Program-made: the position numbers and the translations under genes
DNA from: an uncultured Eubacteriales bacterium
GTDB lineage: Bacteria > Bacillota > Clostridia > Oscillospirales > Acutalibacteraceae
Direction: 5' to 3'
Assembly: GCA_900318495.1 (NCBI GenBank)
Contig: ONLA01000002.1
Location: 17,562-81,561, forward strand
Length of the DNA: 64,000 nucleotides
Shown here: piece after piece, positions 1 through 64,000 of the stretch
How positions within the stretch are numbered: the stretch's first letter is position 1
How the letters are laid out: each line of letters begins with the position of its first letter
Notes under the pieces: generated by a model
What the model saw: only the letters and a program-made list of their open reading frames with translations
Databases searched by the model: none
What the model was told of the DNA's origin: nothing

Positions 1-123
1 GTACTCAAGGTTCGCAAGAACATCGCCAAGTGGACAAAAGCGGAAGCCGATGCCGTTGCCGAAAAAGTAATGGCTATGGCGACCGAAGAAGAAGTAACAG
101 CTTATCTCAAAACAATAGTATAA
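1..123 (+). CDS. 3' end of an unidentified protein-coding gene (partial)
   Basis: The first 40 codons of the window read without a stop in frame 1 and end in TAA at 121-123. The visible tail is charged and helix-like, with lysines early and a run of glutamates before the final Tyr-Leu-Lys-Thr-Ile-Val. The start lies outside the window. A strong terminator follows 18 bases later, which supports a real gene end. I do not recognise the family from 40 residues and assign no function. Confidence 0.7.
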   Translation, partial: VLKVRKNIAKWTKAEADAVAEKVMAMATEEEVTAYLKTIV

Positions 124-141
124 TTCTTTGTCAGAATATTA

Positions 142-172
142 AACGCCGGAGCGAAAACTCCGGCGTTGTTTT
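142..172 (+). terminator. Rho-independent terminator of the partial first gene
   Basis: A perfect 10-bp stem (AACGCCGGAG at 142-151 with CTCCGGCGTT at 158-167) closes a 6-nt loop and is followed by GTTTTAT. It lies between the convergent ends of the partial plus-strand gene and cysK. Confidence 0.85.
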
Positions 173-187
173 ATGAATTAAAGCCTT

Positions 188-1117
188 TTACTCCTCAAAA
201 AGCGGAGTTGAAAAATACCTTTCGGCTGTATCAGGCAATACAGTAACAACAGTTTTGCCCTCTCCGAGTTTTTTGGCAAGCTTCAAAGCCGCCGCGACGT
301 TGGTACCTGCCGAAATTCCGCACATTAAGCCTTCCTCGCGCGCAAGACGCTTTGCCGTATTAAGAGCTTCTTCATCGGTTACAACATAAATTTCATCATA
401 AATTTCCCGGTTAAGAATGTCGGGAATTATTCCGTCGCCTATACCCATTTGCAGGTGGGTTCCGATTGTACCGCCTGCTAAAATAGCGGCGTTTTCAGGC
501 TCAACCGCCCAAATTTCAATGTCCGGATACTGTGCCTTTAACACTTCGCCTATTCCGGTAATTGTGCCTCCTGTGCCGATTCCCGAGCAAAAGCCGTCAA
601 TCGACTTTGCGCACTGCTGCATTATTTCAAGCGCGGTGTATTTTTTATGCGCCTTAACGTTGTTAATGTTGGCAAACTGCTGCGGAACAAAAACCTTGTC
701 GTTTTTCTCCCTCATTTTAAGCGCCGTCTGCAAGCATTCGTCAATGCACGCGCCGATGTCGCCGGCGTCGTGAATCAGCTTCACCTCGGCGCCGTAATGG
801 CGGATAAGCTTTCTGCGCTCCTCGCTGACCGAGTCGGGCATAATTATAATTGTGCGGTAGCCCTTAACAGCACCTACGAGCGCAAGCCCGATGCCTTGGT
901 TGCCGCTGGTGGGTTCAACAATTATGCTGTCCTTGTCAATCAAGCCATCGCGTTCAGCCTGATTAATCATATTAAGCGCTGTCCGGGTTTTTATTGAGCC
1001 GCCCACATTGAGCGCTTCGAACTTCACAAGAATCTCAGCGCTGCCGGGTTCAGCCATACGGTTGAGTCTGATAAGCGGAGTTTGTCCTACCGCTTCAAGT
1101 ACATTGTTATAAACCAT
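188..1117 (-). CDS. cysK: Cysteine synthase (O-acetylserine sulfhydrylase)
   Basis: This is a 309-residue fold-type II PLP enzyme that would make cysteine from O-acetylserine and sulfide in the cytoplasm. The PLP lysine is K43 in the segment NVGGSIKTR. The substrate loop T70-S-G-N-Q (usually TSGNT) and the phosphate-binding GTGGTITG (181-188) are present, with S269 in CGISAGTN contacting the PLP ring. Length is normal for CysK (about 310). The ATG follows a GGAAAGG ribosome site. It appears monocistronic, with its own -10 element upstream and no T-box visible. The close relatives cystathionine beta-synthase and cysteine synthase B cannot be fully excluded, because the NVGGS/TSGNQ variants are not the textbook CysK motifs. 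Confidence 0.85.
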   Translation of the reverse strand: MVYNNVLEAVGQTPLIRLNRMAEPGSAEILVKFEALNVGGSIKTRTALNMINQAERDGLIDKDSIIVEPTSGNQGIGLALVGAVKGYRTIIIMPDSVSEERRKLIRHYGAEVKLIHDAGDIGACIDECLQTALKMREKNDKVFVPQQFANINNVKAHKKYTALEIMQQCAKSIDGFCSGIGTGGTITGIGEVLKAQYPDIEIWAVEPENAAILAGGTIGTHLQMGIGDGIIPDILNREIYDEIYVVTDEEALNTAKRLAREEGLMCGISAGTNVAAALKLAKKLGEGKTVVTVLPDTAERYFSTPLFEE

Positions 1118-1153
1118 AGTGTTTTTGCCTTTCCAGTATTATGTATCTTATTA

Positions 1154-1182
1154 ATTATACCTGAAACCGGATGATTTTGAAA
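1154..1182 (-). promoter_or_regulatory. Probable sigma-A promoter of cysK
   Basis: On the minus strand a perfect -10 TATAAT (1154-1159) lies 36 bases upstream of the cysK ATG. The best -35 at 17 bp spacing is TTTCAA (1177-1182), only three of six consensus bases, so the -10 carries the prediction. Confidence 0.5.
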
Positions 1183-1520
1183 TATACATTATTACTAAAA
1201 TACCACACCAAAAACTGTGTTATGATAACAAAATATTTTCAAAGCATTGAAACCATAAACTTAAAGCACAAACGCAGGCTGTTCAAAACGAAGCAGCCTG
1301 CGAATTTGTGTGCGAAAAACCAAAAAGAGAATTTCCAGCTTTCACAAAAGGAGATTATCGAAAAAAAGTAGTAATCTTTTTCAATGTTTATTATACAGGG
1401 TTAATTTAAAAAAATCAATGCAATGTGTAAATTTGGCACATTTTATTTTTATTTTTTTCCGATTATGTTACAACCCGGTTTGCTATATGTCATATAACTT
1501 TAATAAAAATTCATAAATCA
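1183..1520. other. Intergenic stretch with one strong hairpin, no gene recognised
   Basis: This AT-rich gap separates divergent cysK and the phosphatase gene. It holds a perfect 9-bp inverted repeat (CGCAGGCTG at 1273-1281 and CAGCCTGCG at 1294-1302) with a 12-nt loop and no clear U-tract. A weaker stem (AATGTG 1422-1427 with CACATT 1437-1442) is followed by TTATTTTTATTTTTTT and could end a short plus-strand transcript. The short reading frames here have no ribosome site next to an ATG, and I see no riboswitch or T-box signature. Confidence 0.5.
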
Positions 1521-1549
1521 TTGAATTTTTTTATTAACTATGATATAAT
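1521..1549 (+). promoter_or_regulatory. Sigma-A promoter of the SpoIIE/RsbU-type phosphatase gene
   Basis: TTGAAT (1521-1526), a 17-bp spacer and a perfect TATAAT (1544-1549) with an extended TGn lie 36 bases before the chosen start codon. Confidence 0.85.
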
Positions 1550-1584
1550 CAATATAGCAAAAACACATGAAAAAGGTGATACTT

Positions 1585-2946
1585 ATGAAAGAGAAAATAA
1601 AAACGCTATTTGTCCGTCCTTCAGGCGAGCTTAAACAAACGCTGCGTGAAAACGAGATAAAAACCAATAAGCTGATGCTCATCCTTACAGCAATAATAAC
1701 CGGTGTTATTATTGTTTACTGGGCGTTGTCGCATATTATTCCCAAAACACTGCTTAACAGCTCGGAGCTTTTGGGGCTTGTGATATATTACCTTATATCA
1801 ACCGGAATCGTGGCTTTGATTTGCTTCGTTACAAAATTTAAGCCGAGGGCAATTAAATATTTTTTAATCATAGTCTTTACCGACCTGATTATTTCGTGCA
1901 GCACCCAGGTGATGCAGGAGGACAGGCTTATTCTTGTTTTCCCCTTAATTATGTGCACGCGGTATTATTCAATGCATTTTTCGCTGTTTTCGTCGCTGTA
2001 CCTGATTTTTTCATCATACTGGCTGCCGCTGATTGGATCTATTGTTTCCTCGGACGACCAATCCGCGATTATAATAAAAATGCTGACGCAATACTCAACC
2101 GACATCATTATCGAAATGGTTCCGCTGTATATCTTCATCACGCTTTTGTGTGTTGTTCTGGCGTACAACGGACGGTCAACGCTTCAAAGGCAGTCTGAAA
2201 TTTCGCAAAAAATGGCGCGCACACAAGCAGACCTCGATATGGCTAAAAGCATTCAAATCAGTCAGCTCCCGGCGGAATTCCCCGTTCGTGACGAATTTGA
2301 AGTACACGCCGAAATGCACCCCGCAAAAGAGGTCGGCGGCGATTTGTACGACTGCTTTATGATTGACGACGATCATATGGGTATAGTAATCGGTGATGTT
2401 TCCGGAAAGGGAGTTCCGGCGTCGCTGTTTATGATGATGACGCGCAAGCTTTTGAATCATTTGGGCACATCGGTTCCCGAACCGTCCGAGGTTATACGTC
2501 AGCTTAATGTTCAGCTTGAAAAAGGCAACGAAGAAAATATGTTTGTAACAGTTTGGTACGGTGTTCTTACAATTTCCACCGGAGAAGTCAAGGCAGTAAA
2601 CGCAGGTCACAACTTCCCGGTTATAAAAAATCCCGAAGGAAAATTTGAAAAGCTAAAGATAAAAAGCGGACCGTTTGTCGGAGGCTTGCCAAAAGCAAAG
2701 TACAGGCAATATGAATTTAAGCTTGAAAAAGGCAGCACAATGTTTATTTACACCGACGGCGTTGAGGACGCGTGCAACATTAAGGACGAGTGTTTCGGTT
2801 CAGACAGAATGATTGAAACGCTCAACGCCAATTCGGAATGTAACCCCAAGGAGCTGATTTCAGCGATGATGCAAGCTCTTGACGATTACTCCAAGGGCGC
2901 CGAGCAGTTTGACGATATCACGATGCTCGCGCTTTCGTATAAATAA
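1585..2946 (+). CDS. Membrane-anchored PP2C/SpoIIE-family serine phosphatase (RsbU-like)
   Basis: A 453-residue protein: an N-terminal half with about six hydrophobic membrane segments, a short coiled linker, then a PPM/SpoIIE phosphatase domain (about residues 215-453). Metal-binding landmarks are EVGGDLYD (249-256), GDVSGKGVPAS near 270, NAGHNFPV and the C-terminal TDGVEDA. Family members dephosphorylate STAS-domain anti-sigma antagonists in partner switching. I chose ATG 1585 over the in-frame ATG at 1567 because AAGGTGAT sits 4 bases upstream of the former. Inference: its partner is the STAS protein encoded by the convergent operon at 8847-9149. The membrane half has no recognisable ligand domain, so the signal is unknown. 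Confidence 0.88.
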   Translation: MKEKIKTLFVRPSGELKQTLRENEIKTNKLMLILTAIITGVIIVYWALSHIIPKTLLNSSELLGLVIYYLISTGIVALICFVTKFKPRAIKYFLIIVFTDLIISCSTQVMQEDRLILVFPLIMCTRYYSMHFSLFSSLYLIFSSYWLPLIGSIVSSDDQSAIIIKMLTQYSTDIIIEMVPLYIFITLLCVVLAYNGRSTLQRQSEISQKMARTQADLDMAKSIQISQLPAEFPVRDEFEVHAEMHPAKEVGGDLYDCFMIDDDHMGIVIGDVSGKGVPASLFMMMTRKLLNHLGTSVPEPSEVIRQLNVQLEKGNEENMFVTVWYGVLTISTGEVKAVNAGHNFPVIKNPEGKFEKLKIKSGPFVGGLPKAKYRQYEFKLEKGSTMFIYTDGVEDACNIKDECFGSDRMIETLNANSECNPKELISAMMQALDDYSKGAEQFDDITMLALSYK

Positions 2947-2962
2947 GGCAACAGCGCAAATC

Positions 2963-3011
2963 AAAAAGGATCTGTAAAAGCCCGATGACAGGGAATTACA
3001 GATCCTTTTTT
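2963..3011. terminator. Bidirectional terminator between convergent genes
   Basis: A 15-bp inverted repeat (AAAAAGGATCTGTAA at 2963-2977 with TTACAGATCCTTTTT at 2996-3010) is flanked by an A-run on one side and a T-run on the other, so it can serve both the phosphatase gene and the subtilase operon. Confidence 0.85.
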
Positions 3012-3023
3012 GTCAGTATAAAA

Positions 3024-4181
3024 TCAGGTCAGCAAACGCTGAAGCGCGGTAACATCGCTTACGGTAACACTGCCGTTTCCGTCTATATCCGCAAGCGAAG
3101 CGTCAAATTCAGTCATTTTGAAGCCTGCAAGGTACTTTTGAACAGCGGTCGCGTCGTTAATATCAACCGTGCCGCTGTGATTCACGTCGCCGGTACGAAA
3201 AGGCGTTACCGGCTTGATGTTGAGGTCAAAATTGCTTAAATCAATCATTCCCCAGCCGTATGTGTCGTCAAAGCCTTCATCGCCGAGGTCTACGGCATAG
3301 TGCTTTAATATACCGTAAATTTGCTCCTGATTAAGGCTTTTATCAATGGTTTTAATCAGAGCGGCGGCAGCTGCAGCGTGCGGAGCGGCAAGAGATGTGC
3401 CGGAATCAAGCATCATAAGAGACCTGTGCGGCACAAGCACGTTCATACCCGGCAAAGCAAAATCAATTACCGAACCGTAGTTGGCAAGAAGTCCGAGGGT
3501 GTTGTTTTTGTTAACGGATGTAACGGTAATAACGTTGTCCTTGTTGGCAGGATAGCGAAGCGAAGCGTCGCCCCCTTGGTTGCCGGCTGCCACTACCACC
3601 ACCGCATTGCGTGAAACCGCCTCGGCAATGGCATTGTCAAGCGAATGATAAGTGTGGTTTTTATCATCGCCGCTAAGGCTCAGATTAATTACGTCCGCAC
3701 CGTGGTCAAGCGCGTAATAAATTCCCTTGGCTGTGTCCGCCATATTGCCGTCGCCGTTTTTGTCCATAACCTTTATAGGCAGGATTTTAACGTTAGATGA
3801 GGTGCCGTCGGCAATAATACCGCTCACCTCGGTTCCGTGATACTGCTCGTCCTCAAAATCCGTATTGTTATCAATAAAATTGTAACCGTCGTCGGTGTAG
3901 CGTCCCTGAAGGTATCGGTTGGATTTTTTGATTCCGGTATCCAGCACCGCAACCCTGACCTCCGGAAGCTGTTTACCGCTGTTCTCTATTTTTTTTTGCA
4001 GGGAATCGAGTCCCATACTCTTAACTCCCCAGCTCATATGACCCAAAAGGTAATTGCTGAGTGATTCTGTTTTACAATCATATTCAGCCTTGCGTTCCGC
4101 GGAACCCGCGCTGAAGCACGAAAAGTCTGCAAAAGCTGTAATAACAGCGAGCAAAACAGAAATCAAACGAAATTTTTTCAT
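3024..4181 (-). CDS. Secreted subtilisin-like serine protease with C-terminal dockerin
   Basis: A 385-residue S8 peptidase. A signal peptide covers about the first 28 residues. The catalytic triad is visible as D81 (VLDTG), H115 (HGTEVSG) and S263 (GTSLAAP), with the oxyanion asparagine N201 in AAGN. Residues 331-385 form a type I dockerin: two duplicated 12-residue calcium loops starting GDVNHSG and ADIDGNG. The protein would be exported and dock onto a cohesin on the cell surface or a scaffold. Its start overlaps the upstream esterase stop by 4 bp, so it is the last gene of the STAS/NRPS-like operon. Coupling a dockerin protease to this operon is unusual; it could process a product or be the output of the circuit. 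Confidence 0.9.
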   Translation of the reverse strand: MKKFRLISVLLAVITAFADFSCFSAGSAERKAEYDCKTESLSNYLLGHMSWGVKSMGLDSLQKKIENSGKQLPEVRVAVLDTGIKKSNRYLQGRYTDDGYNFIDNNTDFEDEQYHGTEVSGIIADGTSSNVKILPIKVMDKNGDGNMADTAKGIYYALDHGADVINLSLSGDDKNHTYHSLDNAIAEAVSRNAVVVVAAGNQGGDASLRYPANKDNVITVTSVNKNNTLGLLANYGSVIDFALPGMNVLVPHRSLMMLDSGTSLAAPHAAAAAALIKTIDKSLNQEQIYGILKHYAVDLGDEGFDDTYGWGMIDLSNFDLNIKPVTPFRTGDVNHSGTVDINDATAVQKYLAGFKMTEFDASLADIDGNGSVTVSDVTALQRLLT

Positions 4182-5857
4182 TTTTTACCATCCCTTCCGG
4201 TTAGAGACTTCACCGCAAAAATCGTAAGTCCCGCAATTCCTGCAACAATCGCGGTGCCTCCGGCAACAGCCTTTTTAACAAACGGAACGTTATAATTAAG
4301 CGTAGCGTAAGAAGGGTTTAGCATATGCCGCAAAAGCGGTGACAAAAGAGTCCTGCGGCGGCTCAGCAAGTCGTATTGAATATGAGGGTTGCGCGTTATT
4401 TTCATTGTAGCCCGGTTTTTGCCTGTGTACGGTTCCCAAACAAGACTGTCTGTTGACGGATTGCCAGTTCGCGCGAAGTTTGTCCACATTTGCATTACAG
4501 TGTCCGACAGCGCTTCGTCGGCAACCTCTCCGGTATAAATTGTCTCCTCAAGATTGCCGAAAACATAGGCAAGCTCAACCGCGTGGCAGGCGTTGCGCAT
4601 TGGCAGGCTGGACGGGACAGTCCAGTAATACATATACGCGTTTCCGCCGTTTTTCGAATGCAGCTCAGCCTGCGTTACAGCCGGAAGACGGAACATAAGC
4701 TCGTCATAAAAACGCGACATCTTCCATGTATTGTTGCCCTTAACCGCGGACATAAAAAGGTCAACGCGCTTTTTTTCGTGCGCTGAAATCTTCTTCATAT
4801 CGTTTTCAAACTTAACAGACATACTGAAGCTGTACGGAATAACGCCTCCGACCTCGCCTATCCAGTAATTCATTTCCTCGGAATTTGTTCCAATCAGAAT
4901 ATCAATGTCCGTTGTGTCTCCGTTTTGATACGAATCGTACGGGTTAAGCGGAATCAGCCTTCCGTCGCGCTGGGGAAAATTATTGTAATCATTAACCTTT
5001 TCGTTGATTTTTAAAAGCTCGGCTTCGCTCAGGCTTAACAGCTTTTTTACGGATTTTGTGTGCGCGGCTGACATAAGGCGCTTTGAAAACTCCCTGCACT
5101 CCTCTTTTGAAAAGGTCAGCGCAACCGAACCGCTTTCGGCAATTACACGACGGAACAGTCCCTTTGCCTGCGGGATTACCGGCAGCAGCGACACGCTTCC
5201 GCCGCCTGCCGATTCACCGAACACCGTTACGTTTCCCGGGTTGCCGCCGAATGCGCTTATATTCTTTTGAATCCAGCGCAGCGCCTCGATTTGGTCAAGT
5301 ATTCCCAGGTTAGGCGCGTCCGGATAAGCCTCGCCGCCTTCAAAATACGACAAATCCACAAATCCCATCAAGCCCACACGGTATCCTACAGTCACCAGTA
5401 TAATATCAGGATGCTTGCTGACAAATGCCTTGCCGTCATACATCGGGTCGGCTGTACCTCCCCAGCCGTAGGAACCGCCGTGCAGGAACACCATTACCGG
5501 TTTGTCTGAAGATGTGTCGGAAAGATTTTTCCAAACGTTGAGATACAGGCAGTCCTCGCTGCGCGGATAGTACGACGCCTGCTCGGACGGCCACTCGGTT
5601 TGAATCGGCGATTTGCCGTTGTAATACGCTTCATACACAGAATCACAGTCGTCAACAGGCTCGGGCGCTTTCCAGCGCAGCCTGCCCACAGGCGGCTTGG
5701 CAAACGGAATACCGCGGAACGAGCAGACATTTCCTGCCTTGGCGCCCACAAATATTCCGTTACGGCAAACCGCCGACAGCTCTGAATCGTATTCACCTGT
5801 TATTACGGAATTTTTGCCGTAGCTTTCGCGTATTCTGTTTACTGATTCGTCTGTCAT
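4178..5857 (-). CDS. Type-B carboxylesterase, C-terminal membrane anchor
   Basis: A 559-residue alpha/beta hydrolase of the carboxylesterase/cholinesterase family. The oxyanion motif HGGSYGWGG (126-134), nucleophile S216 in GESAGGG, acidic E327/E328 and H425 in NACHAVE fit the Ser-Glu-His triad; EDCLYLNVW (101-109) is the family signature. There is no signal peptide, but the last 40 residues contain a Gly/Ala/Ile-rich helix followed by a basic tail, suggesting a C-terminal anchor with the enzyme in the cytoplasm. It overlaps both neighbours by 4 bp. Inference: it may release or hydrolyse the thioester-bound product of the NRPS-like enzyme, which has no thioesterase domain. Confidence 0.88.
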   Translation of the reverse strand: MTDESVNRIRESYGKNSVITGEYDSELSAVCRNGIFVGAKAGNVCSFRGIPFAKPPVGRLRWKAPEPVDDCDSVYEAYYNGKSPIQTEWPSEQASYYPRSEDCLYLNVWKNLSDTSSDKPVMVFLHGGSYGWGGTADPMYDGKAFVSKHPDIILVTVGYRVGLMGFVDLSYFEGGEAYPDAPNLGILDQIEALRWIQKNISAFGGNPGNVTVFGESAGGGSVSLLPVIPQAKGLFRRVIAESGSVALTFSKEECREFSKRLMSAAHTKSVKKLLSLSEAELLKINEKVNDYNNFPQRDGRLIPLNPYDSYQNGDTTDIDILIGTNSEEMNYWIGEVGGVIPYSFSMSVKFENDMKKISAHEKKRVDLFMSAVKGNNTWKMSRFYDELMFRLPAVTQAELHSKNGGNAYMYYWTVPSSLPMRNACHAVELAYVFGNLEETIYTGEVADEALSDTVMQMWTNFARTGNPSTDSLVWEPYTGKNRATMKITRNPHIQYDLLSRRRTLLSPLLRHMLNPSYATLNYNVPFVKKAVAGGTAIVAGIAGLTIFAVKSLTGRDGKK

Positions 5858-8841
5858 TGTTTTCTCCGGAATATACCCATTACAGCCTCAAAGAAATTCT
5901 TCTTGTTGCTGTACTTATTGCGAAGCTCGCTTATGGTAACGTCTGTTTGAGAATTGTGTGTTACCAAGCCCTGAGCAACCTTAATAAATATATTCTTAAA
6001 TTCATCCATACTGTCATCGTCGTAAAGACTCGCGGTGTAGTCCATCATAAGCATCAGGCCGTCTTCGCCGTCAAGAATTTCCATATCGAGAATGGTCTGT
6101 GACGCCGCCTGATTCTGACGGATGTCAATTGTTTCAACATCCATACCGTCCATTCCGCCCATATCGCGGATGTCCTGCTGATAAAGCAAGTAAGCCGCCT
6201 CGCTGCTTCCTGCCTGGTTGTTTATGTCAACATACGGATAACAGCTGTGCTCGATACCCTTTTGCACCTGGGTGTGAACCTCGGCGAACAGTTCGCGCAG
6301 GGTCATTTCATCCTTAAAGCGGATACCTACCGGCAGCTCGCGGAACAACAGTCCGACAGAGCTCATCGCGGTTAAATCCTCTCTGCCGTTGTAAATCCAG
6401 CAAAGCTTGATGTCGTCCTTTTTATTATAAATGGAAATCGCGAGCGCAAGCACGGAAATGAAAAATTCATTACGGCTTATGCGGTACTGACGCTCCATAG
6501 CCTTCATCTGAGGCTGCTCGATTCCGATTGGCGCAATAACCTCTCCCATCTCGTTTTCACGTGATTCGTGGTCGGTTTTGGGGTAGCAAGACCAGTCTAC
6601 GCCCTCAAAGCGATCCTCAAAGTACTTTTTGCTTTCCTCATAAAACTCGGTTCCTGCCTCATCCTCGCGGTTCTGCAGGATAAGATAGTAAAGATCCGGG
6701 TCGGGCTGCATACCCATATACGCCTTGCCGACGTTTTGCATAAACAACTTTAATGACGTGCCGTCAAACAGTGTGTGGTGAACGTCAAAGAAAATATAAC
6801 CGTTCTTTTCTGTTTCAAACACGCGGCAGCGGTGCAGACAGCCGCCGATAATTTTAAACGGCTGAACAAGATTATCCTTAATATTGTTAAACTCAAACTC
6901 GCTTATTTTTTCAACGCGGATATCCTGAAGCACCTCGGGAGTGTAGCGCTGAATAATGTCGCCGTCATCGTTAAAGTGGAAGGTTGTAAGCAAAGCGGAA
7001 TGGTTTCGGATTGCGGTTCGCATAGCGTCAGCCATTTTTTGCATATCGAACATATCCTTGTCAACCTTCATCATTGTAAACAGGTTATACATAGTTGATT
7101 TTGGCGTATAAAGCTGATAATCAACCATATACAGCTGTTCAACGGTAAGCGGATGATCCTTCTTCATTGCGCGCGCGTTTTTGATTTCGGGATCCTCGCC
7201 GTCATCGTTAGCGTGAATTTCCTCATAAAGCGCGGCAATTTTCCGGGGAGTTCTTCCGCGGAAGATTTCGCTTGCGTTCAAGCCGGGAAGTCCGCTTTCC
7301 GTGATTACCTTAATTGAACCGAGCGAATCGCCGCCCAGCTCATAAAAATCGTCGTTGATTCCGACCTGCTCCAGCTTAAGAACAGCCGCCATAGCGTCGC
7401 ACAGCTTTTGCTGAGTTTCGTTTTCGGGAGCAACATAATCGGTTTTAAAATCGGACGCGTCGGGCTTGGGCAAAGCCTTTCTGTCCATCTTGCCGTTAGG
7501 CTTCAGCGGCACCTTGTCTATCTTCATATAATATGCCGGAATCATATAATAAGGCAGGCGCTTAGAAAGCTCCTCGCGCATCTTGTCGTTATCGACCTCG
7601 ATGTCGGCGGTATAATAAGCGCAAAGGTAGCTTTTGCCGTTTTCCTCAAAGCCGCGCGCCGCCGCCCAGTCAATGCCGAGCACCTGCTTAACCGAGGCTT
7701 CAATTTCGGCAGGCTCAATACGGTTACCGTTAATTTTAATCATATCTCCCGAACGACCGAGCAAAACATAGTTTCCGTTTTCGTCAACACGCGCAAGGTC
7801 GCCTGTGTGATAAACGCCGTTTTGGAAGGCTTTTTCGGTTTCCTCCGGCAAATTCATATAACCGCGTACATAAGGGTTGTCAAAGCAAAGCTCGCCGATT
7901 TCGCCCTCCTGAGCTTCCTCCCCTTCCTCTGTAAGCAGAGTAATTTTACAATCTATTTCGGGCTTGCCGATAGGACAGGTTTCATAAGATCTGTCAATCG
8001 GGAATACGCCTACGGCAAAGCCGCTTTCGGACGCCGCGTAAATATTTATTAAATCAACGTTCTTGTTATATATATTATTAGCCGGTTCACTTCCGACAAA
8101 CAACATTCTCAGGAACGGACCTGTCTGATTGCCGAGCATACGCACATAAGAAGGCGTGAGGAAGGTAATTGAAATACGCTTTTCCAAAAAGAATTTTTTA
8201 AGCGCCATCGGATTCTTGATTGTGGCATAGCCGACAACAAAAATTTTACCGCAGCATATGCTGAGCGCCTTCAGAATTACAATTACCGAAGCGACAAAGT
8301 TCATCGGTGCGAGCAAAGCGATTCTGTCCTTGCCGGTAAACGGAGTTTCCCCGTTAACAGCTATTGAATCAATCGCTCGTTTCAAATTTCCGTATTCGTG
8401 CAAAACTCCCTTCGGATTGCCTGTGGTGCCCGAGGTGTAAATTGCGTAAGCCGCGTCGTGGTCGTCAGCGGTAACGTAACCGATTTTGGGCTCCGTATTC
8501 ATAACGTCATCCCAGTTAGCGGTGGACAGCTCCGTCTTGCAGCCGCAGTCATTGCGGATAAACTCAATACGCTCGGGAGCGTAGGTGTCCTCAACCAGCG
8601 CCCACGCGGCGCCGCTCTTCCATACGCCGAGCATAGCGATAATGGGCATAACTCCGCGCGGTAGGTTAATAAGTACAAAATCCTCCCTGCCGATTCCCTT
8701 TTCGGAAAGATACGCGTAAACTCTTCCGCTCAATTCATCAAGCTTTGAGTATGTAATACCCTTTGAATTTGCTTCGTCAAAGAGTATCGCCGAATTCGGA
8801 TTTTCTTTGGTATAGCTTTCAAGCATCTGTAAAATGTTCAT
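5854..8841 (-). CDS. NRPS-like enzyme with domain order adenylation - carrier - condensation
   Basis: A 995-residue cytoplasmic synthetase. Adenylation domain, residues about 1-460: P-loop YTSGTTGNPKG (135-145), YHTGDL near 345, catalytic lysine K451 in PNGKMDRKALP. Carrier domain about 468-540: phosphopantetheine serine S506 in ELGGDSL. Condensation domain about 563-975: active-site HHTLFDG (688-694). There is no thioesterase or reductase. The residue equivalent to PheA Asp235, which binds an alpha-amino group, appears to be V183 (NFVAS), so the substrate may not be an ordinary alpha-amino acid. The T-C order means the loaded acyl group could be joined to an unloaded acceptor. It lies 5 bp after the STAS gene and overlaps the esterase. 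No phosphopantetheinyl transferase is in the window. Confidence 0.87.
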   Translation of the reverse strand: MNILQMLESYTKENPNSAILFDEANSKGITYSKLDELSGRVYAYLSEKGIGREDFVLINLPRGVMPIIAMLGVWKSGAAWALVEDTYAPERIEFIRNDCGCKTELSTANWDDVMNTEPKIGYVTADDHDAAYAIYTSGTTGNPKGVLHEYGNLKRAIDSIAVNGETPFTGKDRIALLAPMNFVASVIVILKALSICCGKIFVVGYATIKNPMALKKFFLEKRISITFLTPSYVRMLGNQTGPFLRMLFVGSEPANNIYNKNVDLINIYAASESGFAVGVFPIDRSYETCPIGKPEIDCKITLLTEEGEEAQEGEIGELCFDNPYVRGYMNLPEETEKAFQNGVYHTGDLARVDENGNYVLLGRSGDMIKINGNRIEPAEIEASVKQVLGIDWAAARGFEENGKSYLCAYYTADIEVDNDKMREELSKRLPYYMIPAYYMKIDKVPLKPNGKMDRKALPKPDASDFKTDYVAPENETQQKLCDAMAAVLKLEQVGINDDFYELGGDSLGSIKVITESGLPGLNASEIFRGRTPRKIAALYEEIHANDDGEDPEIKNARAMKKDHPLTVEQLYMVDYQLYTPKSTMYNLFTMMKVDKDMFDMQKMADAMRTAIRNHSALLTTFHFNDDGDIIQRYTPEVLQDIRVEKISEFEFNNIKDNLVQPFKIIGGCLHRCRVFETEKNGYIFFDVHHTLFDGTSLKLFMQNVGKAYMGMQPDPDLYYLILQNREDEAGTEFYEESKKYFEDRFEGVDWSCYPKTDHESRENEMGEVIAPIGIEQPQMKAMERQYRISRNEFFISVLALAISIYNKKDDIKLCWIYNGREDLTAMSSVGLLFRELPVGIRFKDEMTLRELFAEVHTQVQKGIEHSCYPYVDINNQAGSSEAAYLLYQQDIRDMGGMDGMDVETIDIRQNQAASQTILDMEILDGEDGLMLMMDYTASLYDDDSMDEFKNIFIKVAQGLVTHNSQTDVTISELRNKYSNKKNFFEAVMGIFRRKQ

Positions 8842-8846
8842 TTCAA

Positions 8847-9149
8847 TTATCCTTTTTCATAAGTAAGTATTTCGTCAAAGCCGGTAACTTCAAAGACATC
8901 TGTAACGGATTCGTCAACGTTGATAAGCTTCATATCTCCGATTTTATCCATTTTCTTCTGCATGGAAAGAAGAACACGCAGTCCGGCGGACGAAACATAG
9001 TTGACCTTTTTGAAGTCCAGCACAAGACTTGTGCAGTCGCCGATATTCTGCTTAACAAACGCCTCAAACTCAGGCGCCGTAACGGTGTCGATACGTCCCG
9101 AAATTGCAACAGTTACTGTTTTTCCGTCTTTTTTCTGTTTAATGTCCAT
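8847..9149 (-). CDS. STAS-domain anti-sigma factor antagonist (SpoIIAA/RsbV-like)
   Basis: A complete 100-residue single STAS domain. The phosphorylatable serine of the family fits S54 in NYVSSAGLRVLL, and the N-terminal strand TVAISGRID and the C-terminal VTGFDEIL are typical. Unphosphorylated antagonists bind and sequester an anti-sigma kinase; a PP2C phosphatase reactivates them. It is the promoter-proximal gene of the operon running into the NRPS-like gene, and the phosphatase at 1585-2946 is the only candidate partner phosphatase here. No anti-sigma kinase or sigma factor is in the window, so the full switch must use distant genes, or the STAS protein acts on another target. Confidence 0.9.
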   Translation of the reverse strand: MDIKQKKDGKTVTVAISGRIDTVTAPEFEAFVKQNIGDCTSLVLDFKKVNYVSSAGLRVLLSMQKKMDKIGDMKLINVDESVTDVFEVTGFDEILTYEKG

Positions 9150-9180
9150 AGTATTAACTCCTTTTGCTATTTTATATTTT

Positions 9181-9208
9181 GTACATAAACTGTACTTATA
9201 TTATGTAC
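9181..9208. promoter_or_regulatory. Palindromic operator candidate at the STAS/NRPS operon promoter
   Basis: GTACATAA (9181-9188) and TTATGTAC (9201-9208) form a perfect 8-bp inverted repeat around a central TGTACT. It overlaps the -10 element and the predicted start point, where a bound repressor would block transcription. I do not know a regulator for this site. Confidence 0.55.
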
Positions 9209-9228
9209 TTTATTTGTTAAAAAGTCAA
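9200..9228 (-). promoter_or_regulatory. Sigma-A promoter of the STAS/NRPS-like operon
   Basis: On the minus strand TTGACT (9223-9228), a 17-bp spacer and CATAAT (9200-9205) stand about 50 bases before the STAS start codon. Confidence 0.75.
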
Positions 9229-9296
9229 GGAAATGTTTAAATAAAAACAAATAATAAACAAAAAAATGTTCAAAAAACATTATGCCGGTAACTTTT

Positions 9297-9325
9297 TTGT
9301 AATTTTCCGGAAAAGATATTATAAA
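9297..9325 (+). promoter_or_regulatory. Sigma-A promoter with embedded palindrome, upstream of small Cys-rich gene
   Basis: TTGTAA (9297-9302), 17-bp spacer, TATAAA (9320-9325). The spacer begins with the perfect 12-bp palindrome TTTTCCGGAAAA (9303-9314), a possible operator. Confidence 0.65.
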
Positions 9326-9378
9326 TCTTTTTTATGTGTTAAAATACAACTGTTTTGTTTTACGGAGGTGTTGAAATT

Positions 9379-9537
9379 ATGGAAAACAAAAAAACCTGCG
9401 CCGACTGCGTTAATATCGGCAGAGCGGTTTACTGTATGCAGTGCAAAAGACTCAACAAGGGTTATAAGGATATGTTTGTTGAACAAAAGCCTTACAAAGC
9501 TATAAAAATGATGAAGGTGAATAATTCAGCCGTGTGA
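9379..9537 (+). CDS. Small Cys-rich protein (two CxxC pairs), unknown function
   Basis: A 52-residue protein with CADC near residue 7 and CMQC near residue 20, a spacing that suits one zinc site, followed by a basic Lys-rich half. A strong ribosome site GGAGG at 9364-9368 selects ATG 9379. It has its own promoter and a terminator directly after it, so it is a monocistronic gene. I do not recognise the family; a zinc-ribbon regulator or nucleic-acid binder is a guess from composition only. Confidence 0.75.
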   Translation: MENKKTCADCVNIGRAVYCMQCKRLNKGYKDMFVEQKPYKAIKMMKVNNSAV

Positions 9538-9551
9538 TTAGTTTAATTCAA

Positions 9552-9588
9552 AAGCGCAGAACAATTCAAGCTTGTTCTGCGCTTATTT
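9552..9588 (+). terminator. Terminator of the small Cys-rich gene
   Basis: A 13-bp perfect stem (AAGCGCAGAACAA at 9552-9564 with its complement at 9572-9584) is followed by ATTT, 14 bases after the stop codon. Confidence 0.75.
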
Positions 9589-9665
9589 CTATCGTAAATA
9601 CCGGTAAAATTAAAGACCAATCTTTTAGGCTCTTTTGGGAACAGATAAGGTATATTGCTCTCCTT

Positions 9666-9690
9666 AAAAACACTCCCCCGGAGCGTTTTT
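9666..9690 (-). terminator. Minus-strand terminator downstream of tRNA-Thr
   Basis: Read on the minus strand, AAAAACGCTCC, a GGG loop and GGAGTGTTTTT form an 11-bp stem with one G-U pair and an internal U-tract. It could stop transcripts that pass the first terminator after the tRNA. Confidence 0.6.
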
Positions 9691-9716
9691 ACCCGTCTGC
9701 GACGGGCACAGTCGCC

Positions 9717-9736
9717 TTCAAATCCCCTCATCAGCT
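9717..9736 (+). repeat. Inverted 20-bp copy of the tRNA-Thr 3' end
   Basis: These 20 bases equal the tRNA-Thr T-loop, 3' T-stem, 3' acceptor strand and discriminator (9808 down to 9789 on the minus strand), but in the opposite orientation. The match stops exactly before CCA. Confidence 0.8.
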
Positions 9737-9750
9737 GTTTTTCGGATATT

Positions 9751-9784
9751 AAATAAAAGAGTGCCAAACGACACTCTTTTATTT
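9751..9784. terminator. Bidirectional terminator next to tRNA-Thr
   Basis: AAATAAAAGAGTG (9751-9763) pairs perfectly with CACTCTTTTATTT (9772-9784). It begins one base after the encoded CCA of the minus-strand tRNA and is symmetrical, so it can work both ways. Confidence 0.8.
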
Positions 9785-9785
9785 A

Positions 9786-9861
9786 TGGAGCTGATGAGGG
9801 GATTTGAACCCCTGACCTACTGATTACGAATCAGTTGCGCTACCGGCTGCGCCACATCAGC
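9786..9861 (-). tRNA. tRNA-Thr, anticodon CGT
   Basis: The minus strand folds into a full cloverleaf: acceptor GCTGATG with CATCAGC, D-stem GCGC/GCGC, anticodon stem ACTGA/TCAGT with loop TTCGTAA (anticodon CGT, reads ACG), five-base variable loop, T-arm AGGGG-TTCAAAT-CCCCT. The 3' CCA is encoded. Confidence 0.95.
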
Positions 9862-9872
9862 GATTAAACTGT

Positions 9873-10283
9873 TTAACTCACTCGTCTATTATACAACAAG
9901 TGGCGCAGTTTTTTCAATACTTTTTTTGCAAATAATTTAAATTTTTTTGAAGCAGCTGAAAACACGCGCTTTAAAAACGCGAAAACCGGGCGGTAAACCC
10001 TGCACAGAAGTTTTCCCACAGTCAGTCTGTAAGCCAAAAAGCCGGCTAATATTCCCGGCAAAAGGTAGACGCGGACGTATCCGGACAAAAACGCCAAAAT
10101 ATACAGATAAACCAGAACCGCGGAAACAAGCATAAAAACCACGTCGGCTGCAAAGGTCATAACAACTGAAAAATTGAACATTGTGCGCAGCAGCTTAAAA
10201 AAACCGTAAATTACGCCAATTATAACGCCCGGCAAAACCGAATACATAAAAGCGGCCGACTGAACCGCAAAGGTCAGCTCCAT
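9873..10283 (-). CDS. yabQ: Spore cortex biosynthesis protein YabQ
   Basis: A 136-residue membrane protein with three or four hydrophobic segments in the first 95 residues and a strongly basic C-terminal tail, the profile of YabQ. In Bacillus subtilis YabQ localises to forespore membranes and is needed for cortex formation. Identification rests on this topology plus the diagnostic order mazG(yabN)...rqcP(yabO)-yabP-yabQ. It starts 4 bases after the yabP stop and would be cotranscribed. The divIC gene that usually follows is replaced here by tRNA-Thr. Confidence 0.8.
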   Translation of the reverse strand: MELTFAVQSAAFMYSVLPGVIIGVIYGFFKLLRTMFNFSVVMTFAADVVFMLVSAVLVYLYILAFLSGYVRVYLLPGILAGFLAYRLTVGKLLCRVYRPVFAFLKRVFSAASKKFKLFAKKVLKKLRHLLYNRRVS

Positions 10284-10287
10284 ACTG

Positions 10288-10560
10288 TCACCCGAACAGC
10301 TTTTTAAGCCGTGACCGCGAAGCGTCGGAACCTATATATTGCAATGAATCCACCTTGCCGTCAACCGAAACGTCGCCTGTTTCAAGGCTCAGCTTATCAA
10401 TGTGAAGATTACTGCCCTTTACAATAAGCAGCCCTGCCGTTGTTTTAACCGACACAGCGTCCTCGTTAAAGCCGTTAACATCCTCGGCTCCCGTAATCAA
10501 AAGCCGCGCGCGGTGGTCAAGCATTATCGTGTGTTTTTTTGGCTTTGCCGTTTCGCTCAT
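10288..10560 (-). CDS. yabP: Sporulation protein YabP
   Basis: A 90-residue protein whose core (MLDHRARLLITGAEDVNGF, then a VKTTAGLLIVKG-type strand and a LETGDVSVDG strand) matches the YabP/YqfC family, which is made under sigma-E and supports cortex formation in B. subtilis. A GGGGGAAT ribosome site precedes the ATG. It is followed by yabQ. A sigma-E-like promoter can be read upstream at 10590-10618, separating it from rqcP. Confidence 0.88.
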   Translation of the reverse strand: MSETAKPKKHTIMLDHRARLLITGAEDVNGFNEDAVSVKTTAGLLIVKGSNLHIDKLSLETGDVSVDGKVDSLQYIGSDASRSRLKKLFG

Positions 10561-10589
10561 AATAATTCCCCCGTAATAATTCTCAGTAA

Positions 10590-10618
10590 ATTATACGGAG
10601 GAACTGCTTAAAATATTA
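10590..10618 (-). promoter_or_regulatory. Candidate sigma-E promoter of yabP-yabQ
   Basis: On the minus strand TAATATT, a 14-bp spacer and CGTATAAT resemble the sigma-E consensus (KMATATW, 14-15 bp, CATACAMT). Position and gene function fit, but two -10 bases deviate. Confidence 0.45.
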
Positions 10619-10622
10619 CTAA

Positions 10623-10659
10623 AGGCAATACCGCATAATTCAGGTGTGCGGTGTTGCCT
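10623..10659. repeat. Dispersed hairpin repeat, copy 1
   Basis: AGGCAATACCGCA and TGCGGTGTTGCCT form a 13-bp stem with one wobble. The 26 bases from CATAATTC onward are repeated exactly at 62300-62325. The element begins at the stop codon of rqcP. Confidence 0.8.
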
Positions 10660-10900
10660 AAACTACCGCTTCATACATTGACGCGGCATCCTCCTTGCGC
10701 ACAACCTCTTTAACCTCGGTAACGCGCACCTTAACTGTTTTTGCGCCGAGGGTGATTTCAAGCACATCGCCGGGCTTTACGTCATATGAAGCGCGGGCAG
10801 CCTTGCCGTTTACAACAACCTTGCCCGCGTCGCAGGCTTCGTTCGCTACGGTTCTGCGCTTAATCAGGCGCGACACCTTTAAGTATTTGTCAAGTCGCAT
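10658..10900 (-). CDS. rqcP: RqcP (YabO), S4-domain ribosome quality-control factor
   Basis: An 80-residue single S4 RNA-binding domain (MRLDKYLKVSRLIKRRTVA with GKVVVNGKAARASYDVKPGD). In B. subtilis RqcP binds the obstructed 50S subunit and assists RqcH in Ala-tail synthesis. Length and the yabP/yabQ neighbourhood separate it from heat-shock protein Hsp15 and from YlmH. A GGAGG ribosome site precedes ATG. A terminator between hup and rqcP suggests partly independent expression. The stop codon sits at the edge of the dispersed hairpin repeat. Confidence 0.85.
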   Translation of the reverse strand: MRLDKYLKVSRLIKRRTVANEACDAGKVVVNGKAARASYDVKPGDVLEITLGAKTVKVRVTEVKEVVRKEDAASMYEAVV

Positions 10901-10922
10901 AACAACCTCCTGTTTTCACAAT

Positions 10923-10945
10923 AAAAAAGAGCCGTCAACCGGCTC
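10923..10945 (-). terminator. Terminator after hup
   Basis: On the minus strand GAGCCG-GTTGA-CGGCTC is followed by TTTTTTATT. It separates hup from rqcP. Confidence 0.8.
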
Positions 10946-10971
10946 CCTTTTATGTGTAAATTAACTCCGAA

Positions 10972-11247
10972 TTACTGATTTACAATATCCTTGAAGCCCT
11001 TGCCTGCTTTGAACGCAGGAACCTTGGAAGCAGGGATTTCAATTGAATTACCTGTTCTGGGGTCAACGCCTGTTCTTGCGTTTCTCTGGCGCTGCTCAAA
11101 TGTGCCAAAACCTGTGAGCTGAATCTTATCACCTGCCGCTACAGCCTTGATGATTGTGTCAAGAGTTGCTGTAAGAGCCTTTTCTGCATCCTTCTTCGAA
11201 AGACCTGCCTGTTCTGCAATAGCTACAATAAGTTCTGTCTTTTTCAT
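10972..11247 (-). CDS. hup: HU-family DNA-binding protein
   Basis: A 91-residue nucleoid protein. The dimerisation helices (MKKTELIVAIAEQAGLSKKD) and the arm motif GFGTFEQRQRNARTGVDPRT with the following NSIEIPASKVPAF are classic HU. It bends and compacts DNA as a homodimer. It begins 6 bp after the mazG stop, so it can be expressed from the mazG transcript, and ends in a strong terminator. Confidence 0.95.
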   Translation of the reverse strand: MKKTELIVAIAEQAGLSKKDAEKALTATLDTIIKAVAAGDKIQLTGFGTFEQRQRNARTGVDPRTGNSIEIPASKVPAFKAGKGFKDIVNQ

Positions 11248-11253
11248 GATAGA

Positions 11254-12066
11254 TTAACCTCCATTGTTATCTTTTAACTTTATTTTAACTTCATCCCAAA
11301 GGGAATCAAGCTGCGTAATTGATGCCGTTTCCATATTAATTCCGCGTTCAACGGCAAGCTTTTCAAGCAACGCGAAACGCTCAACAAATTTATCACAGGA
11401 ATCATACAAAGCGTGTTCGCTGTCAACGTTAAGAAAGCGCGCGACATTAACAGTTGAAAACAGCACGTCGCCGATTTCCTCATAACGGTTTCTTTCGCTT
11501 CCGTGACGAATAGCAATACCAAGCTCGGTGCATTCCTCATTAAGCTTCTTCATCGCTCCCTCAACAGACTCAAAATCCATTCCGGCTTTGCGCGCCTTGC
11601 GCTGAATTTTTTCGCTGCGCATAAGCGAAGGCAAAGCCCTGGAAACACTTTGAATCGCCTGTGTGTGAGTTGTCTGAGCCTTGGTTTTTCTTTTAACCGA
11701 ATCCCAGTTGGAAAGCGCTTCGTCAACGTTTTTGGCGTTTTTGTCGCCGAACACGTGAGGATGACGCACAATCAGCTTTTTGCAAAGCTCGTCAACAACA
11801 TCGTTTAGGTCAAAGCGGTTTTCTTCGCTTTCCATTTGGCTGTGCAAAGCAACCTGAAGCATTACGTCGCCGAGTTCCTCTTTTAACAGCGCCGTGTCGC
11901 CGGTATCAATAGCTTCAACAGCCTCATAGGTTTCTTCAATAAAATTTGCCCGGATAGATTTGTGAGTCTGTTCCCTGTCCCACGGACAGCCGTCAGGCGC
12001 TCTTAAAATCCTGACTATCTCAATCAAATCATCAAATCCGTACACGGGTTTTTCTGTAAATTGCAT
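11254..12066 (-). CDS. mazG: Nucleoside triphosphate pyrophosphohydrolase MazG
   Basis: A 270-residue protein with two tandem MazG domains (about 10-120 and 140-265). Metal-binding acidic residues appear as EETYEAVEAID and EELGDVMLQV in the first and EECTELGIA and EEIGDVLFS in the second; DGCPWDREQTH near residue 25 is a family marker. It hydrolyses non-canonical or excess NTPs. It corresponds to the MazG part of B. subtilis YabN but lacks the N-terminal methylase domain. Neighbours (spoVB-like, hup, rqcP, yabP) follow the B. subtilis yabM-yabQ order. Confidence 0.93.
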   Translation of the reverse strand: MQFTEKPVYGFDDLIEIVRILRAPDGCPWDREQTHKSIRANFIEETYEAVEAIDTGDTALLKEELGDVMLQVALHSQMESEENRFDLNDVVDELCKKLIVRHPHVFGDKNAKNVDEALSNWDSVKRKTKAQTTHTQAIQSVSRALPSLMRSEKIQRKARKAGMDFESVEGAMKKLNEECTELGIAIRHGSERNRYEEIGDVLFSTVNVARFLNVDSEHALYDSCDKFVERFALLEKLAVERGINMETASITQLDSLWDEVKIKLKDNNGG

Positions 12067-12107
12067 AGTGGTTACCCCGAATTTTCTAATTCCTACATCT
12101 ACTTATT

Positions 12108-13907
12108 TTACCCAATTAGGTGCAATTTTTCAAGTGTTTTTGCGATTTTTTCACCTTTTGGTAATATTTTGATTTCTTCTGCCTTAAACGTCTTAATTAT
12201 TAGTAAAATTGCAATATAAACTACCGCAGCCGCAACGATTGCAAGCGCCGTGGCTATTCTGTGATTAACAATCGGCATAAGAAGCTGATTTACAAAATAA
12301 GCGGTTACACTGCTGCACACCGCGCCGATAAGCGGTTTTACGGTGGTGCTGAAGAAATCGGGCATAACCTTGCTGTATTTTACAAGCAGGTATGTTCCGA
12401 TAACGCAAATAAGCGCGTATGAAATAAGCGAGCCGGCCGTTGCGCCCTGAATATTGACGTCCGGAATGCTTACAAAAATCCACGATGTTCCGATTTTCAC
12501 GAGCATACAAATGGTGTAAAGTATCATCGGAAGCTTAACCTTGCCGATACCGTTCAGCATACTGCAAATCGGTGTAATTATCGCGGTAAATATCGTTGTG
12601 ATTCCCATAAGCGTAAGCACGTTTCCGCCGATATTTATAATGTCCGGGCTGGAATAAATAAAGCCCATAACCGAATGTGAAAGCACCGAAAGTCCGAACG
12701 CCATAGGCAGAGTGAACATCATTGTCATTTTCAGCACGGTGTCAATCGAGCTTTTAAGCTCCTGCTTGTTGCCCTTTGTCCAGGCGCTTGTAACGTTGGG
12801 CATCGCGCTTGAGCCGAACACCTGTGTAACAGCGGTAACAAGCTGCATAAGCGTAAGCGACGAACCGTAACAGCCCCAAAGGCTGGTGTGTATGGTTGAT
12901 TTTTCGCCGTAGAAAACCTCCGGCGGATAAAACTTGTGATACTGCGCAAACAAAGCGTCGGCGTTAGTTCTCGCCATATTGTAAAGCACATTTTGAATAA
13001 TTGCCGCGTCAATAATTGAGCCTATGCTCATTACCAGCGTGCCGCCGACAATCGGCAAAGCGGTTTTGATAATGATGCCAAGCGTTGATTTGGCGCTTCT
13101 TGCGGCAACAGAAGCTTCGTAATACTGCTTTGGAATTCCGTCGCCGCCTATTTTATACTTCAAAAGCAGATACAAAAATGAGCAGAAGCTCGCGATTGAA
13201 ATGCCGCAAATGTTTCCGGCTACAGAAAAAGCGAGGATTGTGTTGTGAGCTTCAATGTGATTTTTAAAGTGGAAAAACAGAAACGTGTGGTTCTGCCGGT
13301 ATGATTCCATTCCGAGCTTCATAATCAAAAACGCGAACAGAGCACCCAAGGCAAGCTTTACAACCGCCTCGATTACCTCGGAAACGGCTGTAGGGAACAT
13401 ATTGCGCTGACCTTCAAAGTAGCCGCGGTAAATCGAAGTAAGACAGCCGAACAAAATTGTCGGCGCAAGCGCCATCATTGCGTAAACGGCGTAAGGCGAC
13501 TTAATAACGTTAAATGCGTAAGGAAAGCTGACGATCAGCATACCCAGCATACAAACCAGCCCGACAATCAGAAAAATCGGAACGGAAAGCCTGTGAACAA
13601 GCTTGACGTCATTGTAGCGTTTTTCCGCCATATTCTGAGAAATCAGCCTTGAAATTACAATTGGAAGTCCGCCTGTAGCGACCGTAAAGATAAGGACAAA
13701 AATTTCGTAAGCGTTATTGTAAAGTCCCACGCCCATAGACGCAAAGCTGTCGCCGAACATCGAATAAATATCGGCGAGTATTACCTTGTCAAGAAGTCCG
13801 AAAACCTTGACAATTACCATACTTACGGTCAGTATTGCCGCGCCCTTGACAAAAGCCTGCGACGCGTTTTGTTCAGCGCCGGCAACCGCGTTATATTTTT
13901 TTGACAA
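12108..13907 (-). CDS. SpoVB/MurJ-like polysaccharide flippase of the MOP superfamily
   Basis: A polytopic membrane protein of 599 residues with about 14 hydrophobic segments. The N-terminal stretch AFVKGAAILTVSMVIVKVFG and the internal GLPIVISRLISQ resemble SpoVB/YabM lipid-linked oligosaccharide flippases. I place the start at TTG 13907 because GGGGGA lies 7 bases upstream; an in-frame ATG at 13964 has no ribosome site and would add 19 uncharacteristic residues. Position upstream of mazG matches yabM in B. subtilis. It may export lipid II or a related precursor for wall or cortex; which substrate cannot be read from sequence. Confidence 0.82.
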   Translation of the reverse strand: MSKKYNAVAGAEQNASQAFVKGAAILTVSMVIVKVFGLLDKVILADIYSMFGDSFASMGVGLYNNAYEIFVLIFTVATGGLPIVISRLISQNMAEKRYNDVKLVHRLSVPIFLIVGLVCMLGMLIVSFPYAFNVIKSPYAVYAMMALAPTILFGCLTSIYRGYFEGQRNMFPTAVSEVIEAVVKLALGALFAFLIMKLGMESYRQNHTFLFFHFKNHIEAHNTILAFSVAGNICGISIASFCSFLYLLLKYKIGGDGIPKQYYEASVAARSAKSTLGIIIKTALPIVGGTLVMSIGSIIDAAIIQNVLYNMARTNADALFAQYHKFYPPEVFYGEKSTIHTSLWGCYGSSLTLMQLVTAVTQVFGSSAMPNVTSAWTKGNKQELKSSIDTVLKMTMMFTLPMAFGLSVLSHSVMGFIYSSPDIINIGGNVLTLMGITTIFTAIITPICSMLNGIGKVKLPMILYTICMLVKIGTSWIFVSIPDVNIQGATAGSLISYALICVIGTYLLVKYSKVMPDFFSTTVKPLIGAVCSSVTAYFVNQLLMPIVNHRIATALAIVAAAVVYIAILLIIKTFKAEEIKILPKGEKIAKTLEKLHLIG

Positions 13908-13969
13908 AATAAATCCCCCAAATATAACAGTATTATGTGTTTGGCACAAAATTCCGCCGTACACAACTT

Positions 13970-13999
13970 GGGAGGCTCACTGCGAGCCTCCCCTTGGTT
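13970..13999 (+). other. Isolated terminator-like hairpin
   Basis: GGGAGGCTC (13970-13978) pairs with GAGCCTCCC (13984-13992), and CTTGGTTTTTA follows on the plus strand. No plus-strand gene precedes it. It may be a relic, or a leader hairpin of the minus-strand flippase gene. Confidence 0.4.
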
Positions 14000-14046
14000 T
14001 TTATTCTGATGTTTTAATTATTTTAAAGAATTAAATGCGCCGGTTC

Positions 14047-14208
14047 TTATGCTAATTCCCGATAGAAAACAGACCGCAAAGATTCTCTGCTTTTTTTATA
14101 CTAATTCCTGATAGAAAGTAGACTTATATTTTGCGAGGATATTTTTCGCAAGACAAGGCGAAGGACGCGGCAAGGCTGGCGCCTTGCAAGGTAGGTATTA
14201 GTATTATA
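14047..14208. repeat. Intergenic repeat element: tandem 28-bp units and MITE-like inverted ends
   Basis: Two direct 28-bp copies (14047-14074 and 14096-14123, 24 of 28 identical) start TTATxCTAATTCC. The second copy opens with TATACTAAT (14097-14105), and the far end closes with ATTAGTATT (14197-14205), near-perfect inverted ends about 110 bp apart. The inner part holds GC-rich hairpins (GCAAGGCTGGCGCCTTGC region). The right end overlaps the stop codon of the zinc-ribbon gene. There is no coding capacity. Confidence 0.65.
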
Positions 14209-14842
14209 CAAACAAATCCTCTGAGGAATCGTCAACGGTAATGGTTTCCTGTGCGGGCTCCTCAACTGCAACAGGCTCGGCGGCCGCTTCGGCAACAACC
14301 TCAACGGCGTTCTCAACAGCTTCCTGAGCTGCTTCCTGAACCTCTGTTACGGGTTCTTCGGAAACCTCGTCAATAATTTCGTCCTCAGCCGCCTCAACAG
14401 CCTCCTCCGGTACTTCAGCCTTTACTTCTTCGGCAGCAGCCGGAGCCATTACAGCCTGCTCGGCGGAAGCTTCCTCAAGCTTTGTTCCGCAGAAGTTGCA
14501 GAAAACAGAGTTTTTGGGAACTCTTGCCTCGCACTGGGGGCATTTTCTCTGGCTCTTTATAGCGGCAATGTGACCGTTAATAATGTTAAGATTTTCGATA
14601 AGCTCTTTAATTTCGGCAATAAGCTGCTCTTTTTCGGCAAACAAATCAGTACCGTGAACCTCTGACTTATAGGTTACTTTGCCGAGCTCCTTGAGCTTCT
14701 TGTTAATTTCGCCCCTGATTTCCGCGGCGGAAATTTTGTGCTTGGAAGCGTCATAAAAGGTAACTGCTTTTTTTGAAACCGCGGAAGCCGCAGCCTTTGC
14801 GTTAACAACGGCGTCGTCAAAAAATGTATCAAATTTTCCCAT
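14204..14842 (-). CDS. Zinc-ribbon protein with coiled-coil and long acidic tail, unknown function
   Basis: 212 residues in three parts: a helical N-terminus (about 1-95, with an EKEQLIAEIKELIENLN coiled segment), a double CxxC zinc ribbon (CPQCEARVPKNSVFCNFCG, about 100-118), and a roughly 90-residue Ala/Glu/Val-rich acidic tail ending DDSSEDLFV. The start is ATG 14842: the ATG three codons upstream lies only a base or two from AAAGG, too close. A sigma-A promoter sits 100 bp upstream. Such architectures occur as small scaffold or envelope-linked proteins; I assign no role. The tail composition differs sharply from its neighbours. Confidence 0.8.
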   Translation of the reverse strand: MGKFDTFFDDAVVNAKAAASAVSKKAVTFYDASKHKISAAEIRGEINKKLKELGKVTYKSEVHGTDLFAEKEQLIAEIKELIENLNIINGHIAAIKSQRKCPQCEARVPKNSVFCNFCGTKLEEASAEQAVMAPAAAEEVKAEVPEEAVEAAEDEIIDEVSEEPVTEVQEAAQEAVENAVEVVAEAAAEPVAVEEPAQETITVDDSSEDLFV

Positions 14843-14939
14843 AACTATCATACCTTTCTTTAAGCTGTAATTTTGATTTCAAATTATAATAAACGCAAAA
14901 TACAACTTTCATTCATACAAATAAAAATTTGGTGCGTAT

Positions 14940-14968
14940 ATTATAACACGTTTTATCGAAATAATCAA
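14940..14968 (-). promoter_or_regulatory. Sigma-A promoter of the zinc-ribbon gene
   Basis: TTGATT (14963-14968), 17 bp and a perfect TATAAT (14940-14945) on the minus strand, overlapping the hemZ stop codon. Confidence 0.75.
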
Positions 14969-16401
14969 CCGTAAAAACGTGTAATTGCCTGTTTTCTTTT
15001 AATCAATTCACCAAATCTGTCTATATATTCATATGGATATTTAAAATTAAATATCCGTTCAAGGCTGTCTGTTCTGTAATTTTTCAGCTTGCTTACTCCG
15101 CCCGAGCCGCAGGCAAGTATTGTGTGCGTTTCGTCCATAACATAAACATTGTAATAGCTTTCGCACCCTTTTTTTGCCCAGCCGACGTTTTCAAGGTTGC
15201 CGACCATTCTTGTTTGGCGGTAAAGATAATACGGCAGGTATCCGCTTTCCGTCAGCCTGCCCTGAGCGTAGTTTATCATCCTCCGGGCTCTGTCCGCGTC
15301 GTCCCTGTCAAGGGTAACGCCTTCGGTGGTGAGCGTCGCGGCGCGTTTTACGCAAAGCGTGTGAACGGTTACGCTTTCGGCGTTGAGCCGCAAAATTTCG
15401 TCAAGCGAGTGTTCAAAGCTTTCGGCGCTGTCGCCGGGAAGTCCGGCGATAAGGTCAGTGTTGATATTGTCAAAGCCGCAGCTCCTCGCAAGCTCAAAAG
15501 CGCGGTAAAAATCCTCAACCGTGTGCCTGCGTCCGATTTTTTCAAGCGTTTCGGGATTGAGCGTCTGGGGATTTATGCTTATTCTGCCGACGTGATTTTC
15601 TTTTAAAGAACCAAGACGTTCTTTGTCAATAGTGTCGGGACGGCCTGCCTCAACGGTAAACTCGCGGCAGCTTGACAAATCAAAGCTGTTTCTTACGGTT
15701 TTTAGCACAGTGTTAAGCTGTTCGGCGCTGAGCGCAGTGGGCGTTCCTCCGCCGAAATACACGCTTTCAAGCCTAAGCCCGAGCGCGGCGGCAATGCTTG
15801 CGGTTTCCCTGAGCTCGCGGCACAGCAGCTCAACATACGGCTCCGTAAGCTTTTTCGCGCGTTCAACAGAAGCCATAACAAATGAACAGTAGCTGCACCT
15901 TGACGGGCAAAACGGAATACCGACGTACAGGCTGAAGGATTCGGGCTTTGAAAGCGAGAGTATTTTCGCCTCGTTTTCTTCGGTCTGCGCGGCAAGCCTA
16001 AGCTTTTCTTGGCTTACAAAAAACTCATCTGAAAACCTGCGCCGCGCTTCGTCCTTACCGTGCTCAGCGGAAAGATTCCTTAAAAGCTTGACCGGGCGCA
16101 CACCCGTAAGCAGTCCCCAAGGCTGAGAAATTCCGCTGAAATCGCGCAAAATTTTGTATAAAAGCTGAACTGTGTGAAGCTCGGTTTCGTTTTTGTCCGC
16201 TCCCAAAGCCGCGGTTTCTTCCCTGTCAAAGCCGCCTAAGCTCACCCTCACGCGTATTTTGTCAAATACCGAGGCATAAATAAACGGCTTTTCAATGCTG
16301 TCAAATTCCTTAAAAACGGTAATTTTCTCGTTTGGAAAATACAGCCGCGTAAGGTTTTCAAGCTCGAACCAAAAGGGATTGTTTTTTACGTATAAATTCA
16401 T
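14965..16401 (-). CDS. hemZ: HemZ-type radical SAM coproporphyrinogen III oxidase/dehydrogenase
   Basis: A 478-residue protein. The radical-SAM cluster motif is C165-P-S-R-C169-S-Y-C172, followed by a YFGGGTPTALSAEQL segment and a C-terminal HemN-like region (ENVGWAKKGCESYYNVYVM). HemZ-like enzymes decarboxylate coproporphyrinogen without oxygen, although many anaerobe members may do other porphyrin chemistry. The N-terminal 150-residue extension before the cluster distinguishes HemZ from HemN and HemW. It begins one base after the MBL-hydrolase stop, in a relA-dtd-MBL-hemZ run common in Clostridia. Confidence 0.88.
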   Translation of the reverse strand: MNLYVKNNPFWFELENLTRLYFPNEKITVFKEFDSIEKPFIYASVFDKIRVRVSLGGFDREETAALGADKNETELHTVQLLYKILRDFSGISQPWGLLTGVRPVKLLRNLSAEHGKDEARRRFSDEFFVSQEKLRLAAQTEENEAKILSLSKPESFSLYVGIPFCPSRCSYCSFVMASVERAKKLTEPYVELLCRELRETASIAAALGLRLESVYFGGGTPTALSAEQLNTVLKTVRNSFDLSSCREFTVEAGRPDTIDKERLGSLKENHVGRISINPQTLNPETLEKIGRRHTVEDFYRAFELARSCGFDNINTDLIAGLPGDSAESFEHSLDEILRLNAESVTVHTLCVKRAATLTTEGVTLDRDDADRARRMINYAQGRLTESGYLPYYLYRQTRMVGNLENVGWAKKGCESYYNVYVMDETHTILACGSGGVSKLKNYRTDSLERIFNFKYPYEYIDRFGELIKRKQAITRFYG

Positions 16402-16402
16402 T

Positions 16403-17029
16403 TTACAGCATCCTCATAAGGGGATTGTAACGTCTTTCGTGCCCGAGAGTAGTCATCGGGCCGTGACCTGGAATAACCTGATAATCGCCGTCAAGCTCCT
16501 TAAGCTTTTTCAGCGACTGAACCATTTGCGCTTCGTCGCCGGTGGGCAAATCGGTTCTTCCGTAGGACTCGCGGAACAATGTGTCGCCTGCGAACATCAC
16601 GCCGTCCGCGATGAAAACTCCGCAGCCCTTTGTGTGTCCCGGAGTGGCAAGATAAGTAAATTCCGTTTCGCCGAGCATAAATTTGTCGCCGTCGTTAAGC
16701 AAAACATCGGCTTCAAACGGAGTGAAGTCAATGCCGTGGACGCCTGTGCCGTTATATTCGGGATTCTTTAGAAAATCCGCGTTTGCCGCTCCCGTTACAA
16801 CCTTTGCGCCGAACATACCGGCAAGCTGCTTCGCAAAGCAAATGTGGTCGTAATGGCCGTGTGTCAGCAAAACATATTCAAGCCTTCCGCCGTCCTGCTT
16901 AATTTGGCTGATCAGCTTTTCCGACTTTTCGCCCGGGTCGGTAACCGCTGCCTTTCCTGTTGCCTCGTCAATGATGTAGGAGCAGTTTGTACCGAGCATA
17001 GTTACGGGATAAATTCTTATTTTAATCAT
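16403..17029 (-). CDS. Metallo-beta-lactamase-fold hydrolase (glyoxalase II-like)
   Basis: A 208-residue cytoplasmic hydrolase with the metal motif TH57GHYDH62 and downstream ligands in PGHTKGC and VIPGHGPMT. Members cleave thioesters such as S-lactoylglutathione or bacillithiol analogues, but substrate is uncertain in Clostridia. It overlaps dtd by 4 bp and is followed directly by hemZ, so it belongs to the relA-dtd operon. Confidence 0.88.
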
Positions 17030-17481
17030 CTTTTCAAATCCTTTGAGTTAATGTCAATTGTAACAGGTCCGTCGTTTACAAGCGAAACCTGCATATCGGC
17101 TCCGAAAACGCCTTTTTCAACCTGAGACACGCCGTTTTCCGCAAGCTGACCGCAAAAGTACTCATAAAGCGGCTCTGCCTTTTCGGGTCTTGCGGCGGCA
17201 ATAAAATTCGGACGTCTGCCGTGCGAGCAGTCGGCGCACAGCGTAAAGTTTGAAATCACCAGCGCGCCTCCGCCCACATCCTGCATAGAAAGGTTCATTT
17301 TATCGTTTTCATCGGTAAATATTCTAAGCCCCGAAACCTTTTTTGCAAGCACCTTTGCCTCGGTTTCGTCGTCCTCCTGCTCAACACCGAGCAGAATTAA
17401 AAAGCCTTTTCCGATTTTTCCTTTTATTTCGCCGTCAACGGCAACCGAAGCGGCGCTTACTCTTTGAATAATCGCTTTCAT
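17026..17481 (-). CDS. dtd: D-aminoacyl-tRNA deacylase
   Basis: 151 residues, full length for DTD. The two family motifs are present: SNFTLCAD (SQxTL variant, about 75-82) and NDGPVTI (NxGPxT) near residue 136. It hydrolyses D-amino acids mischarged on tRNA. The start ATG overlaps the relA stop by one base (TGATG) and its end overlaps the MBL gene, so translation is coupled. Confidence 0.94.
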
Positions 17482-19676
17482 CAGATTCTGTTGATCTCCT
17501 CTATTCCGTTAATATCGCTGAGCTTTGAGATAACTCCGCGCAAATGGTCGCGTCCGGCAACGTCAATTGTTACGGTAACAACAGCCTTGCCGTTTTTAAG
17601 CTCGCGCGAATTCAGCGTGTGAATAAAAATGTGCATCTGCGAAAGCTTAATTGTCAGATCCGCAAGGAAGCCGGTGCGGTCGTTCGCGATAATTTGAAGC
17701 GTGCTGCGGAAAGCTTCGCCCGCTTTTTCCTCCCAATGAGCCTTTACCCAGCGCTGCGGTTCCTCGCTTTTGCTCAGGTCGCGCGGAACATTGGTGCAGC
17801 TGCGCTTGTGTATCGAAACGCCGTAGCCGCGCGTGATATATCCGATAATTTCATCGCCCGGCAGCGGATTGCAGCAGTTCGAAAACTTCACCAAAACATC
17901 GTCGTTGCCCTCTATAATTACGCCCGAGCTTGCCTTTGTGCGCTTAACGGGAGCCTGCGGCACGGTGATTTTCTCGATGTCGCGCGCGTAGGTCTTTTGA
18001 TATTCTTCCTTGATTCGCGGCATAATCTTCCAAAGCTGAATTCCGCCGTAACCGATTGCCGCGTAAAAATCGTCGAGCGTGTTGTACTGCTTTTTAACGG
18101 TTAGGCTCTTGAAGAATTCGGGATATTCATCCTCGGTGAGGTTGATTCCCTGACGCTTAAACTCGCGTTCAAGCATTTGCTTACCCTCAACAATATTTTC
18201 GTCGCGGCGTTCGTGCTTGAACCACTGGCGGATTTTTGACTTTGCCGAGGCTGTTTTGCATATGTCAATCCACGAGCGGTTGGGATGCTCGCTTTTTTGA
18301 GTAATAATTTCGCAAATGTCGCCTGTGCGCAGCTTGTAATCAATCGGAACAATTTTTCCGTTAATTTTTGCCCCGACCATTCGGTGGCCGACCTGGGTGT
18401 GAATAAGATAAGCCAAATCAATCGGTGTTGAGCCGCGCGGCAGGTTCATAACGTCGCCCTTGGGAGTAAACACATAAACGTCGTTTTCGCCGAAATCATT
18501 GCGTATATTCCGCGCTATGTCGGTGGCGTCCTCCGCCTGAAGCTGGTCAAGAATCATATTCTTGACGTTTTCAATGTTCTTTTTAAGCCTGTCGTCGTCC
18601 TTGTCGTTTCCGCTCATCCCGAGCTTGTATTTCCAGTGGGCGGCAATTCCGTATTCGGCGGTGTAGTGCATTTCCCATGTGCGGATTTGCACCTCAAACG
18701 GAATGGCGTTTTTGTCGAGCACCGTGGTGTGCAGGCTTTGGTACATATTCGGCTTGGGCATCGAAATGTAATCCTTAAAGCGGTTGGGAATGGGCTTAAA
18801 CACGTCGTGAACAACACCCAAAACATTGTAGCAGTCGGGCACGGTGTCAACAATTACCCTAACCGCGAACACGTCAAAAATCTGGTCAATCGTCTGGTTG
18901 CGCATTATCGTTTTGCGGTAAATGCTGTTTATGCTCTTGACTCTGCCGCTTATAAAAACGTTTGGTATGGTTTCCTTGGTTTTTTCTACAATCTGTTCCT
19001 TGATTGACTCGATAAACCGTTCTCTGCCCTCCTCCGTCATCAAAAGGGTGTCCTCTATTTCCTTGTAGCCGATTGGGTCAAGGTATTGAAGCGAACGGTC
19101 CTCAAGCTCCTCCTTAACGGTTTTGATACCGAGCCGGTGGGCAATCGGAGCAAAAACCTGCATATTTTCAAGAGATTTGTCGCGCCGCTTCTGTTCGGGC
19201 ATACAGTCCATTGTGCGCATATTGTGAAGCCTGTCGGCGAGCTTAATAATAATTACCCTGATGTCGTCCGCCATTGCAATAAGCATTTTGCGGATATTCT
19301 CAGCCTGCTGTTCCTCGCGCGAGGAATACGGGATTTTTGAAATTTTGGTAACGCCGTCAATCAGCTTGGCAATTTCAACGCTGAAAAGCTTGCTTATTGT
19401 TTCAAGCGTAACCGGCGTGTCCTCGACAACGTCGTGAAGAAGCGCGCCGCAAACCGACGCTGTGTCCATTCCCAGCTCGGCGACTATGCAGGCAACCGAG
19501 GTCGGGTGAAGAATATACGGAATTCCCGAAACCCTGCGCTGGTCGCCGTGGCATTTTTCGGCATACTCATACGCTTTTTTTATCAACTCCATATCATAAC
19601 TGTTTCCCGAGCGCTCAAGAATTTTTTCAAGCTCGGAAAAGTCCTGATAATGCGCGACGTTTGAAAATTTACTCAT
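17481..19676 (-). CDS. relA: RelA/SpoT bifunctional (p)ppGpp synthetase/hydrolase
   Basis: 731 residues with the four expected domains: HD hydrolase (H81-D82 in [11 protein letters not shown]), synthetase (about 220-340, with [13 protein letters not shown]), TGS (about 395-455, [22 protein letters not shown]) and C-terminal ACT (about 655-731). It sets the alarmone level in the stringent response. The catalytic residues of the hydrolase half look intact, so it should be bifunctional. It overlaps recJ by 4 bp upstream and dtd by 1 bp downstream. Confidence 0.95.
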
Positions 19677-21718
19677 TGCAATTCCTCCCTGATTTTCCTG
19701 ATAATACGGGCGGATTCAAGATCTACCCTTCCCCCGGTATTGCGCAGACATACCCTGCTTTGCTTTAATCCCTCGGTGTAAGCAATTAACCCAAGCTCCC
19801 TCAAGGCGTAAAGAATAACTTTTATTTTTCCGTACGGGATTCTGTTGTTGAATATATGAACCATATGCTCCGGCTTATGGTTGTACTCCCCCACAGAGCG
19901 AATAAAGCGGTAAACCTCCGCAAAATCGCTTCGCTGAGGAAGAATTTGAGCAAGCTTATCTTTATTTTGTACGGTACCGCGGCAAAAATCCTCAAAAATT
20001 CTGCCGCTTTCAAGAATCCGCCCGGTGTCGTCCGAATTGGATTTAATATCCTTAATAATAACCGAAACACTGCGGTTTCCGCCGTATTCGTTAATGTCGA
20101 GCGTAGCGGCGATATCCACAATATCCCCCGTGCGGTAAGGAAACTCCTGAGCGGATGTAAAGAACATCATAGCCGTTATTCTCGTATTGTTGCGGACAAG
20201 CTGTAATCTGAGGTGTTTATTATTCGATAAAGGAATAATATCCTGTATTTTCATATTGTAAAAGCCGAAAACCGGCGTAGGATTACCGGCTCCGTAGGGC
20301 TGAAGACGCGAAAGCTCCTCAACCATATCAACCGAAATAAATGCCGGATTCAGCTTGCACTCGATATTGAGCTTGTCGAACGGCATTTCACCGAAGCTGT
20401 CGGCAAACTCGTTAATTCTTTTACGGAATAATTCTATATTTTCACTGTCGAGCGAAAGCCCTGCCGCCATCGGATGTCCGCCGTAGTGCGTAAGCAAATC
20501 GGCGCAATAGGCAACCGCGTCGCACAGCGGAAAGCCTTCAACGCTTCTGCCGGACGCCTTTGCCTTTTGTCCGTCGTCGGAAATAATAATCGCCGGCTTG
20601 CCGTAAGCGTCCTTAATTCTGGACGCGACTATTCCTATTACCCCCTGGTGCCAGTCCCTTCCGGCAATAACAATAACCTTGTCGTTTACAATCGACGGCT
20701 TTTTCAGTATTATTTCGTCAATTTGATCTATAATATTGCTTTCAATTTGTCTGCGTTCGGCGTTGTCGGTGTCCATTGCGCCGGCAATTTCAGCCGCCTC
20801 CTGTTCATCCTCGGTCAAAAGAAGCTGAACCGACTTTCCGGACAGCCCGAGCCTGCCGACGGCATTAATGCGCGGAACAAGGGTAAACGAAACCCTGCCC
20901 GCGGTCAGCGGCTTGCCGTCAAGCCCCGAAGCCGAAATCAGCGCGGAAATGCCCGGGCGGTCGGTGTTTGAAAGGCTTTGAAGCCCGCGCTTGACAAACA
21001 CGCGGTTTTCGCCGCGCAGGTCTACAATATCGCCGATTGTGCCCAAGCTGAGCAGGTCGGCGTAGTTGTCAAGCAAAGCGTCTGTATTGCAGTATTCACC
21101 CTCAAGCGCCATAATAAGCTTAAACGCCACGCCTACGCCCGAAAGCTGCTTGAACTTGCTTTTGCAGTCACTTTGGTGCAAATCAACAACGGCAACCGCG
21201 TCGGGAATTGATTTAAGAGGAGTGTGGTGGTCGGTAACGACCGTTTCAATCCCGAGCGACTTTGCGTACGCGATTTCCTCGTTGGCGGCGATTCCGTTGT
21301 CTACGGTAACGATCAGCCTTACACCCCTGCCGTTCAGAATATCGACGGCATTTTTATTCATTCCGTAGCCCTCGGTTTCGCGCGAGGGTATGTAATACAT
21401 CACGTTCGCCCCGACAGTTGAAAGATAGGAATACAGCAGAGCGGTTGAAGTTACGCCGTCGGCGTCGTAATCTCCGTAAACACAAATAAACTCGCCGGAT
21501 TCAATGGCAAGGTTAACACGGTTTGCCGCTTTTTCCATATCCTTAATCTCAAACGGCGAGGCAATTTCGGACTCGTTAAACAGAAAATCCTCTATTTCCT
21601 CACGCGTTCTGATGTTCCTGATTTGCAGCAGCATCGCGATAATCGGTGACAAATCATATTTATTTTGAATCGAGGTAGCCTCCGCCTTGTCAAGCGGAGC
21701 GACTGTCCACAGCTTCAA
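19673..21718 (-). CDS. recJ: Single-stranded-DNA-specific exonuclease RecJ
   Basis: 681 residues. The DHH phosphoesterase motifs are GDYDADGVTS (82-91) and D163-H164-H165, with VTVDNG near 138 and a DHHA1 segment GGHPMAAGLS. It degrades single-stranded DNA 5' to 3' in recombination and mismatch repair. Length is between the E. coli and B. subtilis forms; the C-terminal extension typical of Firmicutes is present. It overlaps relA by 4 bp. Confidence 0.93.
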   Translation of the reverse strand: MKLWTVAPLDKAEATSIQNKYDLSPIIAMLLQIRNIRTREEIEDFLFNESEIASPFEIKDMEKAANRVNLAIESGEFICVYGDYDADGVTSTALLYSYLSTVGANVMYYIPSRETEGYGMNKNAVDILNGRGVRLIVTVDNGIAANEEIAYAKSLGIETVVTDHHTPLKSIPDAVAVVDLHQSDCKSKFKQLSGVGVAFKLIMALEGEYCNTDALLDNYADLLSLGTIGDIVDLRGENRVFVKRGLQSLSNTDRPGISALISASGLDGKPLTAGRVSFTLVPRINAVGRLGLSGKSVQLLLTEDEQEAAEIAGAMDTDNAERRQIESNIIDQIDEIILKKPSIVNDKVIVIAGRDWHQGVIGIVASRIKDAYGKPAIIISDDGQKAKASGRSVEGFPLCDAVAYCADLLTHYGGHPMAAGLSLDSENIELFRKRINEFADSFGEMPFDKLNIECKLNPAFISVDMVEELSRLQPYGAGNPTPVFGFYNMKIQDIIPLSNNKHLRLQLVRNNTRITAMMFFTSAQEFPYRTGDIVDIAATLDINEYGGNRSVSVIIKDIKSNSDDTGRILESGRIFEDFCRGTVQNKDKLAQILPQRSDFAEVYRFIRSVGEYNHKPEHMVHIFNNRIPYGKIKVILYALRELGLIAYTEGLKQSRVCLRNTGGRVDLESARIIRKIREELQ

Positions 21719-21736
21719 TTTACAGCTTCCTTTCGT

Positions 21737-23392
21737 TTATCTGTTGAGCATATCCTCGGCGTGCGACAGCGCCGCCTGAGTAATATTCACTCCGCCTATT
21801 ATCCGCGCAAGCTCTTTTACGCGTTCGTCACGGCTGAGCGGAGCAACAGCCGTAAAGGTGCGTCCGCCGTCAACCTGCTTTGAGATAAGCAGATGCGTGT
21901 CGGCAAGCGCGGCAATCTGCGCCTGGTGCGTTACGCAGAGCACCTGACAGGAGCCTGAAACCTCCCGTAATTTAAGCCCTACCTTTTCGGCGGCAGAGCC
22001 GGAAATTCCCGTGTCAACCTCATCAAAAATCAGGGTGTCAACCTCGTCGGCTGACGCAAGCACGGTTTTTATCGCGAGCATCATCCGGGAAAGCTCGCCG
22101 CCCGACGCGATTTTAGCCACGGGTCGCGGAGCTTCGCCGGGATTGGCGGAAATCAGCAGCTCAACCTTGTCGGTACCCTTTGGGTTAAGTCCGGTTTCCT
22201 CAAAGGACGGAACAAGGGTAACGTTGGGCATATTCAAAAAGCTCATTTCCTCCCTTACTCTGTCCGCAAAGTCTTTTGCCGCTTCTCTGCGGCGGCGGCT
22301 GAGCTTTGACGCCGCGTCAAGCGCCTGTTTTTCCGCTTCCGCGCAAGCCTTAATAAGCCCGTCGCGGTTTTTGTCATAATTTAAAAGCTCCTCAAGCCGC
22401 GCCTGCGCTTTTTCGGCAAGCTCCGGCAGCTCGTCAACAGAGCAGTTGTATTTTCTCGTAAGGCGGTTTAGCAAATCGAGTCTTTCCTCGATTTCCTCCA
22501 GCCTTTGAGGGTCGCCTTCAAGGTTGTCAACCGCGTCCGCAATGCTTTCGCTTATGTCGCGCAGGTTGTAGTATATGTCGGTCAGCGTTTCGGAAATACC
22601 GCTGTATTCTTCGTTGTATTCCGCCGCCGCCTGCATCGCGTTTGAAGCGATGTCCAGCGATTCAATTCCTCCGTTTGAGTCGTCGCCGTCAAGCATAAGC
22701 TTCGCCTTGTTTAGCAAAGAGGATATTTTCTCGAAATTTATCAGCACGGTTCTTTCGGCTTCAAGCTCTTCCTCCTCGCCCGGGCGGACGTCCGCGTCAA
22801 ACAGTTCACGGGTCTGAAACTGCAAAAGGTCAATTTCCCTTAACCGTTCGGATTCATCGGAATTCGCGCGGCTTAATTTCTTTGAAAGAATCATATAATT
22901 GTTGTATTTTTCTTTATATGAATTAAGAAGCTCTTCACAGCCGCCGTAGCTGTCAATATAATCAATGTGGGTTTCGGGAGAAAACAGCGCGTAGCTTTCG
23001 TGCTGTCCGTGAATGTTAATCAGGCTGCGCGAAAGCGATTTCAGCATTGACACCGTAGCAGGTCTGCCGTTAATTTTGCAAACGCTTTTGCCGTTTGCGC
23101 TCAGGGTTCGCTGCAAAACAAGAACCCCGTCCTCGGCTTCAAATCCAAGCTCCGCAAGAGTTTTCTCAGCGGTTTTTCCCACGTCCTCAAACTGCGCGCT
23201 GACAAAGGCGGATTTTTCGCCGGTGCGGATAATATCGCGCGAGGTACGCTGTCCCATAATCGCGTTAATGGCGTCGATAATAATACTTTTACCGGCGCCT
23301 GTTTCACCGGTCAGCACATTAAGACCGCCTGTAAAATCAATCGAGGTTTTTTCAATTACCGCGATGTTTTCTATGTACAAGGTTTGCAGCAT
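21737..23392 (-). CDS. recN: DNA repair protein RecN
   Basis: 551 residues. Walker A GETGAGKS (29-36), central coiled coils (about 155-370), the signature KIASGGELSRMMLAIK and Walker B TLIFDEVDTGISG are clear. It is an SMC-like ATPase acting in double-strand break repair. ATG 23392 gives the canonical N-terminus MLQTLYIENIAVIE after an AAGAGATG ribosome site; an upstream in-frame extension is non-conserved and covers argR. It follows argR by 29 bp, the usual ahrC-recN order. Confidence 0.95.
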   Translation of the reverse strand: MLQTLYIENIAVIEKTSIDFTGGLNVLTGETGAGKSIIIDAINAIMGQRTSRDIIRTGEKSAFVSAQFEDVGKTAEKTLAELGFEAEDGVLVLQRTLSANGKSVCKINGRPATVSMLKSLSRSLINIHGQHESYALFSPETHIDYIDSYGGCEELLNSYKEKYNNYMILSKKLSRANSDESERLREIDLLQFQTRELFDADVRPGEEEELEAERTVLINFEKISSLLNKAKLMLDGDDSNGGIESLDIASNAMQAAAEYNEEYSGISETLTDIYYNLRDISESIADAVDNLEGDPQRLEEIEERLDLLNRLTRKYNCSVDELPELAEKAQARLEELLNYDKNRDGLIKACAEAEKQALDAASKLSRRRREAAKDFADRVREEMSFLNMPNVTLVPSFEETGLNPKGTDKVELLISANPGEAPRPVAKIASGGELSRMMLAIKTVLASADEVDTLIFDEVDTGISGSAAEKVGLKLREVSGSCQVLCVTHQAQIAALADTHLLISKQVDGGRTFTAVAPLSRDERVKELARIIGGVNITQAALSHAEDMLNR

Positions 23393-23421
23393 AATTTCAT
23401 CTCTTTTACTTATTGATTTGC

Positions 23422-23874
23422 CTATATTTTTTTGGATATGCCCTTTAGGGTGTCGCAAAGGTTTACGGCGCTTTCGGCTGAACGGCAGGCAATAAAAATA
23501 GTGTCGTCGCCGGCAATTGTGCCGACAACCACGGTGTTGTCCATCGAATCCAGCGCGGCGCAAAGCGCGCTTGCCATTCCTCCGAGCGTCTTAATAACCA
23601 CAAGATTCTGGGCGCTGTCAACCGAAACAACACTGCCCGAAAACAGCGAAGCAAAGGTTGAACGCATATCGGTCCCGTTTGAAACCGCGGAATAACGGTA
23701 TTTTCCGTCGCTTCCAAGCGTTTTAACAAGCCTGAGCTCTTTAATATCGCGCGAAATTGTAGCCTGAGTTGCCTTATAACCTGCTTCCTTAAGCTTTTTA
23801 AGCAGTTCGTCCTGTGTTTCTATTGAATACTCCGAGATTATGCTGAGTATTTTTTCGTGTCGTCCGCTCTTCAT
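23422..23874 (-). CDS. argR: Arginine repressor ArgR/AhrC
   Basis: 150 residues. The N-terminal winged helix (HEKILSIISEYSIETQDEL, then QATISRDIKELRL recognition helix) and the C-terminal arginine-binding hexamerisation domain (GTIAGDDTIFIAC) match ArgR. It controls arginine metabolism with L-arginine as corepressor. It overlaps nadK by 4 bp and precedes recN, as in Bacillus. No ARG box could be assigned confidently here. Confidence 0.95.
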   Translation of the reverse strand: MKSGRHEKILSIISEYSIETQDELLKKLKEAGYKATQATISRDIKELRLVKTLGSDGKYRYSAVSNGTDMRSTFASLFSGSVVSVDSAQNLVVIKTLGGMASALCAALDSMDNTVVVGTIAGDDTIFIACRSAESAVNLCDTLKGISKKI

Positions 23875-24731
23875 GACAACTCCCTTTCTTTAAGCTTCTC
23901 GTTAAGCTTGGTGTAAAAATTATATGATTTAACCGAAAGCAGCTTCAGCTTCAGCTCTGATTTTCTGATTATCACCCTGTCATCCTCAAGGATGTTAATG
24001 TTTTTTTCGCCGTCAACGGTCAAAAGACAGCTGCACTGGTCGGGGATATTAACAGTAACCGCAAGCTCGGCACTGCCTTCAAACAGCACCGAACGCGAAA
24101 ACAGCGAATGGGGACAAACAGGCGTCATTAAAATACATTCCATCTGCGGTGAAAGAATGGGACCTCCTGCCGACAGCGAATAAGCCGTTGAGCCTGTGGG
24201 CGTTGAAAACAGCAGACCGTCGGCGCGGTATTTTGATATTTCCTGACCGTCAAGCCACAAATGCAGGTCAACTATTTTCGAAAGCTGACCGTGAGCGACA
24301 ACCGCGTCGTTTACCGCAAGATAATGCTCGCTGCCGCCGGGCTTTTTAACCTCAACGTCAAGCAAGGTGCGGTTTTCAACGGTGTAGCCGCCGTTAAGCA
24401 GCTTTGAAAGGCTGTCGATTTCGTTCACCTCAACATTTGCCGCGAAGCCCAGCCTGCCTACGTTTACTCCGATAAGCGGAGTGCCGCTGCGCGCGGCGTA
24501 TTTCGCGGCGTGAATAATCGTTCCGTCGCCGCCCACAGTAACCGCCATATCGCTTTGCTCAAACATTTGCTCAACGGTTTCACATATGGCTACGGCTTCG
24601 TTTTTATAATAATTTTTGCACTCGGGCGGCATCAAAATATCCGCTCCGCCTTTTTTCAGCAAAGCGATAATTTCGCGCGTGCACAAAATTGCTTTTTCTT
24701 TTGTAAGATTAACAATAATCGCGATTTTCAT
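23871..24731 (-). CDS. nadK: NAD kinase
   Basis: 286 residues. The diagnostic GGDGT motif (67-71), the NDAVVAHG substrate segment and TAYSLSAGGPI identify ATP-NAD kinase, which makes NADP in the cytoplasm. It sits 8 bp after tlyA and overlaps argR by 4 bp, within a conserved ispA-dxs-tlyA-nadK-argR-recN cluster. Confidence 0.95.
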   Translation of the reverse strand: MKIAIIVNLTKEKAILCTREIIALLKKGGADILMPPECKNYYKNEAVAICETVEQMFEQSDMAVTVGGDGTIIHAAKYAARSGTPLIGVNVGRLGFAANVEVNEIDSLSKLLNGGYTVENRTLLDVEVKKPGGSEHYLAVNDAVVAHGQLSKIVDLHLWLDGQEISKYRADGLLFSTPTGSTAYSLSAGGPILSPQMECILMTPVCPHSLFSRSVLFEGSAELAVTVNIPDQCSCLLTVDGEKNINILEDDRVIIRKSELKLKLLSVKSYNFYTKLNEKLKERELS

Positions 24732-24739
24732 TTAATCAC

Positions 24740-25543
24740 CTATTTGTCAAGCTGAGCGTGCGAACGCTCAACAAGCTGTTCGGGCGTTACGTCCGTGTAA
24801 GATTCAGGCTCATCCGATTTTCTCAGATGAATTAAATACTCAATGTTGCCCTCGGGACCTTTTATCGGTGAAAAATCAAGATTTAGCACATCAAAGCCGT
24901 TTTCAAGGCAAAAGCGGAAAATGTCCTCCACTACACCGCAATGCACCTTCGGGTCGCGGACAACTCCCTTTTTGCCCACCTTTTCCCTGCCTGCCTCAAA
25001 CTGGGGCTTTATTAAGCACACCGCTTCGGCGTTTTCCGCCATAAGCTTACGGGCGACAGGCAAAATCAGCTTCAGTGAAATAAAGGAAACGTCAACCGAG
25101 AAAAAGCCGATTTCGTCCGGCACCTCTTCGCGCGTTACCTTTCGCATATTGGTGCGCTCAAGGTTAACGACCCTTTCGTCGTTTCTCAGCTTCCACGCAA
25201 GCTGACCGTAGCCCACGTCAATTGAATACACCTTTTTGGCGCCGTTTTGAAGCATACAGTCGGTAAAACCTCCGGTAGAAGCCCCTATATCCATTGTTAT
25301 TTTATCCTTCAGGTCAAGGTCAAAGCTTTCAATCGCCTTTTCAAGCTTGAGTCCTCCGCGGCTCACATATTTAAGCCCATTTCCCCTGACTTCGATTTTA
25401 ACGTTTTCATCGTAAGAGGTTCCGCATTTGTCGGCTTTTTGGTTGTCAACATAAACCAGCCCCGACATAATCACCGCCTTTGCCTTTTCACGGCTTTCGG
25501 CAAACCCCTTTTCAAAAACAAGTATGTCAAGTCTTTTTTTCAT
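24740..25543 (-). CDS. tlyA: TlyA-family rRNA 2'-O-methyltransferase/haemolysin-like protein
   Basis: 267 residues: an S4 RNA-binding domain (1-60) followed by an FtsJ-like methyltransferase with SAM motif DIGASTGGFTDC (85-96). Mycobacterial TlyA methylates 16S and 23S rRNA; the Firmicute orthologue is YqxC. Its start overlaps the end of dxs by 17 bp. Confidence 0.92.
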   Translation of the reverse strand: MKKRLDILVFEKGFAESREKAKAVIMSGLVYVDNQKADKCGTSYDENVKIEVRGNGLKYVSRGGLKLEKAIESFDLDLKDKITMDIGASTGGFTDCMLQNGAKKVYSIDVGYGQLAWKLRNDERVVNLERTNMRKVTREEVPDEIGFFSVDVSFISLKLILPVARKLMAENAEAVCLIKPQFEAGREKVGKKGVVRDPKVHCGVVEDIFRFCLENGFDVLNLDFSPIKGPEGNIEYLIHLRKSDEPESYTDVTPEQLVERSHAQLDK

Positions 25544-27404
25544 AACCCGTATCCTTTTTTATGACCTCCGCAATGCCCTGAGCGTCGAGCTTTAACATGG
25601 CAAGAGCCTGATTTACAGACATCTGTTTAACAAATTTGTCGTTGATTGCCTTTATATGATAATTGCCGGAAAAATATGTAAGAGCAAGAAGGTCGCTGAA
25701 ATTTTTCGCGATACCGCCGTTTTTAATGCCTTCCTCAAAGAACCACACGTCCCTGAAGCGTGAGGCAAAGTTTACGGTCTGAGTGTTTATCGGCTTAATA
25801 CGGCAAAGCTTTAACAGGCAAACCTCTATTCCCTGTTCACTTAAAAGCTCCCTGGCGCGGCACGCGTAGGAAAAAGTTCTGCCGTAGGTGACAATCAGGT
25901 AATCCGAGTTAGGATTGCCGAAGGTGTTGTAATCTATGCTCTCCGAGGTAAAGTCGTCCGGACGGTAAAGCTCGCCTCCGCGCGGGTAACGCACCGCCGC
26001 AAGCCCGTCGCATTTGTAAATGCTGTCTATTAAGCATTCGCGAAGCCCCTCAAAATAAGTAGGAGAATAAATAACCGAGCCCGGTATTGAATTAAGCATG
26101 GAAACATCAAAAACTCCCTGGTGAGTTTCTCCGTCGTTGCCCACAATTCCGGCGCGGTCAATTCCGAGCACAATATGGTTTTTTCCGAGCGCGGCGTCGT
26201 GAATAAGCTGGTCGTAAGCACGCTGTAAAAACGTTGAATACACCGCGAAAACGGGACGGTAACCGCGCGACGCGAGTCCGCATCCAAAGGTGACGGCGTG
26301 CTCCTCGGCAATTCCCACATCAAAAAAATTACGCTTGTGCAGCTTCGCGAAATCCTTCAGCCCGGTTCCGCTTGTCATAGCGGCGGTAATCGCGCAGATT
26401 TTGTCGTCCTTTTCGGCAAGCTCGCACATTGTTTTTCCGAACTCGGCGGAAAATCCCTTGTGGCTCGAAAGCGGTTCGCCCGAATCTATGTCAAATTGTC
26501 CTATGCCGTGGAACTCGCCGGGATTATCCTCCGCAGGCTTGTAGCCCTTGCCCTTTTTGGTGACAACGTGCAGAAGCACCGGCCGCGTTTCCTTTTTGGC
26601 AAACTTAAACGCGTTTTCAAGCTCGCCGATATTGTGACCGTCAATCGGTCCGAGGTAAGTAAAGCCAAAGCAGTCAAACAAAGTGTTTTTATACACAAGG
26701 TTTTTCATCTTAGACTTACTTTTTCTTAAAACAGCCCTTAAAACCCTACCGAAAAACGGAATTTTTGACAGCACGCGCAGAGTGATGTTTTTCACTCTTA
26801 TATACCACGGCTGAATTCGTACCGTCGTAAGATAACGCGGGATAGCTCCCACGTTTTTTGAAATCGACATCTTGTTGTCGTTAAGCACAACAATAAAATT
26901 TTTGTTGAACTGTCCAGCGTTGTTAACAGCTTCAAAGGCAAGACCGCCCGTAAGCGAGCCGTCGCCGATTACGGCGATAGTGTAGCTGTTGTCGCCGCTT
27001 AAATGCTTTGCGTTGGCAATTCCGAACGCCGCGGAAATCGAGGTGCTGCTGTGTCCGGTGTTAAAATCGTCGTAAATACTTTCCTCACGCTTCGGAAAGC
27101 CCGAAATACCGTCCTTTTGACGCAGGGTGTCAAATTCAAAGAAACGGCCTGTGAGCAGCTTGTGGGTGTAGCTTTGGTGACCAACGTCCCACACTATGCT
27201 GTCGTCCGGAAAGTTAAAGCTGCGGTGAAGCGCTACGGTAAGCTCGACCACGCCCAAATTCGGTGAAAGGTGACCGCCGTTTTCCGAAACAACCTCAATC
27301 AGCTTTTCACGGATTTCGCCGCAAAGCTCATCTATTTCATCTTCCTTCAGCTTTTTTACATCGCCGGGCGACGTAATTGAAGGAAGGAGCTTGTATTCAC
27401 TCAT
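25527..27404 (-). CDS. dxs: 1-deoxy-D-xylulose-5-phosphate synthase
   Basis: 625 residues, normal length. Thiamine-diphosphate motif GDGSLTGG (147-154), the HQSYTHK histidine segment (76-82) and the transketolase pyrimidine domain with GIAEEHAVTF are present. It performs the first step of the MEP isoprenoid pathway from pyruvate and glyceraldehyde 3-phosphate. Together with ispA in the same operon it supplies farnesyl units. Confidence 0.96.
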   Translation of the reverse strand: MSEYKLLPSITSPGDVKKLKEDEIDELCGEIREKLIEVVSENGGHLSPNLGVVELTVALHRSFNFPDDSIVWDVGHQSYTHKLLTGRFFEFDTLRQKDGISGFPKREESIYDDFNTGHSSTSISAAFGIANAKHLSGDNSYTIAVIGDGSLTGGLAFEAVNNAGQFNKNFIVVLNDNKMSISKNVGAIPRYLTTVRIQPWYIRVKNITLRVLSKIPFFGRVLRAVLRKSKSKMKNLVYKNTLFDCFGFTYLGPIDGHNIGELENAFKFAKKETRPVLLHVVTKKGKGYKPAEDNPGEFHGIGQFDIDSGEPLSSHKGFSAEFGKTMCELAEKDDKICAITAAMTSGTGLKDFAKLHKRNFFDVGIAEEHAVTFGCGLASRGYRPVFAVYSTFLQRAYDQLIHDAALGKNHIVLGIDRAGIVGNDGETHQGVFDVSMLNSIPGSVIYSPTYFEGLRECLIDSIYKCDGLAAVRYPRGGELYRPDDFTSESIDYNTFGNPNSDYLIVTYGRTFSYACRARELLSEQGIEVCLLKLCRIKPINTQTVNFASRFRDVWFFEEGIKNGGIAKNFSDLLALTYFSGNYHIKAINDKFVKQMSVNQALAMLKLDAQGIAEVIKKDTGYEKKT

Positions 27405-27426
27405 AAATTATCATTTCCCGTGTTTG

Positions 27427-28299
27427 TTATTTTGTCCTGCCGGCAAGATTGAGCGCTAACTCCTTCAGGTTTTCGGTATTTTCCTCAAACGTACTCAGCG
27501 AGGCAATCGCGGCGTCCGTCAGCTCATTAACAAGCTGACGGCATTTTTCAACGCCGAGGTGCGAAACATAGGTTGACTTCATCTTGTCCCAGTCGCTTCC
27601 TACAGGCTTTCCGAGCTGTTCGTCGGTAGAGGTGCAGTCAAGAATATCGTCCTGAATCTGAAAAGCGATTCCGATGCACTCGCCGTAACGCGACGCCGCC
27701 AAAATCTGAGGCTTCTCAGCCGCTGCGCTTATGCAGCCGAGCTCGCACGCCGCTTTAATTAAGCAAGCGGTTTTTTTGTAGTCCATTTCACGGATAAGCT
27801 CAAGCTCAACCTGACGGTTCTCGCTCATTAAATCAATAACCTGACCGCCGACCATTCCGTTCGCCCCGGAATACCTCGCAAGGGTGTTAACCGCCTTGCG
27901 GCACGCTGAATCACCGGCAAAAATCACAGCCTTGTCGCTTGTTAAGGTTTCAAACGCCAGTGTTAAGAGCGCGTCTCCGGCAAGCAGCGCGATGTCCTCG
28001 CCGTAAACCTTGTGATTGGAGGGCTTGCCGCGGCGCAAATCGTCGTCGTCCATACACGGAAGGTCGTCGTGGATAAGCGAATAAGTGTGAATCATCTCAA
28101 CTGCCGCCGCAAAGGGCATCGCGGCGTCGGGATTTCCTCCGCAAATTTTATTAAACTCGAGAACAAGCTGCGGTCGCACGCGCTTTCCGCCTGCCTCAAG
28201 GCTGTATCTCATAGACTCAATAAGCGCCTTTTCGCTGCAATCGTCACCGGGCAAATAGCTATAAAGCTCTTTCTCGATAAATTCCGTAAAATTATTCAT
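27427..28299 (-). CDS. ispA: Farnesyl diphosphate synthase-type polyprenyl synthetase
   Basis: 290 residues. First aspartate-rich motif DDLPCMDDDD (78-87), second motif QIQDDILD near 210, and GGKRVRPQ (37-44) mark a trans-prenyltransferase; the short chain-length region fits farnesyl or geranyl diphosphate. I use ATG 28299 because GGAGG lies 6 bases upstream; a longer in-frame start would overlap most of xseB. It overlaps the xseB end by 8 bp. Confidence 0.93.
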   Translation of the reverse strand: MNNFTEFIEKELYSYLPGDDCSEKALIESMRYSLEAGGKRVRPQLVLEFNKICGGNPDAAMPFAAAVEMIHTYSLIHDDLPCMDDDDLRRGKPSNHKVYGEDIALLAGDALLTLAFETLTSDKAVIFAGDSACRKAVNTLARYSGANGMVGGQVIDLMSENRQVELELIREMDYKKTACLIKAACELGCISAAAEKPQILAASRYGECIGIAFQIQDDILDCTSTDEQLGKPVGSDWDKMKSTYVSHLGVEKCRQLVNELTDAAIASLSTFEENTENLKELALNLAGRTK

Positions 28300-28564
28300 A
28301 ATCATCCTCCGCCCTGCTGTTTCCGTCGTCAACGGAATATCCGGCATTTCCGTTAAGTCTTTGTTCCGCCTTTTCAAGCTCGTCGTTAAGCTGGGTAATT
28401 TTTGTATTTGCTTTTTCAAATTCTTTAAAGCAGTATTTCAAAAGCTCCGCCGCGCGGCCGTACAGCTCAATTCCGCGCGAAAAATCCACCTGCGGATTTT
28501 CAAGCTGCTTAATTGTATCGTCAAGCTGCCGCATAGCGGCTTCAATCGTAAGTTCGTTGTCCAT
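28292..28564 (-). CDS. xseB: Exodeoxyribonuclease VII small subunit
   Basis: 90 residues, slightly longer than usual because of an acidic tail (SVDDGNSRAEDDYE). The core LTIEAAMRQLDDTIKQLENPQ and LERGIELY-like segment (SRGIELYGRAAELLKYC) is the XseB coiled coil. It pairs with XseA to degrade ssDNA. The xseA gene, which normally sits directly upstream, is absent here; whiA takes its place. A GGAGG ribosome site precedes ATG. Confidence 0.92.
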   Translation of the reverse strand: MDNELTIEAAMRQLDDTIKQLENPQVDFSRGIELYGRAAELLKYCFKEFEKANTKITQLNDELEKAEQRLNGNAGYSVDDGNSRAEDDYE

Positions 28565-28599
28565 TAAAATTCCTCCGTTATACTAATCGGCAAACGGTT

Positions 28600-29538
28600 T
28601 CAAAGAGTTCCGCCGGAGCCTTGTAAATTGTCCGCGAATTCAAGCAGCCGCTGCACACGGTGGTTAGCGCCGCTTCTGCTTATCGGCGGACTCAGGTTTT
28701 GCCCGAGATCCCTGAGCGACATCTCGGGATTTTCGAGCCTGAGATAAGCGATTTCCTTCAAATCCTGCGGAAGCGATTCCAGCCCCTTAGTTCTTTTTAT
28801 AAGCTCAATCGCCTCAATCTGCTTTGCTGACGCCGCGGCGACCTTGCCGATGTTGGCAACCTCGCTGTTAATGCGGCGGTTAACGTTGTTTCTAACCTGC
28901 TTAACTGCTTTTGTGCCCATTATTTCCATCGAGCTCAGCGGAGCGCCCATATAAGTCAGCAGGTCGCAAATCTGCTCGCTGCCCTTAAAATACACTATGT
29001 AGTTGCCGCCGCGCGAAACCGTTTTCGGAGTAAACACGCACTCTGTTACCTCGGTCAAAATTTTGCACAAATCCGCACTCAGGTTTTTGTACGGCACGCA
29101 AAATTCGGCGTGATAGCTCTTTTCGGGAGCGGAAACCGAGCCGCAGCTTAAAAACACTCCGCGCACAAACGCCGCGGCAAGCTCCTCGCGGCCTATTACC
29201 GCGCGGTTGACCCTGAGCGTGACCTGATTTTCCGAATGACCGAAGTCCTCAAAAATCCTGCCGCATTCGCCGCTGTCAATAAGCTTCATTTTATAAAGGT
29301 GTCCGCTGCCGGACTTTGTCCTTAGCGCCGTCTGCTTTTCAATAATCGGCATATAAAGATTTTCGAGCAGCATAACCGTCCTTTTAAGGGCGTGAGAGCT
29401 TTCGGTTGTAAACACAATGCTTTCGGATGAAAAGGTTTTCCCGAAAAGCAAAATTCCGTAAAGCTCAGCCCTTAACTCCTCGCGGTCAAAAGACTGCGAC
29501 GAGCAAAGCTCCTTTTTGATATCTGATGAAAAAGACAC
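28600..29538 (-). CDS. whiA: WhiA, LAGLIDADG-like/HTH cell-division and sporulation regulator
   Basis: 312 residues. The N-terminal homing-endonuclease-like domain opens MSFSSDIKKELC, and the C-terminal HTH region (LPQDLKEIAYLRLENPEMSL followed by RDLGQNLSPPISRSGANHR) is the WhiA signature. WhiA acts in chromosome segregation and division in Firmicutes. It starts 8 bp after rapZ. The yvcK gene that usually lies between them is missing. Confidence 0.94.
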   Translation of the reverse strand: MSFSSDIKKELCSSQSFDREELRAELYGILLFGKTFSSESIVFTTESSHALKRTVMLLENLYMPIIEKQTALRTKSGSGHLYKMKLIDSGECGRIFEDFGHSENQVTLRVNRAVIGREELAAAFVRGVFLSCGSVSAPEKSYHAEFCVPYKNLSADLCKILTEVTECVFTPKTVSRGGNYIVYFKGSEQICDLLTYMGAPLSSMEIMGTKAVKQVRNNVNRRINSEVANIGKVAAASAKQIEAIELIKRTKGLESLPQDLKEIAYLRLENPEMSLRDLGQNLSPPISRSGANHRVQRLLEFADNLQGSGGTL

Positions 29539-29546
29539 GGCTTCAC

Positions 29547-30413
29547 CTAATCCTTGTTAATGTCGCGGTGCTGGAGCACACAGCGGTATCCGAGATTCTG
29601 AAAGTGAGCGTCAAGCTCGCGCGCAAGGGTAACGCTGCGGTGTTTTCCGCCCGTGCAGCCCACTCCCACAACAAGCTCGCTTTTGCCCTCCTTTAAGTAA
29701 AGAGGAACGGAAAAATCAAAAATACTGAATGTCCTTCGCAAAAACTCCTGAGTATTTTCGCTTTTAAGAACATACTCCCGGACTTCATTGTCAAGCCCGT
29801 TTTTATGCTTCAGCTCGGGGATGTAAAAGGGATTTGGCAGGCACCGCACGTCAATAATAACGTCTGCCTCAAGCGGTATCCCGTACTTAAAGCCAAACGA
29901 CATAAAGGTCAGTGTAATCCCCTGCGAAGGATCTCCCATAAACATAGCGGTTAAGCGTTCCCTAAGCTGCTTGTTCGACATACTGGTGGTGTCGATAGCG
30001 TAATCGGAAATACGCCTTACAGGCAGCATCAGCGCCTTTTCAAACTCAACGGCATCGATAACGGAACCGTCCTTAAGCCTGTCGGCAAGCGGATGCTTTC
30101 GCCTTGTTTCCTTGTATCTTACAATTATTTGGTCGGATTTTGCTCCGATATAAAGGATTTTTACGCCTTCGTGAGCCTTTTTAAAATCCTCGATATGAGA
30201 AATCATCTGCTTGTAGTTGTCGTGACCTCTGACGTCAACAACAACCGAAACCCTTTTCATCAGCTCATCCTGAGCCTTGGAGCAAAGCTCATACAGCGTC
30301 GCAAGCAGAGATGAAGGGATATTATCGACGCAATAGTATCCCAAATCCTCCATAACGCGCAGTGCCGAGGTTTTTCCTGCGCCCGACACTCCCGTAATAA
30401 TAACAAATTCCAT
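29547..30413 (-). CDS. rapZ: RapZ/YvcJ-family RNase adapter, nucleotide-binding protein
   Basis: 288 residues. P-loop GVSGAGKTSA (8-17), the DLGYYCVDNIPSSLL segment and the C-terminal GCTGGKHRSVTLARELD motif define the family. In E. coli RapZ directs RNase E to the GlmZ small RNA; in B. subtilis YvcJ affects competence. It lies in the hprK-murB-rapZ-whiA operon. Confidence 0.94.
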   Translation of the reverse strand: MEFVIITGVSGAGKTSALRVMEDLGYYCVDNIPSSLLATLYELCSKAQDELMKRVSVVVDVRGHDNYKQMISHIEDFKKAHEGVKILYIGAKSDQIIVRYKETRRKHPLADRLKDGSVIDAVEFEKALMLPVRRISDYAIDTTSMSNKQLRERLTAMFMGDPSQGITLTFMSFGFKYGIPLEADVIIDVRCLPNPFYIPELKHKNGLDNEVREYVLKSENTQEFLRRTFSIFDFSVPLYLKEGKSELVVGVGCTGGKHRSVTLARELDAHFQNLGYRCVLQHRDINKD

Positions 30414-30438
30414 ATTCTGTCAAAAACCTTCCGCTTAG

Positions 30439-31347
30439 TCAGTTCATAATAATAAGCTCACATTCAAGACGGTAGCCCGTCTGTTCGGCAACGGTTGTCT
30501 GAACCTCGCGTATCAGTCCTCTTACGTCGGAAGCCGTTGCCTTTCCTTTGTTTATAATGAAGCCTGCGTGCTTTTCGCTTACCTGAGCGCCTCCGCGCGA
30601 CTTTCCTTTTAGTCCGCACTGCTCGATAAGCGCTCCGGCGTACGCTCCCTCCGGGCGTTTAAACACACTTCCGGCGCTTGGGTATTCAAGCGGCTGCTTG
30701 TCGCTGCGGCGTCCCATATAATCCTCCATCCTTGCGCGGATGTCGTCCGGATTGTCCTTCTTCAGCTTCAGAACCGCGCCGGTAATAAGGCACCTGTTTT
30801 TACGGTAGACGCTTGTGCGGTAGCCGAATTCCAGATTTTCTCGGTCGGTTCTGCCGATTTCGCCGTCCTGTGTAAGATGTGAAACGCTGTGAACAACCTG
30901 TTTCATTTCGCCGCCGTAGGCTCCGGCGTTCATAAACAGCGCTCCGCCGACCGAGCCCGGGATTCCCCACGCAAACTCAAGCCCCGAAAGTCCGTTGTTA
31001 AGCGCAAACTTGCACAGCGAGGCAAGCGAAGCTCCCGAACCGCAGTAAATTGTTTCGTCGTCAAGCAGGGAAATATTTTTGAATTCGCCGCCGAGCTTAA
31101 CAACAACTCCTCTTATTCCCTCGTCGCTTACAAGTATGTTGCTGCCGTTGCCGATAAGAAAATAGTCAACCCCTGCCTCGCGGCATTCCTTGATAAGCGT
31201 TTTAAGCTGTGAAATATCCTTGACTTTAATATATGTATCGGCTTTTCCGCCGATTTTAAACGATGTATGACGGCACATCGGTTCGTCCTTATATGCTTCC
31301 CAGCCTGCGATTTCCGCAAGATTGTAAATAATTTCTGTTCTGTCCAT
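30439..31347 (-). CDS. murB: UDP-N-acetylenolpyruvoylglucosamine reductase
   Basis: 302 residues of the shorter type IIa form. FAD-domain motifs HTSFKIGGKAD and GNGSNILVSDEG, and catalytic serine segment YPSAGSVFKRP are clear. It reduces the enolpyruvyl group to UDP-MurNAc in peptidoglycan synthesis. It sits 39 bp after hprK and 25 bp before rapZ. Confidence 0.95.
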   Translation of the reverse strand: MDRTEIIYNLAEIAGWEAYKDEPMCRHTSFKIGGKADTYIKVKDISQLKTLIKECREAGVDYFLIGNGSNILVSDEGIRGVVVKLGGEFKNISLLDDETIYCGSGASLASLCKFALNNGLSGLEFAWGIPGSVGGALFMNAGAYGGEMKQVVHSVSHLTQDGEIGRTDRENLEFGYRTSVYRKNRCLITGAVLKLKKDNPDDIRARMEDYMGRRSDKQPLEYPSAGSVFKRPEGAYAGALIEQCGLKGKSRGGAQVSEKHAGFIINKGKATASDVRGLIREVQTTVAEQTGYRLECELIIMN

Positions 31348-31386
31348 ATTACCCTCTCAGTCAGTGTATATAATTCCGAAAAAGAA

Positions 31387-32352
31387 TTAATTCCATTTAT
31401 CAATGACGGTTTTAGGTGATTCGGGCACAGCTCCCAAGTCCATTCCGAGGCTCTTTAAAAGATCCTTCGCGGCGTTGTAGCCCATCTTCTTTTGACGGTT
31501 GTTCATAGCGGCAACCTCGATGATTACAGCCAAGTTTCGTCCGGGCTTAACCGGGATGGTCAGCGTGGGAACCTCCACTCCCAAAATCTCCATATATTCG
31601 TTGTCAAGTCCCATACGGTCATAAACCTTGGAGTTGTCCCACAGCTCAAGGTTGACAACCATATCTATTTTTTCGTCTGTTTTTACCGCGCCCATACCGA
31701 AAAGCTGACGCGCGTTAATTATTCCTATGCCTCTGAGCTCGATAAAATGGCGGATGTTCTGCGGCGACGTGCCGATAAGCGTGCTTGCGCTTGTTCGGCG
31801 GATTTCAACAGCGTCGTCCGCGACAAGGCGGTGTCCGCGCTTAATCAGCTCAATTGCGGTTTCGCTTTTACCTACTCCGCTGTCGCCCACAAGCAGGCAG
31901 CCTTCGCCGTATACCTCAACCAGAACTCCGTGTCTTGTAATTCTCGGGGCAAGCTCACGGTTCAAAAAGGATACAAGACGCGCGGTTAAATCGGACGTAG
32001 TTTCCTCGCTTCTGAAAATAGAAACCTTATGCAGCTTCGCGCTTTCCAAAATTACATTTGACGGCTCAATATGACGGCAGATTATAACCGCCGGCGGACC
32101 GAAGCTGAAAATGGAGTCGATAACCATCCGCTGAGCCTCCGAGCCGAACCTGTTAAGATAGGCAAATTCGGTGTTGCCGAGCACCTGGATTTTTTTGTTG
32201 TCAAAAAACTCAAAGTAACCCGTAAGCTCAAGTCCCGGTCTGTTTATTTCGACCGTAGATATTTTAATGTCCTCATAGTTTTCAGCCACATATACGCTTT
32301 GAAGCTCCAAACGGTTGACGATTTCGGATAAAGGTACGGAAAATTCAGACAT
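31387..32352 (-). CDS. hprK: HPr kinase/phosphorylase
   Basis: 321 residues. Walker A GDSGVGKS (156-163), HprK signature ELRGIGIINARQLFG, and ADDAVEI near 179 are present. It phosphorylates HPr at Ser46 for CcpA-mediated carbon catabolite control and removes the phosphate. ATG 32352 follows AAGGTGGTGGC; the upstream in-frame ATG has no good ribosome site. Confidence 0.95.
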   Translation of the reverse strand: MSEFSVPLSEIVNRLELQSVYVAENYEDIKISTVEINRPGLELTGYFEFFDNKKIQVLGNTEFAYLNRFGSEAQRMVIDSIFSFGPPAVIICRHIEPSNVILESAKLHKVSIFRSEETTSDLTARLVSFLNRELAPRITRHGVLVEVYGEGCLLVGDSGVGKSETAIELIKRGHRLVADDAVEIRRTSASTLIGTSPQNIRHFIELRGIGIINARQLFGMGAVKTDEKIDMVVNLELWDNSKVYDRMGLDNEYMEILGVEVPTLTIPVKPGRNLAVIIEVAAMNNRQKKMGYNAAKDLLKSLGMDLGAVPESPKTVIDKWN

Positions 32353-32389
32353 ATTGCCACCACCTTGATAAATTTGGGTATAACGATAC

Positions 32390-32417
32390 ATTATAATTAA
32401 ATATCATTATACTACAA
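32390..32417 (-). promoter_or_regulatory. Probable sigma-A promoter of the hprK operon
   Basis: TTGTAG (32412-32417), 16 bp and TATAAT (32390-32395) on the minus strand, 37 bases before hprK. A second TATAAT lies 16 bases further upstream, so the exact choice is uncertain. Confidence 0.45.
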
Positions 32418-32461
32418 ATTATCCAAAAGATAAAGTCTTTTAATGAATTAAATATCATATT

Positions 32462-33052
32462 TTAGGACATTTTACGGAATATTTTTTTGATGTCTGTTTT
32501 TAATTCTTTATCAGAATTAATATACGCGATTTCCACACCTTCTGTGCTGTTTCTTTGCAGGCTGTTGAAAATTGAAAGGTAGTCAAGCTTAACCGAAGGG
32601 TGGTTTTTCTGACACAGCCTCAGCTTCTCCTCGACCGTACTCAGTATTCCGGGACTGTCGCCCACCCTGCGCAGCGCTTCGCCGTCGCACAAAGCCACAT
32701 ACGCCACCGGTGAAAAATAGGTCTGTGTGGAAATATAGCTGATGTCATCCTGCATTACCCTGTCCTTTAAGTCAATGTGAACGAGCAGCAGCCTGAGCTT
32801 GGCAAGCGACAGGTGCGGGATGTACTTTTCCTTTGCAAGACGGCAGGCGTCCTCAAAGGACGAAGCCGGAATAACCGTTTTGTGCGGCTTTTCGTCCGAG
32901 GAAAGCTTGTAAAAGGTGTAATAAAGCTGTCCGTGCTCCTTTGTTACGCTTACGTTTTCGATTATTGCGGCGGTTTCAATTTTACGCGACGAGCTGCAGC
33001 CCGGGAAAATCATCACAACAAACAGCATAATTACCGCCAAAAAACGCTTCAT
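32462..33052 (-). CDS. Short GerAC-type spore germination lipoprotein
   Basis: 196 residues. A lipoprotein signal ends at the lipobox FPGC. The start of the mature part (KIETAAIIENVSVTKEHG) resembles domain 1 of GerAC subunits, but typical GerAC proteins have 350-400 residues with three domains; this one stops after what looks like the first half. The reading frame ends in a normal stop with no in-frame remnant recognised downstream, so it may be a truncated or minimal variant. It overlaps the GerAB gene by 4 bp and completes the A-B-C order of a germinant receptor operon. Confidence 0.7.
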   Translation of the reverse strand: MKRFLAVIMLFVVMIFPGCSSSRKIETAAIIENVSVTKEHGQLYYTFYKLSSDEKPHKTVIPASSFEDACRLAKEKYIPHLSLAKLRLLLVHIDLKDRVMQDDISYISTQTYFSPVAYVALCDGEALRRVGDSPGILSTVEEKLRLCQKNHPSVKLDYLSIFNSLQRNSTEGVEIAYINSDKELKTDIKKIFRKMS

Positions 33053-34098
33053 TTATTTTTCCTCCCTGTAAAGATATATGCAAGCGGAATCAAAACCGCC
33101 ACAACCGCGGTAAAAATAATGAGAATAAGGTCATTGGTAAAAAATTCCTTTACAGAATTATTCCATTCCGCCGTAAAGCTGACAATAAAAATAATCACAC
33201 TGAAAACCGCCGAGTTCTTCACTCCTCCGCTGCCCGTACATTTATTAATACAGCTCAAAAACATTGATATAATCATAAATACCGACATTGTGGCAAGCGC
33301 GGTAAAAAAGCTCTCGATTCCTCCGAACAGGTCAAAATGGGCAACCCTTGACAAAATAAAGGTTTGGTAATCCTGACGCTGCGCGTACGCTCCAACCGAA
33401 AACGTCACAAAAAACAACACTAAAGCATATTTCAACGCTGTAAACAAAAGCGCGAGAAAAGGCTGTTTAAGCTTAAAGTTTTCCGTGTCACCGGCAAAAC
33501 AGGCATAAATTACAGCGATGAAGGACGGCGCGCAAAAATATATAAAGGTTGAAGCTGCGGCGTCAAAATCAGTTTCAAGCGAAAAACTGCCGTTGGCAAA
33601 ATCAAGCGAACCGACGCTTCCGCCAAACATCAACAGATTTGTAACCAAAGCGAAAACAAACAGAAAAATCCCGAAACGCGTTATTATATTTGCTCCCTTG
33701 TACGCCGCGTAAACACAGGCTGCGAGCACACAAAGTCCTATAACGCACGGACTTGCTCCGGGGTAATACTTCTCACAAAACATATCTGTGTACGGAAGCA
33801 AAAAGTAAGCTGCCGCGTATACAAAATACAGCGAATAAACCGACGCAAGCGGAATTTTCAGCTTCGGCGTTATTTTTTCCGACAACGCCAAAAAGTCGGT
33901 GTCACAGCGCTTTTTCAGTATTACCGCCGGCAAAAACATCACCGCGCAAACCGCCATGCCGCCGAGCATACACAAAAGATTAACCGTGAACGAATTTTCG
34001 GGCGAAACATTATTATTCTGTAAAAGAATAACCGAACAGGCACACAGCATTAACGTAAGCATTAACCGCTTTGAAGAATATTTTATTTCCCGGTGCAA
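33049..34098 (-). CDS. GerAB-type germination permease (APC superfamily)
   Basis: 349 residues, about ten hydrophobic segments, normal length for GerAB subunits. It starts with TTG 34098, placed directly after the preceding TGA and 8 bases downstream of GGAGG. GerAB subunits form the germinant-sensing membrane channel in the spore inner membrane. Identity rests on topology, the KITPKLKIPLASVYSLYFVY region and its position between GerAA and GerAC genes. Confidence 0.82.
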   Translation of the reverse strand: MHREIKYSSKRLMLTLMLCACSVILLQNNNVSPENSFTVNLLCMLGGMAVCAVMFLPAVILKKRCDTDFLALSEKITPKLKIPLASVYSLYFVYAAAYFLLPYTDMFCEKYYPGASPCVIGLCVLAACVYAAYKGANIITRFGIFLFVFALVTNLLMFGGSVGSLDFANGSFSLETDFDAAASTFIYFCAPSFIAVIYACFAGDTENFKLKQPFLALLFTALKYALVLFFVTFSVGAYAQRQDYQTFILSRVAHFDLFGGIESFFTALATMSVFMIISMFLSCINKCTGSGGVKNSAVFSVIIFIVSFTAEWNNSVKEFFTNDLILIIFTAVVAVLIPLAYIFTGRKNK

Positions 34099-35553
34099 TC
34101 AGTCTTCCTCCGTTTCAGGAAATTTTTGAACGCGTATTGTATGCGAACCCAGCTTTTTCCAGCTTGCTCTTATGAAAACATCACGCATTGACCTCAGCGA
34201 AAAAGGTGACAGTGAGGACATATACGGCACGCCGAGCGAGGATTTTGAGCACATACTTATAATTGTAACGGCTGTGACAAGCACTATTCCCCACAGACCG
34301 GCTATTCCGGCGGTTACAATCAGCACTACGCGCAGTATGGTCACCGGCGGATACAGCGGCGAGGTAACATAACTGCATATTGCGGCGGTCGCGACCACCA
34401 TAAGTGTAGAAGCGCTGATTATTCCCGCGTTCACAGCGCTTTCGCCTACCACCAAACCGCCGACTATGCTAACGGCGTGGCCGAGCGATTTCGGAATACG
34501 AAGCCCCGCCTCCTTCATAATCTCGTAAACAAAGGTGATAAGAAGAACCTCAAGAGTTACCGGAAGCGGAGTAACGGCAAGCGATTCCGATGTTTTTATG
34601 AGTATCCATGTGGGAATATATTCGGGGTGAAACTGGGCGAGCGCTACATAAAGCGCCGGCGCGAAAACCGCGAAGAAAAACGACAGGTATTTTATTAAGC
34701 GAATCAGCGTAGCGTAATAACTGCGGTTCGAATAATCATCAACACCCTGAAATTCCTCCACAAACAACCTCGGTACAATTATGACCGCCGGCGTTCCGTC
34801 AACAATAACCGCAATCCTTCCCTCGGTCAGCTTACCGCAAACTGTGTCGGGGCGTTCCGAAATACCTACACCCGAAAACAGTCTGCTTGTGCTTTTGTCC
34901 TCAAGGTATTCCGACAAATAGCCCGACGCCAAAACAGTAGGAAGCTGACAGGCTTCAAGCCTTTTTTTAAGCTTTTTTATCAGCAAAGGCGAAGCGCAGT
35001 GCTTTAGGTAGCAAATCATAATCTGGGTTTTTGACTCGGTTCCGACTGTCATTTGTTCGAACACAAGGTCGGGATTTTTAATCCGGCGCCGTATCATCGA
35101 CATATTAACCCTCAAAGGTTCGGTAAAGCCCTCTCTCGCTCCGCGCTGAACGACCTCGCTTTCAGGCTCGCTTACGCTGCGGTACGAATAACCCTGAACG
35201 CCTGTTGCAAGCATTTTTTCGCAGCCGTCAAGAACAATGACGGCAAAGCCCGAGGTTAAAAAGGAAATTAATTCTTGTGTGGAATTAAATTCAATCATAT
35301 CGCAGCTTCCGGAAACCGAGTTAATTATCGTTTCAATCGCTTCGTCAGGAGTCTGACCGCCGAAATCATACATCATAAGCGGATTGAGAACCGACTGCGC
35401 GAGCTCGTCCTTTGAACACAGACCTTCGATTGTAATTACCGCGCCCTTTAATTTATTATTCGATTTCAGAATTATATCCCTGACCGTAAGGTCAGCCGAA
35501 TCCGAAAACATTTTGCTTAAGCTTAATTTAATTTTGCTCAATGTATCTTCCAT
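34099..35553 (-). CDS. GerAA-type spore germination receptor subunit A
   Basis: 484 residues. The soluble N-terminal domain (EGRIAVIVDGTPAVIIVPRLF and the FTEPLRVNMSMIRRRIKNP segment) and the C-terminal membrane segments (including PYMSSLSPFSLRSMRDVF) are hallmarks of the GerA/SpoVAF family. ATG 35553 follows AGGTGAT; an upstream in-frame extension lacks family features. It is the first gene of a three-gene germination operon and is divergent from the DUF421 gene. Confidence 0.9.
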   Translation of the reverse strand: MEDTLSKIKLSLSKMFSDSADLTVRDIILKSNNKLKGAVITIEGLCSKDELAQSVLNPLMMYDFGGQTPDEAIETIINSVSGSCDMIEFNSTQELISFLTSGFAVIVLDGCEKMLATGVQGYSYRSVSEPESEVVQRGAREGFTEPLRVNMSMIRRRIKNPDLVFEQMTVGTESKTQIMICYLKHCASPLLIKKLKKRLEACQLPTVLASGYLSEYLEDKSTSRLFSGVGISERPDTVCGKLTEGRIAVIVDGTPAVIIVPRLFVEEFQGVDDYSNRSYYATLIRLIKYLSFFFAVFAPALYVALAQFHPEYIPTWILIKTSESLAVTPLPVTLEVLLITFVYEIMKEAGLRIPKSLGHAVSIVGGLVVGESAVNAGIISASTLMVVATAAICSYVTSPLYPPVTILRVVLIVTAGIAGLWGIVLVTAVTIISMCSKSSLGVPYMSSLSPFSLRSMRDVFIRASWKKLGSHTIRVQKFPETEED

Positions 35554-35653
35554 ATTAATCACCTGCTTTGGCTTATTATTGGCAGAAAATGAAAAAATAT
35601 CAAAGAAAGCTAATAAATTAAGCTCAGCGGCAAATAATGAAAACGGTGATTGA

Positions 35654-36322
35654 ATGTTAATATCTGTAATCCGCACTGTAATTTTATATGTCTTTATTAT
35701 CGTCGCGCTCAGACTTATGGGCAAGCGGCAAATCAGCGATATGCAGCCGAGCGAGCTTGTTGTAACAATGGTGATTTCCGACATTGCGTCGCTGCCTATG
35801 CAAAACACCTCTCAGCCGCTTTTGAGCGGCGTTGTGCCTGTGCTTATTCTCATTGCCCTTGAAATCGCTATGAGCGTGTTGATGATGAAAAGCAGGTTTT
35901 TCAGAAAAATAATTTGCGGAAGCCCCGTTGTTTTGATTGACGACGGAAAGCTTTTGCAAAATCAAATGAAAAGGCTGAGGCTGACCACGGCTGAGCTTTG
36001 CGCCCAGCTCAGAAGTCAAAATATTTTCAGCCTTGACGATGTTCAGTACTGCGTTGTTGAAACAAACGGTACAATAAGCGTGCTTGAAAAACCGCAAAAA
36101 AGAACGCCCAGCGCTGAAGAACTGGGCATAAAGGCTGCTGATTCCAAACCCGACAGCATTGTTGTCAGCGACGGAAAAATCGTTGAAAGCGGTCTTTCGC
36201 TTTGCGGACACAAAAGGTCGGATGTGTTTAAAATTCTGAAAAAGAATAAAACCGCGCTTGGCAAGGTTTTTATTATGACATTAAACGCGGACGGCAAATA
36301 CAAGGTTATTGAAAAGGAGTAA
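35654..36322 (+). CDS. DUF421 (YetF-like) membrane protein
   Basis: 222 residues: three N-terminal membrane segments, then a soluble DUF421/YetF_C module (GSPVVLIDDGKLLQNQMK, LRSQNIFSLDDVQYCVVE). LMGKRQISDMQPSELVVTM is the family core. In Bacillus YetF-type proteins are spore inner-membrane proteins, and recent family members take part in germination; no enzymatic role is known to me. It pairs with the DUF4363 gene 3 bp downstream and is divergent from a germinant receptor operon, consistent with a spore role. Confidence 0.87.
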   Translation: MLISVIRTVILYVFIIVALRLMGKRQISDMQPSELVVTMVISDIASLPMQNTSQPLLSGVVPVLILIALEIAMSVLMMKSRFFRKIICGSPVVLIDDGKLLQNQMKRLRLTTAELCAQLRSQNIFSLDDVQYCVVETNGTISVLEKPQKRTPSAEELGIKAADSKPDSIVVSDGKIVESGLSLCGHKRSDVFKILKKNKTALGKVFIMTLNADGKYKVIEKE

Positions 36323-36325
36323 GGT

Positions 36326-36706
36326 ATGAAAAGGATAATAATAACCATCGTTTTGCTGGCAGCCGGTATTGCGGCGTCGGTCGCGGAATTAATCTACATC
36401 GGCAAAACAGCCGACAACTACACAGACAGAATTAAAGCAGTGGATGTTTTAGTTATGAAAGATGATTTTGTAAAAGCGTCGGAATTATGCAGACAGATAA
36501 ATTATGACTGGGATAATACCTCGAAGCTTTTGGACACGATGCTTATTCACGATTATATTGACAGCATAGGAATTAATCTGTCACAAATGAAAACCTACAT
36601 TGATAACTGCAGTCCGGAAATGTACTTTGCGGGCAGCGCCGGGGCAAAAAAAGGACTCGCCTCCATAAAAGGAAGCGAGTACCCTGTTTTTGATAATATT
36701 TTTTAA
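36326..36706 (+). CDS. DUF4363-family protein
   Basis: 126 residues with an N-terminal membrane anchor (MKRIIITIVLLAAGIAASV) and a helical extracytoplasmic part. DUF4363 genes are usually found immediately after DUF421 genes in spore formers, as here with 3 bp spacing and an AAGGAG ribosome site inside the preceding gene. Function unknown. Confidence 0.8.
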   Translation: MKRIIITIVLLAAGIAASVAELIYIGKTADNYTDRIKAVDVLVMKDDFVKASELCRQINYDWDNTSKLLDTMLIHDYIDSIGINLSQMKTYIDNCSPEMYFAGSAGAKKGLASIKGSEYPVFDNIF

Positions 36707-36722
36707 ATTATACCGAACCGGA

Positions 36723-37748
36723 TTAAGCGGCTTTTTCGGCAGCTTTCTTGGCGGCCTTTTTGTTCTGCCACATAACCCAAAGGGGACCGGCGATGCAGAT
36801 TGAAGAATAACAACCCGAGATTACACCAATCATCATCGGGAGCGCGAAGCTCTTAACCGAATTGATGTTGAAGATGAACGCGAGAATGTATACAACCAAA
36901 ATCGCGGACAGTGTGGTTACTGAGGTCATAATTGTTCTTCTGATGGTCTTGGTACAGCTTACATTGAACACTGTGCCGACATCGGTCTTTCTGCCCATAA
37001 GCTTTCTTTCTTCACGAACACGGTCGTAGATTACGATTGTATCGTTAAGCGAGTAACCGAGAATCATAAGTACTACGGCGATGAAGTTTGAGTCGATAGG
37101 CATCTGGAAGATAACATAAAGGAAATAAATCATCGCGATATCATGGAACAAAGCAACCAAAGCCATAACACCCGCGGAAAGACCGCCGATTTTCTTGAAT
37201 CGGATGGTTACATAAAGTACCATAAGTACGCTTGCCAGAGCAACCGCGGCAACGCACTTGAGCAGGAACATAAAGCCCATTGACGCGTCAACCGAGTTTG
37301 CTTCAAGGTTTTTGAAGTTGTTGTCGGGATACTTTGACTGAAGGTCTTTTGTGAGCTTTTCCTGGATATCGGTTTTAATTGAATCGTTGCCCGAAAACTG
37401 TACGCTTACGTTCTCGCCTGTGTTGCCCATAAGGTCGGTTGAGAAAGAAGCTGTGATTTTATCAGTGGTGTGCTCCTGAATAAAGTTGCGGAGTTCCTCC
37501 TGATCAATCGGTTTTTTATCATTTGTGTAGCTGTATGTCAGCGTAGCGCCACCCGTGAACTGAATGTCGAGGGTTGTACCGAAAATGAAGTTGCAGATTA
37601 TACCAATAAGAATAATGCCGAGAGAGATTCCGAAGAAAATCTTCTTTTTGCCGACAAAATCAATAACCCTTTTGCCGCCGTTATATTTTTCGCTGATATC
37701 CTGTGAGGTCATTGGAGCGTCTGCCTTTGTCTGAACGTCTTTAGTCAT
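36723..37748 (-). CDS. secF: Protein translocase subunit SecF
   Basis: 341 residues. One N-terminal membrane segment, a periplasm-type P1 loop, and five C-terminal segments carrying ILGYSLNDTIVIYDRVREE and TLSAILVVYIL-type motifs. SecDF uses the ion gradient to help pull proteins out of the SecYEG channel. Start ATG 37748 lies 8 bases after GGAGG and overlaps the secD end by 8 bp. The Lys/Ala-rich tail is typical. Confidence 0.95.
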   Translation of the reverse strand: MTKDVQTKADAPMTSQDISEKYNGGKRVIDFVGKKKIFFGISLGIILIGIICNFIFGTTLDIQFTGGATLTYSYTNDKKPIDQEELRNFIQEHTTDKITASFSTDLMGNTGENVSVQFSGNDSIKTDIQEKLTKDLQSKYPDNNFKNLEANSVDASMGFMFLLKCVAAVALASVLMVLYVTIRFKKIGGLSAGVMALVALFHDIAMIYFLYVIFQMPIDSNFIAVVLMILGYSLNDTIVIYDRVREERKLMGRKTDVGTVFNVSCTKTIRRTIMTSVTTLSAILVVYILAFIFNINSVKSFALPMMIGVISGCYSSICIAGPLWVMWQNKKAAKKAAEKAA

Positions 37749-39147
37749 TCTTAGCACCTCCAAACAACACTTTTTTGCGAAGAGGCTTGAAGCCCGCGAT
37801 ACTTCTGAGCATGAGTCTTGAGAAGAAGATACCCATGATGAAGTTGGAAATTACACCAACGAGCAGAGTGTAACCGAAGGAGTAAATTGTACCTGTGGTT
37901 GACTCGCCGAAGATGAATGAAAGAATATTGGAAGGACCGAATACAAGCATCAAAATAATTGATACGATTACTACGGTCATATTACCGTCTATGATAGCGG
38001 TGAGTGAGTTTTTGGTACCCTTTTCAAGTGCGCCGTCAAGAGTTCTGCCTCCCCTGAGCTCCTCCTTGATACGTTCGGCTGTGATAACGTTACAGTCAAC
38101 GCCCATACCGATTGAAAGGATAAGACCGGCAATACCGGGAAGCGTCATTGTGAATGAGGGGATTGCTGTAAAGTAACCAGAAACCGCGGCAACCGACAGA
38201 GCCATTTGTCCGATAAGAGCAATAATGGCGATGAAGCCGGGAAGTCTGTAGAACACAATCATAATGATTGCGATAACGATAAACGCGATTACAGCGGCAT
38301 AACCCATTGCGGTGAGAGCGTTTTCACCGAGCGTCGGGCTGATGTTGCCGTAGTGGGCTGTTTCAAGCTTAAAGGGAAGCGCGCCGGCGTTAATCTTCTG
38401 AGCAAGATCGGCGGCTGTCTTAGAGGTAAAGTTACCTGAAATCTGAGCTTTACCGTCGGAAATAACAGCGCTTACGTTAGGAGCCGAAAGCATAATGTCA
38501 TCCATCCAGATTGACACCTGCTGGTTTAAGTACTTGGTTGTTATGTCCTTAAAGGTCTGTGCGCCTTCGCTTGTAAGTTCAAGGTCAACAACGAATTTTC
38601 TTGAACCGTCGTTGTCGTTTATGTAACCCGAAGTAGCTTTTGATACCATATCGCCCTTCATAAGAACTTCTTCGGTATCGCCCGTAGGAGTTTTGTAAAC
38701 CGGGTTACCGTCCGAACCCATTTCGGTGGTAGCGTAGTTGCCGCCGGGACGGAACGTAAGCTCTGCCGTTGATGAAATTTCGTTGATTGCGCTTAACGCG
38801 TCAAAATCTTTTTCGTCTGATTTCCACGGGAAACGCACAATGATTCTGTCGCTGTTTGTATCAGCGTACAGCTCATAGTCTGTGATGCCCTGTGAAACCA
38901 TACGAAGCTCAATAATTGATTTTGCATCCTGGAGCTGTTCCGGGGTTGCGTCATAGCCCTCAGCAGGCTTAAACGTAGCCTCAACACCGCCCCTGATGTC
39001 AATTCCCCATCTGATGTCGCCGACGCCTTTGATTACTGTGTTTTTGTTGTCACCATTATAATAGTATACCCCGAAAATCGCAGTAAAGGAAAAGGCGAGT
39101 ATCAGCAAAGCAACAATGAAGAACACAGGCTTTGGAACTCTTTTCAT
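37741..39147 (-). CDS. secD: Protein translocase subunit SecD
   Basis: 468 residues from ATG 39147 (GGAGG ten bases upstream). The RGGVEATFKP segment, the large P1 domain, and IGMGVDCNVITAERIKEELR with five C-terminal membrane segments identify SecD. It partners SecF downstream. The transcript begins at a full-consensus promoter with a hairpin near its 5' end. Confidence 0.95.
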   Translation of the reverse strand: MKRVPKPVFFIVALLILAFSFTAIFGVYYYNGDNKNTVIKGVGDIRWGIDIRGGVEATFKPAEGYDATPEQLQDAKSIIELRMVSQGITDYELYADTNSDRIIVRFPWKSDEKDFDALSAINEISSTAELTFRPGGNYATTEMGSDGNPVYKTPTGDTEEVLMKGDMVSKATSGYINDNDGSRKFVVDLELTSEGAQTFKDITTKYLNQQVSIWMDDIMLSAPNVSAVISDGKAQISGNFTSKTAADLAQKINAGALPFKLETAHYGNISPTLGENALTAMGYAAVIAFIVIAIIMIVFYRLPGFIAIIALIGQMALSVAAVSGYFTAIPSFTMTLPGIAGLILSIGMGVDCNVITAERIKEELRGGRTLDGALEKGTKNSLTAIIDGNMTVVIVSIILMLVFGPSNILSFIFGESTTGTIYSFGYTLLVGVISNFIMGIFFSRLMLRSIAGFKPLRKKVLFGGAKND

Positions 39148-39202
39148 GCCTTTGAAACCTCCGTAAAATAATTGTCTGAAATGCACTGTTTAAATGCAGA
39201 TA

Positions 39203-39252
39203 ATAATAACTCTGTTACAAGAGCGCACTTACAGACGTAACAGAGCTATTAT
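39203..39252 (-). repeat. Large inverted repeat at the 5' end of the secDF transcript
   Basis: CTCTGTTAC (39210-39218) and GTAACAGAG (39237-39245) are perfect complements, and the pairing extends outward with one mismatch to 39203/39252. The stem overlaps the -10 region and the first transcribed bases, so it may be an operator or a 5'-protective hairpin. Confidence 0.65.
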
Positions 39253-39276
39253 ATGATTTTTTTGCAAAATTGTCAA
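39248..39276 (-). promoter_or_regulatory. Full-consensus sigma-A promoter of secDF
   Basis: TTGACA (39271-39276), exactly 17 bp, TATAAT (39248-39253) on the minus strand. All twelve consensus bases match. Confidence 0.9.
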
Positions 39277-39370
39277 TGCAATTGTAAATATTTCGTGATA
39301 AAATATTTATCTTTATTTAATGTGCACAAATATAATTGCAAAAAATGTAACACTATACTAATAGGATATA

Positions 39371-40651
39371 TTATTTTTTAAGAAGCTTCTCGCAAGCCGC
39401 AAGCTTTACGCAGATACAGAAAATATCCATGGCAACCCTGAGTTCGTCATTGGGCGGGAATGTGGGCGCGATACGGATGTTTGTATCGTGCGGGTCGTTG
39501 CCGTAGGGATAGGTTGCGCCGGCGTCTGTAAGAACAACCCCCGCTTCCCTGCAAAGCTGAACAACCCTTTTGGCTGTTCCCTCATAAACGTCAATGCTTA
39601 CAAAATAGCCGCCGTTGGGCTTTGTCCAATTGCCGATTTCAACCGGAACAAGCTCTCTTTCAAGTGTGTCGAGAACAATGTCGAATTTTGGTCTGAGCAC
39701 TTCCTTGTGCTTTTTCATATGCTCGAGCACGCCCTGATAATCCTTGAAGTATCTTACATGTCGCAGCATATTCATTTTGTCAAAGCTGATTATCTTGTAT
39801 TTATAACGCTCCATAAACACCTTCATATTATTGTCGGATGCCGCCATAGCAGCCACTCCGGCGCCGGGGAAGGTGATTTTTGAGGTTGAGCAGAAAAGAA
39901 CCGGCAAATCCTCGTTACCTGTCTTTTTACATTCGTCAACTATATTGAGAAGCGTGTCGGGAGTGTCGGTGATGTCGTGGATGCAGTAAGCGTTGTCCCA
40001 CATAACCCTGAAATCCCGGGCGGCAGGCTTGAGCGCGGCAATGCGCTTTACCGTTTCGTCGCTGTAGGTTACGCCCGAGGGATTTGAGTACTTTGGAACG
40101 CACCACATACCCTTGATTGTATCGTCGGAGGCGACAAGCTCCTCAACAATGTCCATATCCGGACCGTTTTCGTTCATTGGAACCGGAATCATTTTAAAGC
40201 CGAAGTATTCCGTGATGCCGAAGTGACGGTCATAACCGGGAACCGGACAAAGGAATTTTCTGTCGGCTACCTCATACCATGGCTTGCAGCCCGCGACAAT
40301 CGGCTTTGTCATCATACAGTCGATTGTGTCGAACATCATACTCAGGCTTGAGTTTCCGCCTACCATTACGTTGCGGTAATCGACCTCAAGAATCTCGCCG
40401 AAGAGCTTTCTGCATTCTTCTATTCCCGGCAAAACGCCGTAGTTTCTGAAGTCCATACCGTCGGAGCCGATACAGCGGCTTTGTCCGGAAAGAGTATCAA
40501 GAATTCCGTTTGAAAGCTCAAGCTGGGCGTCTCCGGGCTTTCCCCTTGCCATATTAAGGTTAAGTCCTTTGGACTTTTCTTCATCGTAAACCTTTTTGAG
40601 CTTTAAATATTCCTGTTCAAGCTCCTGCGCGGATAATTTTAAGTAACTCAT
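39371..40651 (-). CDS. Aspartate aminotransferase, subgroup 1c (fold type I)
   Basis: 426 residues. NMARGKPGDAQLELSNGIL near residue 35 and the PLP-lysine segment STSKITFPGAG match the Ic aminotransferases often misannotated as MocR-like. These transfer the amino group between aspartate and 2-oxoglutarate. It is monocistronic with its own promoter 53 bp upstream. Broader specificity (alanine, aromatic substrates) is possible. Confidence 0.88.
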   Translation of the reverse strand: MSYLKLSAQELEQEYLKLKKVYDEEKSKGLNLNMARGKPGDAQLELSNGILDTLSGQSRCIGSDGMDFRNYGVLPGIEECRKLFGEILEVDYRNVMVGGNSSLSMMFDTIDCMMTKPIVAGCKPWYEVADRKFLCPVPGYDRHFGITEYFGFKMIPVPMNENGPDMDIVEELVASDDTIKGMWCVPKYSNPSGVTYSDETVKRIAALKPAARDFRVMWDNAYCIHDITDTPDTLLNIVDECKKTGNEDLPVLFCSTSKITFPGAGVAAMAASDNNMKVFMERYKYKIISFDKMNMLRHVRYFKDYQGVLEHMKKHKEVLRPKFDIVLDTLERELVPVEIGNWTKPNGGYFVSIDVYEGTAKRVVQLCREAGVVLTDAGATYPYGNDPHDTNIRIAPTFPPNDELRVAMDIFCICVKLAACEKLLKK

Positions 40652-40703
40652 TTTTGCTTCTCCTTATCAAAATATTGCAAAAAAACTTTTCAAACACCAC
40701 TAT

Positions 40704-40732
40704 ATTGTAATACATCAGGGTAGAAAATGCAA
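40704..40732 (-). promoter_or_regulatory. Sigma-A promoter of the aminotransferase gene
   Basis: TTGCAT (40727-40732), 17 bp, TACAAT (40704-40709) on the minus strand. Confidence 0.75.
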
Positions 40733-40800
40733 GTGTTTTTGTGTTTTCCTGCATTTTTCGTCGATAATACTAATCGCAATCAGCCTTTGGCACTGCTTTT

Positions 40801-40860
40801 ATATATATTTTATTCGTTGCGCCGGACTCTGTACATCCGGCAGCGCAGACGAAATATATG
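40801..40860. repeat. Imperfect 60-bp palindrome in the intergenic region
   Basis: ATATATTT...CGTTGCGCCGGA and TCCGGCAGCGCAGACGAAATATAT are imperfect inverted arms around CTCTGTACA. It lies between the BY-kinase terminator and a TACTAATCG segment (40769) like that at the edge of the 14.1 kb element. It has no coding capacity and may be a MITE-like remnant. Confidence 0.5.
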
Positions 40861-40877
40861 ATAGCCGGACTTACAGC

Positions 40878-40911
40878 AAAAAAGACCTGCCGGTCTGAAC
40901 AGGCAGGTCTT
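40878..40911 (-). terminator. Terminator of the BY-kinase/Wzz operon
   Basis: AAGACCTGCC and GGCAGGTCTT form a perfect 10-bp stem, followed on the minus strand by a T-run. Confidence 0.88.
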
Positions 40912-40926
40912 GTAACTGTTTTGGAA

Positions 40927-41673
40927 TTAATAATACTGATAATAGTAGTAGCCGTAGCCGCGTTTGCCCTTTCGTTTGTGGTTGATACAGCCGACCTTTA
41001 CAAAGCCCAAAATTTTGGAGTCGGCAATCTTTACACTTTCGAGCAGGTTCTGAACATCGCCGTGTGTTGTTGAACGCTCGCGGATTACCACCACGAAGCC
41101 TGCGACGAGATCCTTTAGCAGAAGCGCGTCGGATACAACGCCTATAGGCGGCGTATCGAAGATGATGTAGTCGTATTCCTCATAAAGATTCTTGATTAAA
41201 TTAACGAACCTTGCCGAACAAATCAGCTCGGACGGGTTGGGCGGAATTGTGCCCGAGGTGATGATATCGAGGTTTTTGAGAACATCGCGGTGAACAGCAT
41301 CCTCAAAATCGGTCATTTTACCGATGATGTTGGAAAGTCCGACTTGGTTGCTGATTTTAAAGATGTTGTGAGTATTAGGACGTCTGAGGTCGCAGTCAAC
41401 CAAAAGCACCTTCTTTTCCATTTTTGAGAAAGAGATGGCGAGGTTTGCCGAAACGGTACTTTTACCTTCACCCTTTGAGTAACTGGTGATGGCGAAGATT
41501 TTGTCGTCGTCGGCGGAGAGTGAAAACATGATGTTGGTACGCGCCGCCTTGTAGGACTCTACAATGGCAAACTTACTTTTGTCGGAGATTGTTTCCAGCC
41601 TGGAATCGCCGTTCTTTTTATCACTGTTAGCGTCTTTCTTTTTTGTGCTGTTTTTTCCTAATTTAATTTTCAT
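40927..41673 (-). CDS. CpsD/CapB-type bacterial tyrosine kinase
   Basis: 248 residues. Walker A SYSKGEGKST, Walker A' LLVDCDLRRP and Walker B YIIFDTPPIG identify a BY-kinase; the C-terminal tail GYGYYYYQYY is the autophosphorylated tyrosine cluster. It is activated by the Wzz-type partner encoded 15 bp upstream and controls capsule or exopolysaccharide length. No matching PHP or low-molecular-weight phosphatase and no glycosyltransferases are adjacent, so the polysaccharide locus itself is elsewhere. Confidence 0.93.
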   Translation of the reverse strand: MKIKLGKNSTKKKDANSDKKNGDSRLETISDKSKFAIVESYKAARTNIMFSLSADDDKIFAITSYSKGEGKSTVSANLAISFSKMEKKVLLVDCDLRRPNTHNIFKISNQVGLSNIIGKMTDFEDAVHRDVLKNLDIITSGTIPPNPSELICSARFVNLIKNLYEEYDYIIFDTPPIGVVSDALLLKDLVAGFVVVIRERSTTHGDVQNLLESVKIADSKILGFVKVGCINHKRKGKRGYGYYYYQYY

Positions 41674-41688
41674 GTTTTATCACCTGCC

Positions 41689-42417
41689 TCACTGATCAAA
41701 ATCGGGAATTTCCGCAAATACGGGTACCTTGTAGATTTCGGCGAGATCGTCGTCGGACTTGATTGTGGTGTCAATTAAGTCGAGGAGGATTACAAGAAGC
41801 GCGGCAAGAACCAAACCAATCGCGGCGCCGATAAGGGTATTTCTGGTTTTATTCGGCGATACGGGAGACGTTGGCTCCTTGGCTGTTCTGATGGTACCCA
41901 GCTGACCGTATGAGAAGCCCTTGTAGTAAACATCCTGGCACTTTTCGGCAACCTGGTTTGCCACGTTGGCGCACTGCTGCGGATCGGGACCCGATACCGT
42001 GATCGTAATATAGAAGGTTCCCTCCTCTACCGAAAAGCCTACGTTGCAGCCGTTGTACAGAGCTGTGATTTCGTCTGAGTTCTGGAAGAAGGTAACGCAG
42101 ATTTTAGCGAGGTTTGATGAACCGCTGATGTCAGAGCTGAAAATCTTTTGAGCGATTTCATTGTTGTTCTGAACAGCGTCGTTTGTCCTTGAGGCCTGAG
42201 CCGCATTTGCCGCGGCAGCCGCTCCAGCCTGCTGCTGAACAGTGGTTTTATTATAGTTTTGAATGAAAATCATTGTGGATGTGCTGTAGGTCGGTTTAAT
42301 AATAAACGACGAATACAGAAAAAATATCAGGGCAAAAAGCAGTCCCGAAATGATAATAAAAGGAATCCGATGCAGAAGAATTGTCAAAATTCTTTGCACG
42401 GTAATATTTTTTCCCAT
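41689..42417 (-). CDS. Wzz/CapA-type polysaccharide co-polymerase and kinase activator
   Basis: 242 residues. Two membrane segments (about 18-40 and 190-212) flank an extracytoplasmic domain with an Ala/Gln-rich stretch; SPVSPNKTRN before the second segment is the proline-rich Wzz motif. The cytoplasmic tail would activate the BY-kinase encoded next. Length is normal for the Gram-positive split type. Confidence 0.9.
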   Translation of the reverse strand: MGKNITVQRILTILLHRIPFIIISGLLFALIFFLYSSFIIKPTYSTSTMIFIQNYNKTTVQQQAGAAAAANAAQASRTNDAVQNNNEIAQKIFSSDISGSSNLAKICVTFFQNSDEITALYNGCNVGFSVEEGTFYITITVSGPDPQQCANVANQVAEKCQDVYYKGFSYGQLGTIRTAKEPTSPVSPNKTRNTLIGAAIGLVLAALLVILLDLIDTTIKSDDDLAEIYKVPVFAEIPDFDQ

Positions 42418-42522
42418 TTTTCATACTCCTTTGTTTAAAAATAACCACTGTATATTATAAACTATCAGCTTGAATTAATAATTCTATTTTAGAATTATTA
42501 TGGCTGAAAATTGTAAAAAATT

Positions 42523-42544
42523 AAGGAAAGCTTAAGCTTTCCTT
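42523..42544 (-). terminator. Terminator of the decarboxylase subunit operon
   Basis: AAGGAAAGCTT/AAGCTTTCCTT is a perfect 22-bp palindrome with AATTTTTT following on the minus strand. Confidence 0.85.
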
Positions 42545-42559
42545 AATAATTTTCATAAA

Positions 42560-43801
42560 TTAATGACCTACAACGTTCAAAAGTACGCCTGCGGCAACTG
42601 CGGAACCGATTACGCCGGCTACGTTCGGACCCATTGCGTGCATAAGAAGGAAGTTGCCGGGGTTTTCCTGCTGTCCGACCTTCTGGGAAACTCTTGCTGC
42701 CATAGGAACCGCCGAAACGCCCGCGGAACCGATAAGCGGATTAACCTTGCCGCCCGTGAACTTGTACATAAGCTTTCCAAAAAGAACGCCGAAGGCTGTT
42801 CCCATTGCAAAAGCGATAAGTCCGAGAACGATGATTTTTATTGTGCTCAGCGACAGGAAGTTTTGTCCCGAAGCGGTAGCGCCTACGGTTGTGCCGAGGA
42901 AAATTGTTATGATATTCATAAGCTCGTTTTGAGCCGCCTTGGCGATTCTGTCTACAACTCCGGATTCCTTAAAGAGATTGCCGAGCATAAGCATACCTAC
43001 AAGCGGAGCCGCGTCGGGAAGCAAAATCGCGATAACTATTACAACGATAATCGGGAACATAATTTTCTCGAGCTTTGAAACGGGACGAAGCTGCTCCATA
43101 ACAACCATACGCTCTTTTTTTGTGGTGAGCGCCTTCATTATAGGCGGCTGAATAATCGGTACGAGCGCCATATAGGAATACGCGGCGATAGCGATAGAGC
43201 CTAAAAGATGCGGCGCGAGCTTTGTGGTAACGTAAATTGCGGTAGGACCGTCGGCGCCGCCGATAATTCCGATTGCGCCTGCCTCGGGTTCGGAAAAGCC
43301 GAGGAAAATAGCGCCCGTAAAGGTTATGAATATGCCGATTTGGGCAGCCGCGCCGAGGATAAGGCTCTTGGGGTTGGCAATCAGCGGGCCGAAGTCGGTC
43401 ATACAGCCGATGCCGAGGAAGATAAGCGGAGGATAGATTCCGAGCTTAACGCCCTGATAAAGGTAGTATAAAAGTCCGCCGTAGGTCGGGTTTTCGTAAT
43501 AGGTTACGCCGTCGATTACCCTTTGGGCGTGCCCGGCAAGCTCGACGTGCTGAGCGGCGCACTGTTCGGCTGTTAAAAGCTGAACCGAAGGCGGATTCAT
43601 AATTGCGGGATAAAGGTTGACAAGCAGCATACCAAAGGCTATTGGCAAAAGCAAAAGCGGCTCGTACTGCTTTTTGATTGCAAGATAAAGCAAAACGATT
43701 GAAATGGCAATCATTATATAGTTTTGCCAGTTTAGGGTTAAAATACCCGATTCGTTAAATATACCGGTTATGGCTTTAAAGAAGCCGTCGATTATTTCCA
43801 T
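42560..43801 (-). CDS. Sodium-pumping decarboxylase beta subunit (OadB/MmdB/GcdB)
   Basis: 413 residues, highly hydrophobic with about ten segments. The conserved IIGGADGPTAIYVT motif carries the aspartate that binds Na+ in OadB. The subunit couples decarboxylation of biotin-bound CO2 to sodium export. It lies 15 bp after the gamma-subunit gene. No alpha (carboxyltransferase) or biotin-carrier gene is in the window, so whether the substrate is oxaloacetate, methylmalonyl-CoA or glutaconyl-CoA is open. Confidence 0.92.
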   Translation of the reverse strand: MEIIDGFFKAITGIFNESGILTLNWQNYIMIAISIVLLYLAIKKQYEPLLLLPIAFGMLLVNLYPAIMNPPSVQLLTAEQCAAQHVELAGHAQRVIDGVTYYENPTYGGLLYYLYQGVKLGIYPPLIFLGIGCMTDFGPLIANPKSLILGAAAQIGIFITFTGAIFLGFSEPEAGAIGIIGGADGPTAIYVTTKLAPHLLGSIAIAAYSYMALVPIIQPPIMKALTTKKERMVVMEQLRPVSKLEKIMFPIIVVIVIAILLPDAAPLVGMLMLGNLFKESGVVDRIAKAAQNELMNIITIFLGTTVGATASGQNFLSLSTIKIIVLGLIAFAMGTAFGVLFGKLMYKFTGGKVNPLIGSAGVSAVPMAARVSQKVGQQENPGNFLLMHAMGPNVAGVIGSAVAAGVLLNVVGH

Positions 43802-43816
43802 TGATGCGTTCCTTTC

Positions 43817-44263
43817 TTAAAACGGGCGTGTATTGTCAAGAATACCTGCGTTTGCCCAGGCGGAACGTCCGCCCGATTTCTTGATTGACTTTATTTTTGC
43901 CTTGCCCTTTGTTCCGTACATTGCGGTGACCGCCGCGGCGATAACCGCCACAACCTCTCCGTCGATTTCACCGGAGACAACAGGTTCGTCCGCGTTGTTC
44001 TTTTGAACAGGTATAACGACCGGCTTTTTAAGAGCCTCGCCAGGTTGGGAGATTTTTTCTTTTTTGTGCTTTTTGACGTTGTTTCTGTCCTGAACCTTGG
44101 TAACAATCGCGCTGTAGATTTTGATAATGGCGATTAACAAAAACAGCACGGCAAAAACGACAACAAAACCCGTGAGAATAACCTTTGCCGAAGCAATCCA
44201 CTTTTCATAAAGCGAATATTCGGCAGCTATTCCGGAGGCGTTTGCCAAATAGGAAAGATTCAT
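43817..44263 (-). CDS. Sodium-pumping decarboxylase gamma subunit (OadG-like)
   Basis: 148 residues: one membrane helix (about 27-50), a charged linker, and a conserved C-terminus AVIAAAVTAMYG...GRSAWANAGILDNTRPF, the OadG end motif. It anchors the alpha subunit to the beta subunit. First gene of a two-gene operon with its own promoter. Confidence 0.88.
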   Translation of the reverse strand: MNLSYLANASGIAAEYSLYEKWIASAKVILTGFVVVFAVLFLLIAIIKIYSAIVTKVQDRNNVKKHKKEKISQPGEALKKPVVIPVQKNNADEPVVSGEIDGEVVAVIAAAVTAMYGTKGKAKIKSIKKSGGRSAWANAGILDNTRPF

Positions 44264-44302
44264 ATAATGACCCCCGTTTAAATAAGATTTGCATACATAT
44301 TT

Positions 44303-44331
44303 ATTATACTTTATTTCGTCATTTTTTTCAA
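44303..44331 (-). promoter_or_regulatory. Sigma-A promoter of the decarboxylase subunit operon
   Basis: TTGAAA (44326-44331), 17 bp, TATAAT (44303-44308) on the minus strand, 40 bases before the gamma-subunit start. Confidence 0.85.
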
Positions 44332-44411
44332 TATTAAATATCGCGGCGATTGTTTTTCGTCGTTTTTTATAATATACAAATTATTTTAGATTAAAAATTA
44401 TAAAACAAGAC

Positions 44412-44444
44412 AAAAAGAGCGTTTTGATTACAAACGCTCTTTTT
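44412..44444. terminator. Terminator of sipL-spoIVA
   Basis: AAAAAGAGCGTTT (44412-44424) pairs with AAACGCTCTTTTT (44432-44444); flanking A and T runs make it usable in both directions. Confidence 0.85.
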
Positions 44445-44458
44445 AACACAATATTCTG

Positions 44459-45937
44459 TTAAAGAATTATACATATCAGTCCGTTGCAGCCGTCGTTGAT
44501 AATCTTTTGAATTGTCTCCCCTACCTTGCGGCGCGCGTCGTCGGGCATTCGGTAAAGCTTGTTGTGAAGGCCTTCGTTGACAAGCTCGTGCACGGATTTT
44601 CCGAAAATGTTGCTTTCCCAGATTTTTTCGGGGTTTTCCTCAAATTCCTTGAGCAGGTAATTGACAAGCTCCTCCGACTGCTGTTCGCTGCCGACAATCG
44701 GGGTGACCTCGGTTTGGGTTTCGATTTTCATCATATGAATTGACGGAGCGCTTGCCTTCAGCCTGATACCGTATTTTCCGCCCTGCTTGATTATTTGCGG
44801 TTCATCAAGGGTTAGCTGGTCGATGGTAGGCATTACTATTCCGTAGCCGGTTTCCCTGACCTGCTCATAAGCGCGGGCGATTTTGTCGAACTCCCTTTGC
44901 TTTTCGGAAAGGCTGTTGATATTGTCCATAAGGTCGCATTCGTCCGTTATTTCAAGCCCGGTTTGTTCGGACAGAACCTTGTAAAACAATCCCGGACTGA
45001 CAGAAAGCGAAATTTCGGCGTTGCCCCTTCCGAGGTCAAGCCCGGAAATGCCGGCGGTTTCGATAAACTCGTTACCTGACAAAGCTTTTACCGTGTCCTC
45101 AATTTCACGGATTTTGTCAATATCCCTCGCGGCGTCGCGTATCGCGCCCATAATTGAGGATTTAAGCGGATGTTCCTTTTCAAGACGCACTATCCACTTT
45201 GGCATATCGACCTTGATTTCCCTAACCGGAAACTCGAAAAGAAGCTGGGCGAGGATTCGTTTGATTTCGTTGTCGTCAAGCTCCATACAGCTTACGGGAA
45301 GCGCCGGCACGCCGTATTTTTGGGATAGGTTCGCGGCAAGCGTCTGAGCCTGCTGAGACTGAGGCTGCGATGAATTGAGCAGGATGACAAAGGGTTTATC
45401 TATCGCTTTAAGCTCAGCTATAACACGCGTTTCGCTGTCGATGTAGTCCTCGCGCGGGATTTCCCCGAAGCTTCCGTCGGTGGTGATTACAAGACCGATT
45501 GAAGAATGGTCGGTGATTACCTTTTTGGTTCCGATTTCCGCCGCGTCGTCAAAGGGTATTTCTTCGTCCGACCACGGAGTTTTAACCATTCGCGGACCGC
45601 CTTCCTCGCTGTGTCCGAGGGCGGAGCCGACGATGTAGCCTACGCAGTCTATCATTCTAACGCGGAAGCTGACGTTTTCGCCGAGGGAAACCTCGACAGA
45701 TTCCTCGGGAATAAACTTTGGTTCGGTTGTCATTATTGTTTTTCCGGCGGAGGACTGTGGCAGTTCGTCAACAGTTCTGCGGTAGATGTCCTCATCCCCT
45801 ATATTCGGCAGCACAACCGTGTCCATAAACCGCTTGATAAAAGTTGATTTGCCGGTACGGACGGGGCCGACCACTCCGATATAAACATCGCCGTCGGTGC
45901 GGCTTGAAATGTCGCGGTATACGTTACGTTCTTCCAT
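44459..45937 (-). CDS. spoIVA: Stage IV sporulation protein A (spore coat ATPase)
   Basis: 492 residues, normal length. Walker A GPVRTGKST (24-32), switch segment GKTIMTTEPKFIPEE and the C-terminal polymerisation region are typical. SpoIVA hydrolyses ATP to polymerise over the forespore surface as the basement layer of the coat, anchored by SpoVM and, in clostridia, bound by SipL. It starts 11 bp after the sipL stop. A sigma-E-like promoter lies before sipL. Confidence 0.97.
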   Translation of the reverse strand: MEERNVYRDISSRTDGDVYIGVVGPVRTGKSTFIKRFMDTVVLPNIGDEDIYRRTVDELPQSSAGKTIMTTEPKFIPEESVEVSLGENVSFRVRMIDCVGYIVGSALGHSEEGGPRMVKTPWSDEEIPFDDAAEIGTKKVITDHSSIGLVITTDGSFGEIPREDYIDSETRVIAELKAIDKPFVILLNSSQPQSQQAQTLAANLSQKYGVPALPVSCMELDDNEIKRILAQLLFEFPVREIKVDMPKWIVRLEKEHPLKSSIMGAIRDAARDIDKIREIEDTVKALSGNEFIETAGISGLDLGRGNAEISLSVSPGLFYKVLSEQTGLEITDECDLMDNINSLSEKQREFDKIARAYEQVRETGYGIVMPTIDQLTLDEPQIIKQGGKYGIRLKASAPSIHMMKIETQTEVTPIVGSEQQSEELVNYLLKEFEENPEKIWESNIFGKSVHELVNEGLHNKLYRMPDDARRKVGETIQKIINDGCNGLICIIL

Positions 45938-45948
45938 ATACTAACCTC

Positions 45949-47478
45949 CTATATTTTCGGAATCAGCAGCATTTGAGGGCTTTCGATAACATCTTGGTCG
46001 AGTCCGTTTTCGGCGGTAAGCAGCGCAAGCCCTGTCTTGTGCTCCTTCGCGATATTCCAAAGACTTTCACCCTTTGACGCGAAATAGAGAGTCAGCGCGC
46101 AGTCATCGGTTTCAATAGGTTTTTCCGTGTCAACCTCAACGCTTTGCACAGCGCGGCGGCTTTCGTTTTTAACCGCTCCGCCCGAAATTTTCATTTCACA
46201 GCGCAGCTCTATGCAGTTGCCGTCGGCAAGCCGGTAGCTTACTCCGGACATTCTGACCGCCGGAAGCATCAGCGCGTTACAGCCCGAAGCCCCGGCAATT
46301 GTATGTGAATAATCGAAGGTACGCTCGATAAATACCGGAAATTCCTCCTCGTTGAGAGCGACAATGCACATATTGATTTTGCCTGCCGCCTTTACGCTGC
46401 CGTTTGACGCTTCGGCGTCAAGAGTGATATTGCCGGGATAGATATCGAGCAGCTTTGATATTTGGCAGTTGTCGATTTTCGCGGTGATTTTTTCTATAAA
46501 GCTATCGCTGACAGGAACGGCGTCCGCAATTGTCCTGACGGTTTCGAAGCACGGCACAGAACAGTACTTTGTTGAATACGCGTCGGTAACGATGTATTCA
46601 TCACGGCTTACAAAGCCCTCCTCGGTCAGACAGATTTTTACATCGAGGGCTATAAGCGGTTTTTCGGACAGCACATCGTTTTTCAGCCTGATTTCATAGG
46701 ACAACACCTCGCAGTCGAGCACGCTGCGGTTTTCCTCCTCCGCTCCCGCGCAGTCTATCACCTGGCTGAAGGGTACGACATACTCGGTTTTGGCTGTTTG
46801 TCCCGATTCGATATCGGTCAGATAAAACATTCTCAGGTTAATTTCGCCGTTCACCATAAGCTTTCCCGTGACCGCCTTGCAGTCGGTTACAGACGCGGAA
46901 ACCGAGGAATACAGCAAAGACTCGATTGCCGGTTTATCCGCCGCCGAAATTTCTTCGCTGACGGTGAACTGCTCCTGACACAGCGATTTAAGGTCGGCGC
47001 ACTGTATTTGTATTTTGCGGGCCTCAAGCGTAGAATCATCCAGTGTGTACAGCTCGGTTGTCTTTGCGGCAATTACCTTCGCGTAAAGTGAAAAAGCCCC
47101 GTGAATAACAAGCCTGCGCGGACTTAAAGCACGGCAGTTTATGTATTCGGACTTGGTTTTTGTGAGAATAACATAGTTTTCCGGTGTGTCCTTTACGGAA
47201 AAGGTCTGGGAAAAATTGACGTTTTGCTCACAGCAGCGAACCGATTTTTTGTCGCCGTCAACATACAGAACCGTTATTACGCAAAATCCCTCGATTTGAA
47301 GCTGACCGCCTGAAAGCGATCTGGTCTGAATTTTGGGAGTCAGCGTGCATTTTAAGATTTTTTCGATATTCGGGCAATAATCGGGCAGGGTAATGTCGGC
47401 GTCCGCAAGCTGTTCGGCTACCGCGTCTGTAACAATCCACGGAGTGCGGAAGCTTCGTTTTTCCTGATTAAGCTCCAT
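45949..47478 (-). CDS. sipL: SipL-like DUF3794/LysM spore coat morphogenetic protein
   Basis: 509 residues: repeated DUF3794 beta-domains (about 30-440) and a C-terminal LysM (YFASKGESLWNIAKEH, about 460-509). This architecture and length match Clostridioides difficile SipL (SpoIVA-interacting protein L), whose LysM binds SpoIVA. Here the gene is directly upstream of spoIVA, which strengthens the call. DUF3794/LysM proteins also include SafA-like factors, but adjacency to spoIVA favours SipL. ATG follows AGGAGAGAG. Confidence 0.88.
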   Translation of the reverse strand: MELNQEKRSFRTPWIVTDAVAEQLADADITLPDYCPNIEKILKCTLTPKIQTRSLSGGQLQIEGFCVITVLYVDGDKKSVRCCEQNVNFSQTFSVKDTPENYVILTKTKSEYINCRALSPRRLVIHGAFSLYAKVIAAKTTELYTLDDSTLEARKIQIQCADLKSLCQEQFTVSEEISAADKPAIESLLYSSVSASVTDCKAVTGKLMVNGEINLRMFYLTDIESGQTAKTEYVVPFSQVIDCAGAEEENRSVLDCEVLSYEIRLKNDVLSEKPLIALDVKICLTEEGFVSRDEYIVTDAYSTKYCSVPCFETVRTIADAVPVSDSFIEKITAKIDNCQISKLLDIYPGNITLDAEASNGSVKAAGKINMCIVALNEEEFPVFIERTFDYSHTIAGASGCNALMLPAVRMSGVSYRLADGNCIELRCEMKISGGAVKNESRRAVQSVEVDTEKPIETDDCALTLYFASKGESLWNIAKEHKTGLALLTAENGLDQDVIESPQMLLIPKI

Positions 47479-47510
47479 ATTTTCTCTCTCCTTTTATTTT
47501 GGTCTGTTAC

Positions 47511-47539
47511 AGTGTATTCATTTGGACGCGCGATTATGA
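47511..47539 (-). promoter_or_regulatory. Sigma-E-like promoter of sipL-spoIVA
   Basis: On the minus strand TCATAAT, a 14-bp spacer and AATACACT. The sigma-E consensus is KMATATW, 14-15 bp, CATACAMT; thirteen of fifteen positions fit. spoIVA is a mother-cell sigma-E gene in B. subtilis. Confidence 0.7.
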
Positions 47540-47550
47540 CCGGGGTAAAG

Positions 47551-47577
47551 AAAAACACTCCCGGAAAACCGGGAGTG
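47551..47577 (-). terminator. Terminator of the cohesin/dockerin protein gene
   Basis: CACTCCCGG-TTTT-CCGGGAGTG on the minus strand is followed by TTTTTCTTT, 24 bases after the stop codon. Confidence 0.9.
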
Positions 47578-47600
47578 CCGAAATTTGTGTTGTTAAATTA

Positions 47601-49895
47601 TTATGCCAAGCCGGCGATTCTTCTCTGGATAACGGTAGCGTCCATAATTGTAACCTTGCCGTCGCCGCTGGTGTCGGCAATTTGGAGCTGCTGTTCGTTA
47701 AGCTTTGTGTTAACGTCGGTTGAAAGGTGTCTTTGAATTACGGTTGCGTCCATAATTGAAAGCTTGCCGTCGAGGTTTACGTCGCCCCAAACAGCCGCGT
47801 CGCTTGTGATTACAGTTGAAGCTGTGTAGGTTTCGCTGCTGAAGCCGGGCTGTGAGGTTACGTCGTAAACAACGCCCTCGTCAACAACATATGCCTCAAC
47901 CGCGTCATAGGAGGTTTTGTAGGCAATGCCGAGAATTCTTACGTCGAGGTCAACGTTTGCCGTACCTGTGCCGATTACGTCAAAGGTTAACTTTACAAAA
48001 TCCTTTTCGTTGGTAAAGTTTTGGAGATTGATGTTTGTGAAGTTGCCCTTGATTGTATTATCTGAATATTGATTGTAGGTAAAGTTTGAAACGCCGGGCA
48101 TAAGCTCTTCGGGATCTGTGTTGAGCTTAAGCTTTGAATTGTCGTATGTGAGAATCCACTGTGTGTTGATAAGCTTCATTGAAGATCTGAGCCTGTAGCT
48201 GACGGTTACCTGCTTTGCTCCGGGGCTTAATTTTGAGGTTGCGGTCTTGAAAAAGTTGGAGCTTGCCTGTACGGTGAGGCTGTCGTCGGAGTCGATTCCG
48301 CCGTTTGCAACCTTTGCTGTACCGCTGATTGAAGTTGAGGTAAAGCCCGAAACTCCGCTGAGATTCTGCTTAACGCCGCCCTTTACCGCGTTGCGGTAGT
48401 TAAGAACTCCGCCGCTGAGATAACCTACGGAAAGCTCCTGCACGTTGAGGCTTACGGCAGCGCTGCCGGTGCCGATAACCTCAAATTCCGCCTGTGCAAG
48501 CGTGCCGGAATTTGTGAAGTCAACAAGGTTTTGAACCTCGGTGAAGTTGCCGTAAACGTGTCCGTTGTCGGCGTAAACAACTCCGCCGGTCTTGGGAGCC
48601 ATTGAAACACCCGAGGATTTAAGCTTAAGCTTTGAGCTGTCGTATGTAAGCGTCCACTGGGCGTTGCAAACCTTCATTGAGGATTTAAGGTCGTATTTTA
48701 CCGAAATCGTGTCGCCCTTTTTGGCTTCGTAGCTTCCGGATGAAAGCACGTTTGAGGTTGCGCTGACCTTTAAGGTTGTGTCAGAGCCGGGTGTTACGGG
48801 GTTGGTGGGCTGTACGGGAGAATCGGTGGGCTCGGTCACAGGCTGGGGATTAACCGGTGTGCTTCCGCCGCCCTTTCCTACTCTTGCGAAGGGAACAGTG
48901 ATGTGATCCTCGTCGCTCTTTTCGAAGCTGTTGTTTTCCTGTGAGCCCGCAGAGTCGTCAAGGTCAGCCTTGTCGTTCATTGCGAGGTCGTAAGGCAGAC
49001 AGTCCATACCCGACTTGCCGCTTGTCATAATTACCATTGCGCCGATGCCGCTTGATGCCACGTCGCTCTTGGTTACGCCGAGCTTTGAAAGCGGAATTGA
49101 CATTTCGTAATGGAAGTCCATGCTTGAGCTTTTGTGACCCTTGGTGTTGAAGTCAACCCACGCGGCGTTTTCGTTGCACATATCGCCGAGCACGCGCTTG
49201 TTGTGTGTGCCGTAGCCGCCGTTAATGCCGTAAACGTTTTTGCTTAAAATACCTTTTCCGTATTTAAAGTTGATTCCTGTCTCGGCACGCGCGCCGATTT
49301 CCTTGGGGTTAAGGCCTGCTGACGAGCCGCTGTAAAGGAAGGGACCGTTCGCGCCGTTTGTTGAGATTGCAACAAGACGGTTAAAGGGGTTTTCGAAGGT
49401 GATGCCGGAATCCCAGATTGTGCCGCCTGTTGTAAGCTTGGCGTTGTTGCCGATTGCGTCGGACTTACCTGTGTCAACAGCGATAAAGAACGGAATGTTC
49501 ATTGTCTGGTAGAGAATACCCTGTGACAGAGGATAGTCGTCGTTCGGAGCGACAACATCCTGAACGTTGGTCATTTCCCACATAAGGTAAAGGTTGCTGT
49601 CGTCGTAGGCGCCGTAGAGTGTGTAGAGGTCAAGCGGAACCTCGTACATTGAGTTGGGACGGTAAACACGGGGATCGTCGTTTGCCGTGCCCTGCGCAAT
49701 AATCATTGAGCTGTTCCAATCGGAAATGTCGCCGTCAACATTGATTGACTTTTGAACGCCGACCTGACCGTTGGGGTTGGTCTTGTAGTAGCTTGCGAGC
49801 GTTCCTGCCGCGGACGCGGGGAACACCGAGATTAGCATTGTGACAAGAATTGCGGCTACAAGCGCAAAGCTCATCACTTTTTTTGAGTGTCTCAT
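47601..49895 (-). CDS. Secreted scaffold-like protein with two cohesin-like modules and a dockerin
   Basis: 764 residues. Signal peptide about 1-30 (AAILVTMLISVFPASAAG). Residues 35-345 form a sugar-binding-like domain (INVDGDISDWNSS, then beta strands). A Pro/Thr linker follows (about 346-372), then two related modules (about 373-500 and 545-695) that share the core QWTLTYDSSKLKL/QWILTYDNSKLKL of the cohesin and dockerin-binding fold, and a C-terminal dockerin (about 706-764; GDVNLDGKLS and ADTSGDGKVT). It could both bind dockerin proteins and be bound by a cohesin. It is monocistronic and lies between sipL and spoVM. Cohesin identity is by pattern only. Confidence 0.82.
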   Translation of the reverse strand: MRHSKKVMSFALVAAILVTMLISVFPASAAGTLASYYKTNPNGQVGVQKSINVDGDISDWNSSMIIAQGTANDDPRVYRPNSMYEVPLDLYTLYGAYDDSNLYLMWEMTNVQDVVAPNDDYPLSQGILYQTMNIPFFIAVDTGKSDAIGNNAKLTTGGTIWDSGITFENPFNRLVAISTNGANGPFLYSGSSAGLNPKEIGARAETGINFKYGKGILSKNVYGINGGYGTHNKRVLGDMCNENAAWVDFNTKGHKSSSMDFHYEMSIPLSKLGVTKSDVASSGIGAMVIMTSGKSGMDCLPYDLAMNDKADLDDSAGSQENNSFEKSDEDHITVPFARVGKGGGSTPVNPQPVTEPTDSPVQPTNPVTPGSDTTLKVSATSNVLSSGSYEAKKGDTISVKYDLKSSMKVCNAQWTLTYDSSKLKLKSSGVSMAPKTGGVVYADNGHVYGNFTEVQNLVDFTNSGTLAQAEFEVIGTGSAAVSLNVQELSVGYLSGGVLNYRNAVKGGVKQNLSGVSGFTSTSISGTAKVANGGIDSDDSLTVQASSNFFKTATSKLSPGAKQVTVSYRLRSSMKLINTQWILTYDNSKLKLNTDPEELMPGVSNFTYNQYSDNTIKGNFTNINLQNFTNEKDFVKLTFDVIGTGTANVDLDVRILGIAYKTSYDAVEAYVVDEGVVYDVTSQPGFSSETYTASTVITSDAAVWGDVNLDGKLSIMDATVIQRHLSTDVNTKLNEQQLQIADTSGDGKVTIMDATVIQRRIAGLA

Positions 49896-49967
49896 CGTTA
49901 ATTACCTCCTAAATAAAATTACCACCTTTATTATATAAAATTTTCAAAAAAAAGACAATACAAAAAT

Positions 49968-50002
49968 AAGATGTGCAAAGTTTTTGTCACAATGCACATC
50001 TT
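49968..50002 (-). terminator. Probable terminator of the spoVM transcript
   Basis: AAGATGTGCA and TGCACATCTT form a perfect 10-bp stem. On the minus strand ATTTTTG follows. It lies 40 bases after the spoVM stop. Confidence 0.6.
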
Positions 50003-50042
50003 AACTGTTTGCGTGTTGGTTATTATGCCCAATGGCTTTGTA

Positions 50043-50132
50043 TTAAATATCCTGCTTGACTTTTTTTATTCCGTAAATTTTACGTAAAATTGACGATATA
50101 ATTTTTGGATTTTCGATAAGTACTACTTTCAT
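50043..50132 (-). CDS. spoVM: SpoVM, 29-residue amphipathic spore-coat anchor peptide
   Basis: A 29-codon gene with a strong GGAGG ribosome site 8 bases before its ATG. The product matches B. subtilis SpoVM (26 residues) at M1, K2, I6, P9, K10, I15, R17 and G21, including the proline known to be essential for curvature sensing; the rest is conservative and amphipathic. SpoVM inserts into the positively curved forespore membrane and recruits SpoIVA, whose gene lies 4 kb away. Small genes like this are easily missed in annotation. Its ribosome site overlaps the stop of the upstream 47-codon gene. Confidence 0.85.
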   Translation of the reverse strand: MKVVLIENPKIISSILRKIYGIKKVKQDI

Positions 50133-50136
50133 AAAA

Positions 50137-50280
50137 TTACCTCCGTACGCAAGATAAGCTTACAATTACAAGTGCAGCGGCTGCTACAACCAATACCCAC
50201 TTTGCCGGCAGCACGGTCGCGGTTAACAGTCCCAGTCCGAAACAGACTGCTGATTTTACTTTATGTTTGTAGCATCTCAC
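50137..50280 (-). CDS. 47-residue membrane protein cotranslated with spoVM, unknown function
   Basis: A short gene starting with GTG 50280, 7 bases after GAGGG. The product has a basic N-terminus (RCYKHKVK) and two hydrophobic stretches (about 11-24 and 28-43), ending SCVRR. Its TAA stop lies inside the spoVM ribosome site, so the two are probably translationally coupled. I do not recognise the family. Its place next to spoVM suggests a spore membrane role, by inference only. Confidence 0.65.
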   Translation of the reverse strand: MRCYKHKVKSAVCFGLGLLTATVLPAKWVLVVAAAALVIVSLSCVRR

Positions 50281-50324
50281 TGTATCACCCTCTACCATAA
50301 TATTGCGAAGTGAAAAAAATGTGC

Positions 50325-50353
50325 TTGATTTTTTCTGGTTTCTAATATACTAT
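50325..50353 (+). promoter_or_regulatory. Sigma-A promoter of the RluA-type gene
   Basis: TTGATT (50325-50330), 17 bp, TACTAT (50348-50353), 22 bases before the ATG. Confidence 0.7.
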
Positions 50354-50375
50354 TATGTTAATGTGAGGTGCGGCA

Positions 50376-51323
50376 ATGAGAACTCTTACTATTCAAAAAA
50401 ACGACTGTAACCAGCGGCTTGACAAATTTTTGCAAAAGCGTTTCAGGACAATGCCCAAGCCGCTGATGTACAAATATATAAGAAAGAAATGTATTAAGGT
50501 AAACGGCAAAAAATGCGGAATTGACACTTTGCTCAACGAAGGCGACGTGCTTACCTTTTATATTAAGGATGAGTTTTTTGAGGCTGCCGAAGAAAAGCAT
50601 TACGACTTTTTGAAGGCTCCGAAAAAGCTTGACATAGTATATGAGGACGAAAACATTTTGCTGATTGACAAACAGCCGGGAGTTATTGTTCACCCGGACA
50701 AGCAGTATCACTTTGACTCGCTTGTAAGCAGGGTTCTGCATTATTTGTACGACAAGGGAGAATATAATCCCGAGCTTGACAAGGCTTTTACTCCGGCACT
50801 GGTAAACCGCATTGACCGCAACACCGGCGGAATTGTGATTGCGGCAAAAAACGCCGAGAGTCTGAGGATACTTAACGCTAAGATGAAAAGCCGCGAGCTT
50901 GAAAAGTATTACCTTTGTCTTGTTCACGGAAAGCCGGTTAAAAGCGAGGACATCTTAACAGGCTATATTACCAAAAACGAGAGCAAAAATACGGTGAGGG
51001 TGCACAAAAAGGCGGTTGAAGGCTCAAAGGAGATTAAAACGAAGTACAGAGTGCTGGAAACCGGCGGCTGCTTCAGCCTTGTTGAGGTTGAGCTTATGAC
51101 AGGCAGAACGCATCAGATCAGGGCTCACATGGCTTCAATCGGTCATCCGCTGGTCGGCGACACAAAATACGGCAAAAACAAAAAATCGCCCGACGGCTTT
51201 CGCTATCAGGCGCTGTACAGCTACAAGCTTGTGTTCAATTTTTCGGAAAGCGCGGGGATTCTCGATTACCTCAACGGCAGAGAGTTCCGCGTTAAAGATA
51301 TTTGGTTTAAAAAGGAGTCTTAA
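50376..51323 (+). CDS. RluA-family 23S rRNA pseudouridine synthase with S4 domain
   Basis: 315 residues. An N-terminal S4 domain ([16 protein letters not shown]...[13 protein letters not shown]) precedes the RluA catalytic domain with [12 protein letters not shown] (catalytic aspartate in the HRLDxxTSG equivalent) and a [10 protein letters not shown] motif. It isomerises uridines in rRNA, closest in layout to RluC or RluD. The histidine of the usual HRLD is replaced by Asn (NRID). It is followed by a membrane-protein gene 2 bp later. Confidence 0.92.
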
Positions 51324-51325
51324 TT

Positions 51326-51874
51326 ATGAAGCAAGAGGAAATCAAAGGATATATTACGCCGAACAATCCGCAGGGGCTTCCTGTTAAAAGAACAAAGCAT
51401 CCTGCTTTAATCGCGATACTTACAGGCGCGGTGTACATACTGTTTGTTTTGGGCTGCGCAGCGGTTTCGTTCGTTGTTTTATTCAACCTTTCCAATGACG
51501 TTAAGGAAAAAGAAGCGGCGTATCAGGAAAAATATTCCTTTATTATCGAGGAAGCAAAAGAACAGATGGAAAGCCATAATATGAGCGTTACGTCGATTCA
51601 TCCTGCAGAACGTTACAGAGAGATTACCGAGGTTTACAACGACTACCTTTCAAAGGGAGACAGCACTATTTTTTTGGGTTACTACTGGCTTTTGGGCAAA
51701 GATGAAACCGAAAAAGTACTCAGAGCGAACGGCTTTCTCGGCTGGAACGATTATTTAATCAGGTGCGGCTGCACAACATCAAAAGGTAAACCGAGCTTTT
51801 CAAAATGGAAAAACTATATGTACCGTGAGCTTGACGCGAAATATTCATACGGTCAAGGTGCCGAAACGGATTAA
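51326..51874 (+). CDS. Hypothetical single-pass membrane protein
   Basis: 182 residues: a short cytoplasmic N-terminus with a Pro-rich segment, one membrane helix (about 27-52, ALIAILTGAVYILFVLGCAA), then a helical outer domain rich in aromatic residues (LGYYWLLGKDE, WNDYLIRCGC). It begins 2 bp after the pseudouridine synthase stop with an AAAGGAG ribosome site, so both share the promoter at 50325. I do not recognise the family. Confidence 0.75.
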   Translation: MKQEEIKGYITPNNPQGLPVKRTKHPALIAILTGAVYILFVLGCAAVSFVVLFNLSNDVKEKEAAYQEKYSFIIEEAKEQMESHNMSVTSIHPAERYREITEVYNDYLSKGDSTIFLGYYWLLGKDETEKVLRANGFLGWNDYLIRCGCTTSKGKPSFSKWKNYMYRELDAKYSYGQGAETD

Positions 51875-51877
51875 GCC

Positions 51878-52711
51878 CTATTCCCTGATGCACATAAAGG
51901 CGCACATTGTTCCCCTTTCGCCATTTGTGGCGCGGTGGCTCCACAAAAGCCCGCTGTTGCAGTTGGTGCAGAGGTCTGAAATTGTGATGTTTTCGGGCTT
52001 TACGCCTGCTTTTACAAGAATTTGGCGGTTACATTCAAGCAAGTCGAGCATAAATTTGTCATTTTCCTTTTGGAAAACAAATTTTGAAGTGTCAAGGTCT
52101 GTCATTTTGAGAAAGTTTTCGGCGCAGGGCGCGTCAACCTCATAACAGCACACGGAAATAGCCGGTCCGATAGCCGCTGCTATGTCGGCAGGCTCGGTGC
52201 CGTAGAGCGCGGTCATTTTTTCAACTACCCTCTCCCCTATTCTTCCGGCTGTTCCGCGCCAGCCTGCGTGAGCAAGCCCGATAGCCTTTGTTTTTACATC
52301 GACAAAAAACAGCGGAGTGCAGTCGGCGTAGTAGGTTACGAGGGTTACTCCGCTTTCGTTTGTAACAAGCGCGTCAACGCTTTGCAGGTCGCGCGGCTTA
52401 TATATTCCCACTCCCCTGTCCGCTTTGGTTACGGCTCTTACAAAGGTGTGGTGATCCTGAGCGGAGGCTGTGAGGCTGTCAAAATCAAAGCCGGCGCTGC
52501 GGCAGATTCTTTTATAGTTTTCGGTTACGGCTTCGGGGTTGTCTCCGCGGTTAAAGGCGAGGTTATTTGTGCTGAATATGCCCTGTGAAACTCCGCCGAG
52601 ACGGGTTGAAAAAGCGTGATTTATGAATTTTATTTCTGACAAAGAATTATAAGTGAGGTACGGTGTAGTATCAATGTTGTTTAGCTTCATTGTGTTTGAT
52701 GAAAACTGCAT
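51878..52711 (-). CDS. pgeF: Laccase-domain purine nucleosidase/peptidoglycan editing factor (PgeF, YfiH-like)
   Basis: 277 residues. Copper-like ligand motifs HTFVRAVTKADRGVG, HAGWRGTAGRIG and CCYEVD are typical of the YfiH/PgeF family, which in different bacteria edits peptidoglycan precursors or phosphorylates adenosine. ATG 52711 follows GGAGG by 5 bases. It converges with the upstream gene with only 3 bp between stops. Confidence 0.9.
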   Translation of the reverse strand: MQFSSNTMKLNNIDTTPYLTYNSLSEIKFINHAFSTRLGGVSQGIFSTNNLAFNRGDNPEAVTENYKRICRSAGFDFDSLTASAQDHHTFVRAVTKADRGVGIYKPRDLQSVDALVTNESGVTLVTYYADCTPLFFVDVKTKAIGLAHAGWRGTAGRIGERVVEKMTALYGTEPADIAAAIGPAISVCCYEVDAPCAENFLKMTDLDTSKFVFQKENDKFMLDLLECNRQILVKAGVKPENITISDLCTNCNSGLLWSHRATNGERGTMCAFMCIRE

Positions 52712-52730
52712 TTTATCCTCCAAATTTTAC

Positions 52731-52759
52731 TTGTAACCTGAGAAGGTTTGTGGTACACT
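52731..52759 (+). promoter_or_regulatory. Sigma-A promoter of the 68-residue Cys-rich gene
   Basis: TTGTAA (52731-52736), 17 bp, TACACT (52754-52759). Confidence 0.6.
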
Positions 52760-52780
52760 GTTATTGTACGAGGTGATTTT

Positions 52781-52987
52781 ATGAAAAATAAGCTTTTCGG
52801 CAGAAATATCAGTCCTGATTGCAGCTACTGCTCAAACTCGGTTTTTGAAAGCGAGGTTTTTATCTGCAAAAAATCAAAAACGATAACTGACGGCAGGTGC
52901 AGATCCTTTGATTACGATCCGCTTTTGCGTGTTCCGCGCACCGTTACCCTGAAAGGTACATACACCGCGGAAGATTTTAAGCTTTGA
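52781..52987 (+). CDS. Small Cys-rich protein of unknown function
   Basis: 68 residues from ATG 52781 (GAGGTGAT upstream). It contains CSYCSN near residue 14 and two further cysteines (VFICKKSK, GRCRSFDYDPL), four cysteines in all that could bind one zinc ion. The C-terminal RSFDYDPLLRVPR is a recurrent ending of such short clostridial proteins. Own promoter and terminator. Function unknown. Confidence 0.78.
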   Translation: MKNKLFGRNISPDCSYCSNSVFESEVFICKKSKTITDGRCRSFDYDPLLRVPRTVTLKGTYTAEDFKL

Positions 52988-52992
52988 GTTTT

Positions 52993-53020
52993 ACGGTACG
53001 GATTTCCGTGCCGTTTTTAT
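52993..53020 (+). terminator. Terminator of the 68-residue gene
   Basis: ACGGTACGG (52993-53001) pairs fully, with one G-U, to CCGTGCCGT (53006-53014), followed by TTTTATTTT. Confidence 0.85.
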
Positions 53021-53037
53021 TTTACTATAAAACCGCG

Positions 53038-53727
53038 TTATTTGCAATCACTTTGTTTTTTTCTCATTCTTTTCCAGTTGACAAAGCCGTAAACGTCGTT
53101 GAACAGAAATACGACAAAGCAGATTATTACCGAAAAATAAGACGGATTTTCAATTGTTGCCATTATCCACATTATTATGAGAACAATGTCGTTCGCGGCA
53201 TAGGCAAGCCCGAAGTACGGACTGCGCCTCGCGGTCAGATAAGCCGCTATGAAGCTGGTAGTGATTGAAGCGGTGCTGATTTCGAGATTAGCGGTTGAAA
53301 GCGCGTCCATAATAAAGTAAAACACTACGGTTACCGCCGCGGCAAGCAAGAGCATAAGCAGGATTTCCTTTTTGACGAGTTTATTGACGGTAACCTCGCT
53401 TTTTTTGCCTTTAAACGGATTGCGAAGCCAGCTTATGAGCGAAAGCGCCGCCATTGGCGCGGTCATACCGAGGTAGGTTATCATTTCGCCGTAATAGGCG
53501 TAGGTATAGGAAATTACGGCGTACATAATTGAGAAAATTATTGCCAAAACCTGACCGGCAGGATTGCCCTTAGCGTTAAAAATTAACATTCCCGTGCCGA
53601 CAAGCGAGGCTATGAGCGTAAAAAAATTGCCGCCTCCGAAAACAATATACGCCGCGATTATTGCCGCCATTGATGAAAACCAAAGCGCAAGCTCAAACCT
53701 TGTAAAATATCCTGTCAGTTTTTTCAT
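53038..53727 (-). CDS. pnuC: PnuC-family vitamin/nucleoside facilitator
   Basis: 229 residues with seven hydrophobic segments. NAKGNPAGQVLAIIFSIMYA and AYLTARRSPYFGLAYAANDI-type segments and the WNxxFxxxDxYG-like ending (FLFNDVYGFVNWKRM) match PnuC. Substrates in the family include nicotinamide riboside (PnuC), thiamine (PnuT) and riboflavin (PnuX); no partner salvage kinase is adjacent, so the substrate is not settled. ATG 53727 lies 5 bases after GGGGG. A terminator-like hairpin with U-run in the leader suggests attenuation. Confidence 0.88.
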   Translation of the reverse strand: MKKLTGYFTRFELALWFSSMAAIIAAYIVFGGGNFFTLIASLVGTGMLIFNAKGNPAGQVLAIIFSIMYAVISYTYAYYGEMITYLGMTAPMAALSLISWLRNPFKGKKSEVTVNKLVKKEILLMLLLAAAVTVVFYFIMDALSTANLEISTASITTSFIAAYLTARRSPYFGLAYAANDIVLIIMWIMATIENPSYFSVIICFVVFLFNDVYGFVNWKRMRKKQSDCK

Positions 53728-53736
53728 AGCTTCCCC

Positions 53737-53806
53737 CATAAAACAAAAACATTCGCGGCGCATCTTCAAAGACCTAACGACGCGCCCGCGAATGTTAATT
53801 TACATT
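53737..53806 (-). promoter_or_regulatory. Attenuator/candidate riboswitch in the pnuC leader
   Basis: In the minus-strand leader, AACATTCGC-GGCGCGTC (53796 to 53779) pairs with GATGCGCC-GCGAATGTT (53764 to 53748), a 17-bp stem with one bulged G, followed by TTTTTGTTTT, before the pnuC ribosome site. An alternative hairpin (AATGT at 53806-53802 with AACATT at 53796-53791) would disrupt the 5' arm. I do not recognise a known riboswitch class. Confidence 0.65.
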
Positions 53807-53830
53807 CTTCTACCCGGTGGCAGTAATTAT

Positions 53831-53858
53831 ATTATATTTATTTTCATAGTATTGTCAA
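53831..53858 (-). promoter_or_regulatory. Sigma-A promoter of pnuC
   Basis: TTGACA (53853-53858), 16 bp, TATAAT (53831-53836) on the minus strand, overlapping the preceding gene's stop. It implies a leader of about 100 nt. Confidence 0.8.
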
Positions 53859-54433
53859 GTTTTTCCTATCGCGACCTCGGCGTCCTTCAGCCTGAGGTAA
53901 GTTGTTTCGCCTTCCTTGTAGGTTTCAAAAACTCCGCCTACGGTTATGGGAGTTCCCACCGCCGGAAAGTCGTCCGGATACTTCATATCAGCCTTGGGGC
54001 TGAATTCAATTCCGCTTGAACAGCAGGCTGTGGCGTCCTGAACAATGCAGGAGTAGTAGTAGGTTTCGGTTTTTGGATCGACAAAAACATCAAAGGTGCC
54101 GTCCATTTTTACGGTTTTGTCCATATAATCCTTCGGAGTCTTTATCATATTGCTGACCTCGGCGTAAACCATTGTACTGCTCATTTTTGTGAGGTCAAGC
54201 TCGGCTGTGTAGTCAAGGTCGGGGTAAACGAGCTTTGAGGGGTCAACCTGAGTGGGAATAGGCGCGCCGTTATCGGTCGTGTCGGGCGCGGAGGTTTGAG
54301 CTTCGGACAAAACATCGCTTACGGTTTTTGTTTTTGACGAGCCTGCCTTACCGGAGGCGGTGTTTGCGCCCGAACAGCCTGCCGCAAAAGCCGCGGTCAC
54401 AGCGCAAAGCGCGATTGCAATTAACTTTTTCAT
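53855..54433 (-). CDS. Lipoprotein with OB-fold-like domain in the zinc uptake operon
   Basis: 192 residues. Lipoprotein signal with lipobox AAGC near residue 20, a Ser/Thr-rich linker, then a beta-rich domain (KTPKDYMDKTVKMDGTFDVF to TPITVGGVFETYKEG) with the layout of an OB fold, carrying a CC pair (ATACCSSGIEF). It overlaps the permease gene by 4 bp at the end of zur-znuA-znuC-znuB, so it is probably zinc regulated. A role in zinc handling outside the membrane is inferred; the family is not recognised. ATG 54433 follows GGGAGGAG. Confidence 0.75.
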   Translation of the reverse strand: MKKLIAIALCAVTAAFAAGCSGANTASGKAGSSKTKTVSDVLSEAQTSAPDTTDNGAPIPTQVDPSKLVYPDLDYTAELDLTKMSSTMVYAEVSNMIKTPKDYMDKTVKMDGTFDVFVDPKTETYYYSCIVQDATACCSSGIEFSPKADMKYPDDFPAVGTPITVGGVFETYKEGETTYLRLKDAEVAIGKT

Positions 54434-55287
54434 CTTCTTACTCCTCCCTTTATCAAACCGACAATCCAGAACACAAAGAACATTGCTATGTCTACGGCTA
54501 CAATTGTTGAGCCTACGGGCGTTCCGTCGATGATTGAGATAATAATTCCGGCTGACGCGCAAAAAACAGACAGACAGGCCGAGCATATTGTTACCGACTT
54601 GAAGCTTTTGAACACGCGCATTGCCGAAAGCGCCGGGAAAATTATGAGCGCGGAGATTAACAGCGAGCCTACAACATTCATTGCCAAAACAATGATGACG
54701 GCGATGATTATCGCTATAATCAAATTGTAAAGCCCTGCCTTTGTGCCGGTTGCCCTTGCGAAGCTTTCGTCAAAGGTTACCGCGAAAATTTTATTGTAAA
54801 ACAGAATAAACGCGATTACGACCGCAAGTGAGATTGACACGGTCAGCCAAACGTCGGCAGGCGTCAGGCTGAGAATAGAGGTTGAACCGAACAGCGTTGA
54901 ACAGACGTCGCCCGAAACATTGTTTGTCGTCGGGAACTTGTTCATAAGCAGATAACCGATTGCGAGCGCGCCGACAGATATCATAGCAACCGAAGCGTCG
55001 CCGCGTATTTTGGCGTTTTTGCCTGTAGCGAGCAAAAGCACCGCGCTGATTACCGTAACCGGCATTACTATAAGCATATTGTCGGTTAGTCCGACAACCG
55101 CCGCGACAGCCATTGCGCCGAACGCGACGTGCGAAAGTCCGTCGCCTATAAACGAAAACCTTTTGAGCACCAGCGTTACGCCCAAAAGCGAGGCGCTGAG
55201 AGCGATGAAGATTCCGACAATGAAGGCGTAGCGCACGGTCGGAACGTTTTGGAAGTAATAGACAAGCTTGTCAAGTATTTCAGCCAT
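54430..55287 (-). CDS. znuB: Zinc/manganese ABC transporter permease (ZnuB-like)
   Basis: 285 residues with eight or nine hydrophobic segments of the ABC-3 permease family; SLLGVTLVLKRFSFIGDGLSHVAFG is its signature. It forms the channel for metal uptake with ZnuC and ZnuA. ATG 55287 follows GGAGGTGAGG. Its start overlaps znuC by 8 bp. Zinc is favoured over manganese because of the Zur gene and boxes upstream. Confidence 0.92.
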   Translation of the reverse strand: MAEILDKLVYYFQNVPTVRYAFIVGIFIALSASLLGVTLVLKRFSFIGDGLSHVAFGAMAVAAVVGLTDNMLIVMPVTVISAVLLLATGKNAKIRGDASVAMISVGALAIGYLLMNKFPTTNNVSGDVCSTLFGSTSILSLTPADVWLTVSISLAVVIAFILFYNKIFAVTFDESFARATGTKAGLYNLIIAIIIAVIIVLAMNVVGSLLISALIIFPALSAMRVFKSFKSVTICSACLSVFCASAGIIISIIDGTPVGSTIVAVDIAMFFVFWIVGLIKGGVRR

Positions 55288-55993
55288 TGCCCTCACCTCC
55301 GTTAAACAGGCTGCGGTCGCTGATGAAGAGTCCGCGCTTGAATTTCTCCTTGGTGCCGAAGAAAACATCACCGCCGATATGGAGGATATGGGTTGAATAT
55401 CGCAGCGCGGCTTCGATATCGTGAGATATCATTATTATCGTTATGCCCTCTTTATGGAGCTTGGCGATAAGGCTGTACATTTCAGCCGTTACCTTTGGAT
55501 CGAGACCTGACACCGGTTCGTCGAGCAAAAGCATTTTTTGGGTCGCGCACAGCGCGCGCGCCAGCAGCACGCGCTGCTGCTGACCGCCCGAAAGCTCGCG
55601 GTAACAGCGCTTTTGAAGGTCGTCAACGCTCATTCGCTTCATATTTTCAAGCGCCGCGCGTTTTTCCGCCTTGGTGTAAAACGGCCGTATTCCGCATTTT
55701 CCCTGAAAGCCCGATACCACAATTTCGCGGACGGACGCAGGAAAGTCCTTTTGCACTAAGGTTTGCTGCGGAAGATAACCGATTTCTGTTTGAAGCAAGC
55801 CGTCGCCTGTTGTTATTTTGCCCTTCATCGGGCTGTGCAGCCCGAGTATTGTTTTCATCAGGGTTGATTTTCCCGAGCCGTTTTCTCCGACAATGCAAAG
55901 GTAATCGCCCTTGCTGACCGAAAAACTCAGTCCCGATATAATTTCCTTGCCCTCATAGCCGAGGGTCAGATTTTCACAAGTTAGCTGCGCCAT
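55280..55993 (-). CDS. znuC: Zinc ABC transporter ATPase (ZnuC-like)
   Basis: 237 residues. Walker A GENGSGKST, signature LSGGQQQRVLLARAL, Walker B LLLDEPVSGLD and H-loop ISHD are complete. It energises metal uptake through ZnuB. It lies 9 bp after znuA and overlaps znuB by 8 bp. Confidence 0.93.
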   Translation of the reverse strand: MAQLTCENLTLGYEGKEIISGLSFSVSKGDYLCIVGENGSGKSTLMKTILGLHSPMKGKITTGDGLLQTEIGYLPQQTLVQKDFPASVREIVVSGFQGKCGIRPFYTKAEKRAALENMKRMSVDDLQKRCYRELSGGQQQRVLLARALCATQKMLLLDEPVSGLDPKVTAEMYSLIAKLHKEGITIIMISHDIEAALRYSTHILHIGGDVFFGTKEKFKRGLFISDRSLFNGGEGNG

Positions 55994-56002
55994 TGTTTCT
56001 CC

Positions 56003-56980
56003 TTATCCGAGCGCTTTTTTCAGCACGTCAAGATTGTATTCCATAGCGGTTATGTAATCGTCGCCTTTATCAACGTTGCTTTTCCTCATTGACTGCATTG
56101 AATTCAGAGAATAAATTTCCGCTGTTTTATTGTCAGAGGTTTCGCGGACGGTTTCGGCGATTTTTTTGTCTGAACCGTCTATTGTCATTATCGCGGGCAG
56201 CTTCAGCCCGGTGAGCTTATCCGCAAGAAACTTTACCGTTTCAAAGCTCGCCTCGGTTTCGGCTGAACAGCCGGAAAACGCCGCGTAGTATTTTAAATTA
56301 TAGTCGTCGGTAAGGTAGCGGAACGGAAAACGGTCGGCAAAAATCAGAGTATCGTATTTTGCTTTCTTAACCGCTTCGGCATACTCGGCGTCGAGCTTTT
56401 TAAGCTTTTCGATGTATTCCTTTGTGTTTTTTGCGTAAAGCTCTTTGTTTTCGCTGTCCTTTTCGCCCAGCTTTTCACTGATTTTTTCACACAAAAACTC
56501 GGCGTTTTTAACGGAAAGCCAAACGTGCTCGTCGTATTCGGAACCTTCTTCGTGCTCTTCGTTCTCGTTTTCCTCGTGCGCTTCTTCCTGCATTCCCTCA
56601 ACAGCTTGCTCTTCCTTTGCTTTGCTGCCGAGAAGGTCAAGAAGATTTATCGCGAGAACCTTTGTGTTGTTTTTAAGAGCGTTGTCTGCCCACTTGTCGG
56701 ATTCGCCGCCGGTGTAAACAAACACGTCGCAGGACGTGATTTGATATATGTCGTCGGTTGAGGGCTGAAAGCTGTGCAAGTCTATTCCGTTGTCAAGCAG
56801 CATATCGACGTCAACATTTTTGGCGCCTTCGGTGATGTTTGTTAACCAGTCGTACTGCGGCGCGATTGTGGTTAATATTTTAAGCTTAGCGCCGGTTTTT
56901 TGACCGGCGTTGCCCGAGCAGCCGGCAAACACCGACAGCGCAAGCACGGCAGCTGTTATTATTGAAACTAATATTTTCAT
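56003..56980 (-). CDS. znuA: Zinc-binding lipoprotein of the ABC transporter (ZnuA-like)
   Basis: 325 residues. Lipobox FAGC near residue 20; cluster A-I substrate-binding fold with LDNGIDLHSFQPS, an acidic His-containing loop (about 132-150, EEAHEENENEEHEEG) and DEHVWLSVKN. The acidic/His loop is typical of high-affinity zinc proteins and helps deliver zinc. It starts 11 bp after the zur stop. Confidence 0.92.
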   Translation of the reverse strand: MKILVSIITAAVLALSVFAGCSGNAGQKTGAKLKILTTIAPQYDWLTNITEGAKNVDVDMLLDNGIDLHSFQPSTDDIYQITSCDVFVYTGGESDKWADNALKNNTKVLAINLLDLLGSKAKEEQAVEGMQEEAHEENENEEHEEGSEYDEHVWLSVKNAEFLCEKISEKLGEKDSENKELYAKNTKEYIEKLKKLDAEYAEAVKKAKYDTLIFADRFPFRYLTDDYNLKYYAAFSGCSAETEASFETVKFLADKLTGLKLPAIMTIDGSDKKIAETVRETSDNKTAEIYSLNSMQSMRKSNVDKGDDYITAMEYNLDVLKKALG

Positions 56981-56991
56981 GGAAATCTCCT

Positions 56992-57390
56992 TTAGCTCTG
57001 ATTTTTACATTCCCTGCAAACGCCGTACAGCACAGTTGCGGATTTGTCGATTGCGAAGTCGTCGTTTTGAGCGAGCGCGGCAACAAGGCGGTCGGCGTCG
57101 GGCATATTCATATGGTAGGTTTTTCCGCATTTTTCGCACGACAGGTGCAGGCAATCCTTGCAGGACGAAGAGTCTGTGTACTGGTAAAAGACCTCGCGGC
57201 TTCCGCTTTTGGCAATTCTGCGGATTTTCCCCTCCTGCTCGAGCGCGGACAAATTGCGGTAAACCGCGCTGACGCTTATGCTGTCATCGTTGAGCATTTG
57301 GGCTATTTGGCGCGCGGAAAGCTCTTCGTCGGTATGCTCCGACAAAAATGAAAGCAGCGCTTTTCTTTGCTTTGTCATATATTTTGGCAT
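56992..57390 (-). CDS. zur: Fur-family zinc uptake repressor (Zur)
   Basis: 132 residues. N-terminal winged helix (KALLSFLSEHTDEELSARQI, with SVSAVYRNLSALEQEGKI recognition helix) and two CxxC structural-zinc pairs (CEKC near 97 and CREC near the C-terminus). Context, with znuACB downstream and two palindromes around its promoter, points to Zur rather than Fur or PerR. It probably represses its own operon. GGAGG precedes ATG by 8 bases. Confidence 0.9.
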   Translation of the reverse strand: MPKYMTKQRKALLSFLSEHTDEELSARQIAQMLNDDSISVSAVYRNLSALEQEGKIRRIAKSGSREVFYQYTDSSSCKDCLHLSCEKCGKTYHMNMPDADRLVAALAQNDDFAIDKSATVLYGVCRECKNQS

Positions 57391-57403
57391 ATTGCCGCCT
57401 CCG

Positions 57404-57424
57404 ATTTGCGAATGTTTCGCAAAT
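57404..57424. promoter_or_regulatory. Zur operator, proximal copy
   Basis: ATTTGCGAA-TGT-TTCGCAAAT, a perfect 9-3-9 palindrome, placed between the -10 element and the zur ribosome site. It is identical to the distal copy at 57458-57478. Confidence 0.85.
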
Positions 57425-57425
57425 T

Positions 57426-57454
57426 ATTATAGCATTTTGTGTTGACGGTGTCAA
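57426..57454 (-). promoter_or_regulatory. Full-consensus sigma-A promoter of zur-znuACB
   Basis: TTGACA (57449-57454), 17 bp, TATAAT (57426-57431) on the minus strand. Identical operators flank it on both sides. Confidence 0.92.
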
Positions 57455-57457
57455 GAG

Positions 57458-57478
57458 ATTTGCGAATGTTTCGCAAAT
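57458..57478. promoter_or_regulatory. Zur operator, distal copy
   Basis: The second identical 21-bp palindrome lies 3 bases upstream of the -35 element, 54 bp from the first (about five helical turns), which would suit cooperative repression. It could also regulate the divergent plus-strand gene. Confidence 0.82.
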
Positions 57479-57650
57479 TATCCTCATTTTTCTTTTGGTG
57501 AATTTCTATATATTTTTAACAATCAATTAGTCTAATATAAACAAAAATTGATTTTTTATTAAAAAAGTGTGGAATTTATTAAAATTTGTGCTATTATATA
57601 ATTACACAGAGGAATTATAACTCTGATTCGTGAAATACCGGGGTGTTATT

Positions 57651-58277
57651 ATGAGCTGCAAAAAAATTATTACTATTACAAGACAGTACGGTTCGGGCGG
57701 TCATGAAATCGGCAAGGCTTTGGCTGAAAAGCTCGGCATTGGTTTTTATGACAAAGAGCTGATTTCTATTGCGGCAAAAGAGAGCGGAATAGCACCCGAG
57801 CTGTTCGCGAAGGCTGATGAAAAGGCTGCAAACAGCTTGCTTTATTCGCTGTCGTCGGGGCTTTATACTTACGGCAACGGTTTTTCGACCGGCGGAATGG
57901 GCGATTTGCCTTTGAATGACAAGCTTTATATTTTACAACATAAAATCATTAAACAAAAGGCTGAGAAAGAATATTTTGTAGTGGTAGGAAGGTGCGCTGA
58001 TTATATTTTGCGCCAATATGATAATGTTGTAAGGGTTTTCATTTACGCCGACATCGACTCAAGGGTTAAAAGAGCGCTGGCAAGAAACGAAATTAATCCC
58101 TCGCGAGCGAAACAGGCTGTTCAGAAAGCAGATAAAAACAGAGCCAATTACTACAGCTTCTATTCAGGACAAAAATGGGGATCGCCGGAAAATTACGATT
58201 TGTGTGTTAACAGCACCAAGCTGAGCACGGAACAGGCGGTTCGGATTATCGAGGACTATATTGATATTATAGGCTGA
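57651..58277 (+). CDS. Cytidylate kinase-like protein (AAA P-loop, CMP-kinase 2 family)
   Basis: 208 residues. The P-loop variant TRQYGSGGHEIGKALAEKLG opens the protein, followed by FYDKELI and an ARNEINPSRAKQAVQKADKNRANYY lid region. This matches the cytidylate-kinase-like family common in Clostridia, which is separate from housekeeping Cmk; the true substrate is not established. ATG 57651 follows GGGGTG; the in-frame ATG at 57630 lacks a good ribosome site. Confidence 0.85.
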   Translation: MSCKKIITITRQYGSGGHEIGKALAEKLGIGFYDKELISIAAKESGIAPELFAKADEKAANSLLYSLSSGLYTYGNGFSTGGMGDLPLNDKLYILQHKIIKQKAEKEYFVVVGRCADYILRQYDNVVRVFIYADIDSRVKRALARNEINPSRAKQAVQKADKNRANYYSFYSGQKWGSPENYDLCVNSTKLSTEQAVRIIEDYIDIIG

Positions 58278-58336
58278 TATCATATTTTGGGTTGCTCCTG
58301 AATATACTGTTAATGTTTATTTAGGAGGTGTTTACC

Positions 58337-58408
58337 ATGAAATTTGTCGTTATGGACATAGATGATTTTATCTTCGGCAATGAGGAATGGCACGAAAGCG
58401 AAAGATAA
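58337..58408 (+). CDS. 23-residue acidic peptide with strong ribosome site, unknown
   Basis: A 23-codon frame begins 8 bases after AGGAGG (58323-58328). The product MKFVVMDIDDFIFGNEEW plus HESER is acidic with an aromatic/hydrophobic first half. It lies between the cytidylate-kinase-like gene and a terminator. The full-consensus ribosome site is the main support; there is no family match I can recall, and its use as a leader or signalling peptide is open. Confidence 0.5.
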   Translation: MKFVVMDIDDFIFGNEEWHESER

Positions 58409-58475
58409 ATTGTTATTACAATAAATGTCGTTTGATGGAATTATCTGAGCATTTGCTTATTTGAATAAAAAAACA

Positions 58476-58508
58476 GGGATTGACTTGAAAAAGCCAATCC
58501 CATTTTTT
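58476..58508. terminator. Bidirectional terminator between convergent genes
   Basis: GGGATTGACTT and AAGCCAATCCC pair with one mismatch around GAAA; T-runs occur on both strands' 3' sides. Confidence 0.82.
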
Positions 58509-58515
58509 ATTCATT

Positions 58516-59274
58516 TTATTCGTTACCCATAAAGTTTAACGGATCGGCGTTTTTGCCGTCGATTTTCAGGCTGACGTGAATATGGTTTTCGTCGCCTGAT
58601 TCACAGGGAACGGCTCCCGAAACGCCGATTACTTCTCCCCGGTCGATGCTGTCGCCCTGTTTTACCTTTATATCGGACAATCCGCTGTAACTGATTACCG
58701 CGGCTCCCGAGGAAACCTCAACTGTTTTGCCGTACATACGGTCAGTTCTGACTTTGGTCACCTCTCCGTTAACCATTGCTTTAACGTCGTCGCCCAAATC
58801 GCAGGCAAAATCAACGCCTGTGTGCGGTTTCCAGACGTTTATTGTTTTAAAATAAACGCTGTCCCTGCTGTATTCACGCAGCACCTTGCCGGTTTTTGTG
58901 GGTGAGCTCAGGCTTAAATCGACCGACAAAAGGGTTTGCATTGCGTCGTCGATGTCGCCTGCTTTTGTGGTTGGCTGAGTATTATCAGCGCCGGATACGA
59001 CTGTGGGAACGGTGAAATCCGTTTCGGCTTCGGTGGGATCGCTGTTGATTTTTGGCTCGGGAAGGGTTACGCCCGTTACGGGCTGAGCCACCATTTGAGA
59101 GTCGGTGGCAGGCTGGGTTACCGTGGTTACGGCTGATTTACGTGAAACTGTGTTATATGTTGAATAAACTGCCATTGCGACGGCTATAAGACAGATTGAA
59201 AACGCCGTGTAGAATCCTATTTTTTCCTTCAGGCTTTTTTTGGTGTGTCTGTCCGGTTTATAATATCTGCTCAT
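58516..59274 (-). CDS. SpoIIQ-like M23/LytM membrane-anchored peptidase
   Basis: 252 residues: one N-terminal membrane helix (about 20-42), a Thr/Pro-rich linker, and an M23 LytM domain with zinc-site residues HTGVDFACDLGDD and HIHVSL. This is the layout of SpoIIQ, which in the forespore binds SpoIIIAH across the intermembrane space; clostridial SpoIIQ keeps the zinc ligands, as here. ATG 59274 follows GGAGG by 8 bases; part of that site is paired in a hairpin. Other membrane-anchored M23 endopeptidases remain possible. Confidence 0.78.
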   Translation of the reverse strand: MSRYYKPDRHTKKSLKEKIGFYTAFSICLIAVAMAVYSTYNTVSRKSAVTTVTQPATDSQMVAQPVTGVTLPEPKINSDPTEAETDFTVPTVVSGADNTQPTTKAGDIDDAMQTLLSVDLSLSSPTKTGKVLREYSRDSVYFKTINVWKPHTGVDFACDLGDDVKAMVNGEVTKVRTDRMYGKTVEVSSGAAVISYSGLSDIKVKQGDSIDRGEVIGVSGAVPCESGDENHIHVSLKIDGKNADPLNFMGNE

Positions 59275-59282
59275 AAAAAGCA

Positions 59283-59307
59283 CCTCCGCTTTTAGTATTG
59301 GCGGAGG
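59283..59307 (-). promoter_or_regulatory. Hairpin that buries the ribosome site of the SpoIIQ-like gene
   Basis: On the minus strand CCTCCGC pairs with GCGGAGG; the second arm contains the GGAGG of the SpoIIQ-like gene. TGCTTTTT follows, so the structure could also act as the copA terminator. Confidence 0.6.
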
Positions 59308-59346
59308 CGCGTGTTTTATTCTGATTTTATTCTGATTTTTATAAAA

Positions 59347-59550
59347 TTAATCTGTTACCTTATAGCCTGCTTCTTCAACGGCTGCTTTTAGGGTTTCGAA
59401 GGGCACTTCGGCGCTGAGCTTTACTTTCGCGGCGCCTTTTTTGTGGCTTACATCGGCTGTTTCAACGCCCGGCACCGCTTCAAGGGCGGATTTTACCCTT
59501 GCCTCGCAGTGGGGACACATCATTCCTTCAATGTTAATTTTGGTTTTCAT
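59347..59550 (-). CDS. Possible independently translated CopZ-like copper chaperone (internal start in copA)
   Basis: Within copA, AAGGAG lies 9 bases before an in-frame ATG at 59550. Translation from it would give a 67-residue protein starting MKTKINIEGMMCPHC, the exact size and start of a CopZ chaperone. It uses the same frame and stop as copA. This may be an internal start or the scar of a recent copA-copZ fusion. Confidence 0.5.
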   Translation of the reverse strand: MKTKINIEGMMCPHCEARVKSALEAVPGVETADVSHKKGAAKVKLSAEVPFETLKAAVEEAGYKVTD

Positions 59551-61863
59551 ATTGTCGTTCTCCTTTTCTTCGTTTATAATTTCGGTCCGGGCTTGGGTAT
59601 GCTCGGCCGTTTTATGCCTTGGTTTTATTTTCGCGAAGTTCAGCCTGAGAGCGTTTGTCACTACGCAAAAGCTTGAAAGACTCATTGCCGCCGCGCCGAA
59701 CATCGGGTTCATTTGCCAGCCGAGCAAGGGCGTAAACAAGCCCGCGGCAAGCGGTATTCCGATTATATTGTAGATGAATGCCCAAAACAGGTTTTCGTAT
59801 ATGTTTTTGAGCGTGGCTCTGCCGAGCTTTACAGCCGCCGGAACATCGCCGAGTCTGCTTTTTATGAGCACCACGTCGGCGGCGTCAATCGCCACGTCCG
59901 CACCTGCTCCGATTGCTATTCCGACGTCGGCGGCTGTGAGTGCCGGAGCGTCGTTGATTCCGTCGCCGACCATCGCGGTTTTGCCTTTTTGTTTAAGCTT
60001 GCGGATGACGCTTTCCTTGCCGTCGGGAAGCACGCCGGCTATTACCTCGTCTACGCCTGCCTGAGTTCCGATTGCACGGGCGGTTTTTTCGTTGTCGCCC
60101 GTGAGCATTACCACATATATTCCCATTTTTTTCAGCCCGGAAATTGCTTCGCGGCTTTCGGGCTTTATTACGTCGGCAACAGCAATTATCCCGAGAAATT
60201 TATTTCCTTTATAGAAATATAACGGAGTTTTTCCCTGATTGGCAAGCTCCTCCGCCCTTTCCCTCAGGCTTTGAGGAATATCGCAGAATTTATTTATATA
60301 GCCCGGGTTTCCTCCGCTTAGGGTTTCTCCGTCAAGGCTTGCCGTTAAGCCCTTGCCGGGTACGGCTGTGAAGCTTTCGGTTTCGGCGGCTGTGATTTTA
60401 CGGCTTTTGGCTTCCTCGATTATCGCCTGCGCCAGAGGATGTCCGCTTTTTGCTTCGAGCGACGCCGCCGCTGTCAGAAGTTCTTCTTCGCTGACTCCGT
60501 TAACCGCTATGTCGGTTACCACGGGCTTGCCCTGTGTTATTGTGCCTGTTTTGTCGAGAGCCGCAACCTTTATTTTGCCGGTTTCCTCGAGCGAAACGGC
60601 TGTTTTAAACAGTATGCCGCTGCGTGCTCCCACTCCGCTGCCGACCATTATCGCCACGGGAGTTGCAAGTCCGAGAGCGCACGGACAGCTTATTACAAGC
60701 ACCGAAATTGCCCTTGCGACAGCTGTGCCCGCAGGCGCGCCTGTTATCATCCACACAATAAACGTAATTATCGCGATTGTAATTACCGCAGGCACAAAGA
60801 TTCCGGACACCTTATCGGCAACTTTGGCTATTGGAGCTTTTGTTGCCGCCGCGTCGCTGACCATTTTGATGATTTGCGAAAGCGTTGTATCGCTGCCGAC
60901 CTTTGTCGCTTCGCACCTTATAAAGCCCGAGCGGTTTATCGTCGCGGCGGATACTGCGCTTCCGGCGGATTTGTCAACGGGTACGCTTTCACCTGTGAGC
61001 ATTGATTCGTCAACCGCTGTTTCACCCTCGAGCACTATACCGTCAACGGGTATGCTGCCGCCGGGACGCACAACAAAAATATCGCCTTTTTTTACTTCTT
61101 CGGCGTTAATCTCGGTTTCAGCTCCGTTTCTGATAACCACAGCTTTTTTCGGCGAAAGATCCATAAGACTTTTGAGCGCGTTTGTTGTTCTTCCCTTTGA
61201 CTTTGCTTCAAGCAGCTTGCCGACCGTTATAAGCGTTAATATCATTGCCGAGGATTCAAAGTAAAGCTCGTGCATCAACGCGTGAGCCGCCCCGCCGTTG
61301 CCGCGCATAACCTCGCCTGTCATAAGAAAAAGCGCGGCTGTGCTGTACACAAAGGCGGTTCCGGAGCCGAGAGCGACAAGTGTATCCATATTCGGCGCAC
61401 GGTGAATCAGCCCTTTAAATCCGCTTATGAAAAATTTTTGGTTGATTACCATTACTGCCACCGCGAGCAAAAGCTGGGCAAGCCCTGTTGCAACGTGGTT
61501 TCCGTTAAAAAATCCGGGCAGCGGAAGCCCGAGCATTGAGTGACCCATTGAAAAATACATAAGCGCAAGCAGAAAACCGAGGGACGCGATTAATCTTTTC
61601 AGGATTTTCGGGGACTCGGCGTCTTTAAGCGAATCCGCCTTATTTTCCGACTGCTTTGATTCGCCGCCCTTTACCGAGGCGGTATACCCCGCGTTTTCAA
61701 CCGCCGCGATTATTTCCTGCGGCTTTGCCGTGCCTTCAACACCCATTGAATTAGTGAGCAGGCTGACAGAGCAGGAGGTTACGCCGTCAAGCTGAGAAAC
61801 CGCCTTTTCTACCCTTGCGCTGCAGGCGGCGCAGCTCATTCCGCCGACATTATATTGTTCCAA
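59347..61863 (-). CDS. copA: Copper-exporting P1B-type ATPase with heavy-metal domains at both ends
   Basis: 838 residues. N-terminal HMA domain with GMSCAAC (8-14); eight membrane segments with CPC in VISCPCALGLATP; phosphorylation site DKTGTITQ; TGDNEKTA and GDGINDAPAL hinge motifs. After a charged linker a second HMA domain with GMMCPHC fills residues 772-838, as if a CopZ chaperone were fused. The linker encodes its own ribosome site and ATG, so a free chaperone may also be made. It exports Cu+ from the cytoplasm. It follows csoR by 8 bp. Confidence 0.95.
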   Translation of the reverse strand: MEQYNVGGMSCAACSARVEKAVSQLDGVTSCSVSLLTNSMGVEGTAKPQEIIAAVENAGYTASVKGGESKQSENKADSLKDAESPKILKRLIASLGFLLALMYFSMGHSMLGLPLPGFFNGNHVATGLAQLLLAVAVMVINQKFFISGFKGLIHRAPNMDTLVALGSGTAFVYSTAALFLMTGEVMRGNGGAAHALMHELYFESSAMILTLITVGKLLEAKSKGRTTNALKSLMDLSPKKAVVIRNGAETEINAEEVKKGDIFVVRPGGSIPVDGIVLEGETAVDESMLTGESVPVDKSAGSAVSAATINRSGFIRCEATKVGSDTTLSQIIKMVSDAAATKAPIAKVADKVSGIFVPAVITIAIITFIVWMITGAPAGTAVARAISVLVISCPCALGLATPVAIMVGSGVGARSGILFKTAVSLEETGKIKVAALDKTGTITQGKPVVTDIAVNGVSEEELLTAAASLEAKSGHPLAQAIIEEAKSRKITAAETESFTAVPGKGLTASLDGETLSGGNPGYINKFCDIPQSLRERAEELANQGKTPLYFYKGNKFLGIIAVADVIKPESREAISGLKKMGIYVVMLTGDNEKTARAIGTQAGVDEVIAGVLPDGKESVIRKLKQKGKTAMVGDGINDAPALTAADVGIAIGAGADVAIDAADVVLIKSRLGDVPAAVKLGRATLKNIYENLFWAFIYNIIGIPLAAGLFTPLLGWQMNPMFGAAAMSLSSFCVVTNALRLNFAKIKPRHKTAEHTQARTEIINEEKENDNMKTKINIEGMMCPHCEARVKSALEAVPGVETADVSHKKGAAKVKLSAEVPFETLKAAVEEAGYKVTD

Positions 61864-61871
61864 ATAATCAC

Positions 61872-62171
61872 CTACTTCATCAGCTTTTTTAAAGTATCAA
61901 CAAGCTCGTCGATTGTTTCGTCCCTGCCCTCGCGGATGTCCCGCGCCACGCAGGTATGGATGTGGTTGGACAGCAGCTCTTTATTAAATGAATTGAGCGC
62001 CGCGTTCACGGCGGCAACCTGAACCAGAATATCGGTGCAATAGGCGTCGTTTTCGACCATTCGTCGGATTCCGCGGATTTGTCCTTCAATGCGGCTAAGG
62101 CGGTTAATTAGCTTTTTATATTCATCATCCCCGCGTTTTTTCGTTTTATGACACTGACATTCGTTTGACAT
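61872..62171 (-). CDS. csoR: Copper-sensing repressor CsoR
   Basis: 99 residues, all-helical CsoR/RcnR family. The Cu(I) ligand set appears as C in DAYCTDILVQ, H and C in HIHTC. RLSRIEGQIRGIRRMVE is the DNA-binding helix of the family. It represses copA until copper binds. An operator sits within its own promoter. It is the first gene of the csoR-copA operon. Confidence 0.94.
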   Translation of the reverse strand: MSNECQCHKTKKRGDDEYKKLINRLSRIEGQIRGIRRMVENDAYCTDILVQVAAVNAALNSFNKELLSNHIHTCVARDIREGRDETIDELVDTLKKLMK

Positions 62172-62207
62172 ATTATCACCCTGTTATCATATGCTAACTG
62201 TATTAGT

Positions 62208-62236
62208 ATTATATACCCCTTGGGGGTATTTGTCAA
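62208..62236 (-). promoter_or_regulatory. Full-consensus promoter of csoR-copA with CsoR operator in the spacer
   Basis: TTGACA (62231-62236), 17 bp, TATAAT (62208-62213) on the minus strand. The spacer is filled by a palindrome ATACCCC-TTG-GGGGTAT (62213-62229), the G/C-tract type bound by CsoR. Confidence 0.92.
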
Positions 62237-62241
62237 GGGTG

Positions 62242-62268
62242 AAAAAAGGGAGGCTTGACAAACCTCCC
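62242..62268 (-). terminator. Terminator of ilvA-like/ridA genes
   Basis: GGGAGG and CCTCCC pair around a short loop, and TTTTTT follows on the minus strand. Confidence 0.75.
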
Positions 62269-62287
62269 TCTCCTTATCAGTTCAATT

Positions 62288-62327
62288 AAGGCGATACCTC
62301 ATAATTCAGGTGTGCGGTGTTGCCTTA
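62288..62327. repeat. Dispersed hairpin repeat, copy 2
   Basis: AAGGCGATACCTCA and TGCGGTGTTGCCTT form an imperfect stem; 62300-62325 equals the copy at 10635-10660 region by 26 bases. It begins at the ridA stop codon. Confidence 0.8.
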
Positions 62328-62696
62328 AACCTCGGCGATAACCTCAACCTCAACCAAAACATTCTTGGGAAGGGTTTTTACCGCGACGCAGGAACGCGCG
62401 GGCTTGCCTGTAAAGTATCTTCCGTAAACCTCGTTAAAGGCGGCAAAGTCGCCCATATCCGCCAAAAAGCACACGGTTTTTACAGCCTTTTCAAGGCTTG
62501 AGCCTGCGGCTTCAAGCACGTTTTTAAGATTGGAGCAAACCTGCTCGGTCTGGGCTTCAATTGTTTCCGCCTCTACCTGTCCGCTTGCCGGATTAATCGC
62601 AATTTGTCCGGAAGTGAAAACAAGTCCGTTCACCTTTACAGCCTGTGAGTAGGGACCGATTGCGTCGGGAGCGTTTTTTGTGTAAACTTTTTCCAT
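62325..62696 (-). CDS. ridA: RidA reactive-intermediate deaminase
   Basis: 123 residues. [23 protein letters not shown] and the C-terminal [23 protein letters not shown] with the active-site arginine near 105 are typical. RidA hydrolyses 2-aminoacrylate and related imines released by PLP dehydratases. It lies 20 bp after the threonine ammonia-lyase gene, whose by-products it would clear. Confidence 0.95.
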
Positions 62697-62716
62697 TTTA
62701 ATATACCACCTTTTAT

Positions 62717-63910
62717 TTATACAAGCTTAAAGCCTGCCGACTTTAATGAGTCGGAAATTTGCTTAACATGCTCAAAATTCCTTGTTTCAATTACAATTCT
62801 GAGGTACGCCGCTGTTACGTCGGTGCCCTCGCCGGCTCTTTCGTGGTGAACCGATATTACATTGCCGCCGCTTTCGGCTATAATCTTTGAAACAGCCACA
62901 AGCTGACCGGGCTTATCCTGAAGCTCAATGCACAAAGTTTGCTGTCTGCCGCTCATTATCAGTCCGCGCTTTATTACTCTGTTAAGAATGGTAACGTCGA
63001 TATTACCGCCCGAAACAATGCACACAACCTTTTTGCCCTTGATTGGAAGCTTATTGTACATTACCGCCGCAAGCGGAGCCGCGCCTGCGCCCTCGGCAAT
63101 CATCTTCTGAGTTTCTATCAGCTTTAATATTGCGGACGCGATTTCGTCGTCGGAAACCGTTACGATATCGTCAACATATTTTTGTATATATTCAAAGGTA
63201 TGCTCACCCGGTTCCTTAACCTGAATGCCGTCGGCAATCGTGGAAACCTTTTCAAGCGAAACGGGTTTTCCCTGCTTGATTGACTCGTACATTGACGGCG
63301 CGCCCTCAGCCTGAACTCCGTATACCTTAATATTGGGATTCAGATTTTTAATTGCGCAGGCTACTCCCGAAAGAAGTCCGCCGCCGCCGATTGCGGCGAT
63401 TACCGCGTCTACGTCGGGCATTTCGTTAAGGATTTCGATTCCGATTGTACCCTGACCCGCAATTACATTTTCGTCGTCAAACGGATGAATGAATGTATAA
63501 TTCTTTTCATCGCGAAGCTCCAAAGCCTTATTGTAGGCATCGTCGTAAACGCCGGGAACCATACAAACCTCGGCGCCGTAGCCCTTTGTCGCCTCAACCT
63601 TTGAAATCGGAGCGCCGTCGGGCAGGCAGATTAAGCTTTTGATTCCGTATTTTGTTGCCGCAAGCGCAACGCCCTGAGCGTGGTTTCCCGCCGAGCAGGC
63701 AATTACACCCCTTGCCTTTTCCTCTTCCGAAAGCTGAGAGATTTTATAGCCCGAGCCTCTTACCTTAAACGAACCCGTGATTTGCAGGTTTTCGGGCTTG
63801 AGGAAAACATGGCAATCGTTTGAAAGCGCTTCCGCCTTTACAATATGAGTTTGACGGATTACGTCCTTCAATACATATGACGCGTGGTAAATCTTATCGA
63901 GTGTCAACAT
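62717..63910 (-). CDS. ilvA: Threonine ammonia-lyase with C-terminal ACT domain
   Basis: 397 residues. PLP lysine K49 in [25 protein letters not shown], and a single C-terminal ACT domain (about 325-397, [19 protein letters not shown]). It deaminates threonine to 2-oxobutyrate. The length and single ACT fit the TdcB/short IlvA class found in Firmicutes; biosynthetic versus catabolic use cannot be told apart here. Confidence 0.92.
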
Positions 63911-63951
63911 TTTTGCACTTCCTTTTATTCTCCGTAAATTACACTTTCCTT

Positions 63952-63980
63952 ATTTTACTACTTTATCTCAACAAAATCAA
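63952..63980 (-). promoter_or_regulatory. Sigma-A promoter of the threonine ammonia-lyase gene
   Basis: TTGATT (63975-63980), 17 bp, TAAAAT (63952-63957) on the minus strand, 42 bases before the ATG. Confidence 0.7.
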
Positions 63981-64000
63981 GTCTTTTACGTCGCGTTCTT

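Follow-up and report, generated by a model that had tools for sequence, protein, structure and literature searches.

Organisation of the window operon

Partner-switch phosphorylation is best known for the control of gene expression, and the locus described here raises the question of what such a switch acts on when its antagonist protein heads a biosynthetic operon. The window, i.e., the whole stretch of 64,000 nucleotides that was analysed, is part of contig C60 in the draft genome (1.88 Mb, 86% complete) of an uncultured rumen bacterium of the Eubacteriales. The features considered are listed in Table 1.

Table 1 Genes and promoter-like elements of the operon and of the facing phosphatase gene, in positions of the window
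Feature	Position	Strand	Length	Evidence
Possible sigma-A type promoter before the SpoIIE gene, TTGAAT-17-TATAAT	1521..1549	+		By eye
SpoIIE/RsbU-type phosphatase, N-terminal membrane part and C-terminal PPM domain	1567..2946	+	459 aa	PF07228 7.5e-51
Subtilase with C-terminal dockerin	3024..4181	-	385 aa	Peptidase_S8 PF00082 1.2e-47; Dockerin_1 PF00404
Type-B carboxylesterase (GESAG), C-terminal membrane tail	4178..5857	-	559 aa	COesterase PF00135 2.7e-102
A-T-C NRPS	5854..8841	-	995 aa	AMP-binding 1.5e-45; PP-binding 7.6e-6; Condensation 7.7e-38
STAS antagonist-like protein, SSAGL phosphosite motif	8847..9149	-	100 aa	PF01740 1.4e-15; TIGR00377; tree
Putative STAS operon promoter, TTGACT-17-CATAAT	9200..9228	-		By eye; hexamers identical in G785

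Open reading frames and Pfam matches confirmed the gene set, order and spacing that had been claimed for this locus, namely a tight operon of STAS, NRPS, esterase and subtilase genes facing a SpoIIE gene. The STAS and NRPS genes are separated by 5 bp, and 4-bp overlaps occur at the NRPS/esterase and again at the esterase/subtilase junction. The SpoIIE and subtilase genes are convergent, with 77 bp between their facing stops. For the window SpoIIE, structure prediction gave a low-quality model (pLDDT 58.9), which was left out of the analysis. A signal peptide was read by eye in the subtilase, which on that reading is a secreted protein.

The genes yabP and yabQ are located upstream of the operon, past a tRNA-like stretch (recognised by eye) and a small divergent ORF. 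A sporulation link via these two genes was considered and set aside, given the intervening stretch and ORF and the operon's own likely promoter. Assignment to a defence system was discarded, as a comparison of eight proteins with PADLOC returned a general subtilase match only.

Gene neighbourhood in relatives

Scanning the named genomes for the NRPS yielded 56 loci, most of them in MAGs of Ruminococcus-like and other Clostridia from rumen or gut; three of them were left out for want of a called NRPS gene (L080, L088 and L091), as were loci with short flanks. In counts that ignore phylogeny, and among which certain loci represent one genome present in two collections, a STAS gene is found immediately upstream of the homologous NRPS gene in 27 of 50 judgeable loci and an esterase gene immediately downstream in 41 of 50. 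Genes missed by the gene caller or the criterion, but present, include the esterase in L049, L052 and L085 and STAS in L062. The STAS-NRPS-esterase set recurs in rumen Clostridia, and the linkage of its members exceeds chance. Four loci (L040, L063, L064 and L083) have no esterase, and a plain MATE gene follows instead. In a survey restricted to pairs from -60 to 120 bp, STAS-NRPS spacing ranges from -41 to 33 bp (35 pairs) and NRPS-esterase spacing from -26 to 60 bp, with -4 in most of the 45 pairs; these short distances suggest translational coupling at both junctions.

The switch genes are frequent neighbours of this core. In 15 of 28 judged relatives a SpoIIE gene is found within ~7 kb of the NRPS, and in nine of the 28 an exporter-HATPase fusion is nearby; without L038, whose SpoIIE, HATPase and exporter are part of a second NRPS cluster, the counts are 14 and eight. 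HATPase matches near the NRPS were recorded in 20 of the 28 loci, including L038 and three weak ones (L047, L049 and L052; 18-20 bits, to other proteins). With these four uncounted, a high-scoring stand-alone or SpoIIE-fused HATPase is present in 15 of 28. The most complete arrangements come in two orders: SpoIIE, RsbW, MATE-HATPase, STAS, NRPS, esterase (L071, L072 and L044), and MATE-HATPase, STAS, NRPS, esterase, RsbW, SpoIIE (L051, L054, L068 and L089). In the family sample, STAS, SpoIIE or HATPase genes adjoin the NRPS in 17 of the 26 loci read, some of whose contigs end early.

The subtilase behaves differently from the rest of the operon. A search near the NRPS, made with the protease domain only, found it in none of the 28 judged relatives. 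In the nearest relative, G785, whose contig covers 884 residues of the NRPS at 94% identity, the SpoIIE gene (product 82% identical) converges directly on the esterase gene with no subtilase between. On both grounds the subtilase was rejected as a member of the system; it looks like a lineage-specific insertion and probably stands outside. Since G785, one relative, has the SpoIIE-esterase arrangement without it, the convergent SpoIIE seems older than the subtilase. Of the five-gene set that had been proposed, the recurring STAS-NRPS-esterase core and the SpoIIE often found near it held up, but the subtilase did not.

Co-occurrence within the genus

Presence or absence was compared across 99 genomes of the same genus, the window's own excluded, of which 47 carry the NRPS and 52 do not. 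Mean completeness is alike in both groups (90% in NRPS-positive and 89% in NRPS-negative genomes), and presence lists and NRPS2 labels were assigned by hand from match tables. With phylogeny ignored, a strong SpoIIE match (E up to 1e-60) occurs in 45 of the 47 NRPS-positive versus 12 of the 52 NRPS-negative genomes (Fisher p 1.4e-14). Added to the 15 of 28 relatives in which SpoIIE is found close to the NRPS, this supports the earlier claim that STAS, NRPS and a SpoIIE-type phosphatase belong together. In 22 of the 47 genomes SpoIIE lies within 10 kb of the NRPS; one of these, G780 (SpoIIE at 4,831 bp), counts through a second NRPS cluster.

The exporter follows the NRPS too. Close homologues (at least 56% identity, a line drawn after the table was seen) were found in 24 of 47 NRPS-positive versus 0 of 52 NRPS-negative genomes (p 2.7e-10), and in 11 of 24 versus 0 of 28 when only genomes at least 90% complete are counted; the other 23 of the 47 NRPS-positive genomes, which are drafts, gave no close homologue. 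At a looser cut-off of E 1e-40 the figures are 35 of 47 versus 10 of 52 (p 3.0e-8); exporter fusions of lower similarity are thus found in genomes that lack a window-type NRPS as well. Judged by eye, the exporter adjoins the NRPS in 11 of the 24 genomes, and in the rest it is unlinked or contigs end. The proposed tie to an exported small molecule gains weight from the MATE exporters that stand beside the NRPS in relatives. Altogether, the window operon very likely belongs to a system made up of an NRPS, a partner switch and an exporter.

A MATE exporter with a fused HATPase domain

The most informative partner of the NRPS is the exporter encoded beside it in relatives, a MATE protein of ~589 aa that ends in an RsbW-like HATPase domain. 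MatE (PF01554) matches in two stretches of the protein, both in the homologue of the window genome on contig C36 and in relatives. Both fusion domains pass Pfam cut-offs in L071, L098, L108, L103, L156 and L160; in the exporters of L222, L223, L224 and L164, HATPase_c_2 is below cut-off or undetected, and their HATPase part was called from a custom profile and alignment. The structure predicted for the L071 exporter (pLDDT 80, pTM 0.80) has a helical transporter part and an alpha/beta C-terminal domain. The best 50 of its 62 Foldseek matches (E up to 0.001) are all MATE or MurJ/Wzx-type transporters, with MATE structures ranking highest, and the assignment of the HATPase part therefore rests on sequence. 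A profile search against solved structures matched 15 chains, spanning the MATE part only.

In a HATPase tree that gave long-branch warnings, a branch with 97/88 support sets the exporter-fused domains apart, consistent with the exporter-HATPase fusion having arisen once. Their N box and G1 Asp are kept in most. The G2 box differs: with the incomplete L105 left out, GxG was found in two of 27 exporter-fused HATPases versus 34 of 36 others, comprising 11 of 12 SpoIIE-fused, 22 of 23 stand-alone and the single STAS-fused domain. Because this motif is mostly lost, we take the exporter HATPase to serve in binding and not as a kinase; judged by its degenerate ATP site, it is probably kinase-dead.

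The fusion also turns up in the wider phylum. A 398-genome phylum sample (own genome excluded) contains at least 11 loci in nine genomes with an exporter match that reaches the HATPase part. Not all of the 11 listed count as independent cases, since L157 and L158 are closely related and two genomes contribute two loci each; among the 11, SpoIIE is near in 11, STAS in six and another HATPase in four within the fetched stretch; at 20 plain MATE loci the corresponding counts are zero, one and one. Three of the 11 exporters were compared with Pfam; HATPase_c_2 passes the cut-off in L156 and L160 and was not found in L164. When L222-L224 are added to the listed phylum fusions, SpoIIE is near 11 of 14 exporters. 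The cargo genes vary, with an NRPS in L156, a bacteriocin-like precursor plus ABC transporters in L160, and GH3 plus ATP-grasp in L161.

The window genome has its closest exporter at G000:C36:8544-10319 (L108), followed by a STAS gene of its own, and no SpoIIE occurs within the 20 kb read around it. Exporter, kinase and NRPS are distributed over three separate contigs of this genome. Since a second STAS adjoins the C36 exporter and the C36 stretch is without SpoIIE, the window STAS may not be the partner of this particular exporter.

Components of the switch

The window STAS protein has the phosphosite motif YVSSAGL, and Y[ILV]SS[ASG] is present in 53 of 54 STAS-only proteins. Residues D259, D277, D397 and D450 of SpoIIE, presumably the metal ligands, are invariant among six aligned sequences.

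None of the seven HATPase_c_2 matches of the genome is located on the window contig C60, and none of its ten Sigma70_r2 matches on C60, C47, C36 or C75. The original statement that no kinase or sigma factor is local holds for C60 at the level of these two Pfam families, but a kinase is encoded beside the NRPS in many relatives. Here, the kinase for the window STAS is probably supplied in trans. The candidate is an RsbW-type protein, G000:C47:16551-16970, encoded beside a SpoIIE and grouping with NRPS-linked kinases in the HATPase tree (fork 88/86). Contig C47 also carries a larger NRPS plus an exporter fusion, a SpoIIE-HATPase fusion, a CapA-like protein and STAS in one run. A sigma-F query, the one sigma type searched for in relatives, matched two of 1144 called neighbourhood proteins, one in L053, where the sigma-like gene sits close downstream of SpoIIE, and one on contig C54 of the window genome.

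Synthetase and esterase

The catalytic Lys of the A domain, the carrier Ser of the T domain and HHxxxDG of the C domain are each kept in 52 of 52 NRPS homologues (50 distinct sequences). The window NRPS likewise has its catalytic residues intact, and its A-domain pocket contains Val183 instead of the alpha-amine-binding Asp. An Asp at the PheA 235 position marks alpha-amino acid substrates, and some NRPSs are without Asp there. By alignment to LgrA, the site equivalent to Asp235, as we take its PheA numbering to be, is Val in 51 of 52 homologues and Ile in one, in a hydrophobic pocket. With Val or Ile at this site, the substrate of the A domain is probably a carboxylic acid that has no alpha-amine, and probably not a standard alpha-amino acid; the product would accordingly be built on an acyl-type block rather than an ordinary amino acid. 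A hydropathy test found a hydrophobic C-terminal tail in 43 of 47 esterase homologues, and product release or editing at the membrane would be a possible role of the esterase.

A second kind of fusion links the switch to the synthetase. In L156 and L164, a single gene joins STAS to an NRPS condensation domain. A phylum search detected five such genes in four of 398 genomes, all from one family, and the other matches up to E 1e-25 were only the window NRPS itself (1.6e-30) and a 997-aa NRPS of G532, whose gene is adjoined by an esterase gene. In all five fusions both the STAS and the condensation domain score above Pfam cut-offs and HxxxDG is kept. The exporter gene directly follows four of the five, with a 4-bp overlap in three; in L156 an NRPS gene lies between fusion and exporter. 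No SpoIIE occurs within the 15.5-20 kb read around the fusion/exporter pairs of L222-L224.

Proposed mechanism and alternatives

A switch that acts on synthesis and export rather than via a sigma factor is the best single reading of these data, its exact mechanism being given less than even odds. The window would contain the biosynthetic half of the system (STAS, A-T-C NRPS and membrane-tethered esterase) together with one sensor phosphatase. An RsbW-type kinase, here probably the C47 protein, would phosphorylate STAS, and membrane SpoIIE phosphatases would remove the phosphate upon a signal. Unphosphorylated STAS would then bind the probably kinase-dead HATPase domain of the MATE exporter, here the C36 protein, and, held near the condensation domain of the NRPS, would couple or gate product release and export. 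The parts, their linkage and co-occurrence, both fusions and the degeneration of the exporter ATP site are legible in the genomes, whereas we infer the phosphorylation, the contact between STAS and exporter and the direction of control. That a partner switch has synthesis and export of a small molecule as its output, by this mechanism, we put slightly short of an even chance. Doubtful, though possible, is the more specific claim that STAS, encoded with the NRPS or fused to its condensation domain, docks onto the pseudo-kinase of the exporter once dephosphorylated and so controls release without a sigma factor.

A purely transcriptional switch, in which SpoIIE, RsbW and STAS govern a sigma factor encoded elsewhere and this factor drives the NRPS, esterase and exporter genes, STAS being merely co-transcribed with its regulon, seems to us unlikely. 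All canonical parts are in the genome, including the Sigma70_r2 proteins, the phosphosite motif is retained in STAS, the L053 neighbourhood has its sigma-like gene, and control of NRPS expression was proposed for a similar neighbourhood (Leahy et al. 2010, PMC2812497). However, the contigs that bear the parts are without a Sigma70_r2 match, and the HATPase fused to the exporter, the loss of its G2 motif and the STAS-condensation fusion would be left unexplained.

The fused domain could instead report on flux, MATE transport altering the HATPase domain and, through it, STAS availability and the activity or expression of the NRPS. Such a sensor would be built from identical parts, and in 18 aligned fusions the N and G1 boxes show little or no variation at their E, N and D residues; moreover, the HATPase of L160 looks intact and no separate HATPase gene is present in the 13.6 kb read there. 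Nevertheless, 25 of 27 fused domains have lost GxG from the G2 box, which makes an exporter kinase output unlikely in most, and we consider a flux sensor improbable. Equally small is the probability that STAS acts on the NRPS itself, as an allosteric subunit or carrier-domain binder, with the exporter present through pathway clustering only: the tight spacing (-41 to 33 bp in 35 pairs), the STAS-condensation fusions and the enzyme-targeting partner switches known for diguanylate cyclases (PMC8457831) speak for it, but SpoIIE joins an exporter fusion without an NRPS in the stretch read at L157, L158, L159 and L162, and STAS too is present at the NRPS-less loci L157 and L158.

Relation to known systems

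The switch on synthesis and export that we favour has several partial counterparts. ClbM, which we take to be a MATE exporter serving an NRPS-type pathway, is among the structural matches of the exporter (PDB 4z3n). SolL, a MATE exporter for an NRPS-type pathway according to its model title, is a weak match (NCBIfam NF041801). Unlike the exporter described here, no fused HATPase was seen in either, and the matches span the transporter part only. With classical SpoIIE/RsbU-RsbW-STAS switching the system shares the STAS phosphosite motif, the SpoIIE-type phosphatase and, in relatives, the RsbW-type kinase; it differs in that no Sigma70_r2 match is linked to the parts in the window genome, in the degenerate RsbW-like domain on the exporter and in the tie of STAS to an NRPS or condensation domain.

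Partner switches on diguanylate cyclases are described for SiaABCD, HsbA/HsbD and BgrV/BgrR (PMC8457831). As in our proposal, a phosphorylation-dependent partner controls an enzyme and not a sigma factor; the target there, however, is a diguanylate cyclase, and SiaC is a DUF1987 protein, not STAS. STAS proteins with unknown non-sigma targets have been reviewed, and SLC26/SulP transporters likewise bear a partner-switch-type domain, although STAS itself is on SulP, whereas here a STAS-binding-type domain (HATPase) is on MATE (PMC8256260, in part). On the MATE-HATPase fusion, the STAS-condensation fusion, the loss of the ATP motif and the co-occurrence we found nothing in the open-licence literature.

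The neighbourhood is not wholly new, since a related locus of Methanobrevibacter ruminantium M1 was published in 2010: in mru0066-mru0071 an NRPS is found amid an anti-sigma factor antagonist, a MatE efflux protein and a pair of serine phosphatases, and a further cluster comprises phosphatase, antagonist and kinase (Leahy et al. 2010, PMC2812497). In the view of its authors, the locus may serve to sense, to regulate expression of the NRPS and to export. The combination of NRPS, phosphatases, antagonist and MatE resembles the window system; it differs in the archaeal host and in a two-module NRPS with a condensation-domain start and a thioesterase end, and the sections of that account bearing on the locus name no esterase, mention no HATPase on MatE and give no survey or mechanism (PMC2812497).

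Partner-switch proteins also exist where a sigma target is not known, as in methanogens, which carry SpoIIAA-, SpoIIAB- and SpoIIE-like proteins while a genuine sigma factor had yet to be reported from archaea (PMC2686161). The exporter-RsbW-like and STAS-condensation fusions are concrete candidates for non-sigma partners of sigma-less switches, and docking of STAS to the exporter, if true, would offer a candidate target type for those of methanogens. In the rumen, NRPS clusters abound, one survey counting 5,346 across 8,160 genomes (PMC8241843, in part), and the proposed mechanism, if true, would tell when they are switched on and how their product exits the cell. NRPS genes are also reported for M. 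millerae (PMC4987999, in part). In a lauric acid study, the excerpted table of regulated genes lists mru_0069 (MatE) with 1.20, mru_0351 (NRPS) with 1.06 and mru_0514 with 1.26, values that are probably log2 changes (PMC5816558).

Second NRPS cluster and related exporter loci

The window's own genome carries a second cluster on another contig, with a larger NRPS. By labels assigned by hand, this NRPS occurs in 22 of the 47 same-genus genomes that have the window NRPS, versus 1/52 of those without it (n = 99). At L038 the window-type and second clusters adjoin convergently on a single contig.

Other loci combine the MATE exporter bearing a C-terminal RsbW-like HATPase domain (MATE-HATPase) with different cargo. 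The bacteriocin-like precursor of L160 has a GG leader (by eye), and a 436-aa SAH-hydrolase-like protein sits between the cluster's genes. The ATP-grasp match in L161 falls in two stretches. The multidomain protein of L154 neighbours MATE-HATPase, STAS and SpoIIE/RsbU-type phosphatase (SpoIIE) genes. In L111 and L173, the C-terminal extension of the MATE protein looks like a HATPase domain remnant, reduced in size.

Upstream side of the window STAS gene

A counterpart of the Cys-rich ORF also adjoins STAS in the nearest relative, G785. Repeated GTAC motifs overlap the putative STAS −10 box and continue past it; they could be an operator, and in G785 their conservation is no more than partial.

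Coordinates of the features described
Feature	Locus	Position	Strand
Larger NRPS, MATE-HATPase, SpoIIE-HATPase, CapA-like, STAS	L098 (G000:C47)	49-11063	
Both NRPS clusters	L038	8646-21938	
STAS, MATE-HATPase, SpoIIE, bacteriocin-like precursor, two ABC transporters	L160	2229-12786	
MATE-HATPase, ATP-grasp protein, GH3-type ligase, SpoIIE (single run)	L161	285-7571	
STAS + APH-type kinase + HATPase, single protein	L154	10952-12541	
MATE with C-terminal extension	L111	4405-6135	
MATE with C-terminal extension	L173	13232-14971	
Small Cys-rich ORF with CxxC pairs, divergent from STAS	Window	9379-9537	+
Counterpart of Cys-rich ORF	L192 (G785)	647-805	
GTAC motifs	Window	9181-9208
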